Assembly: GCF_000004075.3 (NCBI RefSeq)
Contig: NC_026660.2
Span: 5,208,001-5,272,000, forward strand
Reading direction: 5' to 3'
DNA: 64,000 nt
DNA from: Cucumis sativus
Lineage: Eukaryota; Streptophyta; Magnoliopsida; Cucurbitales; Cucurbitaceae
Positions 1 through 64,000 of the stretch are shown piece after piece. Within the stretch, counting starts at the first letter, position 1, and every line of letters starts with the position of its first letter. Made by a program: the position numbers and the translations under genes. Under the pieces are notes generated by a model, which saw only the letters and a list, made by a program, of their open reading frames with translations, did not search any database and was not told where the DNA came from.

Positions 1-660
1 AACAGCTTCAATTTCTGCAATATAGCCAAACACTTATTGTGAGGTGTAGAAGAAAATGAACCACCAATAACTCAACGAAAACAATATCGAAATGCCCAGT
101 AGACTAACTAAACAAAGTTATAGTGTATTTGGAATGACTATGAAGTAATGCTTTCTAAACCAAATCAAACATTTAAGAGTGGTAAAAAGTGTTTTTCTTT
201 TAAATCTTAATAAACAAAAAGCACTTCAAAAATTTTAAATTAATTTAGATGTGCTATTTAAAAGAAAATCTTGATATATTTTTCTTGGGGTAAAGTCTTT
301 ACCTCGTGAGAAAAAAATGTCCATATCAGGAAAGTGAGGATTGGTGTCTAATGTCTAATTGTCTTTCTCTTAAAGCGTCGCTTTTTTCTTTCTTTCTTTC
401 TTTTCTATTTTTGTCCCTTTCTTCCAATTGTTTATCTCTATTCCTTTTAGGCTACTTTCTTCCCAATAAACCATCTAAAACATTACTGGTGATTGCATTG
501 CTACCAGCAACTGACACATAAAAAGCTAGCTTGAATACAAACATACAAACATACAAACATCAATTATGGTGGGGGGTGGCAAAAAAATAGAGGTAAGTGT
601 TAGACGGAAACTTAGGAACAGAAGATCATATGATATGTCATGGCAATCAGAAGAAAAAAA

Positions 661-3600
661 TTAAGGTAATGGGCGACGAATTAGTACCGTGATATATTGG
701 GGAGGATCATCCAAACTGGAGCAACCTAGCACTACTTCTCTCCTTAGTTTTGCTGTGAGCTTATGACAAACTCGCAACTGAAAGTAATAATAACAATACA
801 AAACGAAAATCAATTGAAGGTCAAATGTATGAACGATACAAAATTAATTGGGACTAAGTAAGAGGACGGTTCAGAAAATCATACCTCAGACCGAGTAGCT
901 CCGCCAACAATAAATACAAAAACACGTTGTCCCATCTTCTTAAAATCAAGAGTTGCGGCCTTCAAAATAGAGTCACTGAAACATGCTCATAGTCTTTATT
1001 GATGAACTTGAATGTTAAAGCTTTGAAATTAATCCCCAAAACAATTGTGTAAATTTATCTTGCAACGTAAATTAGTTTGGAAATCACAAAATCATCGAGA
1101 ATAGTTAAATCCTAGAAGCATGGATATGAGGTATGACGGGGTGACAAGCCATTTCTTAAAAATCTAAGACATGGGCATTACATGACACATTTATTCAAAT
1201 ATACAATTTTTTTCTAAATACTCGTAATTTTTTCTAAAGAGTTCAAATTCAATAAGTTTACATGCTTTTATGCTTTAGAAAATGAGTTTGATGTCTCGAA
1301 ATTTACTATTTTCCCCCTATTTTATTCCGTGTCTATTTATTACACTGAACATGGGCTCAATGTGTGCCTAGCAACTGCCGTTTTGTAGAACTAGTATTTG
1401 TCACGTCTATTATTGCTAACAGGCATCGTACACATCACCATCTCGTTGATGCAATAGTTGGTTCAAATAGAACAACTACTTATTAAAGGAAAATAAAAGA
1501 AAAATTCCAGACTTATTGACAGACCTTCCATATCCATCGTCAGAGATACTGGATCGTGCCCAATTTGCCGTTCGTCTTGATCTCATTGATTTTGGGCCAC
1601 CAGTAGATTGACCTGTCTGACTAGTTGCACTCTGAGAACCTTTGGGGGGAGCTTTTTCAGTCACCGGAGGAGGTTCGTTAATACATGAATATTCACTTTT
1701 TGATAAATCACCTTTGCACAAATTTTCAATAAGCTCCTGAAGAAAAAGAGATGTTTATAAGCATTTGACCATAGTTTGCAACTTCAGTCTTCACGCGACG
1801 CCAACAACTTGGTTTTAATTTATGCTCTTTAAACGAGGCATTCCTATTCTAAGCCATTCTAGTGTCCATACTTCTTCCTCAACTATATGATTGTTGCTAC
1901 ATTAAATCTGTCAACGTAATAGATCAAAGTACCTAGTACATAAAAAGACCATTTTCATTTTTTGATAAGAAAAAGAAAGATCGTGAAATTGATCAAAATT
2001 AAAATCCGTCATGTATCATGTAACAATTGAAACCCAAAATTGTTTTTCATAGAGATCAGTCAATTTCAATCTCCCCTTTGGTTCCTTTTAGATGAAGGGC
2101 TTAAATTTCATTTTTTTTTCTTTTATATCAACCTCAAAAGCTGATAATCTTAACAGTAGGCTACACCTTCTTCATATAGCCCATCATTTATCACATGGTA
2201 ATAATATAATAAGTTAATTTTGTAAAAAAAACAATTCTTTTGCCACACGGCATGTTCTAATTTGGACCAGTGGGAAGATAGGTGTAGCCAATGCTGCACC
2301 CAAGTGTTTTTCTAATTTTTATGAAAGAGGAAGTTAAATACTTTAACCAAAAAGCTCCTTATTAGCAAACCTCAATCATAGGGTAAAATCGAAATAGTTG
2401 CCATGTTTCTTCTTCACCAGTACGGTCCTTTCTTGTTGCTTGTTTAGTCTGATAATAAAAAGTGTTAAATCATCGGGGTGCTCGCACCAGCGTTGCTCTA
2501 AATTTCAACATCCGAACTTGAATAATATCTGGAAAGAACTTATTACCTTTTGTGCATTAAATTTTAAGGAGAAACTATGACCTGAGGATGCCTTTTTGGA
2601 ATCCGACCCTCCCAGCAACCGCATGTTCTTCACTACCTTCATATCTTCAGTTGATAGCTTAGCCAACTAATATAAAGTTGAAACTATTAGTAAATGTAGT
2701 CATTTTCAAAGCTATCAATCAAATCTTTAAAGTAGAATCAAATGCACAAGGAGAAGATGAGTAAGAAAGCTATAAGAAGGTGAAACGATTAAAATGGCTA
2801 ATGCCCAACTCCAACAGATTCCGATTTCATTTATGTTCCATAAATAATAACTCAAGAGAGGTTCTATAAGATGTACAAAAGTATACATACGTTGAACAAT
2901 TTGATCTGAACTGTTTTCCTTCCATTGAAAAAATTCTTCTAGAATGTATGCAATAATATATCCAATCTCCTTAACTTCTTCCCCATTTTTTTTGGGTTAG
3001 TCTCTACAGAATTATTTAGTAGTACAACTGTCTATGCACAACCATTTCTTTAGCACAAAATTTTGCTGCTTACAGACTTCGTTTTTTAGAAGGAGAAATG
3101 CTTAGCATTCTATGGATAAAAAACCTTTTTAGATAAAATAAATTTCTCTCCGTTACCTGCATTATCTTTAAAGCTTTGTCGTCCTCAAACTTTTCAGGAT
3201 AGACAGACGCATAAATCATCAACAAACGTAATTTATTTTCTGGACTTGCATTCTGCACAGGAACAGAGAACGTTGAAGAATGATTAACAATTGACAAGAT
3301 CTTTTCTAACCATATTTGACTACTATGTATCTTCACTCCTTTTAGCATATGACCTGATTTGTCCTTAAGTAGTTAATAACATCCTTAGCTCCGGCATCTC
3401 CAAAAACCAAATCCTGCTCCAATTGTCCAAGGTCTCGAAGTCCCAGTTCTCTAATCAGTTTGTTTATTTTTCCAGCGATCTGTATTAAATAAAAAAAATA
3501 AAAAAAAGACAACAGTCAACACAGAACAGAGGAAACGCGATAGTCTATTATTTTAACAACTTTTGGCCTCTAATCAAACCCAAGTGATCGTATCTTCTCA

Positions 3601-6600
3601 ACTTCATTGTATATTTCAGTACAACAGTTGACAAATGTATAACTTGCAAATCCGAATTTCGAGAACATCCAAAAAGGGGAGCGAGCTAATCACAGATAAG
3701 ATTAGTTCTCAAAGTGGAAGCAACATAACCTTCTGCAGCATGAGAAACAAACCTCAACATGAAGAGTGATCTTTTCAACTTGTTCTGTGTATTGTGGTAA
3801 AGCTTGAACCATTTTTTGTAAATCTCGAGTAGAAACTTCACCTCCATCTCTACAAGGAGCAACTTCAACATTTAAGAGGTAGCAATATGAAAGACGGAAA
3901 AACAGAACGCCTTCAATTTAGAACTGGCGAAAGTAGTGGCACAAATTGACGTGATTAACTATTAGAGAACTCCCTTGACAAACTTATATTTTATTTTAAC
4001 TAAATGTGAAATCTGAACAATCACAAAAGCACTGAAACGAACCTTGCATTTTGCTGAATTTGTGCTGCTTTGTTTTTGGATACAAAATTGGTCATCTTCT
4101 CATGTAACCGTTCACTAGCCTGTTATTCAGTTGAGAAAAGAGCTAATGAACAAACAAATCATCTGATAGGGGAAATTTTAATGACTATAATAGACATACA
4201 TCTGCAATATGTGAATGTCGAAGCTCAAGCCAAACAGGATCTGTGTCTTCCAAAAGGGCCTCTCTTCTATCGGGTGCACCTCCTGTTTTACTGGATACCT
4301 ATGAAGACAACGTGTACAAATTTATATTTGAAGAAGAAGGAAAACGCAGGGAAGTTGAGCAAGAGAACGAATTCGACACACCAACTAGTAAGATTCATAC
4401 CTCATATGTGTATTTATTTCCGTCCATTTCTAACAAATCCCGACACATAGCATCATAAGTCCACTCATGAATAACAGGGGCAATCTATGGTTTCAGTTCA
4501 AAACAGTAAATAAACTACCAGACAAAAAATTACATCATCACTTGAAACAAAAATTAAAGTAACCTGATCAATGGATCTATCCAAGATGAGCAGCTCACAT
4601 GTTTCAGACTGAGGGTAGTTGGGAATGGTAGTTTTATACTTTGAAATACAGTTCCAGATGGCAGCAGCAAGTTTTGTGGGTACTAATTCACGAAGTGATG
4701 CCTCAGTGGGATCATCTAAAGCCTTGGAAGCTCGATATTTCACAAAGGGAAACTCCTAAAGAAGGGAGATGATTTCATTAGTATCAATCACCAAACATCA
4801 AATACAAAACAATTGCAGTTTGTTAGCCTTGATTGTTTTGATCCATGACAAGGTAATAATTTGACGTAGAAAGCCGGTGATAAAGGCTTTTCATAATCAC
4901 CCCCAATTTAAGTTTACCGAAAGAAATTAAATGTCTTCTTAGACACTTATACAGCCATACAGAATAAACGTTAGCCGACTGTCCTGCTATAGTTCTTAAA
5001 ATTAAGAAGTTAAGCGGGGAGAAAACCAAAGCAGAACAAGAACATATTGGACCGTTAAGTCAGCTGCGCATGCTTGCTGCTAAATCGTAGTAGCTAGTGC
5101 AGCAACAGGTAGTCGCTCTAATCTAATACATAGTTCAAACTCAATAAACACGCGCACACACGCACAAAAATAATAAAATACTTTTTATTGAAAAAAAAAA
5201 ATTAGAAAGCTTAGCACACAATTCCTAGGGTGGCATACCTTTAGTGAGGCAAAAACAGTAGCTATTCTAGTTGCCATTGTGTTCAAGCAGTTATCAAATT
5301 TACGAGAATTCTCAATATCACCAAAAAGATCTTCCAATGCCCTTTCTTGATCAGTGAAAAAGGCCTGCATTAAAGTCATTGTCAATTCTCAGTTCATTGT
5401 AAACCAAAAAGTGAAACAAAAACTAAGGACATGGAAGATGTAAAAGCATCATTTATTGCGTTTGATTGTAACAAGCAAGCACGAGAATCACCCAGTCAAG
5501 CCACACAAACGACTAACAAAGATCACAAGTCACGCACATGCATTATGCCAGACGTCTACTAAAAGGAATGTGGAGAGATAATTCCAACCACAGGACATTT
5601 ACAGGGTTAAGGACTTAGCATCAGAAGAAAATAAAAACGAATGTATCAAGTACCTGGCTATCAATCGGAAAGTATTCGAGGTTCATCTGGAGGAAAAAGG
5701 GAAATGAAAAATGATATGAAACGAAGGAAAAGATGGTGATTAATATCATATATCTCAAAAGAAAATTTTCAAGAATAAAATGAAGACATGACCAACCTCT
5801 CGCAATGCACCTATGCGGGGTAAGACACTTGTATCACACTTAATGTGATTGACAAATTCTTTTGGGACGGGTGAACTGAAAAATACAAATGCTCTGGAAC
5901 CCAAATAAAAAGGCATTAGCAACAATCAGGAAAGGAAGCATATGTCCAATATGAATATTACAAGAAAAATGTAGGGGGAAAACAAAACCACTTTACGTAC
6001 TTCTTGTATAAAGGTTCCCTTCCTGACATGTCGGACAAGAACATGACAACACTGCATGCTAGAAAAAGATACGGTCAAAAAGAGTTCAGAGTTCATAGCA
6101 TACACTGAAGTAAAGGGAACCCCTTTTCTAACTTCCAATAATTGCAGGATCAAGCCCAAAAGTAAGCATACATTTTTATAAAAAAATTTAAACGTTACCC
6201 CCTCCTGAGAATACTAATGAATTAAGAAATCAAATTTAGTACATTCAACCTAAAGAACACGAAAATTTGTTTCACGGAAAACAAATTGCAACTACAATAA
6301 AAAAGAATGACAAACAAAAGAGGACAATGAGAAATTCTAATGCATCTACCAGTATTGCAGGCTCGTTGAAAATATAGGGTACTAGAAGTGCAAAAGAAGG
6401 TGATAAATTGTGATTTATAGAGAACGCCTACCAGTCTAAAGAACACAACTTGTTTCACGAAAAAACAAAAATCTTACTTCTCTTTGGATGGCTGGATAAA
6501 ATAAATAGCATCCATAGATGGCAACGGTTGCCTTCTTCTGAACAGGTCCTCCACAACTGCAGTAAAAGAAGAATTTACATCATAAACAGACACAACGGAT

Positions 6601-7214
6601 AATGGAAAATATTGGAAAAGAAAGTAGAGACGAAAATGAATGACAATATTTTACATGGAAAATGATACAAACAAAAGAAATAAATAAATATAATTGAACG
6701 TACGTGAAACTCCTTGGTCTGTGATATCCGCCATTTTACAAGAGTGAGACATGACTTTCACAGTCACTTTATCCATAATTAGTACCTGCATACAAGTTAA
6801 TGAAGGATCAGCGGAAAAAGGAAGAATAAAAGCTTCATATCACACGTAAAATGAGGATTCAACATAATTTCGAGAAACACACCTTCCAAGGTTTTGAGTT
6901 CTCTGTATTAGCTGCTCCAAGCATTTCGTACAATAATCCTGAGAAAAGTTCAATGCGATTATGCAATTGAGTTAGAACTAGCAATCCCGGAACAATATAA
7001 GAAACTCAGATTCTTTAATAATGCATTAGCAATCTGTGGAAGGACTCCAAACTCCAAGTATTCAAACAATTAGAAAGAAGAAAGGCATTGTTGAAGCTAA
7101 AAGCTAAGGAAAAAAACAAAAGAAGAAAAGCTTACGATCGCGACTGGTTTGACGGAAGTTCTTGTACTCGTTATGTCCTCCAATGGAGGAGGAATCGGAA
7201 TCCGAGAACGACAT
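661..7214 (-). CDS. KEULE: Sec1/Munc18 family SNARE regulator, KEULE-like
   Basis: This gene encodes a Sec1/Munc18 (SM) protein, which binds syntaxin-type SNAREs and promotes vesicle fusion; KEULE acts on KNOLLE during cell-plate formation. About 20 exons can be followed, from the start ([10 protein letters not shown], exon 7136-7214) through [17 protein letters not shown] near 6.9 kb, [19 protein letters not shown] near 6.5 kb, [14 protein letters not shown] near 6.03 kb, [14 protein letters not shown] near 5.3 kb, [14 protein letters not shown] near 4.6 kb and [19 protein letters not shown]-type sequence near 3.4 kb. Exon 1526-1736 carries a Ser/Thr-rich stretch with [14 protein letters not shown]. 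The last exons read [18 protein letters not shown] and LDDPPQYIT, with the stop at 661. Order and content match the roughly 660-residue plant family from end to end, and no break was seen. Exon edges in the middle are approximate. The choice of KEULE over its SEC1A/SEC1B paralogues rests on remembered similarity. Confidence 0.93.
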
Positions 7215-7342
7215 TGATGAGCAGCAAAAGAAGAAGATGAGAAACAATTGATTTTAACAATTGAGATCAAAAGAAACATAAAATTTCAGAGAAGAAATGA
7301 GAGAGAAATTTGCGATTTGTGTTTCAGGAAAATTGGAGAAAT

Positions 7343-7368
7343 GGAAGGGAAGGGAAGGGAAGGGAAGG
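7343..7368. repeat. (GGAAG)n short tandem repeat in the KEULE-like 5' leader
   Basis: About five copies of a GGAAG/GGGAA unit lie just upstream of the KEULE-like start. In the transcribed (minus) sense they read as a pyrimidine-rich TTCCC run, probably within the 5' UTR. Confidence 0.75.
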
Positions 7369-7599
7369 TCTTCAGAAGCGCAATACAAGCTAAGGCGGGA
7401 ACTTCGGTAACGTTTTCAACCAAATACTTTCTTTCTTCATTTATCGATTTTTCTTTTTCCTTTTTCGGAAATTTATCATTTAAATCCCCCTTTTTTTTCC
7501 TCAGCAATTTTTTATTTTCATTATTTTTAATATATATATATTTTTTTTTTGTTAAATAACAATAATTTGATTGGTATGATTTAACCCAATTCAACTTAG

Positions 7600-8440
7600 C
7601 ATATAAAATAAACTATATTTTTCTCGATATTAGAAGGTGAAATTTTTATTTTAATACTCTAATTTATCATACTATTAAGAAAAATTCATGCATGTGTATT
7701 AACCAACCTTGTATTAGTTTATGTCTAAGAAAACGAAGTTTATGAAAATAAAAAGAGAACCTGAGTTGTCAAATCGAATCTGTAAAATGTTGCTTATGAA
7801 TAATTTTTTAAATTAGTGTTGAGTGGCTTATTTAAAAGTTAAAAAATTACAAATTATGATTAGTCTTCTGATTAATCTATGTTTGATAACTACATAATAA
7901 TTAATTAAGCTACATGCTTGTTACACAAATGTTGGTTTATTTTACATTAATATAGTAAGCAATAACAACTGATATAAGAATATTATATCCTAAAAAGTAT
8001 TAGATTTATAAAGCTAATAATGGTATTTCAAGAGAACGTGGTGCTGTATATTTGTCATACGTGTATACACGTTGTCTAATGTAATCATGCACTCATCATT
8101 TAAACAGCAATGTTAACACATTAGCATCGAACAAAATCATACCTCGAAGTTGGGATACATAATTCAATATTTTTTAATCACAATAACCAAATACATCCAA
8201 CCAAAGAAAGTATTTAGCATTAAAAAAACAATAGTTTGTGAATAAAATATGTATTTCTATAACTTTAAAAATGATCAAATAAGTTCTTTGACCAAATTAC
8301 TCTTTAATTTAATAGATCGTTAGACTTCAAAATTATCAAATAAAATTTGTAGTTTTCAATTGAATAGCAAATGGGTGAATGATATATAATTAACCTTTTG
8401 GGAATTAGAAAAAGCATGATGATATATAATGATAACAATG
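7600..8440. other. AT-rich intergenic region
   Basis: Very AT-rich sequence between the KEULE-like promoter and the reductase pseudogene. No ORF with family resemblance was seen. It contains no sequence resembling the missing last exon of the pseudogene at 8.46-9.38 kb. Confidence 0.6.
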
Positions 8441-8456
8441 GTGGTGTAGAGTTGAA

Positions 8457-9381
8457 CTCACTCTAGAGATGGTATTTGAAATTAAGGGTATTTGGCAGAG
8501 AGAAATTTAGCCAAATTTTGTATTGTGATAATGTGGGAAGAACAAATATATCTCCCATTTGCATTTGAATTTTCAAATAGAAAAATATGTGCTCTTGCTA
8601 CCTCATCTAAGTGCACCATCTTTGTTCTTATAATTATACCATACTCACATCTTTATTACCTGCCATTAAGTTCCATCATCATTTACATATATTAACAATC
8701 ACATGTTCAGTTAATATCTTGGAAGTTGGGTATGATCTTCCCCTTGTTACAATTTTATTTATGTAATCAATCTCACCCCAATAACTTTCATCCCACAACA
8801 CTCCATTTTGTTGCTGTTATTACAAAATAGTATGGCTGATGCAGTTGAAGTGTACACAACTCTCCTTACTGTTCTTGAATTTAAACAGGCTTTCAATATC
8901 CCCAAAGTTCCATCCACTGCTCTTCTTATCACCACTTCCGCATCTTCTTTGTCCACAAAATCCACTGGAGTAGCAACATGAAAAACTCCAATACACCCTT
9001 CCATGGCATCTCCAGAACTGTCTGGATCATTCAGATCAGCGTTACATATTTGTAGATTCTTAATTCTTTGATGCTCCTGGTAGATTTGTTAAGAAGCTAT
9101 AATCTCTTTTCTTCTCTGTAAATAAGAGAAAAAAAAAAATCGTGTTAGATTGTCAATCTAAGTTAGCATAGCTTAGTGGAAAAACTTTATAAGAATACAT
9201 TTTTAATTACGCAAACTAAAGAGTCATTTTTCTTCCTAGCCCCGATCCTTGACGTACCTGGGTCAGATCTTACAGTGGTTGTGACGGAGTAACCATCTTC
9301 GAGAAGGCGCTTGACGAGCCACGATCCTATAAACCCACTACCTCCTGTTACACAAACTTTCCCCTTCATCCCACCTTCCAT
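8457..9381 (-). pseudogene. Broken DFR/vestitone reductase-like tandem copy
   Basis: This is a decayed duplicate of the intact reductase at 10.2-13.7 kb. Exon 1 (9258-9381) is well preserved, with [18 protein letters not shown], the NADP-binding glycine motif, and a good GT donor. Exon 2 (from about 9110 down) starts [16 protein letters not shown] but then loses frame. It recovers CIGVFHVATPVDF and [12 protein letters not shown], then shifts frame again before DESYWGEIDYIN. The catalytic YxxxK region survives as SYPTSK. After ILTEH near 8696 the rest of exon 2 and the following intron are gone. Decayed exon 3 sequence (8457-8660) follows almost directly, still ending in a GTGAG donor. No counterpart of exon 4 was found. 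It could yield a transcript but not a complete reductase. Confidence 0.88.
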
Positions 9382-10207
9382 TTCTCTCTGTCATCTGCAA
9401 AACTAAGAGGTAGCATGGCTCTTCTTTATGCACCTTCTTTGTTTTTTTATCTTTTTCGTCTTTTTGAGTTCATAAGTGATAAGGCGCTAGATTTTCAAAA
9501 ATTATTATTGGAGGAGAGTCAGGAGATGCATTGCTACTAAAGGTAGTTAGATAAAGAAACATTTTCATTCACCAAAGATGAAGTGCAGCCAATTATGTAA
9601 CAAATGATGTAAACATGAGTAGCAAATGATTAGACACCATGAAGATTCATTTCAAAATTAATTGACAAGAAAATAAGTAATTCATCAAATCTTATAAACA
9701 TTATAAAGTCTTTTGAATTTTCGAATGTGAGACCATCAACAAGCAATGTGAGATCTTCATCAATAATACAAGCCATAATGACTATTTTATAAGGAAATTG
9801 CAAAAAGAAAAAAAAAAACCTAAAATTTTGATGAAATTGACTGTGCTTAAATATAAAAAAAAACTGGGTGTGAAAAGTCTCCTAATCAAATCCAATCCAA
9901 TAAACAGAGCCCCAAAATATGGCTTTCAAAGACTGAGGATCAGTATAAAATAAATTCAAAGTACACAACAGTTCCATGCTTCAGAAGTACCCCATCACTA
10001 ATAAAAGTACATATGTTTCAGAAGAAAACAGACTATGCTAAACAGAAATAGGTACTACTTCAAAGCCAATTGTAAACATACAGATTTCGTATCATCCAAA
10101 GCGCCTAGAGAAATTAACCATCAAACTTTGCAATCAAGAACTTTGATTAACATCATTTCCATGTTTACTTCTCCTTTGTTTCATATATATTATTGCAAAA
10201 ACATGAG

Positions 10208-13200
10208 CTAGAGATAACCCTTCTCTTTGCAGCTTTGGATTGCTCCATCAAGCATTTCTTCAACACCATACTTGTATTGGAAACCAGCATCCAAAAGCTT
10301 CTTTGATGAGACATCAGTGAATATGTAGCCTTTGACATCTTTCAAAGACCTGCAACAAGCCAGTTGTATTCATTTAATCTCTAAACTCAACATAAGTAAC
10401 TACGTCTCACTTTGAGTTTTGAAACTTCATATTCCGTGTTATGAACTAGATGATGAAGATCCGATGTGTTTAATAGAAGAAAAACTTGGCATTTGACAAA
10501 TAAACGATTCAAAAAAAATAGTGAACATGTAGACAAATAATTTTATAAATGAGATTTGATACGATGTTTCAAATAAGAGGGTAACAGTACAAGCAACTTT
10601 ATTTTTACCAGGTATCAACTCTCATATAATTTGTATATCAAGTCATGCAATCAATCAATATTTATTCAATAAGCATACCATATAATTGTTTAGTTACCTA
10701 CGAGAATGGATGGGTGCATAGAATCACAATTTAAAAAAATGAATGAATAGACACCATAATCAAAATCCACGAGTTGATAACTATTCTATTTATTTGTTTT
10801 TGAAAATTTTACATGTTCATCACGATCTCTTTACCATGGTTTTCATCTTCTTAGATAGAAGTTTGAATTTTTAGTCAAACTCCAAAAACAAAAACAAGTT
10901 TTAAAAACTACGTTTTTTTTTCATATTGCAAATTTGACAAATATCACTAGTAATTGATGGTAATCAGATTTTGTCATTTTTGCAATTTAGAAAATGTAGG
11001 TGACATAGACTCTATTATCGTAATTTTTTTTGCTAGTTTTGCAAACTCCTCCGTTAGTTTTCAAAAATTGGTTCGAAATCTGAAAACTTGTAAAAGGTAG
11101 ACAAAAAAAACAAATAAATCAGTGGGCAGAAATAGTGTTTATAAACTCAATTTTAGTTAAAAGTTAATATATATATAGATATAGATATATATACAAACGA
11201 AAACTATATTTTCAAAAAAATTGTAACAAGGGAAAGTAATACGTAGTGGAACTCACTCGGGAGATGGTATCTGAAACTCTGGGTACTTGGCAGAGAAGAA
11301 GTTAGCCAATTCTTCCAATGTGATTATGTGAGAAGAACAAACATATCTCCCACTTGCATTTGGATTTTCAAATAGATAAATGTGTGCTCTTGCCACATCA
11401 TCCACATGCACCATGTTTGATTTTAAGATCAATCCGTACTCTGTTTCATTACCTGCAAAAGTCACATGTTAAGATCATTTTGGAACTAAGATCAATCCAT
11501 ACTCTGCCTACAAAACTGTGTAGATTTTGTAAGACTCTAGCTCGAAAAATATTAGAATTATTAGTATGGCTATTAAAAGGAAAAGAGCATATTAGTAATT
11601 AACTAATAAGTTTGTTAGGACTTTTAGGATATAAATAGATGAGGTGAGTTGGAAGCAAGGTCTGAAAATTTTGGTAGTAATTTCCAGTGAGGGAAGTTGG
11701 GAGAGAGAAGCTCTCTCAAAAGGCTAGCGTATACTGTAGTTTCTCCATTGATATTGCAATATATATTTCTACTTTTAGTATTCTTTATGTTTTTTGTTGT
11801 TCTTGAGGGTCCGTACTAACAGATTTCCAAATCTATAAGTAAGAGCATAAGATACTTTAAAAGTGAAAACAACAAATACCTAATATCAGAGACAGTATCA
11901 CATGAACAGAGCCGGGAATTTTAGGACAAATGAAGGGACCAACGACATACGTTGGAAGGACAGTAACAACTTCTAATCCATATTGCTGAGAGAACTCAAG
12001 AACTGCTTTCTCGGTTAAAGTCTTGGAAATCGGGTATGATCTTCCCAACGGTGCAATACTGTTGATGTAATCAATGTCACTCCAACAGCTTTCATCCAAG
12101 AAGTCTACTTTGTGGTGATTAAACTGCATGGTGGCTGCACTGGAAGTGTATACAACTCGCCTTACTGTTTTCGAATCTACAGAAAGTTTAAGGATGCCCA
12201 ATGTTCCTTCAATCGTTCGTCTCGTCACTGATTCCAAAGGTTCTTTGTCATCCACGTCAATTGGGGTAGCAAGATGAAAGACTCCAATGCAACCTGCAAT
12301 GGCAGGAGCAAAGCTGTTCGGGTCGTGAAGATCAGCCTGGTATATTTGCAGCTTTTCTGATGCTCCGGGTAGATTTGTCAAGAAGCTGTAATCTTTTCTC
12401 TTCTCTGTGTAAATTAAAATGAAAGCAAATTTAGATGAGGAAAACCAAGTTCGACAATTGATCTATTCAGTGATAAAAATATATCTCTTATAACCTATTT
12501 GATAATGATTTTGTCTCGGTGGCCTGTTTATAAATTCATACTTGTTCACTGATAACTTTAGTTGTAGTCTGATCTACCTCTTAAAATCCTTAACGAATTC
12601 TAAAAACTTCAAATAAATTAGGGCAATCTCTTAAAATTAAGCAGATGCTACAAACAAAACTATAATAATTAGTCTTTTAAGGCAAGGATATTATATACTT
12701 TCTTATTATTGTTATTAGAAGGTTTATGAATGTTCTGTTCAACTTACCTACATCTCAGCTAATATTACAAGATAATTTGTCAAATCCTACCCGAGTTAAA
12801 CATTAAGTTTCCACAAATTATTAAATCTTAAGTAAGTCGCACCATAGACATTAAATCCTTTATTTACTAGTAGGTGACTCGTGAGAGTCGGCAATAATAT
12901 AATATCCAACCTATCCACTTGAACTTGGCGACTGTTTAGTATAAATAGTTCTGTGTTCCCATGACATCATGTTCTGGTCAATATAACTAAATCCACACGT
13001 AGTGTAAAATCCAAGACTTCAACCCACAAACTGAGTTGAAAGAGGGGGCATGAAAACTGCTCTACCACTTGACTTTCCTAAACGCACAAGTAATGATGGG
13101 ATGGTGCTAAGAACATGTGATGTATGAAAATTAAATATTCTATAACCTACTGGTTTAATATTTGAACTGTTTTAAAAGAGTAATCAGTCGAAGCCACTGT

Positions 13201-13714
13201 GCATAAATAGCAGTGAGATGATCGACTCTCACAGTAATTTCATCAAACACCAAACATGCAAACCTCAGAAGAAGTCAAAGAAGTGAAATGAAGTAAAGAA
13301 TCCATAGCAGTAAGAAGCAGGACAAAAAGACTCGAATAATATTCAAATGACTCAAGTAGAGCTTAGGGAAAAGAAATCCCAATTCAAAGCCCATTTCTAA
13401 GACTCAAAGCCACTCGTTCTTACCAAATAATTTTATCCTTAACAATCCAATAATAAGATAGGATAACCCAGCAGCAAGTTTGAATAAATTACCACCAATA
13501 GCAAATAACCAGCATCAGAAAGTCTCAACCATGAAAATCTAAGAAAGTAAAACAGAAAACAGAAACCAAAAAATAGAAATGAGAAAATACCTGGGTCGGC
13601 TCTAACAGTGGTAGTGACAGAGTAGCCATTTTCAAGAAGCCTCTTGATTAGCCATGAAGCTACGAATCCAGTACCTCCAGTTACACAAACTTTCCCCTTC
13701 GCCACACTTTCCAT
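10208..13714 (-). CDS. NADP-dependent reductase, vestitone reductase/DFR-like
   Basis: This is an extended short-chain dehydrogenase of the plant DFR/anthocyanidin reductase/vestitone reductase/CCR group, cytosolic enzymes that reduce a carbonyl in flavonoid or phenylpropanoid substrates with NADPH. Four exons join in frame: 13591-13714, 11880-12404, 11257-11452 and 10208-10349, 987 nt in total, encoding 328 aa, which is normal for the family. Residues 8-27 hold the Rossmann motif [13 protein letters not shown]; the third glycine is Ala, seen also in relatives. VVYTSSAAT and the catalytic SYPISK (Tyr, Lys) follow in exon 2, then LPTYVVGP. Exon 3 has the [14 protein letters not shown] segment. 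The C-terminus is SCKEKGYL, with no targeting signal. The substrate cannot be read from the sequence, and vestitone reductase-like is only a family label. A broken tandem copy lies just downstream on the same strand. Confidence 0.9.
10865..10911 (-). repeat. Dispersed A/T-rich repeat, copy 1 (reductase intron)
   Basis: The minus strand carries AAACTTGTTTTTGTTTTTGG followed by a near-match to the sequence after the same core at 17449-17492. The shared stretch is about 45 bp, too long and ordered for chance low complexity. It is probably the edge of a small non-autonomous element common in this genome. Confidence 0.5.
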
Positions 13715-13899
13715 TTCTCTCGATTTCTACTCTGTGTAGAAACGATTTGTAAATGGCATAATCCCACCTGATGTTTGTATTGAAAAAAAGAAACTTTGAA
13801 CACTTTGAGGGTAAATAAATTTCTCTCACTCTTTATAAGAATACTTTAAAGAACTATTCTGTTAGAAACAACCATTTGGGATTCGAATGAAAATAAAGT

Positions 13900-15240
13900 T
13901 GGTTGTTTTCGACGATGACAAAAGAGATTTGCTGTAATAAGCGGATGTTTATGGCTTTGACAGTCCGATAGAAAAGGACAAGACGTCAAACCAGAGTCTG
14001 TGATGAAAATTAATGGCAATTTGTCTATAAACGAAGATGTTTTTGTACAAATTTTGAAGATTCACAGTTTAATTTTGATACAATTAGCACTTAGTCCTTT
14101 GCCCACGGCAACTTCTACTTCTACACATCTTTCTTCATCTATGATTCACTTTTTTGTTCATCTCTTCAAATGCAATTAATCTCTTACCTAATCATTCTAT
14201 AAGTGTATCACATTTTACTTTAAATTATTTCCACTCCTTATTCACATTTTTAGATCAACTTCAACGTAAACAACTGCTTCACATATATACTTTCCACTCT
14301 ATATGTTGATCAATTACCTAATTATTCACTAATATTAACATATTGAATAAGATTACAATTTTAAGTAAAAACGTGTCATTCAATAAATTTTTGGTTTTTA
14401 ATTTCTAATAATCAAGTTTACAAACTTTGAACGAAGATTGCGTCTATGAACACTTATTTCACTATTGATGTTTTTGTTTGGTAATAGACTATTTAGCTTT
14501 GTTTTAAAAAAACCAAAGTTAAATATTTAAAATTATAAAAATACTACTTTAAAACTTGTTTGGGTGCTTTTGTAATCGGGCTAAGATTTTAAAAATTAGC
14601 AAACAATGCTAAGACAAAATTTGTTATCAATCAAGAAAATTGATCAAGATCTTACTCTACAACCTTTTGAGAGTATATTCTTTACTATAACCATGAATTT
14701 TGTTTTTAAAAACAAGAACTTGAAATTATAAACAGGCAGAGTTAGGGATATTTAAACTTTGACATTTCGAATCACTAACATATTTTGAAAAAAGTTAAGG
14801 GAGTTATAATATCGATACTATAAATCAATTCATAAATATTAAAAACAACAACATATTTAGTGTAGGCTTAAAGAAGCTCGAATCTGTTTAACTTGATGTG
14901 CTCTCTAATGTATGTGTATATATATACATATGTTTTAATAATATTAATATGAGTAATTAACTAGGTTAACGATAGAACTATCATTCATAGTATATTTTTC
15001 AAAATTTATAATTATATAATTAGATTTTTTTAAATAAAAGTAGTGATAATAAGAATAAAAAGAAGCGGAAGGCACAACACATAAATGAATTAAAAGAATT
15101 TACTAAAATAAAAGATTTAGTCAAACAAATCAATTACAGGTGATTAAATGATATATTATATATTATTTTCATTAACATGATATAGTAATTTAGAAAAAAG
15201 ATTGGATCGAAGGAAAAATAAATTATTTTGGAACTTTCAG
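13900..15240. other. Intergenic region between reductase and MLF-like gene
   Basis: AT-rich spacer separating two divergently transcribed genes. No ORF, RNA gene or clear element was seen. The last 60 bases merge into the promoter of the MLF-like gene. Confidence 0.6.
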
Positions 15241-15247
15241 GAATATA

Positions 15248-15286
15248 CACGTGGAGCTCTCGCGGAAGTTAGACGTGGTATATAAA
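15248..15286 (+). promoter_or_regulatory. G-box/ACGT elements and TATA box of the MLF-like gene
   Basis: A CACGTG G-box (ABRE-like context ACACGTGG) lies at 15248-15253 and a second ACGTGG core at 15273-15278. TATATAAA at 15279-15286 is followed by a non-coding first exon that ends at the donor after 15390. Paired ACGT elements next to a TATA box are typical of ABA- or light-responsive plant promoters; the response itself is inferred. Confidence 0.6.
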
Positions 15287-15789
15287 GCGGCAAGAACCTC
15301 AACGGCCATTTGAGAAGAACGTCGGTTTTTCTAGTTTCTTCTTCGCGGTTCCCCGTGTTCGCGGGTTTCTCGTTCCCCATAGATCTTCAGGTAATTCCTA
15401 TCTTCTCCTTCCTCATTTCTCATAGCAGTCCTTAATAGTGAAACTATTTTTTTTTTTTTCTTATTCTGGTTTGTTGAATATGATTATTATTTATTGCTGA
15501 AGGCATCAAGAAGACTTATTACCATTTGCATGAGGTTTTGAGTTGATTGTTGTAGTTCTTGGCTTCTTCTATTTTTTTGTTATTGCTTTAAAGTTTTGTG
15601 TAATCTGGGAAAAATTGGTGGAATTCTCAGTCATATGTATAGTCGTCTCACTCCGCTTTCTTCTTCGCATACTTGTACATAGCGCTGGATCCTATATGGA
15701 TTGCCTCTGAATTCTTTTTCTGTGGACTGTTTTTCTTGTTGTAACGTCTCCAGATTACTGTTTTTCAGTTGAAATTAGCAGATAGTAGT

Positions 15790-17915
15790 ATGGAGCAAAG
15801 GAGGGTAGCAGAAGGGAAGGACTCACTTTTCTCAGGCGACTTCATGGGTGGTTTCCCCGGATTTGGTTTATTTGGATCACGTAGAGGTATGACACCTAAC
15901 CTTTTTGGGGAGAGGGATCCATTTGATGATCCTTTTTTTACTCGCCCATTCGGTAGCATGTTCGAATCGAGTATATCCGGTTCCCATATTGCTGCTTACG
16001 ATGAAGGGAAGAAAGATGGGGCACCGGAACTTGTGATTCAAGAAATATGCTCTGATGATGAGGAGAGGGAGGAAGATGATGACCTTAGGGATCAGAGACA
16101 TGGCAGGAATGAGAATAATTCTAGGTCGGGCCAGGAGCCATCCGTTGAGCATCCTGATGATTCCAATGATGGTAATTGAGCTTTGATTTGAGGTCTATTA
16201 TTTTCACAAACCACGTTAATGATTCCAATTTTACCATGCTTCGATTGTTTCATTGATTGACGTCCAGAGCGCCAGATAATGACTCAAAGAAGTAGTGAGA
16301 ATAGTAGCTTTAGAGTTCAGCCAAAGGCTGGTAAATCCAGTATCCATTCATGCAAGGTCACGTATGGGGGTGTAGATGGAGCATACTACTCTTCGACCAG
16401 AACTAGAAGGGTTGACAATGAGGGAGTAAGTCAAGTTCTTGTGGAATAACTGTAAACTTTGAATGAAGTATATGGTATTAATAGCAGGTCTTGTGAATCA
16501 GGTATTGCTTGAAGAGACGAAAGAAGCAGATAAGACAACAGGTCAGGCCACTCATAGGGTCTCGAGAGGAATTCATGATAAGGTATGTATTGGAAATGGA
16601 CTCTGACCTTTAATCGGAAATTCACCATTTGTCCTAGTCCTTGATTATCTTTTGGCTTGGCATTTAATGCATAAAACCTAGTAAACTCTAGGGACTTGTT
16701 CTGAAAATGTTTCCCCCTCCAAGTTTTCTGCTTGTTTGATACAAGTTTCGAGTGGTTTTCCCTTGTCAGTCGTGTGAAACCATGTAGCTAATACGAAAAG
16801 CTGTTGGAAAATTGCCTTTTGTCATGTTTGTAATCTAATCGTTAAGATCTAGAGAGCACCGATATTGTATTTTTCCAATTTTCATATAATGCAGTGTTTC
16901 GTACTCTCTGTTTTTTGTTTATTCTTTACGATATTTGCTTCTAATCTTTATTGCTTGAGGTATGACGAAGATATAGAAAGCTGGGGACTAAAACAGTTGC
17001 ACTGCTTTTCAGGGTCATTCAGTTACGAGGAAACTGAACCCGGATGGCAAAGTGGACGTAGTTCAAACTCTGCATAATCTGGACGAAGGTCTGCTTTATC
17101 TATTCAACTATAATTAATAAAATCATCTTGGTTTCTTCATGTCGAAGCTATTACATCATGTCTTGTCGCACCACTTTCTTACAGGAGAGCTTCCTGGTTT
17201 TGAGCAAGCATGGAACGGCAATTTTCAAGGGCATAGACAGGTTCCAAATGCTGGATTCCATCACATGGATCCCAATTTTGGTAATTTGATTATCTAGGCC
17301 TCGCATAAGTATTTGATTAGATTTCTTGTTTTAAAAATTAAAGCCTATCCTTCATTGATTCATTGTCTACTTTCTTGGCCAAACTTCTTGAAAAACAAAA
17401 AACTAGCTTTGGAAATCTAAGAATTAGCTTTTGAACACTAAAAATTAGCTTTCAAAAACTTGTTTTTGTTTTTGGAATTTAGTTAAAAGAATACTTCATT
17501 TACCAGAAAGTTACATATTATAGCTGAAGCAATCTAAAAACAAAGAAAGAGATGGTTGTGTCAGGGTCTACATCTTCAGAAGCATCTTTCTATCCAACCC
17601 ACTCTAACCTAACCACATTTTGAACACCATCTTTCATTGCCAATTGCCGTATCGTTGGTTCATAACCCTCTCAAATACACCAACTGATGTTCTGTCTGTA
17701 AATTGACTTCAAAATGGCACTTCAGTTTGCCCTTTGATGTTGGTGTTGAATTTTGATTTAACATTGACAATGCAGATTCCAGTGGCAGTAGGAACAGTGA
17801 GATTTCAAGTTGGGGTTTTCCATTTTTGGCTGAAAGGAGAATTGAAAACGATGGTGGAAGGGACAGTTCTAGTTCTTGTAGAACCAAAAAGGTAATCAGG
17901 ATCAACATAGAATAG
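15790..17915 (+). CDS. MLF1/HAX1-like acidic protein
   Basis: A plant member of the myeloid leukemia factor/HAX1-like family, of uncertain molecular role. A leader exon ends at 15390. The coding part starts at the first ATG after the acceptor, in exon 2 (to 16171), and runs through exons near 16268-16426, 16502-16582, 17012-17088 and 17186-17280 to the last, 17776-17915. Diagnostic pieces are FGLFGSRRG and DPFDDPFFTRPFGSMFESS near residues 30-60, an acidic stretch (SDDEEREEDDD), KVTYGGVDGAYYSSTRTRR, and GHSVTRKLNPDGKVDVVQTL with NLDEGELPGFEQAW, the family's conserved C-terminal core. All internal edges are GT/AG and frame is kept by eye. The final exon (NSEISSWGFPFLAERR, ending near RINIE) was placed from its splice site and stop, and is less conserved. 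Confidence 0.82.
17449..17492 (+). repeat. Dispersed A/T-rich repeat, copy 2 (MLF-like intron)
   Basis: AAACTTGTTTTTGTTTTTGG with flanks matches the inverted copy at 10865-10911. Nearby text (17395-17450) repeats the word TTAGCTTT several times, suggesting a larger decayed element inside the last intron of the MLF-like gene. Confidence 0.5.
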
Positions 17916-18939
17916 AAGGTGAATGACGACAAAGAGATATTGCATAGAGTTGACGAAAGTAAATAAAAAATAATAGCATCTTTTCTCTTGAGGGGTTATA
18001 GTTTTGTAACGTTTCAGGTTACTTCTTGGAAATTCAAACAATTGATTCAAATACTGTAGTATTGCTCTTGCTACCACTAGAAACATTTTGTTATGGTTAA
18101 GAAGTTTCAGTTGTTTCAACGTATGGAGTTAAAAATTACATTTTTTTAAAAAAGATAAAAATGTATATTCTAACCTATTGAGTTGCAATTTTAAAAGTAC
18201 GACTATAATGAACTCAGTTGTACTCCTGCCAAAAAAAAAGAACAAAGAACTTTCTTTTAACTTGTGTAGTCAGTGTCAGTGGGTTGTCTTAGATTATAAT
18301 GGTGTCAAAATTGTACACCATTCTATAATTGAATATACAATTATGGAAGTGGGCTCCTTACCCGTTTGTACTCTTTTTCTTTTTTATAGTTGAGAGTATA
18401 GCTATTAAATTTAAATCAAATATTTATAACCAATGAAGTATATTACAGGTTATATTTATAAGTTCTTTCAAAAGGCTGTTATATCTACAACTCTTTTAGG
18501 GTTAAGACTTTTTATAAAGTCAGATTTCCTTATTTTTCTTGTATTTGATAAAGAGAACATATTTGTTAATAAAAGATTGATCAAAACCAAACTGGTTGTT
18601 TCGAAAGCTAAATTCCAATTCATAGAAAGTAGAACAGGCTCTTTCATTTCAATTTAGGACTAGTAGAAGGAGATGATTCAATAAAACAAAGTGAAAATGA
18701 AAAGAGAAATGTAAAAGAAAACGTTAAAAAATGAACACCAAATCGGTAATAAAATTCAAATAAAGCCGATCAATTAGTTTTATTCTGCCATGTTTGTGGT
18801 TTGTAAAACCAAATGATCGGGTTTGATTCTTTGGCTCCAACATGGACAAAATTGATTTATGTGTTCACCCTGATCATGTCGAAGTATTATCTTCTGTGAG
18901 TTTGTCTCAGTTATTAACCACTCCCTCCAAAAGATCAGT

Positions 18940-19666
18940 TTAGATGCGCTCCCGGTACACGTGTTCTTCACCGGAACGCTCATCGACGTGCATCGTCCAA
19001 CGGCTCCTGGACTTGCTCGTCGAGATCATAGCGCCACCGTTCCCGGCTCCGCCGTTGGAAGATCCAATATGAATAATACTCAACCCCTGACCCACCGGCA
19101 AGCTCACTGACCTAACCACACGTGTTCCCTTGGGTATGAGCTTCTCGAAATCTCTGGGCCACGTACTTTTACATACCAAAATCGCCCCTTTCTCGCTTAC
19201 TTTCACCAACCTCAAAACCCTACCGAAATCCTTCCGCTTACAATCCAGAACCACAAAGTCCACTCCTATCATCTCTGCCTCTCCAACAATAACCTCCGTC
19301 GGCGACGAAACACCAGCCTCCTGCAAGTTCTTCACGTACTCCGATTTTGCCCTCTCGTCCACCACCGCGCACACGTACCGTCCGCCGGTGTGCCGCGCGG
19401 CCACAGCAAGTCCAATGGTGGTGACCGCGGAGGAGGCGGCTGCGGGGGAGCAAGCGTGCAGAATCAGCTTGGCGTTCCAGCCAGCAGCCATGGCTGAGAG
19501 AAGTTCGGCGACGCCGAATTCTTCGAAATTCTCGCACTAAGAACAGAATGAAGAGAGATTTGGAAGAAAGAAATAGAAAATACGGAATATGAAATGGGTA
19601 ACTTACAGATTTAATGGTATCTATGAAAGCTTTAGAAGCTGTTTCTGGAGACCAAAGGAGCTTCAT
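18940..19666 (-). CDS. DUF1442 family protein
   Basis: A plant DUF1442 protein, resembling a Rossmann/methyltransferase-like fold with no established reaction. Two exons: 19607-19666 (MKLLWSPETASKAFIDTIKS) and 18940-19536 (CENFEEFGVAELLSAMAAGW onward), joined in phase 0 to 657 nt, 218 aa, the usual family length. The opening LWSPETASKAFIDTIKS and the later EVIVGEAEMIGVDFVVLDCK and GAILVCKSTWP are family hallmarks. The start was chosen at MKLLW, not at the internal Met of exon 2, because the short first exon is conserved and joins cleanly. Exon 2 is clearly GC-richer than the surrounding DNA, as often seen in this family's coding exons. No transit peptide or membrane segment is apparent. Confidence 0.88.
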
Positions 19667-19799
19667 CTTTGTCTTCTTGGGTATGTTTCTCTTTCTCCTG
19701 ATAATATTGAAATTAGAGATTTTAGTTTTATATAAACATAGAGAGAGAGAGAGAGAAAGAGAAGGAGGTGACAAGTGTTGTCAATTCTCCGCACAACAA

Positions 19800-22630
19800 A
19801 GGGACGAAGAAAGGGACAAGTTTATCTCTTTTCTTTTCTTCCATTTTTGGAAATTGAAAAGAATTGAGTTTTCTTCATTAGTTTCTAGGAAATTGAATGT
19901 TTATTTGGACAGTGTAGGCGTAGCTGTAGATGCAGTTAACTGCATTTTCCGTTCTTCTATTCAATTCTTCTTCATTCTCAATTTTCGGTTCTATTCTTTA
20001 ACCTTTCTTTTGCATTCAATGATTCTTGTATCACTCATATTTTAAACAATTTTTAACTTTTCTTTAACATCCTATCTTCTTCCCTTAATTTTATTCAAAT
20101 ACTCGTCTTCACGAAAATTATTTAGTGAAATTAATATATACACTATGAAAATATATGTAAATGTAGGTTTATAAAATATTCTTATAACTAGTAAAGTTAG
20201 TATTGTTCTTATAATTTGGCAAAGTTAATATATATCAGTGATCAAGTTAAATCGATACAACAAAAATAAAATTAGGTTAACCTAATTTATATTAATTATT
20301 TTAATACATAGTCTACTTATACGATTTGAACCCTTTGAATTATTGAGGTATGAAAATCTTAATTGTTAAGCAATGTTGACTTTTATACCACTTTAATCAA
20401 CAACAAAAAAAAAAAAATCTCAATTAACTTGAAGTGATGCCACACTGTGATCATTTGATATGGATCAACCTTCTACCCCAACAACATCAAATGATCCATT
20501 TGAGGATGGTTTATCATTGTTCCATGAATTAAATAGAGTGGTTTAGTAGATAATTAATCTGTCTGTCAATGTTAGCAAAACACCATTCATCCTCTTACTA
20601 GACATGGAAAAGAAAACATAAGATTCGTGTGGGTTGTTCCATATTTAGATCTCCATCAATGGGTTGTTAAGGTTGGTTTGATACATTATGAGATGGCCAA
20701 CAATTATATTGTTACAAATAGTGAGGTATTAATAAATCCAAGTTTGTATGTACTACTTAGTTGGGGAGACTTTCCTAAGAATGACTTTGGGCTTAAGGTC
20801 TCATAGCAAATAGAAAAAGTATTGTGTTTAGCAAGTGAATATAAGTACTGTGTTTAGAAATGTAACGAAGAATCCAAAGTACATCGATGATGATATTATA
20901 ACTTTGTTATTACATATGTACTGGCGTTGTTTGTTGGTCAAATAGGTGGGTTTGGATAGTCGTGTGAACAAATAATTAGTTTGGTTAAATATGGTGCAAC
21001 AGTCAACGTTTAGAGAAGCAAGACTCAAATATTAGGGACAAGAATCTCGTTTAGGTCCAAAATGGGAGACGGATAAAAGATCAAAAATTTTTCAATCAAT
21101 TATCAAGAATGATGGAGATAATCATGTTTTTTTTAATGTAATGTGTATTATGCACCCTGTCGAATTATTTGATCGATTAAAAGTTTATTGTGCTGCAATT
21201 TTTTTTATCATTTTTCAAAATATTTTAATATTTCATACTTGAAATGTACAAAACATATCTATAAGTATTGGTTTTTTAATATATATATATGTGTGTGAAG
21301 TGTTTTCATTAGTTTTTTTTTTTGTTCAAGAGAAAAAACAATAGTTTATTTTTTGTTAGTTATTTCCACCAATTATTGAATATTTAATAGCTACATGATT
21401 AAGTACATTTAAACCATTGAAATGTGTACAGTACTTGATAAATTGATAAGATACAGGACCTCAAAGTAATGGTACCATAATTGATGCATTAAAAATTTTG
21501 AAGTTTTAAAATTTTGAAAGAAAAAGAATATAAATACATGTGTTCTTAAAACTTTTGGTTAATAATTCATTTTTTTTTTGTTTTTATTTAAAACAAAATG
21601 TTGAAGAGCATCACAAACCACCATTAATTTCAACAGTATATACATATATAAAAGAAAAATACAAATTGGATGTAAATTATTCATTATCTTTTCTTTTTAT
21701 CAGAAATGATGTGTGGCCAACAATTAAAACGAATATATGTTGTTAACGCAAATACTCAGCAACAATTCTAATTAATTTTGCTTGTCAAAATTAAACTCAC
21801 TATAGTTAAGGTTGATGCTTATCTTTTAGCTAATTATAAACTATATAATATTCGTTTGAAATAACATGTTATGCTTGATTCTAATATCCCATCATATTAA
21901 ATTTAAACATCACAAAGTCAAATTTGTAAAGCAAAGTTGGGATTCCGTCCAACTTTGTTCTTCATGTTCTTATTAAATCAATTGAGAACAATGTTAAAAA
22001 GGGAAAAATTATCAATTAATTATAGTTAGTCCCATTGAATTGATAGGTTGTTTTAAAATTTTATTTGTAATTACCATCAATCATTTGAACTTATTTATGT
22101 TTATAATATTAGGGTCGTATCATGTACGATTTTTTATTGATATAATTTTCATTCGATTTTAGTATAGTAATTTTAGTTTTCTTAATTCAATTTATTTTTT
22201 TAATAAATTTTAAAATAAAGTAAATAATCATCATTATTTTTTTAGCAGCGTAATTATTATTACTTATAAGTAAGAAAAAGCACTACATCAATATATTTTC
22301 TAAACGCATATAAGAAAGACTAATGTGAACTAAATGTTTTTTTTTTTTAAATGTCAACAATAAACTAGTTGGTAATAGCAATAAGCTAAATAAATAAATT
22401 AACCTAGAAAGCATAAATACATAAATTTTGTCACACATATGTATAATTAACATGAGAGTATGTAACAAATATAAAGTTTAATTTGTAATTAACATCAATC
22501 ATGTAAATTATTGTGGCAACTTAATTTGTATAAATTAGCTCCGATCTCCCTATGTTGAATGATTTACTTCAATTTTTGTCCTTAAAAGAAATAGAAACGA
22601 TACTCACTTTTCTTTTTCATAGTAATAATG
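19800..22630. other. Intergenic AT-rich region, no gene recognised
   Basis: About 2.8 kb with only short spurious ORFs. A patch near 20460-20550 opens MDQPSTPTTSNDPFEDG before running into a stop; it may be a worn transposon or gene scrap but could not be assigned. The remainder is low-complexity A/T sequence. Confidence 0.55.
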
Positions 22631-22643
22631 GACAGGGCTGGCT

Positions 22644-22691
22644 GGCCCATAGGCCCAGCCCAAAATTCCCAAATCAAAACCAAAACCCTAA
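22644..22691 (+). promoter_or_regulatory. Site II elements and telo-box of the RPS13 promoter
   Basis: Three site II-type words are visible: GGCCCA at 22644-22649, GGCCCA at 22652-22657 and AGCCCA at 22657-22662 (TGGGCC/TGGGCT on the other strand). A perfect telo-box AAACCCTAA follows at 22683-22691, about 107 bp before the start codon. Site II plus telo-box is the known signature of plant ribosomal-protein and other growth-linked promoters, read by TCP-type and telo-box-binding factors. Confidence 0.85.
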
Positions 22692-22797
22692 TAGCTGCCA
22701 TTGTTTTGCAGTGTTGCCTTTCAGCGAAGGAGCAGACGAAGTTGTAGTGTTCAACCTCTGAGGATCGCTATCCGTCTCTTCCCCACGCGCCGTCGCC

Positions 22798-25089
<2,292 letters not shown>

Positions 25090-26440
25090 AAGCAAGTATT
25101 TTGATGATTACTAAGAAAAACTAAGGAGTTATTTTGGGGATTCAACTTTTCGTTTAGTAGTTATGTTTAATACTTTAATCAGTGCCAAGTGTGGCAGTTA
25201 TCCATCTTGTGCCTCAGATTGGAGTCATTGAAGTTTTGTTACTCTTATTGCAAATTTGATTTCTGCAATGTTTTTGTGAATGACTGTTGCTTCTTCAATT
25301 GCTCGTATGGGGTGCAAGTGTAAGTGCTTCTAATTCAGCTCAAGTTTTTATTAGCAAAATAATGTTTTTGAAAATTGATCAACAAAAAATATCCGATACA
25401 GAATTTTTACCATTTGGCTTAGAAATTGATTGACTTTGACTGATGCCAGTCAAGATAGATTTTCTTTTTGAAACAACATTTTTAAATGAAACAAATCTGG
25501 TTTTTAAGTTATTTAATTTCGAAGCCCTAAGTATTTTATGTTAGGTGATATTTCATAGGCTAAGTAGTTACCTAAAACACTACTACGAATAATTTGTTAT
25601 TGCCAACTTGGGAGTTATACATCTGTCCTGTGCCTTTCATCACTCCATTTTTTATTTTTATTCATGATAGATGGGTAAAAATTAGAAATAGTTAATCACT
25701 CCTATTTGATTTTCTTTAGTAAACTTAAGTTTTTCTATATATATAAAATTAGTTTCAGTTTTTTGTTATTAATGACAGTTTCTCACAAATTTTAGGCCAA
25801 ATTATAACAAATATCATTTGCCTTTTTGTCAAAAATATTTCTTATCTATCATAGATTTTAAAAGTATCTTGTATTTTTCAAATTTATTATATATAAAAAA
25901 AGCGACCTTGCTTTTAATGGACTTGGCATATGTAATTGCATTAAATGGAACCAGGTATTTTTTGTGTCCATTTCATCATTCCGTTTTCTTCAACGTTGAG
26001 GATACTTTGTTATTAATTTAAACTAAATAAATTTGATCTTTTCATTTAAATATACATGGGGTCAAAACCTTAATGGCTTAATCAAGACAGCCAGTCTAAG
26101 CATAAATTGGTTAGAACAATTACCCAAAGTACTTTTCATTAAAAAATAGATAGAAAAACTGGACATGAACATATTATTTAACTAGGTGAAACGATAAAAT
26201 TGAACTGCAAGTAAAGGTAATAACGATGGAAGTCAGATTAAGTACAAAGAACAAAAACTTCTACTTAGCTGGAGTTACAATTCAGAAAGGTAAAGGTATA
26301 AAGATGGAAATCTCAAAGGACATTCCACAAATGAAGAAAGTTGCAAACACAAATAATTTGATAATAAAGAAAACGGCAAAGGGCCATCTGAACCACCAAT
26401 GGATCAAAAATTCTCTCCCTACAATTTCTTAATAAAACTG
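25090..26440. other. 3' flank of RPS13 and spacer before RPN3
   Basis: Convergent spacer holding the 3' UTRs of RPS13 (plus) and RPN3 (minus). The rest is AT-rich with no recognised gene or element. Confidence 0.6.
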
Positions 26441-26500
26441 TATTTATTTCATTCATGCACAAAAAGATCCATACCATCTCCTCCATTTTAAATAAGCAAG

Positions 26501-29500
26501 CTAAAAGTCGTCATCATCTTCTTCGGCTATGTGTTTTGCAAGTTCTTGTTCCTGCTGTTGTCTTTCTCTCCTTTTCTCAGCACTTTCTTTTTCCTTATGT
26601 GAATTTGGTGGAAACCGAAGGGCACGCACTGCCTCGTTATGCGTATTCAGGCAAAATGCAATCCTCGAGTTGAAAGCAGCTTGAGGTTCATTGGTCGAGT
26701 AAATATCACCAGTCTCCTTTGATACCATCCATCCATTTGCATGATCGACTGTCGCATCAATTGCTCCATCTCGAATTGCCTTGGAGACAATACTTTCAGC
26801 ATCAGCAATGGGATTTGCTGAGTCCAACCTAAGCTTCTGAGCAACATCTGCCAGAGAAATGCGTGAATAGGAAATGCTAATGTTGCGAAGCCCAGTCCTG
26901 ATGACATTATGTCGCAGCCTCACAATCAAGTTGTTGGTTCGATCTGAGCTGAAAGTACTAGAGAAGCGTTCAGCAACAATCTTGAAAAGCTCCAAGTCAC
27001 CAATTCTCACAGCCTGAAAAAAAAAAGCATTGTTATTTAAAGAAAAGAATAAACTGGAATCACACTGCCATCAACTAGACTAGATGACGAACTATGGAAA
27101 AGTTGGAACTATTAATTCTTCAACCAAAAGGCCCTGTGTTATCCCCTCCACCCATATGTATCATCTATCGATACTATCAGCAACTGACCTATGGGTTCCA
27201 CTAACAAGGATCCTGACAGTACCATAGCAATCCCCGCTTCGCCCATCCTATTCCTTTAATATATATTGATCCACCCAGGGACTATCTATAGCTAACCAAC
27301 TGTAAACTTAATGAAAGAGAATAACTGAAAAGTATAAAAAAAATAACCAACAAAAATTACATTTGTAAGTTCAAAGTATGGCCTCAGAGCTTTCTCCATG
27401 TGTTTCTGCATGAAAACGGTTCTCTCAGGAATTTCTCCTAGCAGCAAGCGAACAATGATTGCCCATTTGTTGCATTGTACTCGAAAACCAAGAGCAGCAA
27501 TGGGTGCTTTCCCAGCAGCTTGTAGAAGAGATCCCTTTGCATCTGTATACTCCAGCTGAATGGTCCTGATCTTACCAAGGTAAAACAGGTACCTACAGAA
27601 CTGTAATGATAAATCATTATGAGATATCTTCCATTCTAGCTAATAACTGAAGCCTAATACTAAATAACATCTCAGAATACGATGCTTAGATTCTTATGAA
27701 TTAACATACTACACGGTTGCTATATACTACAATTTCACAAGCATATGGCTAATCATGCCAATTTTATCGATTTCAACATCAGGTTACCTAAAGGTATTTT
27801 TTGTTATCTTATACCATAAATTTCAAAACAAAGGATTCAATGAAGAACAAAGTTGTATTTCATTTTTTCTGTGTTTTCAAATATACATTTGATGGCAGAT
27901 TTGGAAATTGTATCCCAATTTAAGCAGTTGTCCAAAATATAAACTAAAATTTTAGTTTTTTCTATAAGCATAAACAATAAAATAGTAGATAATACCAACT
28001 AAATATTAGGTTACAAACAAGTTTTATGTTATAAAAGTTGCAGAGTAATGATTTTACAATAGCATATGAATTATAATATATGATATTGTGCCTATTTTAA
28101 TTTAACAAAAATAAAATTAGTTCATAGAATAGAATACTATCATTAAAGGCTTTGTTTTTCTTTTTTTTCTTTTTCTAGTGTAAGCATGCAGTTTAAAATT
28201 TCAAATTCAAGTGATTATTATACAAAAAACGTAGAAACACAGTTGTCATCATTTTCACTATTTGGTTCGTAGATTCCAAAAATAATTGAGGATAAATCTT
28301 CCAAACCAAATATTTGTTGAATCAATTTGACTCAATGTAAAACAAAATTTAGAACATGCTAGAACTATCTAAATGATGGTTGGGTTACAACTACTAGAAT
28401 ATCTTTTTGAACTCAAGGACACAATAGTACAACCTATAGATCGATCCTATTCAAGTAAGGTCGTTACATCTATTAGACTATTACAAGCATTTCTATTAGG
28501 AATGCTGCCTTATTAAATCATAAAAGTATTTCAAGAACCCACAGATATTTATTTCCTTAGAATAAAGAAAGATATTAAAATAGAACTAGGAACTTAAAAC
28601 TTGCCTGCTGATTTGAGTGACCTTCAAACCGGGGTGCCTTGGACCTCAACTTCTCAGCTTGATCATATAGGTTGTAGTGGAGATAATTACGAAGTAGAAG
28701 GTTAAGTAGGGTTTCCTACATCACATTGTTGTCCATACATAAGGTGGCATCATAATAAACTCATGGCATAATCCACTGAAAAGATTGGAAGAAGTACCTG
28801 ACCCAACTCATCGTGGCGCAAGGTTGCAATGCGATGCAGGGCTAGGAGGTTACTGTCAATAAAAAATTTCAATATTATATGACAAAAATCTATACAATTA
28901 GGCATTCATCCTCATTTCTATACTCCATATTGAAACCACAAGACCCATACAGAGACATAACATTAACTACCACAACCCTATTACAATTTTAGATGATAAA
29001 CTAACCCCCTTATTTCTGCAAGATCGCCAGTGAGTTCATAGCTGAGGGAGTAATAGAAGTAGAGCCTGGATGCTAAAACATCAACTGTTCTCCTATTAAG
29101 GTTCTTAAGCCGTGCAATGCTTGCTGAGGCGCAAGCCTTAGCCTGAAATTTTCGGTAAGTGATCAGGATGGTCAGACAAGATTAAAAGAAAACGAAAGAA
29201 AAACACTGATTCATTTGCAAAAAAACTTACATCGCCATATTTCTTGTGATCAATCAAAAATATTAGCACAATCAAGTAGCAAAATATCTCTATCTCGGGC
29301 AAATGGTGTTTGGCAGGAGCTTGAGTGGCCGTGTCAACATCCATTTCACAGTCATCCTCCTAAGCAATTGTACAATAATTTGAAGGCTAAGAACACTACC
29401 ACCAAGAACCAAAACTTACACGGATCAAAGGCACACAGAAACAAAAGAACAAACTAGCCAATAATTTCTAAGTACCTTCGGAAGAAATGAGGATAACCTA

Positions 29501-29935
29501 GTGTGCACCTCAGACCCTGTGGGGAGTACAAGATTCAGAAATTGAGAAAGAACAGAAGCCTTTAACTTGCGCCTCAACGCCATAGTGAGACGAATGGCAC
29601 GAACAATCCGCCGAACCTCCCGGGCATAGGCCCCGGTCTCAATGAGCGACACAATTTCTTTCAAATCTAATTGAAAAAAGAAATCACGAGTAAAATTCAA
29701 AACCAAGAACTTTAAGAATTGAGTGAAGCCCTAAAGACCAAACATCCAATATACCAGAAGATATCCCAATCCCTAGAACAGCAGTAAAGAGTTGCATTCA
29801 AATAAACAACGCAGAAAAACAGGATTGAGAAAATATGGGCAAACGTTTCTTACTCTGTATAGTTGAGGGAGACACTGAAGAGGAAGAAGACGACAATGGA
29901 GCAGGAAGCTCTTTCATCTCGGCGTCTTGAGTCAT
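26501..29935 (-). CDS. RPN3: 26S proteasome regulatory subunit RPN3 (PSMD3)
   Basis: A non-ATPase lid subunit of the 19S regulatory particle; it is a PCI-domain scaffold in nucleus and cytosol. It starts [13 protein letters not shown] with a Ser-rich N-terminus. The first intron join gives IQNLKEIVSL (donor near 29855, acceptor near 29667). Later exons read [79 protein letters not shown] and [20 protein letters not shown]. The final exon (26501-27013) has [20 protein letters not shown] and [20 protein letters not shown], the PCI winged-helix part. The C-terminus is a charged helix ([20 protein letters not shown]) ending in DDDDF, typical of plant RPN3. The family is about 485-490 aa and all its parts are present. 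The start is the Met of MTQDxEMK, conserved in plants. Confidence 0.96.
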
Positions 29936-30189
29936 CTTGGAGAGTTCTGTATGAAAATCCCACAAACTAAACAAGTAAATCAACAAAAAAAAAAAAAAGG
30001 TGGAGAAACGAAAAGGAAGAAGCAAATCGATAATTGTGGTGGATCTGACTTCAAATTGAGAGAAAGAACAAGATCTTACAGAGTAAAATGGATCAGAGAC
30101 GAAGAAGCTTAAGGGTTTTCTTCAAATTTCTTCTTCAGCAAGACAAATCCTCAGTGAAAGTGAGGAGAGAATAAACGGGAAACAAAGCT

Positions 30190-31130
30190 GAACAAAAGAT
30201 CTAAACGACGTCGCTTTGACTTTTTATCTGAAAAGAAGAAAGAAAGAAAAATAAACAAACAAACTTTGAAAATTTATATTTTATCGATGTGTTGGTGCAT
30301 ATGCGAGTGCCTATGCCTAGTTTTGTGTTCTATATATACATATATATATCAACCCTAAATGAAAACGAGTTTAGCTCGTGAAGATTTGACGACATTTTAA
30401 AATTTTACTAATTGTTCTACAATTGTTGCAATCGTTGATAGTGAGATAAAAGATATATTGATTGCAATATTTTATATGCTAAGAGTGAATTTACCCTTCT
30501 TTCGATGTTCATATGCTATTCTCCATTAAGCAATTGTCAATAAATTTTAACATAATATTTAAACGTTCAACTTGTTTCTTTGAAAAACTAGAAGGTTAGT
30601 TTTATTTTCTAGACAAAAACGACCGAACTCAAGAAAGCAAGCGCATGTTCAAATATTATTAAAATAATCTTACTCGATTAATCATTAAAATATCACTATC
30701 TTTTTTTTTTTGTTACAACAATCATAGGATAAAATTGAAACACATGCTAAATACCATTAAAATAATTTTACTTTGACACTAAATAAAATATAACTTGACT
30801 ATGTGTATACACACCATTAGTTGTATACATTTTCCTCGCATTATATTATAAACAGCAAGAAAAGCATGCTTAAGTTATAAAGATGCTCATTCTATCTTGT
30901 AGAGGATTTTGTAGGGTGCCCAATCGAATAGATTAGCACCAGTCTTATGATTCTAGATTATTGAGTAAGGGACTAAAGGATTGTTGCTAAATACTTTTAA
31001 TGAACACGTCAAAGTAATTTCTTATGATGGGTATGTGTACATGTTTAAGTCAAAATGGACATTGTCTACCATTATTGAATACTCTAATTATATAGATCAT
31101 AAAGTCCTATAAACTATTTCTTTAAGTTAT
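30190..31130. other. Spacer upstream of RPN3
   Basis: The first part is the RPN3 promoter and leader, including a GACGTCGC-type motif near 30210. The rest is AT-rich, with no further gene until the U5 fragment at 31.15 kb. Confidence 0.5.
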
Positions 31131-31145
31131 ATAGGAATGCCTCTG

Positions 31146-31206
31146 TTAAGGAACTCCTCCAAAAGCAGGCATGCGGTGAATGCAATCAGCAAAAACAGTA
31201 TTCATT
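31146..31206 (-). pseudogene. U5 snRNA pseudogene fragment
   Basis: The stretch matches the 3' half of the U5 gene at 31.74-31.86 kb in the same orientation. Read on the plus strand, CTCCTCCAAAA, then AGGC, ATGC, GGTGAATGC and AGTATTC recur in the same order and near-identical spacing. The match stops where the invariant U5 loop begins, so loop I and the 5' stem are missing. The Sm-type site is altered, and no USE promoter element was seen upstream. It is either a truncated duplicate or a dead relic. Confidence 0.65.
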
Positions 31207-31734
31207 GCATACTTTATACAGCTTAATTGATGTCCATTTTCTCTGCCTTTTCCAATTATGAATACGTTGACTGCCCTACCCAATCACACCATTATTCTAA
31301 AATTGAATCTCGGTTTACGTTAATTATCAGATTAATTAATCATTTATATCTTTCTTGTGTTTTTTTAAATAAGTTCTATCACAAAGGAAACAATTTCCTT
31401 GTTGGTGTAACTGTGATAATATAAATTATTCCTCGGTCGTACTAAACTTAAGTTATTTCACGTTAATTAGTAGCTAATATATTATCATTTTGTATGTCCC
31501 ATTATTTCCTTAACATGACTTAGCAAAAGAAGAAAAAGAAAACCACTCAACATGAAATGCAATAGAGCTCACACTAAGGAGTAAGGACAGGACGACACCT
31601 AAAAGCAGAACAGAAGGAATGTACACACAAACATAATATATACTACAAATATGAAAAGATATAGTTCGTATAAAATCAACATCATTATAATCATAAATCA
31701 GATCAATAAAAGAAAGTTTGAGTTTAGGAATATA

Positions 31735-31859
31735 GGATTTTCTCGAAAATGAGAAAATCCTCCAAAAATAGGCGTATGCCGGTGAATGCGGCAAGCACAC
31801 GGTATTCTTTAGTAAAAGGCGAAAGAATAGTTCGCTATGGGCTTACCGCCCGGCTCCGT
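31735..31859 (-). ncRNA. U5: U5 spliceosomal snRNA
   Basis: U5 snRNA holds exon ends together at the spliceosome's catalytic centre. On the minus strand, 31801-31830 contains the universally conserved loop I, CGCCTTTTACT, closed by a perfect 8-bp stem (TATTCTTT/AAAGAATA) and preceded by the plant-typical CATAGCGAAC. A basal stem is also visible: GCCGG with CGGTAAG on the 5' side pairs with CTTGCCG and CCGGC on the 3' side, one G-U included. An Sm site TATTTTTGG (31762-31770) follows, then a perfect terminal hairpin with 10-bp arms (GGATTTTCTC/GAGAAAATCC, 31735-31760). All parts are in the right order for a 115-125 nt U5. The 5' end (about 31859) is estimated from the TATA distance and the basal stem. 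Confidence 0.95.
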
Positions 31860-31886
31860 GAACTTGATGGTGGCAATGCAACGGCA

Positions 31887-31937
31887 TTTTATACCCTCCA
31901 ACCCGTGTGCGATTTTTGAAGATTAGCGATGTGGGAA
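31887..31937 (-). promoter_or_regulatory. Plant snRNA promoter (USE and TATA) of the U5 gene
   Basis: On the minus strand the upstream sequence element reads TTCCCACATCG (31927-31937), one base from the plant consensus RTCCCACATCG. TATAAAA lies at 31887-31893. The 33 bp between them matches RNA polymerase II-type plant snRNA promoters (U1, U2, U4, U5), not the shorter spacing of Pol III U6/U3 genes. This supports an active U5 locus. Confidence 0.9.
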
Positions 31938-31959
31938 CTTGGCCAGTGTTTACAGGCCA

Positions 31960-33640
31960 ATCTCTTTTATGGCCCAAAACAAAATTCCACTTACTATTTA
32001 CATTAATCGATAGGTTAACGGTAGTTGGAGCTCATTTGCTGTGGATCTGTTCAGATTAATTTCCGTGTGTTTTCAAATATTCTTTTCGATAATTGGAAAC
32101 ATTCTTAAGCACTTGAAATGTCTAATTTTTTCTTTTTTATAAATAAAATGGGTTGCTTTGCTTTCATATATAATTTAATAGATAAGTTTTCGTTCGTTGA
32201 TTGAAGACTTCTTTTCTTTGTTACACTATAGTTTCATAACCTTTTTTTAGTACAAAAGGTTGGAGGATTGAAGCCTCCAATGTTGAACTAAAATTGCTAA
32301 ACAGAGAAATAAATCCTAGAAATTAAATTCAAACACAATATCAAAAGCTCAACTCAACTACAAAGTAGTATAGTTGTAATGATGAATGATCTAGTAAACA
32401 CGATTCTAAACTTGCAATCATCTTAGTATTTTTGACAGATTTAAATTTGCAATCAAGTCCTCTTCCTCTTACCTATTGGCTTCTCCATCTTTCATTGATG
32501 TTATTTCAATTTCCAGTGACGAAGCTAACACTTAGCTTGTTAGACAATGTACGGGTGATTCTATTATCACAATATCCCGACTTCAATTAGTCTCCATTGT
32601 ACAAACCACAAATTTTGCAACAGGGAAATAATAGAAACTGAGTTCTGGATTAAAGTTCACATAATTTAAGCAAAATGGATAGAATTATGAAGATGGGATA
32701 CTGTGAGGGGAAGTAATTACGAGCTAGGCAGTAGGAGTTAAAATAGAAAGAAAAAGAAAGCTTTTTGCTTTTTGTTGGTTTAGGGGAAACGGACAATTAA
32801 ATGAACAAAACTTCACGTATACGTTGTTTTTTTCACCATCAGTAATATCTAACAAATATTTGATAGAAAATAATAATGATAAAAACAAAAATAAATCATA
32901 GAAATGATTAAATTCAAACAAAACCAAAAATATAATTTAACATTATAAACATAAATAACACTAAAAATTTATTCAAATATCCAAATCAGTATGCGGTCTA
33001 CTTGGTCATCTAGCTATTGCAAAATTTGCAGCTAGAAACATGTGCTCTTTCTCCCTCAGCCATCTCTCTGATTCTCATTAACCATTCTCTATACTTGCCA
33101 CTTGGGAGTAAGAATACTCAAACGTCATAACCAGATAATATGACACTCATGTTCTACCAAAACACTGTTAGTGTATCCTACTGAAACAATCTTCGTATAC
33201 TAGCGATCAATGTGTGGATATTTGTTTGTTCAATAACCAACTTACGTCTATCCCATCAGAGGGTTTTTATCATTTCAATATAGTCGTCAAAAGATGAAAA
33301 GAACTTCCAAGTTTGGGTTTAAGAGACTTACCAAAGACAGAAAGGATTTTGGGAAGCTTGACAAAGAGAAAACGACAGCCAAGGAGCAACTGCAAGCGAA
33401 AGAGATACGAAACACGAGAATGTCTTTAAATTACAACACTTCATAAGAAGTTAAATAGATTTTTTTTTTTCCTTTTTGTTGGTAATGAAGAGGGGCAAGG
33501 TAACAGGCATCACCAATCAATATTGGATGCCGAGATCGACAACTTCTACTACCGAAAATCAGATTTACACAAGACTGAACTATCCATCTAAAGAGGGAAG
33601 GAGAACTAAGATTCTGTAAGATGATAAATAAGTTATGCAT
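31960..33640. other. Intergenic region between U5 and SnRK1
   Basis: AT-rich sequence with no coding region I can support; short ORFs here lack any recognised motif. The right end holds the 3' UTR of the SnRK1 gene. Confidence 0.55.
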
Positions 33641-33693
33641 GTGAAATCTTCATTCACAAGCTCATCATCCCATGAGTTGAAATTATGTGCTTT

Positions 33694-39250
<5,557 letters not shown>

Positions 39251-39993
39251 TCAAAGCCATGCTTCTAGTCTTTTAAAGCATAAAATTAGGTACAGTCTGG
39301 GAGAAAAATTCTCAAAGATTTATAAGCAGCACAACCATTAAACCCAATGCTAGTAATTTTCCCATGCGCAATTTTTATGGTGAGAATGCAGTCATCTTCT
39401 CTTATACTAAACCCAAAAAACTCCCAGGGGCAATTCCTTCTGATTTTGTCATCAGTTGAGGTAGTAGCTACCAGAACTCATTCAAACCCATCCTTAGAAC
39501 ACCAATCAAAGCTCTTTCAAGGGGAATTCTACGAATCCAGCTTTTAAAAGAAAAGGCCAGAATTCTTCAAATAAACACTATCAAAGCTTTACAACGGATA
39601 GTGTAGATGGAAAGAAACAGAAAAACTTTTTAACAGCCGAGTAACCCGGGACAAGAAAAAAAGCATAGCAAGCCCATTTCTACTAATTTCCATAATCCCC
39701 CTAACACGAACGAAATAAGACGAATTCAATTACCATCGAATTTCATACTAAATCATTAAAACTGAAAGAACTACCGAACCACAACATCACAAATTCCCAA
39801 ATTCGACACACGTAGCTTTCCTTCGTTTTGGCACACTTCAAACATGAAAAATGCCCAAATTCAGCACACTCCACCATAAAATCAGCAAAAATTATTATGG
39901 AAAAAACAATCCAAGCAAACAACAACAAAAATTAGCAGAAGTTATCCACACATTTAAATATATAAAAACAATAGGAAAATAAATAACAGAAAC

Positions 39994-40077
39994 CTCAGGG
40001 AAGATTCCTATGAGATTCAAGGAAGGGCACCAGACAGAGATCGAAACAAAATGGATTAGAAACCAGCAAATTGGAAC
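39994..40077 (-). other. SnRK1 non-coding 5' exon 2
   Basis: This segment is bounded by TTTTTCAG on its upstream side and by GTTTCT after CCTGAG, so it is a good internal exon candidate between the first leader exon and the coding exon, whose acceptor (CGCACAG) lies just before 38413. It contains no required reading frame. Confidence 0.6.
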
Positions 40078-40279
40078 CTGAAAAACCCAGATAGAAAAAT
40101 TAAAAATAACAGAAAAGAATCAACGGACGAAATTCAACGCAGATAACGAGAGGAAATTAGAAAATAAAAACAAACACGAAAAAGAACGATATAGTGAGCG
40201 AGAATCGAGGTTCTAAATGTCTATGAATATAGAAAAAAATCATTCTGAAAGAGATGTAGAAGAAAGAGGAGAAGAAAAC

Positions 40280-40440
40280 CTGAAAGTGAAAGCGATGGTG
40301 AGTGTAGATCTGAGGAAGAAGAAGGTGAATGCTGGTTGTGAGTGAAGGGAAAGGGCAACGAGGCGTAGCAATGGATGTTGGGACCGATGCGAGAGCGCGC
40401 AACGACCTGTGCAATGGATTCCAAGAGAGAGAAAAACTCT
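40280..40440 (-). other. SnRK1 first leader exon and promoter-proximal region
   Basis: A pyrimidine-rich, GC-richer stretch ends at a clear donor (CTTTCAG then GTTTTC). Its upstream edge is not determined. Long leader introns are known in plant SnRK1 alpha genes. The sequence contrasts with the AT-rich DNA beyond 40.5 kb. Confidence 0.6.
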
Positions 40441-40499
40441 TTTCTTTGTTTCTTTCTCTCCAATTGTTCCAATTTCTTTTAATCATTTTTAGGTATTTT

Positions 40500-41450
40500 A
40501 TTTTTTAAAATATAATATAAAGTGATTGTAAATACAAACACATACACATATATTTCTCATTTTTTGTATTTTATTTTTAATATATATATATTTAGATATC
40601 TTATTAAGGATAACCTGATACCGAGATTTGAACTCGATACTTCTTATTCTCTAAACATACAATCACGTGGCAAATTTATAGTATATATACTATAAACACC
40701 AAAAAAATATCTTAAAAATACATATAAAAACAAAATTTAATAAATTGATTCAAATCAAATTATTTATAAGATATATCAAAATTAAAATGATTATATAGAG
40801 TGATATGAATTTCTATATATTTTATAAATGATTTTGGATTTGGTAGAAAAATAAAACAAACTATTTACGCCTCAAATAATTAAAAAAATCTGACAAAATT
40901 GATTGCACCTACTTTTCTATATTTGAAAACTATACTCAATGTTTTATGTTGTAGGAAATTGAAATTCTATTCTTGCTGCAAGATTAACAAAAATTGAATG
41001 CCTATCACATTTAACCTATTTTCTCTCATTCTAACATTTTTTTTTATTCTTCAATTTTCATTCATTCAAGTTTTTTTTAACTTTCTAACACATAATATCA
41101 AAGCGTTGTACAAAGGAAGAGAAATCAATCCTACCATAAACACAGTCGTTACCCATATATAAAGATGGTGATGTTCTTTACATTAAAAAAAGTTACCAAA
41201 CCCCAAATCAAAATATGTATTTTTGTTTGAATTTGTATTCATGTAGAATTAAAAGAACATTATTTTGTTTTTATTACTTGATCATATGTCCTTGGTGTGA
41301 AAAACTATGCTTGATTTGGAGAGTGAAGCAACTTGTATCAATGAACAAACTCGAGAGTTTAAGAAGTTTTTCTATAGTCGAAAAAATCATCTCTAAATTC
41401 TCTATAATTTTAAGCTTCTAAACCTTTCAAAGAAATATTTAGTTTAGCAA
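40500..41450. other. AT-rich intergenic region
   Basis: Upstream spacer of the SnRK1 gene. Nothing beyond low-complexity A/T sequence and short spurious ORFs. Confidence 0.6.
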
Positions 41451-41454
41451 AACA

Positions 41455-42200
41455 TATCGAACCACAACGTTCGCCTCACGGGAACATCAACCACACAATC
41501 ATTCGTCTGAACCAAGTCCACCACACAGCCCAAACTCATCTCAGAGAGGTCCACCGCACAAAGCCCAAACAAGATCAAGTCAACCACATTGAAAAAAGAA
41601 AGACACCATCAAACTGAACCAACAGATAGGCCACCTTGACAGGGCGGACAAAGATGAGAGATGGCAAGGAGTCATGAACAATCCAACCGCGTAGCACCGT
41701 CATTCCCAACCTCAGGTGGAATTGAAGAAGCCCTATCCAATATTCACACCACAACCTCAACCCTTTGAATATTCGTTGGGATTCATTGGGAGCTTTGTCA
41801 CTGAAAATTGAAATGACATCCATATCAAAGAGGAAGATGAGTTATATTCCGCCGAATGTTATTGAGGTAATACTCTCCAATGATTTTAAATCCACACACC
41901 AGATGTATTGCAATGGGCTGTTGTTACTTTACCGATTTCTCGATAAACTTATTCGTTTGGACATATTAAATCCATGGCGAAGGAGTATCTTAGACTTCCG
42001 ATTGACTACAACTATGTGTGAGAGATTGAAGCCGAGCTTAGAGGTAATTGGCATACCTATATTTACTATCAAAACAAGTAAATTAAAAAAGAAAAACTAC
42101 CTTTCTCTAGTTTTTTATTTTAAAAAATCACAAATTTTTAAACATAGGTTGAAGCACGAGAGGAATACGAAAATCAAGAAACTTTCTCTTGTTTGAAAAT
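41455..42200. other. GC-richer unassigned island
   Basis: About 600-750 bp noticeably less AT-rich than either side, with open stretches on both strands: plus 41765-42196 (SKRKMSYIPPNVIEVILSND) and minus 41575-41823 (LWCEYWIGLLQFHLRLGM). I do not recognise either translation. CACC/CCAC-rich text (41490-41600) is unusual here. It may be a worn transposon or duplicated gene scrap. There is no splice structure I would defend. Confidence 0.4.
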
Positions 42201-42239
42201 CTCATCTATAATAAAACTCACTAAATACCAACCATATTT

Positions 42240-43140
42240 GGACGTGGAGGGGTATAATTAACAATCATACAATTAAAAAATGAAGTTATTTAACTTTATA
42301 TGTTAGGAAGCATGTCCCTTCCACCTTCCCAAAGGGTGGTCTCTCAAATTCATTAGCTCTAACCCTTCTTTTCTTTGCTCCTTTTTCATTAGATTTTCTT
42401 CCAAGGGTTTTCTTGCAAAGGGGGTTAATTGAAGTTTTTTTTTTAGCAAAATGAATGATCGACCTTCAACCTCAAGGAAATGAAAACTTTATTTTGCAGT
42501 TATGTGTGTGCTTTCTGATTTCTTTTTAATATTATGTATAACATGTTTTCAAACTATCATCTTTCACTGGTGATGTTGTAATCAAGTCCAAGTATTTATA
42601 TAGCTTCTAAACAAAAACAAATCCAACCACAAAGTTGAATAATTAGTGAATTTAATACCTTGTAAAAGATCTGTGGCTAGTTATCAATATTATTTGGCTG
42701 AGCTATGATTTTTTATGACAGAGGTTGGCCATTTAATAATTAAAATCTAGTTTAAGTTCGTATGATTTGTTTAAAGATATATAACATAAGTGAAAAGAAC
42801 TCATATCGGCATTAAGCCCACAAGAGCCTAGAACAATTGATATCTTTACTAAGGAGTTTTGACTTAAATCAACACGCTCCATTTGTACTAAAAAGGAAAA
42901 AAAAGAGAGAGAAAAAGTTGATAGTGATATTATTACTTATGAGGAGAAAAGGGAAAAAGAACATGAGAAAGATAGAGAAATCCTAGTTTCTATCGTCGTC
43001 AAACAATGCCTCTTCACAGAAAAACATAGACACACAATGGACAGAATACTCAGACCTTTTTATTGCAACATAAGAGATCGTGTCGTTAGAACAAAATCTC
43101 TTGGAAGTGGTCTCTACAGAAATTCCCGCCCAAATTCAAA
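42240..43140. other. Spacer and 3' flank of transketolase
   Basis: AT-rich sequence without recognised features; the last 100-150 bases should be transketolase 3' UTR. Confidence 0.5.
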
Positions 43141-43158
43141 CAAATTGACTAACCTGTT

Positions 43159-46100
43159 CTAAATAACTTGTTTAGCAGCGGCAATAACAGCTTCCACGGT
43201 TATACCGAACTCTTTGTAAATTTTCCCTGCTGGAGCACTTGCTCCGAAGCGGTCAATGCCGATTGCTTTGCCTTTGCTTCCGACGATCTTCTCCCACCCA
43301 AATGTTGTTCCAGCCTCAATACTCACTCTGGCAGAAACAGCAGCAGGCAAAACACTTTCCTTATATGCATCTGATTGCTCGTTGAAGAGCTCCCAGGAGA
43401 CGAAGGAAACAAGTCGAACAGCCTTTCCTTCCTTTCTTAGTTCTTCTGCTGCTTTGGCAGCAATTTCAAGTTCGGAACCGGTTCCAATCAAGATAACATC
43501 AGGCTTGTTGCCTGAGGAATTGTCTGAGAGAATGTATCCACCCTTTTCGACTCCCTCAATAGAAGTTCCAGGGAGATTTGGCAACTTTTGGCGAGAAAGG
43601 GCAAGAATGGAAGGTCTCTTTTGGTTAAGTACTGCAACTTTATATGCCCCTGCAGTCTCATTACCATCAGCTGGTCGGAGCATCAATATGTTCGGCATAG
43701 CCCTAAAGCTTGCCAGATGTTCAATTGGCTGATGGGTCGGCCCATCTTCACCAAGACCGATTGAGTCATGAGTCATGACATAGATTACACCAGCTTGACT
43801 TAAGGCAGATATCCTAATGGCAGCTCTCATGTAGTCTGTAAAAACAAAGAACGTAGCACAATAAGGAATGAGTCCAGGACTGTGAAGGGCAATTCCATTG
43901 CAGATGGCTCCCATCCCGTGCTCTCTAACACCAAATCGAAGATTACGCTCTTCAGGAGTGTCCTTTTGGAAGTTTCCGAATGATTTAAGCAGGGTCATGT
44001 TTGATGAAGCAAGGTCAGCACTGCCACCAAGGAAACCAGGAAGAACCTTTGCAAGGGCATTAAGGTTTTGTTGGGACAGATTTCTAGTGGCATCCGCTGG
44101 GCTCTCCGGGGTGTATGTCTGCAAATGCAACGAAAATGCTCAGTCTTTTGGCAATAACAACGTACAATGTAGTTGTCATGAAGAAAAAAGTGAAATCTAA
44201 TCACGTGTTATAATTGTCAGTTCGATGAGTTTTGCATTTAAAGTGTTGTAAACAGCCATGTCTGGGGTGGGGTACTCACTGGCAATGCTTTTTCCCAACC
44301 AGCAGGTAGTTCGCCACTAATAATACCCTTCAGTTCAGCAGCTTCCTCTGCATATTTCTTCTCGTATTCGGCAAACTTAGCGTTCCATTCGGCTTCAAGA
44401 GCAGCTCCTTGAGGGGTGTGACGACTCCAGTGCCTTTGGGACAAAACAAGTGTAGATAAATAAGGAATCAACTCCTTTAAACTAAACTAAACTATAAAAA
44501 AAAACTATTTAGAAAAAATTTGACAGCCAATTTATCTTCTGTATCCATACTTCTTAACATCTTCGGGCACATGGAAAGGCTCGTATGGCCATCCAAGGTT
44601 CTGTCTTGTGGCATCAACTTCCTTCGCACCCAGTGCACTACCATGTACGCTGTAGGAATTTGCCTTGTTTGGAGATCCGTAACCAATAGTTGTTGTCACC
44701 TACAACATTTTAAAGTTAAAACTCAGCACACCCAAGTCACCGAGAATAACCACTGCTTCGTAAAGCTTAGTTCAGATTCACTTCCGTAAATATAAAGAAC
44801 AACTTTCCCTTAAACTCCTTAATACTACATATGATACAACTTAAATTTTACTTTCATACGATTTGAAACTAAGAACAATACTAAAGAACTAGGCAAGAAA
44901 ACAGGAGCTCTGAGCATCAAAAGTTCTAAAGAGATTGCATACCTTGATCAAAGTGGGTTTGTCTTTTACAGCTTTCGCTTCCCTAATGGCAGCACGAATC
45001 TCATCATAACCATTATTTCCATTTTTCACCCAGATGACATGCCACCCTAAAGCCTCGAATCGTTTGTCAACATTCTCGGTGAATGCAATCTCTGTGTGAC
45101 CATCAATTGAGATGTGGTTGTCATCGTAGAAAGCAATTAGCTTGCCTAGTCCCCAGTGCCCAGCAAGCGAACAAGCTTCATTGGCAATTCCCTCCATTTG
45201 GCACCCATCTCCCAGTATAACATACCTGTTGATTGAACGAAATGAGCAAGAAAAGGATAGAACATCATTAAGAAGCGTTCTTTATAGTGAATCAAATAAG
45301 TTCACTGTTTTGTGTCACATATCCATACGTGTAATGGTCTACGATTTCGTTATCTGGCTTGTTGAAACGAGCGGCTAAATGCTTCTCAGCAAGTGCCAAA
45401 CCAACAGCGTTTGCAACACCCTGTCCAAGAGGACCTTCACAATACAAAACAATTGACAATCAAACAAAAGCAACAATAATCTCCAAAACCTTAAATACTA
45501 AAACCTCAATAGAAAAATCTAACCAGTTGTTACTTCAATTCCAGGTGTCTCGAAGTTCTCGGGATGCCCAGGAGTTCTGCTTTCCCATTGACGGAAATTC
45601 TTTAAGTCCTCTTCCTGATCATTAACCAAATCTAAAGTCATCAGCCAGCGAGAATAAAAATTGGCCTTTTACAGGGTAAATTGACCGTGCTTGACAAACA
45701 ATAAACCCAAAACCCAAAACCTTAACAAAAAATTGAAGTTAAATTCTTAAAAAAAGAAAGAAGGAAAGAAGTCAGCTCACAATGAAGAAAAACACTAGTT
45801 TATATCACGGGCCATATAGTTTCCATAGGCAAACTTCTAAAAAAACAGTATAACAAGTTTCAATCGCCCGTTCGAGTACCATGATCGAATAGGAACCGAA
45901 CGATAAATAACAAAAATCAGAACCAGCCTTGGAGATCCAATTGCAATCGGGAATCACAAAATTCAAATAACATCCGAACAGAAGAATAAGGCAGATCAAA
46001 CTCAAACAAATCGACAAAACGAGATGGGTAAAGAACAACTCAGACAAAGGCTACCTTAACACTATCATATCCAGCAAGGTGAAGCAAAGCGTACTGCAAC

Positions 46101-46549
46101 ATGCATCCATGGCCAGCTGACAAGACGAACCGATCCCGATTAAACCAGTAAGGATTCTTGGGATTATACCTCATAACCTCGTCGTACAAAACATGGCCCA
46201 TCGGAGCGCAACCCATCGGCAATCCCGGGTGACCCGAATTCGCCTTCTCCACAGCATCAATCGAGAGGAAACGGATCGTATTGACAGACTTCTCAATCAA
46301 CGAAGTGTCAGTGGTTTTATCGACAGTCTCAGCGACCGAAGCTCGAACCACTCCACATCGACTCCGAGAAGACCTGTTCCGTCTAGATGATGCAACGACG
46401 GCGGCGGAGTTGGTGGATTTGAGGCCGGAGAAAGTGGGAAGAGAGCGAGTGGAAAGAGAAACACGATCAGCAGAAGGATTTGAAGCATGGTGGGAAATGG
46501 TCCGTGGCAATACGGCTTGTGAAAGAGCCGCAGATGAAGTAGAAGCCAT
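43159..46549 (-). CDS. Transketolase, chloroplastic
   Basis: A thiamine-diphosphate enzyme of the Calvin cycle and plastid pentose-phosphate pathway that transfers two-carbon units between ketose and aldose phosphates. It begins [15 protein letters not shown], a Ser/Arg-rich transit peptide running to about [12 protein letters not shown], then [20 protein letters not shown]. Exon 1 is 46055-46549 and exon 2 is 45524-45614. The join across exon 3 gives [15 protein letters not shown], and the next exon has [16 protein letters not shown] (the ThDP/Mg motif) and [14 protein letters not shown]. The last exon (43159-44120) holds [28 protein letters not shown] (with the catalytic Glu) and [16 protein letters not shown], and ends AAAKQVI. 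All active-site blocks are intact for about 740 aa. The reading frame is also open for 53 codons upstream of this start, but the transit-peptide start fits the family better. Confidence 0.96.
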
Positions 46550-46789
46550 AGCTGAAGAAGGTCGAAAAAGTTGAGAAGCAGAGAGGTTTTGGTGACGTTT
46601 TTGAAGAGAAATGGGTTTTGAGTGTTCTTTTTTCTTTTCACTTTTTAAATTTCGACGGAGAAAATGGAACTTTGTTGGTTGAGCTTTTCGTTGACGACGA
46701 TGGATGAACAAAGGTCAGATCTTCGCCGTTGGATTTGTTCAGTGACATACAATCACAGCCGTTGGTAATTTATATATTATATACAAGTT

Positions 46790-46795
<6 letters not shown>

Positions 46796-46831
<36 letters not shown>
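46796..46831. repeat. (TA)n microsatellite upstream of transketolase
   Basis: An uninterrupted run of about 18 TA units roughly 250 bp upstream of the transketolase start. Probably length-variable between individuals. Confidence 0.95.
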
Positions 46832-46834
<3 letters not shown>

Positions 46835-46839
46835 TTAAA

Positions 46840-48560
46840 TTTTAAAACATTGTTTAATGTATTATTCTCTTTTATTTATTATTTATATTTTGTTTAAAAT
46901 GAAGGGAGAATATTATGAAATAACATTTCTTTTAGATCCAAAAACTAATGTCTTCACAAATGTAAAATAATACTAATGGTCTTTCAACAAAGTAATATTC
47001 TTAATGAAAATTCCCGTTCCAAAGTTGACATATCATCAATATTTTGTTCACATTAAATGGGTATTTAACCCATTCTTTCATATCCATTTTTCAAATACTA
47101 AAAAACATCTTCATGCAAGTTCTTTTTATTCCTTCAATCATCACAAAATTTTGTTAATTGTCCATAATTTATCTCATGCGTCCAATAAATTATAAAATTG
47201 TGTATGATAGAAAAATCCATTAAGATTTAATTAAAATGTACCAAGTTTGATAAACTTGTGTAGTGATCCATGTTCTTGTTTTGATCTATTAGTTTTTATA
47301 TCAAAAAAAATTATTACATTGAAATTAGTAAATTTAACAAAATATTTAAAATTTCACATTTGATCGATAACAAATATTGATAACAGATGTCATTAGTTAT
47401 TTTTCCCTAACATTTAATTAAAGAATTATAATTGGGAGCCGACGGTATCCCAAGAAAAAGTTAGCAGCCAAATATTTGTTTATATTTTGTATCACTTTAT
47501 AACATTTTATTTCATTTTGAAAAAATAAACGTATTTTATTGGCCGCACTCATCGACTTCTCCGCTAAACATTTTCTTTATAAAAATATAAATCAAATAAA
47601 GATATCTTTTGGTTGGTGGAGTTATAATAATCATTATATAGTAAGGTCGTAATGCCTAAAAGAATGGATTTTGTATATATTTGTATGTTTTAGAAAAAGT
47701 AATGTAGTGCTCATAAAATGTTGTTGTAGGCTTTGGATCCCCAATTGTGTTATAAGAAATTTCTTAAATTTGTATATATATATATAATTTCAGCTTAGAC
47801 GAACATTTTCTTAAAAAATGGAAAAAAAGAAAACCCTTGGAGATTTGTTTAATTCAACTTGCAATTGTTAGAATATTAAATGTTATTGAAAAACGCAATC
47901 TGTTTTCCTTTTTCAAGATGATAGTCAGGCTTCCTTATTTGAATTTCACATAAGGTATGTCAACGTGTATGTGCATTTTTGTTCTCAAATAATAACAACA
48001 ACAATATTTATTTAACAAAAATTGACTGTAGAATACTAAAAGAAAAAATTGTTTAGTCTAAACTTTAATTCTTCAGTTAATAGTGTTTGAGTTAATGTCA
48101 ATATATTTGTATATTTTATTACAAGGGATAGGGAGGGCCAACTAATTTTGACTCACCTACAAATTATATTGTGTATATTTTTTTAGAGTATGCTTTTGAT
48201 TAAAAGTAAGATGTTATGGTGGGTTGTTGGGTATAGAGATTGGAAGTTTGGTGGGGAGAGATATGTGAAATTGAAATATACTCACTTTTTTTCTTAGGTT
48301 ATTTTCTATTTCTCTCACTGGTGGCTTTAAGATGAAGGTTTAATGTGACAGATATGTTATAAAATAATGGAGGGGGTTGGTACGGAAAAGATGGGAGTTA
48401 TTGCATTATTGACTCATTGAATCAAGCCTCCAATTTTTACTGTAATGTTATCTACTTAGAAATTTATAAATAGATATCGTTAATTTGGGACATAAATTCT
48501 TATAAATTTGTTTTTAGTTAAATGTCTCGTATTATTGGAGGCATCTATCTTTTCGTTTAT
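46840..48560. other. AT-rich intergenic region
   Basis: No ORF or RNA gene with support; A/T-rich text only. The proximal part is the transketolase promoter region. Confidence 0.55.
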
Positions 48561-48572
48561 GTACTCCTCATT

Positions 48573-48836
48573 CTCCTTCTTATATAGTAAACGTAAGGTC
48601 TCTTCTCCTTCTTGTATAGTAAACGTAAACGTAATATTTTCATAGAATAGTAAGCAATTGAGTTGTCTCTTCTCGAATATTTTATGAATGTCTAGCTTTT
48701 ATAGTAAACGTAAGGTCTCTTCTCCTTCTTATATAGTAAACGTAAGGTCTTGGTCGTATTCACAGTAATATTTTCATAGAATAATAAGCAATTGAGTTGT
48801 CTCTTCTCGAATATTTTATGAATGCCTAGCTATTAT
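48573..48836. repeat. Imperfect direct tandem repeat, unit about 120 bp
   Basis: Two long copies (about 48602-48701 and 48719-48836) share CTTCTCCTTCTT, ATAGTAAACGTAA, AATATTTTCATAGAATA and GAGTTGTCTCTTCTCGAA in order. A third partial start (TTCTCCTTCTTATATAGTAA) lies at 48571-48600. The copies differ by small insertions (for example GGTCTTGGTCGTATTCACAG in the second) and a few substitutions. No coding content. Confidence 0.85.
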
Positions 48837-49646
48837 CTACGTTAACTCCTTTTCATTATAGCGCATTGTCTGAGTTCAAAAAACATGGATCACTTATGTT
48901 TTCAAGGCTCCACTACATATTCGTTGAACATTTGAATATTCTATTGAAATGACAAATGACTTAGTCAAGAGTGTGACTTTATAAAACTCCATGGAAAAAA
49001 ACTAGATTTCACTGTATTTATTGTAAGAATGAGCATAAAACAACCGAGCAATTAAAAACAAACATCAAAATTAGGAAACACAAAAGCTATTTTGATCACT
49101 ATATGTTTTTTCCAATTACAAAAGTACTATTTCAAAAAACTTGTTCAATAATGTAATGTATATATCATTAACGAGTGAAATCTTAAAAGAAAAAAAGACA
49201 TCGAATTAGTTCACACATCTACCCTCGAATCTAATGACTATAGCAAAATAGGACAATTATTAAACTTTCGTCACCTAATTGCACTTTCAATATTTTGCAT
49301 ATCAATTTAATGGCCGGTTAACATTTTTGTATATATTTTTATATTTGTTTTTCGAATATGGTCTATTATTAAATTTACCATGCTTTACAAAAGAAACATT
49401 AAATTCTTAATCAAATAACAATAACAAAATACAATTTTTTTTTAAAAAAAATAAAACTAAATTGGATTTTGATAACATATTTTGTCACAGAAGATGAAAA
49501 TAATAATGTTTATAAGTTTAATTTTGATGTAAAAATTAAAAAGTAAAGTAAATTATTTATTATGTGATGGGCCATGGGCCATGGGCCAAGGACCAAGGGA
49601 CTTTGTAGTCTGTATTTCTTTTGTGGCCCGTTGGGTTTCTTTAGGG

Positions 49647-50149
49647 ACAATACCCTGTCCAAGAGGACCTTCACAATTCAAAACAATTAACAATCAAACA
49701 AAAGCTAACGATAATATGGAAAAGCTCAATTAATTTTAGGAAAATCGTAATGGATGACTATTTCAGGAATAATAATTAAAGATATAGCAAAATTAAAAAA
49801 AAAGTTACAAATATAGTAAAACTATCGCTGATAGACTTGTATCATTGATAGACTCGTATGATTTATCGGTGATAAACCAATTTTTATAACATGGTCTATC
49901 AGTAATAGACTCTATCGTTGATAGAATTTGACAAATTTTGCTATATTTGCAATTTTTTTAAAAAATGTTGCTATATACTTAATTATTTTAAATTTAATTG
50001 CTAAATTTGCAACTATCCATTATTTTTAACCCTAACCACTTGTTAACTTCACCCGTGAGCATCTCAAAGCTCTTGAGGTTTTTCAATCATCAAAATTCGA
50101 AATCCTTTTCCTAATCATTGAGCAATTAAGCAAATCTAAAGTAATCAGA
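49647..50149 (-). pseudogene. Partial transketolase copy (exon 2/exon 3 region)
   Basis: Two blocks match the transketolase gene in order and orientation. 49647-49715 matches 45415-45480 (exon 3 start, CCTGTCCAAGAGGACCTTCA, plus intron text AACAATCAAACAAAAGC). 50026-50149 matches about 45515-45645: a shortened exon 2 with both intron edges, including the donor context before GGTTAG and the text CAAATCTAAAGTAATCAG. Intron sequence is retained, so this is a genomic duplication, not a retrocopy. Exon 2 is shortened and no longer codes. A MITE-like element sits in what was the intron. It lies about 3 kb upstream of the functional gene. Confidence 0.85.
49748..50022. mobile_element. MITE-like element with TAATGGAT inverted ends
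   Basis: A 275-bp insertion within the transketolase relic. Its ends are TAATGGAT and ATCCATTA, extended by imperfect inverted similarity. Internally the word CTATC(A/G)(N)TGATAG and its variants recur (near 49836, 49846, 49900 and 49912), giving a strongly palindromic core. TTTGCTATATTTGCAATTTT on one side mirrors AGTTACAAATATAGTAAAA on the other. No transposase is encoded. A target-site duplication is not certain. Confidence 0.7.
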
Positions 50150-51800
50150 AATTTAATGTTATATCATTTAATATAGCTTTGAATTTCTTATGTCGCATTA
50201 CGAACAACTATTACATAATATCAACGAGGATATGTATTTACTAAGGAAAAGTTATTATCCAAATCAAAGAAATAAGTTTAAACAAATAAGAACAACTAAA
50301 AAAACGAGTTTTATATCTAAATTTAGTTTTTGTAAATTGAAATGAATTTGGCTGGAAAAATATAAACAATACAAAGAAAGTACTCAAAGAAAAGGATGCG
50401 TTGGAAATAAATAAAGAAAATAATAAACAAAAAAGGGATAGATGACAAAATTTAAAAGAAAAAAAGAAAAAGGGACAACAACTTCCCCTAAAATAGGGCA
50501 TGAAAAGAGTAAAAAAGAAATGTAAACAAGAACCTCATTTCCCAATTTTTATCTTAAAAATCGTAAAAGAGTTGGTTTTAGAAGTGATAATTAAAATAGT
50601 TATTTTAGAAAGAGATACAAGTAAGACACGATTTTATAAAATTGTTTTTTAATCCATTAAATTTATGTTCGGTACTAAACTCTTAATACTCATTTTCACG
50701 TATTTATAATTATTATGTTTGGTTACGATAGTAAATTTAGGGTTGTCCGATTACTTGAAATTGTATTTTCTATTTGATAATTTTTTATGCTACTAACTAA
50801 ATATTGTAAATATCTATTTCTATGTTAAATTCCTACATGTGTTGTTGAAATTTGAGTACGGTGAATATTTATCACAGATATTGAAATAAAATTTAAAATA
50901 TATAACTGTTTGTTTTATTAACAATTTGACGTGCAATATTGCTTGTCATTTTTTGTTCCACTATTTACGATAAAAAAATAAAATCACAAATGACGAGCAA
51001 CAATATTTTAAGATTTTTTTTTTTCATAATCAATTTGAAACGATTTTACATTTTTCTAAAATCAATTTAGCTCAAACGGCATATTTGAAGTAAAAGTGAT
51101 TTTAACCATCTCAAAATCACTCCATACCCTAATACTAACTTATTATTTATAAAATGATAAAAAACTAAGTCTCAAATACAATTTTACTTTTACTCTATTT
51201 TCTATCACAAGACTCATGCTACTTTTTAAAATCCAATGGTACAAAGAGTTACTCGAGAAAGGTTCTACTAATTAATCTTTCATATTTTGTGACAGATTTA
51301 TCAATGTAAACATGCATGATTCAATTAATTAACGGTTATAGTAAAAACATGGCAAAATAATTAACTAGAAAGTCACATAGGTCAATTTTGTAGAGTTCAT
51401 TGAAGTTGACTCATATGGTCAACCATGAAAAGAAAAAAAATGCTAAAGGCCGATCCCTACTGACTAAGAATTTTACTTTTGCATTTATTTGGGTCATTGT
51501 TCATTGCATAATGTCATGCAATGATTTAATTAACGTCTAAAGAAGTTAATCAGTAAATGATTGTAACGAAATCTATTTAAGAGAGGAATCGTGACATTTG
51601 GAGTACGTTGAAATACAGATACTAACGTAATCGTGACGACTTCAGTATCACATTGGAGGGAGATTTTCCTCTTTGTGTGGGATGTTGATTTAATTTATTT
51701 CTACAATTGATACCAAATTTGGTTATGAATATTAATGATATACAATTTGTTAAAAGCTATTGCATGTTGAATTAACAGTATGGAAGCATCGAATCAACAA
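50150..51800. other. AT-rich intergenic region
   Basis: No supported gene. The minus ORF near 50241-50501 is a Phe/Leu-rich translation of A/T-rich DNA. The last part is upstream sequence of the NPF transporter. Confidence 0.55.
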
Positions 51801-52123
51801 CCGATTAAATTGAGGAAAAGACAGAGCAATAAACCTCCAAAGTCCCACTTTCGGCGTTCACTGAGCATGAAGAAAGAAACAAATGCAAAAGGAAGCAAAA
51901 AACGGGCGAATGGCAGTATGTGAAGGACAAGCGTCCATGGCTACCGAAGTCAGCTTCCATACAATTTCACTTGCTTTCTTTCAAAGCTTCCGCCATGCAT
52001 GGCCAGCTTTACTTCCAATTCTACTCAATCTCCTCTCCCTCTTTAATTACTCTCAATTCCAATCTCCGCTTCCCTTCTAATTTCTCCATAAACCAGCAGT
52101 GGAACCATTTTTTTTTTAGGGCA

Positions 52124-55100
52124 ATGGAGTCAAAACCAGACCTCAAATCCAATGACGAACTTCAGGTGAGGTGATAACGACTAATGTGCTCTAATTATGG
52201 TTTCCTTGCTTTTGCTTTACTTCAATTCCCCTTTTTCTATGATTCTGCCTCCTACTACTGTCGCACATCGGTCAATTTGTGCTATCATTGTCCGTTTGTC
52301 GTCTCTATCTCTTTCTCTTAAAAGTTCATTTTTATCAACAATAGTTAGGGCTTGCTTTTCACTGTTTGTTTCACTTTATGTTGGTGAATTGATTTGATTA
52401 ACCTTCTTTTGTTTTTTCTATTGCAAATTGTTGTTGGTGATAAATTGAGATCATGTTTGACTAACACCTTTCTTTATTATTTTTGTTTAAACAATGCCAT
52501 TTAGTCTATAATTCCTTTTGAAGTTAATGATTTAGTCCCTATTTACATTAACACATCTCATTCGGTGACTATTTCTTACTTTGTTTTCTGTTTTTGAAAA
52601 TTATGTCTATTTCTTCACACTTTCTTTACTATATTGAGTCTTTCTTATTTTCAAAGAAACTTTTGAATTCATTAGCCAAAGTAAGAAGAACAAGTTCTTA
52701 AAACTACTTGACTTGAATTTCGAAAATAAAAACAATTACAAGGAATACAAACTTCCGAAGGAGGGAAAGCAAAACAGACAAGAGTATAATAATCTATAAA
52801 AGGGAAAAAAGAAACATAATCTTGTTTTTGAATAACAATTAGATGACAAAGCATAAGAACTCAAGGGTGAAGGTAGAATTTGTAAGCTAAATTTTCAAGA
52901 AAAAGGGTTATCAAATGGGGCTAAATGGTAAGCTACTAAAATGTGGATGATGATTTGATTGTTGTAGTTCAATATTTGTAATGATAAGGCCTTGCTGAAA
53001 AAGTTCTACTAAGGTGTAAGAGTAACAAAAATTCTTACATGTGTTCAATCACTAAACAACTGAAGAACCAAAATGTGTTTTCATAGACTAAATGCCTTCA
53101 TTAACCTGCCTGACCATAACTTTATACAATTGTTTTGGTAAAGCTATGGTGTAATGTTAAACAGTGATTTAATTTAAGAACAATTGGTCCTTTGTTTGAC
53201 TCCCCCAACTAATTTGGATTGATAACCACTTGGTTAGGTCGTGTGCTAATTTCTAACCCACCAGTGGGAGAAGTATTAGAGCACGGATTCTCAACAACTT
53301 ATCTTTCAAAACAATACAATTCTCAAGTCATTTGTTTTCCCCTTTTTTTATTTTCTTCCAACTTGTAGGAAATGGACAAGAGATAATATAAAACAATAGA
53401 ACATCTGAAAATGCAAATATTCTAAGGTCGTTGATTGCTATCATTAATCATCGAATCTTAACTTTAGATGACACCATTTGAACTGTTATCTTCATCAAAG
53501 GTCAAAGCCGCTACAGTCAATTTTATACATATAATTTAATCTCTAATGCTACACTAATGATAGCTTTTAATATATATTTTATTTTAGCTTTCATTTGATA
53601 TTGAAATGGATTTTATAAAAGTTTAACAGTATCAAAAATGTTGCAAAAGGTGGCAGATCTACACCTGCTGGAGAATGGCCAAGAAAGGTTTCAGAGTTCA
53701 AGCTTAGAAGATGGTGCTTTGACTGATCAAAATGACAAAACAACAGCAAACCGAAGAAAAGTTGGTGGATGGAATTGTGGGATGCTGCTGCTAGGTAAAA
53801 AAAAAAAAAAAAAAATCATTTTTGGTGATCATATATAAGAGACAGAATCTCAACTCCATTTTCATTTCAAAATCGGCACTTTAAATAACATTCAATTAGC
53901 ATGTTAGTTTTACCAAATTGAGCATAGATCAACTAGTTTGGACATATGTCTGCGACTTAGAGGACAAAAGTTTGAACATCTCTATCCCCACTTGATGGAA
54001 GAATTTTTTTTAGCATTTTGGTTTTGCCTGGAAGTTGATGGGCAGCAATTTTGTTTCCCATCTCCGTTTTCGAGGTCATATACAAAAAAAATTGACTTCC
54101 CCCCACCCTAATCCGTTAAATGCTTGGCTTGATAACTGTTGCAGTGAATCAAGGATTGATCACACTGGCATTTGCTGGAGTCGAAGTGAATTTGGTTCTG
54201 TTTTCAAAGTCAGTGCTGAGGCAAACAAACGCTGAAGCAGCAAATATGTTCAGCAGATGGATGGGAACCACTTATTGCTTCTCTTTGTTGGGTGCATTTC
54301 TCAGTGACTCATACTTGGGAAGATATCTCACTTGTGTAATTTTTCAACTTGTTTTCATTGTTGTAAGTCAGCCTCTTCTCTTGCTCCTTGACTCCCCCAC
54401 AAGTCTAAGAACACAAGTTAGAAGGTTTTTTTGGCAGAATGAACTACCACACAATCTCTACTCCTTATTTAGTTTTTGGAACTCGTGGATTTTTTCAAGT
54501 AGTGTGTTGAGGGCCTACTTCTTGAATTGTACTCATCTCTAATCCTTGCGTAGGCCTAGCTCTCCTTAGAGTCAACTTTGAAAGACTGAGGATTTTTGTA
54601 AGTTTTTTAGTACAACAACGGGACGAGGGAGTGAACTTTTGACCTTTAGGAAAGAAAGTTATGTCAATTACAATTACAGTTCAACTAAGAGCACTTCAGC
54701 AATAAGAATCTTTTAAGTTATTAAGTTTTCACAACCTAAAAAGTTGAACCCATAAGGTATTTCCAAATAGCACCCAGTTGTTTTAGCACCCTAGGGACTA
54801 TTTGAAGTTTTTTAACCATGATTTTTCTGAAATTAGGCTTCAAAAGAAATAGCCGATAAGTTATCTTACAAAACTAAAACAAGAACTTTATTTGGTGAGA
54901 TTGAGGTTACAACATCTTTTGGTAAATGGTAGTGTTAGGGATTAACAATATTCTCGCTGCAAGAACTAAATTCACGCTCTCTTTTTGCAGGGTCTGATAG
55001 CACTTTCCTTACTAACTCACATATCTCTGCTCAAACCCAATGGCTGTGGCAAAATAGGCCAATTATGCGACCCTCATAGCTTAACTGAACTCTCAATATT

Positions 55101-56804
55101 TTACATATCGATCTATCTAATTGCCTTGGGGAACGGAGCTCCTGAGCCTGCGTTGGCTACATTTGGTGTAGAGCAATTCGATGACAAAGATCCTAAAGAA
55201 AACCGAGCCAAGACCTCATTCTACAGCTACTTCTATGTGTCAATAAACATGGGGTGTTTGATTGCAGAGACAATTTTGGTTTATATAGAGAATTTGGGGC
55301 ATTGGATGGTGGGATTTTGGATATGTGCTGTGTGTGGATTGCTTGCCTATCTGTTGTTTTTGAGTGGAACTCCAAGATATAGACAGTCCAAACCTTGTGG
55401 TAATCCTATATCAAGATTCTCTCAAGTTCTAATGGCTTCCGTGAAGAAAATGAATCTTCCAATGCCTTCAAATGGAGAAGGTCTTTATGAAGGACTAGGG
55501 AAAAAGGGTACAAGGAGAATGCTACACACTGAAGGTTTCAAGTAAGTGGGGTCCTTTTTTTCTCCTTTTTAATATATCTTTTAATTATTTCTTTTCATGT
55601 GATATATATTCGTGCGGTTTTAGGAAAAATACATACATAAATAAATAAGGTTGGTAAGGAAAAATTATTTTTGGTAGGGTAACAATACATTATTTTTAAT
55701 TAGATTTCTTCCAACATGATCTTTTGTGCACACGCTCAAAAAATATTTTGAAAGGGACAGATTTTCTACAATGATTGATGACATATGTTTGCCCTAATCA
55801 ATAAATACTCTTCACTGTATTTTCCTTACCTACGGTGGGTGTGATATGACTGAAAGCCTTAAAAGTCAATCCTGACGAGAAACTTTTTGGTGGATGATTT
55901 TTTTCCCATTTTTTTTTTTTAATAATGCAGATTTTTGGACAGAGCAGCCATTCTTACAGCAGAGGAGGCTAACTTGATATGCAACCATGGCCAAACTCCA
56001 AATCCATGGAAAATTTGCCCTGTTACTCAAGTTGAGGAAGTCAAATGCATTTTGAGGCTCCTTCCAGTTTGGTTATGCACTATTTTCTCCTCTGTTGTGT
56101 TCATTCAAATGATCTCTCTTTTTGTTGAACAAGGAGCTGCCATGGACACCCTCGTCGTGTCAAACTTCCACATACCTCCAGCAAGCATGACAGCCTTCGA
56201 CATTGTAAGCACGACCATGTTCATCATGCTTTATGACAGGCTCCTTGTTCCTCTATATGTTAGGATTGCAAAACGAAAGCCAAAAGCCCCAAATGAACTT
56301 CAAAGGATTGGGATCGGCCTAGCCATTGCAATAGTAGCACTTGTAATTGCAGGCTTTGTTGAGCAAAAACGGTTGAAGCATGCAGGTGTTAGTGGCAAAG
56401 AAATTAGTTCTTTTAGTATTTTCTGGCAAACACCTCAGTATGTACTTGTGGGAGTGGCCGAAGCATTCGTCTATGTAGCTCAGATGGATTTTTTCACTTC
56501 ACAAATACCAGAAGGATTGAAAAGCTTGGGGATGGGACTTTCCATGTCTTCAACAGCAATGGGAAGTTACGTTGCAAGCCTTATTTTAACAACTGTAATG
56601 GCTATCACAAAAACTAATGGCAATCCAGGTTGGGTTCCTCCCAACCTGAACGATGGTCATTTGGACAGATTTTTCTTTCTATCAGCCGCACTGACTGCTT
56701 TTAACTTGGCCTTATACATAGTCTGTGCCAAACAGTATAAAGGCTCAATAATAGAGAAGCAAGATGGGGACCAAGAAGAGGAGCCTGATAGAGAGTTCAA
56801 GTGA
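52124..56804 (+). CDS. NRT1/PTR family (NPF) transporter, NPF7-like
   Basis: A POT/PTR-family, proton-coupled major facilitator; plant NPFs move nitrate, peptides or hormones across membranes. Five exons: 52124-52165, 53650-53794, 54145-54362, 54991-55541 and 55931-56804, summing to 1830 nt and 609 aa with all phases consistent. After a hydrophilic N-terminus it reads GWNCGMLLLVNQGLITLAFAG (TM1), SRWMGTTYCFSLLGAFLSDSY (the conserved DSYxG loop), YLIALGNGAPEPALATFGVEQFDD (PTR signature) and SFYSYFYVSINMG. A long central cytosolic loop follows (near residues 250-330), then C-terminal helices with TPQYVLVGVAEAFVY and GLKSLGMGLSMSSTAMGSY. VNQGLxTLAFxGVxVNLVLF resembles the NPF7 clade best. NPF7 proteins lack the ExxER-type motif in the usual form, so substrate is not inferred. 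The exon 2 acceptor (after GCAAAAG) is weak, but it is the one that keeps frame. Confidence 0.9.
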
Positions 56805-57377
56805 GAATCCTTTTCAAGATGGGTAAAATTTCAGGGAACAAATATTGTCAAGACATAGCATGCATATTATCAAAGACTTGTTTGATAATAGTGTGTAGGC
56901 AAACCGATTTGAAATAATACAAGGTGCACAGTCTTACTTGAAATACTGTTACCTTCTCTTCTTTTCACAGAGATCAATTACCGTTGAATTATGCACACAT
57001 TTGTAGTTATTTTGAGGTTCAACCATTCTTAAGAGAACATCAATTTTGGATGAACTTTCAATTTTGTGTAATTTTATTAAATATATAATGCATAAAAGGA
57101 ACAAAAAACTTCAAAATGACAAAATTATAATTACTACTCTCGACTTCTTCTATGATTTCATCAACTAATGAATGCTAAACCCTCCCTATATAAAGAAGAT
57201 ATGCTCTAAAGGAATGGTCAGCATGTTACTTGGGGTACATAGATAAGACCTTATAATTTTCATCACTCAGTGAACACTATTGTTATTAGGAGTTCCCTCT
57301 GCAAAAATAGGTCTTTAATAGTGCGCAAGAAATAGTACCAAGAATCCTAATGGATGAATTACACAAAACTTTGCTTT

Positions 57378-60220
57378 TCACTTTGCTATCTTAGCTGTGA
57401 GTTCTCTTACCAACTTAGCAGCAACCATGGCTGTCATCCCATCGACAGTGTCTCGCTGAGGGTTGAACTCGACAACATCTGCACCCACAATATCCCCTTT
57501 GAGATTCTGGACAATGTTCATAACATCACGGAAAGACAAACCTCCTGGTTCAATATGAGACACTCCTGGAGCAAATGCTGGATCCAAAGAGTCAACATCT
57601 ATTGAAACATAAACACCTTTTACGCCCTCTCCCAATTTCTGCACATGATACAACACAACATTGTTAGGAGTGTAAACATGCATGGGCATCATACTTCTGT
57701 TTAGAAATGAGATCGTAATGAAAAAAATACATGTATTTTTTAGTATAATTTTTATGCATGTATTGGAAGATACCAAATTTTCCAAATATTCACGATCTCT
57801 TGAAAAGTTTCGCATTTCATATAGCTCCACTCCAAATCTTTTGCACTGGTCTCGTCCTTCTTGTGATATTGATCTTATACCAACCTGAAATGGAAGAAAA
57901 AGAAAAACCATTACTCAAGTTCGGTAGAACATGAGTTTATGCAAGTCACTACAAGATTCTGCCCCCGGAGAGGAGAGAGAGAACATAAGATTTTCTTTCT
58001 TTAATTTCCTGTATAAGAGGCATCTCATTGATAAAAAGAAAAAAAATACATAATAAACATGCAAAGTTAAGGAGTCTTCCTTCACAACCACTAGGGACCT
58101 GAAAATTGAAGTATTCCGTACAGAAAGAAGAATCTTCCTGACACATTTAACAAACTAACAGCTAACATACTTTTTTCCTTAAAAAAAAAACAAAAGCATC
58201 TCATTTCTCCCTTTACTGATCAAAATTTTCTTGGTGGTCAGTTAGGTTATCTTAAACGAGGGGGGAGGGAGGGGGAACACCCAACCGAAGCTTTCTTTTT
58301 TGACATTAGCTCGCAGAATCAAAACAAATACAAAAATGTAGTGGTCAAAGAAGAAAACAAAAAATACAAATTTCATACTAGAAAAACACATTTCAAGGAA
58401 AGAAACTTACTTGCAAAAGTCGCCTGGCATAACCACCTTCCATAATTCGTGCAAAAGAAGAAGCGTGTGAAAAATAGTTTCCTTCATAAGCATCATAATT
58501 ATCAGGATGGGCATCTAGATGAAGAATATCAACTTGACCCCCAAGCTTCTCAGAGACTGCTCTGACAACAGGGTAAGATATGGAGTGGTCGCCTCCTAAA
58601 ACCAATGGGCGTAGTGGATCCTGAAGCAGCCAGGTTACAAAATTAACATAATCAACATATACACAAGGAGAGTAGGTACTGCCAAGAAACTACATATGTA
58701 CTAGCACCAATGGTTTTAGAAAAATAATATCACCAAAATAATAATTAAGAAAGGGTTCTAAAATCATGGCACTTCTTTTTGGTAAGGAGAGATTTAAATA
58801 GCAACTCTGATGACGAGTTATCAAATGAACTATGAATAGTTTAGGCCACATATTTATGAGGATAGATGACATATAAGGTTAACGATACTACACATGGACA
58901 AACTAGGAAAATAAGATCCGTTCCATTACCAGCTTGAAAGAATTGTTAAATTTTTTATTGCATATGTAGAGTGGATGGGAAACATCACTAATCAATGACA
59001 ATCCACAGGTCAACCTGAAACTATAAAGAAAAGAAAGTATAAATAAATAAAAACAAGCTCCAGAGTAACTCACCTCTTCCATCACCAGCTTTACAGACTC
59101 GCTCACAACTTTCATCAATCTTTCATCATCTACGCCACAGTCCCTGATCTCTTGGACAGGGACATCGCCAACATCAGTCAGCACTCTTGGGTCAGTAAGT
59201 TCTTTCCCTGCATTACAAAAGCGTTGTTTTTCACTTGGCACGGGAATTGCCAACGGATTTCATAATTTCAGCAAACACAAGTTATTAGGCAAGGGGGTTA
59301 CACACAGAACTGTTGTCTTGTTAAGTAGCCCAACTTGCAGGCAATGAATGTCCAGACGACCAATGCACATTACACATTATACATTATACACCTAGGTTTC
59401 TCAATTGGTTTCTTGAACTTGCTTGCTTGATTCTGAAATCATAATGTTCTAATATATCTTATTTTGATGATTTCCGCACTAATTATCAAAACTTTATACC
59501 TGCGACTCTTTGGGGCTAATTTAAAAATCTTAAATACAAGAATATGAAACAAAATATGATTTACCATCCGGAAAAATAGATAAGGTGATACGATTTCAAG
59601 TAACAACAGAGGATTATGCTCACCTTCATTGTGATACCATATTAAACAAATACAGAGTAAATTTTATGAAACTTCCTAGAGGTTAGAGGCAACAGAATAG
59701 AATACCTTCTTCTGTAGTTGGATTTGTGCTCCCGCACCAGATTGCCTCCCTGATCCGAGGAGGTGCAAAGGCTGGACCTTGAAGAAATGATGAGTTATGT
59801 CCCAAAGGAACTCCAAGAAGAGAAGCTGATGCTACAGCACCTCCTAAAGCACGCACAAGCTCACCCTAGGAAAACAAGTCCAAAAGCTTAATGTTGTAAT
59901 TCTAATTGACTGCTGAACAAATATCTCTCTACTTAATTTAATAGATTCAATATAAACAATCACACAGTCTAATCAGTTTGATTAAGTTATCTAGAATTTA
60001 TTTAGTAAGAAACAAATTATAAAGAACCAGCTAATAAAATTATCGGAAATGATAATAATTATTCTTCAGACCAGCATACCTTGAGCTTCGCTCTCTCACG
60101 AATGAGTGTTAGAGATGCTTCAATAACACGATTCTGACCCTTCTCAATCAATGCGGATGGAATATTTGCAGAATTTAGTTTCTGAAAGTAATGAATGCCT
60201 CTCCGTCCCAAAACTGACAT
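57378..60220 (-). CDS. Arginase, mitochondrial
   Basis: A ureohydrolase-superfamily enzyme that hydrolyses arginine to ornithine and urea with two Mn ions; plant arginases are mitochondrial and important in nitrogen remobilisation. Six coding exons, near 60080-60220, 59705-59866, 59074-59208, 58412-58620, 57775-57885 and 57378-57640, give about 340 aa. MSVLGRRGIHYFQKLNSANI is an amphipathic, basic presequence. PLGHNSSFLQGPAFAPPRIR follows. The metal-binding blocks are intact: GGDHSISYP (His), DILHLDAHPDNYDAYEGN (Asp, His, Asp) and YVSIDVDSLDPAFAPG (two Asp). The C-terminus is VAAKLVRELTAKIAK. Asn replaces the usual Ile in DAHPDIYD, but no metal ligand is lost. Plant arginases are closer to agmatinases in sequence; synteny or assay would separate them. 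The start is the second Met of the open frame, by homology. Confidence 0.95.
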
Positions 60221-61399
60221 TTCTGTAAAATGAAGGGGAATATGTATGTTAAAATTGGGCAATGAATTTCTAATTCAAGCCGAAGAGCATCTTGATGCAC
60301 CTAATGAGCTGAGATCATTATCTTAGAAAGAAGTGTAAAAATTAGAATTCAAATTCTACAACGTGGAAAAAAGTAAATTGAACATATCATGCTGAAGAAT
60401 AGGTGAACACTTCAATTTAATTGCTAAAGATTTTGCACTCTCAAAAACAGAGTTAAGAAATGAACCCACAGTCTCTTCACAGTTCTTAAGATTCATCAAA
60501 TCACTGCATAGCCTCCAATTCGTGCGCTTACTGAAAAAATGTTACTTCACCTACTTCTTCTACTCGCAACTACCACCACCATTACTTGTTATACTCCAAA
60601 GGAATCATTCTATCCAAATAAGCAATTACTATTACATAATGTTTAAAATTGCCTCCCTCAAAGTCCGTTCTTTTTAATCAACTAAAACCCTCCAAGTCAA
60701 ACTAAAAGACTGAAATACGGATAAGAAATTTAGGAGAGAGTAATACAAAAGGGCAGTAAGCCTGACCAATTACAAAATAAATTAATAAAAGAACATTTAT
60801 ACTTTGCTCTGGGTGTCAATTCAACGTGCTCCTAAACAAAAACCCAAACATTTTCTCCCACTGCAAATCAAATATATATATATATAGAAAAACGGAAACC
60901 TGAGCTTGTAGGAGGAAACAAGATGGTGATCAAACCATTGAGAAAGCACGACTTCAAGGGCAAAAAAGTAATTGAGACGAGCAGAGAAAGAAAATTCCAT
61001 GTAAATAACAAGAATTCTCTAGAAATTTACATTATAATAATCTTCTCTTGGAGTAAGCTTCTAGCAGGCAAACAAGAACAAAAATAAAACAAAAGAAAAA
61101 AGAATCGCTAGATTCTCATACTTCAACCGAGCAATTACGAACATTCCAGTGCAAAAAAAAACCTCAACTACTAACAGGAATAAGCAGCAAATAGAAACTC
61201 AAAAAAAGAACACGGAGAGAAAAAAACAGCGTAATTCGCAACTGGTGAAATCCAAAAGATCATTCACTGATTCCAACGCAAAAGCTTAGAGAAAAAGATA
61301 CAATCATTTCGCCCTTTTATGTTTCCACTTTTCGAGAAAAAAAATTGAAGGAAAATACTTGAAATGGAAATGGAAGTCGAGAGAAAAGAAATGGAAACT

Positions 61400-61500
61400 T
61401 ACTGATGAAGAAGAAGGGAGGTGATGGAGGGAAGGAGTGAATGAAAATTTGGAAAGGAAAGAACGAAGCGAGAGTGAGCCAATAAAATAAGGTATGCACT
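61400..61500 (-). other. Arginase 5' UTR exon (leader)
   Basis: A pyrimidine-rich exon ends in TTCTTCATCA followed by GTAAGT on the minus strand, a strong donor. The coding exon near 60.2 kb has its acceptor after about 1.1 kb of AT-rich sequence, so the leader intron spans roughly 60.23-61.40 kb. The transcription start was not determined. Confidence 0.5.
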
Positions 61501-61559
61501 GTGGAAGAGCACGCTTACCAATTGCTGCCCCGTGACAGTTAAAAAGCCGCAAATAAATT

Positions 61560-62270
61560 AATAATTTAAATAACATTTTCGTATTTTATTTCTTCGAATT
61601 TTAAATATTCCATCTTTTACAATATTCTTTCAAATTAATTTTTATAACAATTTCGCTATTTCAAATAACTTTTTAGTTAATTTAAAAATAGTTTATTATT
61701 TACTTATTATGTATTTATTTAAGGGGTGCTTCTTTATAATACCATAGGGATTTACTGATTTTTTTTTAATATATAAGTGAAGTATTCTACTTTGATATAT
61801 ATATATATTGATAAAATTAGAAAGTTCAAAACATTTAGTGGGAGAAAAAAAATTCGTGTTTTAAAGTTTCTATTTAGCAAAAGTGATAACATGTACATTA
61901 TTACTCTAAAATAAAATTGACACGAATGATCAATTATTCAAATGATATTATTGCTTGAGATAATTTCAAATTATAAAATTACGTATGAAATTTTAAATAA
62001 TTTTTACTTTTTAGTTATTTTGAAACACTTTGGTGAAGATTTTGAAAGTATGAAATATACTTTTCTTGAAAAACGACCAAATCCATAGGAATTTTCTACT
62101 CAAAGATTAAAAATGAATTTGGTATTTCTACTTTAAATAGTTGATGATAATTCAGTGACATTGATTTAATGCTTATAGTGCAAAATATTGTTAAAGTTCA
62201 CTAATTTAAATTCAAAAACTACATTGTTCCTTCAACTAATAAAACTTTTTTTTTCCTTTTTGAAGTGAAT
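61560..62270. other. AT-rich intergenic region
   Basis: Arginase promoter side and A/T-rich spacer; nothing further recognised. Confidence 0.55.
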
Positions 62271-62277
62271 AAAACAT

Positions 62278-62862
62278 GTGCTTTTTAACTTTACTAAAAC
62301 AACCAAGAATATGTATAGTACGATGAAGGACCCATACTTCTTTATTTGGAAGGCAAAAAAAATACAAAACGCAATCACGCACCTCAAGGAGATACTTTCT
62401 CCCTTGTGGCGAAAGCTTAAACAACTTTCTTATAAAGCCATCAAAGCCACTGCTGACGCCGCTAGGGTTTTAGTTTTTACCGTAGAAGAGAAACAGAAAT
62501 CGAGCTTACCTATTGATGGGCCTCACTGCAGCTCCAGCCCATTTACATACCCTATCTCTAGTCCTACCCCTTTAACTCAAACAAAAATACAGCTATATAT
62601 GTACTTTCAAAGCATCGTCCTTCTGCTTTCAAAGACCCTACAACTCATAAGTCAGAGGATTCATCTAGTAGGTAGACAATTGGAATCCAAAAGCTTTCTT
62701 GAGGTACAGTTCTTAGGAAAGCCTTTGATTGAACAGCGATCATGTTTGTCACAGGGATTCAGGTCCATGAAGTGTACTCAGAGCTTGGAGAAACATAAAT
62801 CCAAGTTGATGGAGTATATGAAGATTTACAATCATGAATTTGAATGTGTTAATAAATTATAG
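62278..62862 (+). CDS. Unrecognised ORF, 194 aa
   Basis: I do not recognise this protein. It is a single uninterrupted ORF. The region LKEILSPLWRKLKQLSYKAI is basic and helix-forming, and IKATADAARVLVFTVEEKQK follows. The middle is Pro/Ser-rich (SSSPFTYPISSPTPLTQTK), and two more helical stretches lie further on (YFQSIVLLLSKTLQLISQRI). Base composition is less AT-rich than the flanks, which argues for past or present coding. There is no clear intron and no transit or signal peptide. It converges on the Ycf20-like gene and the two reading frames overlap by about 14 nt at their ends, which is unusual for real neighbouring plant genes. It could be a single-exon lineage-specific gene, part of a longer gene, or a chance frame. 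Confidence 0.35.
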   Translation: MLFNFTKTTKNMYSTMKDPYFFIWKAKKIQNAITHLKEILSPLWRKLKQLSYKAIKATADAARVLVFTVEEKQKSSLPIDGPHCSSSPFTYPISSPTPLTQTKIQLYMYFQSIVLLLSKTLQLISQRIHLVGRQLESKSFLEVQFLGKPLIEQRSCLSQGFRSMKCTQSLEKHKSKLMEYMKIYNHEFECVNKL

Positions 62863-63320
62863 GAATTACATTGTGTAAGTATAAATGGAAGAGGTTATGT
62901 AACCCAAAAATATCATCCATTTCAAATTTAAAAGAATCCAAGAAAAGACCCATGGAAAGTCCAGCCTTCCAATAATTGAACATGGTTATTAGGTCTTTAA
63001 TTTTGTTCAAAAGAGGAAGAGAAGCCCTATACATGAGGGCCCCAATCCCCTCCACAACAACCACGGCCAATGCAGCAGATAGAATATCCCAATCACCTGT
63101 TTGACCAATAACTGTTGCAAATGCAGTTGCACTGTAAAACCCAACCAAGAAGAAGAGTATTTTCAATGGAAGATTTTTTCTTAACTCGTTGATTCTCGCA
63201 TTCAACTTGGTTTGAATAGCTTGAATAATCCGTATCAGTCTCGTTCTGCCATTAGAGTTACTCGAAGGAGGGTCAAATGGATTCCCTTCCACACTCCCCC
63301 TAATGGACAAGGCCATCTTC
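62849..63320 (-). CDS. Ycf20-like protein, 3' part
   Basis: A nucleus-encoded relative of the cyanobacterial/plastid Ycf20 family; the Arabidopsis members (NPQ7 group) are plastid membrane proteins affecting non-photochemical quenching. RLIRIIQAIQTKLNARINEL leads to LPLKILFFLVGFYSATAFAT (TM1), GQTGDWDILSAALAVVVVEG and IGALMYRASLPLL (TM2), then MFNYWKAGLSMGLFLDSFKF. The acceptor GGTACAG just before 63320 suggests that this is the last exon and that a transit-peptide exon lies upstream, probably outside the window. The first Met here (63316) would lack a transit peptide. The C-terminal 23 residues after KFEM run past the usual family end and may be a lineage-specific tail. Confidence 0.85.
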
Positions 63321-63402
63321 CTGTACCAAAAAGAATAACAACAAATTACAAATATGTCAGACGAAATGTACAATGATGACTTTTTTCAAGTATTGTCCAG
63401 AA

Positions 63403-63950
63403 TGGTTTTTTTTTTTTTTTATGAGATCGACAACTTTCATTGAGAAAAAAGGGTAGAATACAAGGGCATCAAAAAAACTAATCCACCAAAACACCCCTAC
63501 TAAAAGAAGGGAGACCAATTAAGTAAAGTGTTACTAATGGAATAATTACAGTAGTTCTTTGAAATCGAAGTCCAAATAGATATGTGAAATCTAGTCAAAA
63601 ACCAAATCTCACTATGCTCCCTCTCCCTACCCTGAAAGACTCAATCTTTAACACTTTGAAGGCCAGCGAAATTATGAGAATATTTGTTCGACATCATGCC
63701 ATCCTTTTGTCTTTCATGAATAGCATATAGTTGTTTCCCCTTGAGATATACAATCATTATTTCCCTTGTGTTACCAAGGGAAGAGCCAAAGGACAATTTT
63801 ATTATACCCTTCGCTACGAAATTATGAAATCAAACTGTTCTACCAAGTTTGGAAACTATAGTACAAGTTGAATGGTACAAATACAATGATTGAGAGAGGG
63901 CAGAAAAGGCACAAAACAAGTAGCTACTTGACTGACTTAATAATTTTCAT
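63403..63950 (-). mobile_element. Probable LINE-type 3' end with poly(A) tract
   Basis: On the minus strand the sequence reads toward TTTTTTCTCAATGAAAGTTG and ends in an 18-base A run (plus-strand T run, 63403-63420). It lies in the presumed intron upstream of the Ycf20-like exon. A 3' terminal A tail and untranslated text with no inverted ends fit a non-LTR retrotransposon or retrocopy in minus orientation. The upstream limit is not visible before the window ends, and no coding domain was identified in it. Confidence 0.45.
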
Positions 63951-64000
63951 TTCTTTAACAAATTGACATTGAGGGGAATAAAAAGTTCATAACGCCATAA

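Follow-up and report, generated by a model that had tools for sequence, protein, structure and literature searches.

The window analyzed here is a 64-kb stretch of the cucumber genome (C6:5208001-5272000; coordinates without a prefix are positions within it). Its minus strand carries a gene for U5, a small RNA of mRNA splicing whose genes form a known multicopy family. The Rfam U5 model (RF00020) aligned to 31855-31737 (-) with a score of 92.4 bits (E 7.3e-15) over its full length (positions 1-117 of 117), and this was the sole above-cut-off Rfam match within the 64 kb. An initial annotation had proposed a U5 unit here, hidden in intergenic DNA, and had named the U5 covariance model as a check; the locus passed that check with a wide margin (92.4 bits against a gathering cut-off of 40). 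The word hidden was too strong, since a single routine Rfam scan detects the locus, and it was unwarranted because U5 genes are so well established as a multicopy family.

A laxer Rfam search of 31000-32600 returned nine non-U5 matches, every one below its own cut-off. A single one of these fell at the U5 spot, a match to SmY (E 0.65, 31769-31736) that spans the Sm site and the terminal hairpin. Compared with RF00020, the window copy has all of the family features (a full-length match with loop I, stems, Sm site and 3' hairpin) and differs in one nonstandard pair, 16-59, in the second stem, and in one deleted model position and two short insertions, none of which takes it outside the family score.

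Roughly 1.8 kb separates the U5 gene from the coding exons on either side. On the higher-coordinate, upstream side is a minus-strand kinase gene with a KA1 exon at 33697-33882 and kinase-domain exons at 36513-36725 (26.3 bits, under the Pfam cut-off of 31.7) and 37325-37846; from the combination of KA1 and kinase domain, this is presumably an SnRK1/AMPK-type kinase. Downstream is a minus-strand gene with PSMD3/RPN3 domains (Pfam), whose first ATG, judged from the open frame, is likely near 29935; the presumed first coding exon of this gene had no Pfam family match, and neither did two open frames that overlap U5 (31513-31842, minus; 31728-31916, plus). Described by coding exons, the locus is indeed intergenic, lying between the KA1 exon and the likely first RPN3/PSMD3-like coding exon. 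A location inside a coding gene was rejected on the basis of the likely ATG near 29935 and the KA1 exon end near 33697; an undetected intron or untranslated exon may extend to the U5 locus.

The neighboring exons were also searched against the genome. The RPN3-like exon at 26504-27070 (-) had one other match, C7:992501-993052 (90%), which sits about 9 Mb from the U5 match on C7. The kinase exon had 174 genome matches, and the best outside the window among the matches listed, C5:11164504-11164884 (82% and 78% over two parts), lies megabases away from any C5 U5 match. Because these matches are so far from the C7 and C5 U5 matches, no segment shared with another U5 locus was seen in the genome searches with these two exons (for the kinase exon, among the matches listed).

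Predicted RNA

The U5 coding region occupies 31735..31855 on the minus strand, as do all elements described below. It is 121 nt long from the Rfam start and 125 nt long if the start is at 31859; the model match ends at 31737 and the hairpin stem continues to 31735. Loop I with its closing stem, the basal stem, the Sm site, the terminal hairpin and the upstream USE and TATA box, all listed in the initial annotation, were recovered in that order, at those positions and on that strand. In the fold, the 5' arm of the basal stem, GCCGG (31850..31854), pairs with CCGGC (31778..31782), the latter placed by the paralog alignment as well, and two of the five pairs show double changes across 12 copies. 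The second stem joins CGGUAAGCCCA (31838..31848; Rfam alignment, fold and paralogs) to UGUGCUUGCCG (31789..31799; fold and paralogs), with 10 standard pairs at 11 positions, pair 16-59 (C.U) being broken in the window copy. One U-G wobble is present among the seven pairs of its CGGUAAG/CUUGCCG portion.

Loop I, CGCCUUUUACU (31811..31821), matches the Rfam consensus and is closed by 8 bp between UAUUCUUU (31822..31829) and AAAGAAUA (31803..31810), both arms being given by the Rfam alignment and the fold. Eleven of 12 copies are identical across its 11 columns, and the C4 copy differs at one. Loop I contacts exon ends at splice sites. A role for it in 5' splice site choice has been described (PMC9803359). 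The predicted Sm-binding site, AUUUUUG (31763..31769; Rfam alignment), is identical in 12 of 12 aligned copies, and the terminal 3' hairpin (31735..31760) has 10 bp and a 6-nt loop with a folding energy of -12.7 kcal/mol. The whole U5 RNA of this locus folds at -44.1 kcal/mol, compared with -25.9 +/- 3.3 kcal/mol for dinucleotide shuffles, none of which (0/500) was as low.

Upstream elements

A USE, TTCCCACATCG (31927..31937, -), agrees with RTCCCACATCG at 10 of 11 letters and occupies the same place as in other promoter-bearing U5 loci. Allowing at most one mismatch, the 64 kb contain two USE matches where 0.82 are expected, and two or more were found in 21 of 100 shuffles; taken alone, the USE is within chance expectation for a stretch of this length. 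It becomes convincing because of its fixed place in the family: in 12 of 13 U5 loci, a USE with 10 or 11 of 11 letters lies 79-82 bases before the model match. The TATA box, TATAAAA (31887..31893, -), follows the USE at 33 bp, a Pol II spacing.

The original work on the USE-TATA spacing rule is said to be that of Waibel and Filipowicz. The distance is described as four helical turns in Pol II snRNA genes and one turn less in Pol III genes (PMC9845283). For the U5 loci, the best-fitting TATA-like box was sought in a fixed interval, 21-45 bases ahead of the RNA; seven of the 12 boxes start with TATA and the remainder are looser. Across the 12 promoter-bearing copies the gap is 32-35 bp, a range that this choice of interval partly bounds. 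U6 loci served as a control, with 30 of the 48 U6 matches examined. A USE with a USE-TATA gap of 24-26 bp is present in the four top-scoring loci (113.1 bits each); of the other 26, 25 lack a USE and the last has a wrongly placed USE-like site. The window copy thus resembles the Pol III U6 genes of the same genome in having a USE and a TATA-like element, both of which are correctly positioned in four of the 30 U6 loci, and differs from those four in its gap, 33 bp rather than 24-26 bp. This bears out the Pol II spacing proposed in the initial annotation and rules out a Pol III gene, and the U5 and U6 sets together offer an in-genome demonstration of the spacing rule. Within the 30 U6 matches examined, the loci that lack a properly placed USE have a promoterless look. 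A search of U2, intended as a further Pol II comparison, yielded no usable spacing: a USE of at least 9/11 was found in none of 23 matches, and the TATA stretch reads N in 13 of them.

A conserved block, CACGG (31856..31860, -), marks the likely transcription start region. The A at 31859 and the G at 31857 are kept in 12 of 12 promoter-bearing copies, and also in a promoterless copy on C7. The usual TATA position is the -30 region; the TATA box begins at -34 if the start is 31859 and at -38 if it is 31855, so that a start at 31859 suits the usual position better, while 31855 is where the Rfam model begins. The start near 31859 put forward at the outset is kept as one of two possible 5' ends, the other being the A at 31855.

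The 3' flank

In plant snRNA genes, a 3' box, CA(N)3-10AGTNNAA, is reported to be required for processing (PMC5079582). The window copy has a degenerate core, ACTCAAA (31717..31723, -; consensus AGTNNAA), 11 nt past the hairpin. A scripted search for a consensus 3' box found none in this copy, the best fit being 5/7, which 448 of 500 shuffles also reach; the search for the whole box was itself weak, with only four of 13 copies having a fit that 30 or fewer of 500 shuffles reach. The trinucleotide AGT is absent from the 28-base 3' stretch of the window copy and of one C5 copy (C5d), and present in 10 of the 12 promoter-bearing copies; another C5 copy, C5a, carries the 3'-box consensus in full. 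The mean in random stretches from the same loci is 4.2 and only 1 of 2000 trials reached 10, a statistic that is optimistic because the AGT count was chosen post hoc, with the sequences already seen. The claim of a complete U5 unit therefore stands for its elements and is slightly too strong overall, given a degenerate 3' box and a broken pair in one stem; the missing consensus box lowers completeness and leaves the identity of the RNA as U5 unaffected.

C5d (C5:4426704-4426822) resembles the window copy in two respects, a broken pair 16-59 and no AGT in the 3' stretch. These two copies also have the most differences from the majority over 95 columns (10 each), followed by the C4 copy with 9.

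The U5 family and covariation

Genome-wide, the U5 model gave at least 13 matches, all above the cut-off, with scores of 57.8 to 97.9 bits; 46 first-look candidates were scored, and the count of 13 is a lower bound. The window copy ranks third in score among the 13 found. Six matches lie inside about 17.5 kb on C5 and two inside 1.4 kb on C1, and the window copy on C6 is isolated, apart from both clusters. A DNA search with 261 window bases recovered all 13 of these loci, along with a 56-base fragment at C5:4400663. Eleven of the 12 other U5 places aligned across the RNA and little beyond, and the C3 copy alone aligned from USE through hairpin, at 78%. The USE, TATA-like box and start block nevertheless recur in a multiple alignment of the U5 loci.

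One match, C7:10003688-10003808 (57.8 bits), has neither a USE (best 6/11) nor a TATA-like box and is likely, from its sequence, a U5 pseudogene that can serve as a negative control. Arabidopsis is reported to have 14 U5 genes, each carrying a USE and a TATA box, and snRNA gene clusters that include a tandem U5 duplication (PMC545797). As described there, the Arabidopsis family is like that of cucumber in being multicopy, in having USE and TATA, and in including a tandem arrangement; the cucumber set differs in its numbers, with at least 13 matches, 12 of them with promoter, and a biggest cluster of six, on C5. A limited full-text term search of the literature found no account of the cucumber U5 gene set.

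Covariation was examined in 12 of the 13 copies, the C7 copy being omitted as promoterless and the terminal hairpin being left out of the count because of indels. Standard pairs make up 98.3% of the 288 pair cells (12 copies, 24 pairs). Both sides have changed in six of the 24 pairs, compared with 0.7 +/- 0.8 in shuffles, none of which (0/500) reached six, and sliding the partner by 1-3 columns reduced pairing to 31.6-49.0%. The sliding control allows for the relatedness of the copies, which the shuffle control ignores.

Set against the majority base of the other 11 copies, the window copy has 10 differences in 95 columns, of which five fall in the 48 stem columns and five in the 47 remaining ones. 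Two pairs, 6-74 (UG to GC) and 12-63 (GC to AU), are restored by four of the stem changes, and the fifth opens pair 16-59. Random placement of five stem changes gave at least two restored pairs in 277 of 200,000 trials. These two compensated changes point to selection on the window copy itself. It had been argued from the basal stem of this one sequence that structure is kept; complementarity within a single sequence is no proof of that, and it is the compensatory changes among paralogs that show it.

Discussion

The locus is a genuine, ordinary member of the well-known family of plant U5 snRNA genes. It has the sequence and structure of a U5 RNA, correctly spaced promoter elements and compensation in its stems. 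Our favored reading, which we hold with considerable confidence, is a stand-alone plant U5 family gene that is transcribed by Pol II and whose product acts in the U5 snRNP; judged by its sequence, it is probably a working gene. By analogy with the family, Pol II, guided by the USE and TATA box at Pol II spacing, would transcribe the minus strand from about 31859-31855, and the transcript would be cleaved near 31735. An Sm ring would be assembled on AUUUUUG, and the RNA would then enter the U5 snRNP, where loop I would hold exon ends during splicing.

The alternative that deserves most discussion is a U5 gene in early decay, with promoter and fold near intact, that is poorly processed or silent through decay of the 3' box and loss of a pair. 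Three features speak for this: AGT, which 10 of 12 copies carry in the 3' stretch, is lacking here; pair 16-59 is broken; and the copy ties for the most differences among the 12. However, the USE and TATA box are intact, as are loop I, the terminal hairpin and the Sm site, only two of the 13 matches score higher with the U5 model, and the two compensated stem changes point to selection; the 3' defect is moreover found in C5d also, so the box may be tolerant. On balance we regard early decay as unlikely. Much the same features, namely the re-paired 6-74 and 12-63, the open 16-59 and the atypical 3' signal, could instead define a distinct U5 variant, condition-specific or less dependent on the 3' box, that would form a slightly different U5 snRNP, an idea to which we give a low probability.

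Reinsertion of a U5 RNA as a promoterless pseudogene has a precedent in the genome, in the C7 copy described above. It is contradicted at the window locus by a USE and TATA box placed as in the rest of the family, and we consider it extremely improbable here. That the resemblance arose by chance, or that the locus belongs to another RNA family, might draw on the USE, which on its own is unremarkable in 64 kb (2 against 0.82 expected). The full-length U5 match at 31855-31737 (E 7.3e-15) rules this out, the only other overlapping Rfam match being sub-cut-off at E 0.65, and its likelihood is vanishingly small.

The value of the Pol II-transcribed U5 gene favored here is chiefly one of annotation: it belongs to a set of 12 U5 genes with promoters found in the genome. 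Together with C5d, it also provides a natural test case for the dependence of plant snRNA processing on the 3' box. Elsewhere in the genome, about 11 kb separates the U5 copy at C3:7943593-7943710 from a top-scoring U6 copy at C3:7954762-7954864; the two share a strand, and each has a USE of 11/11.
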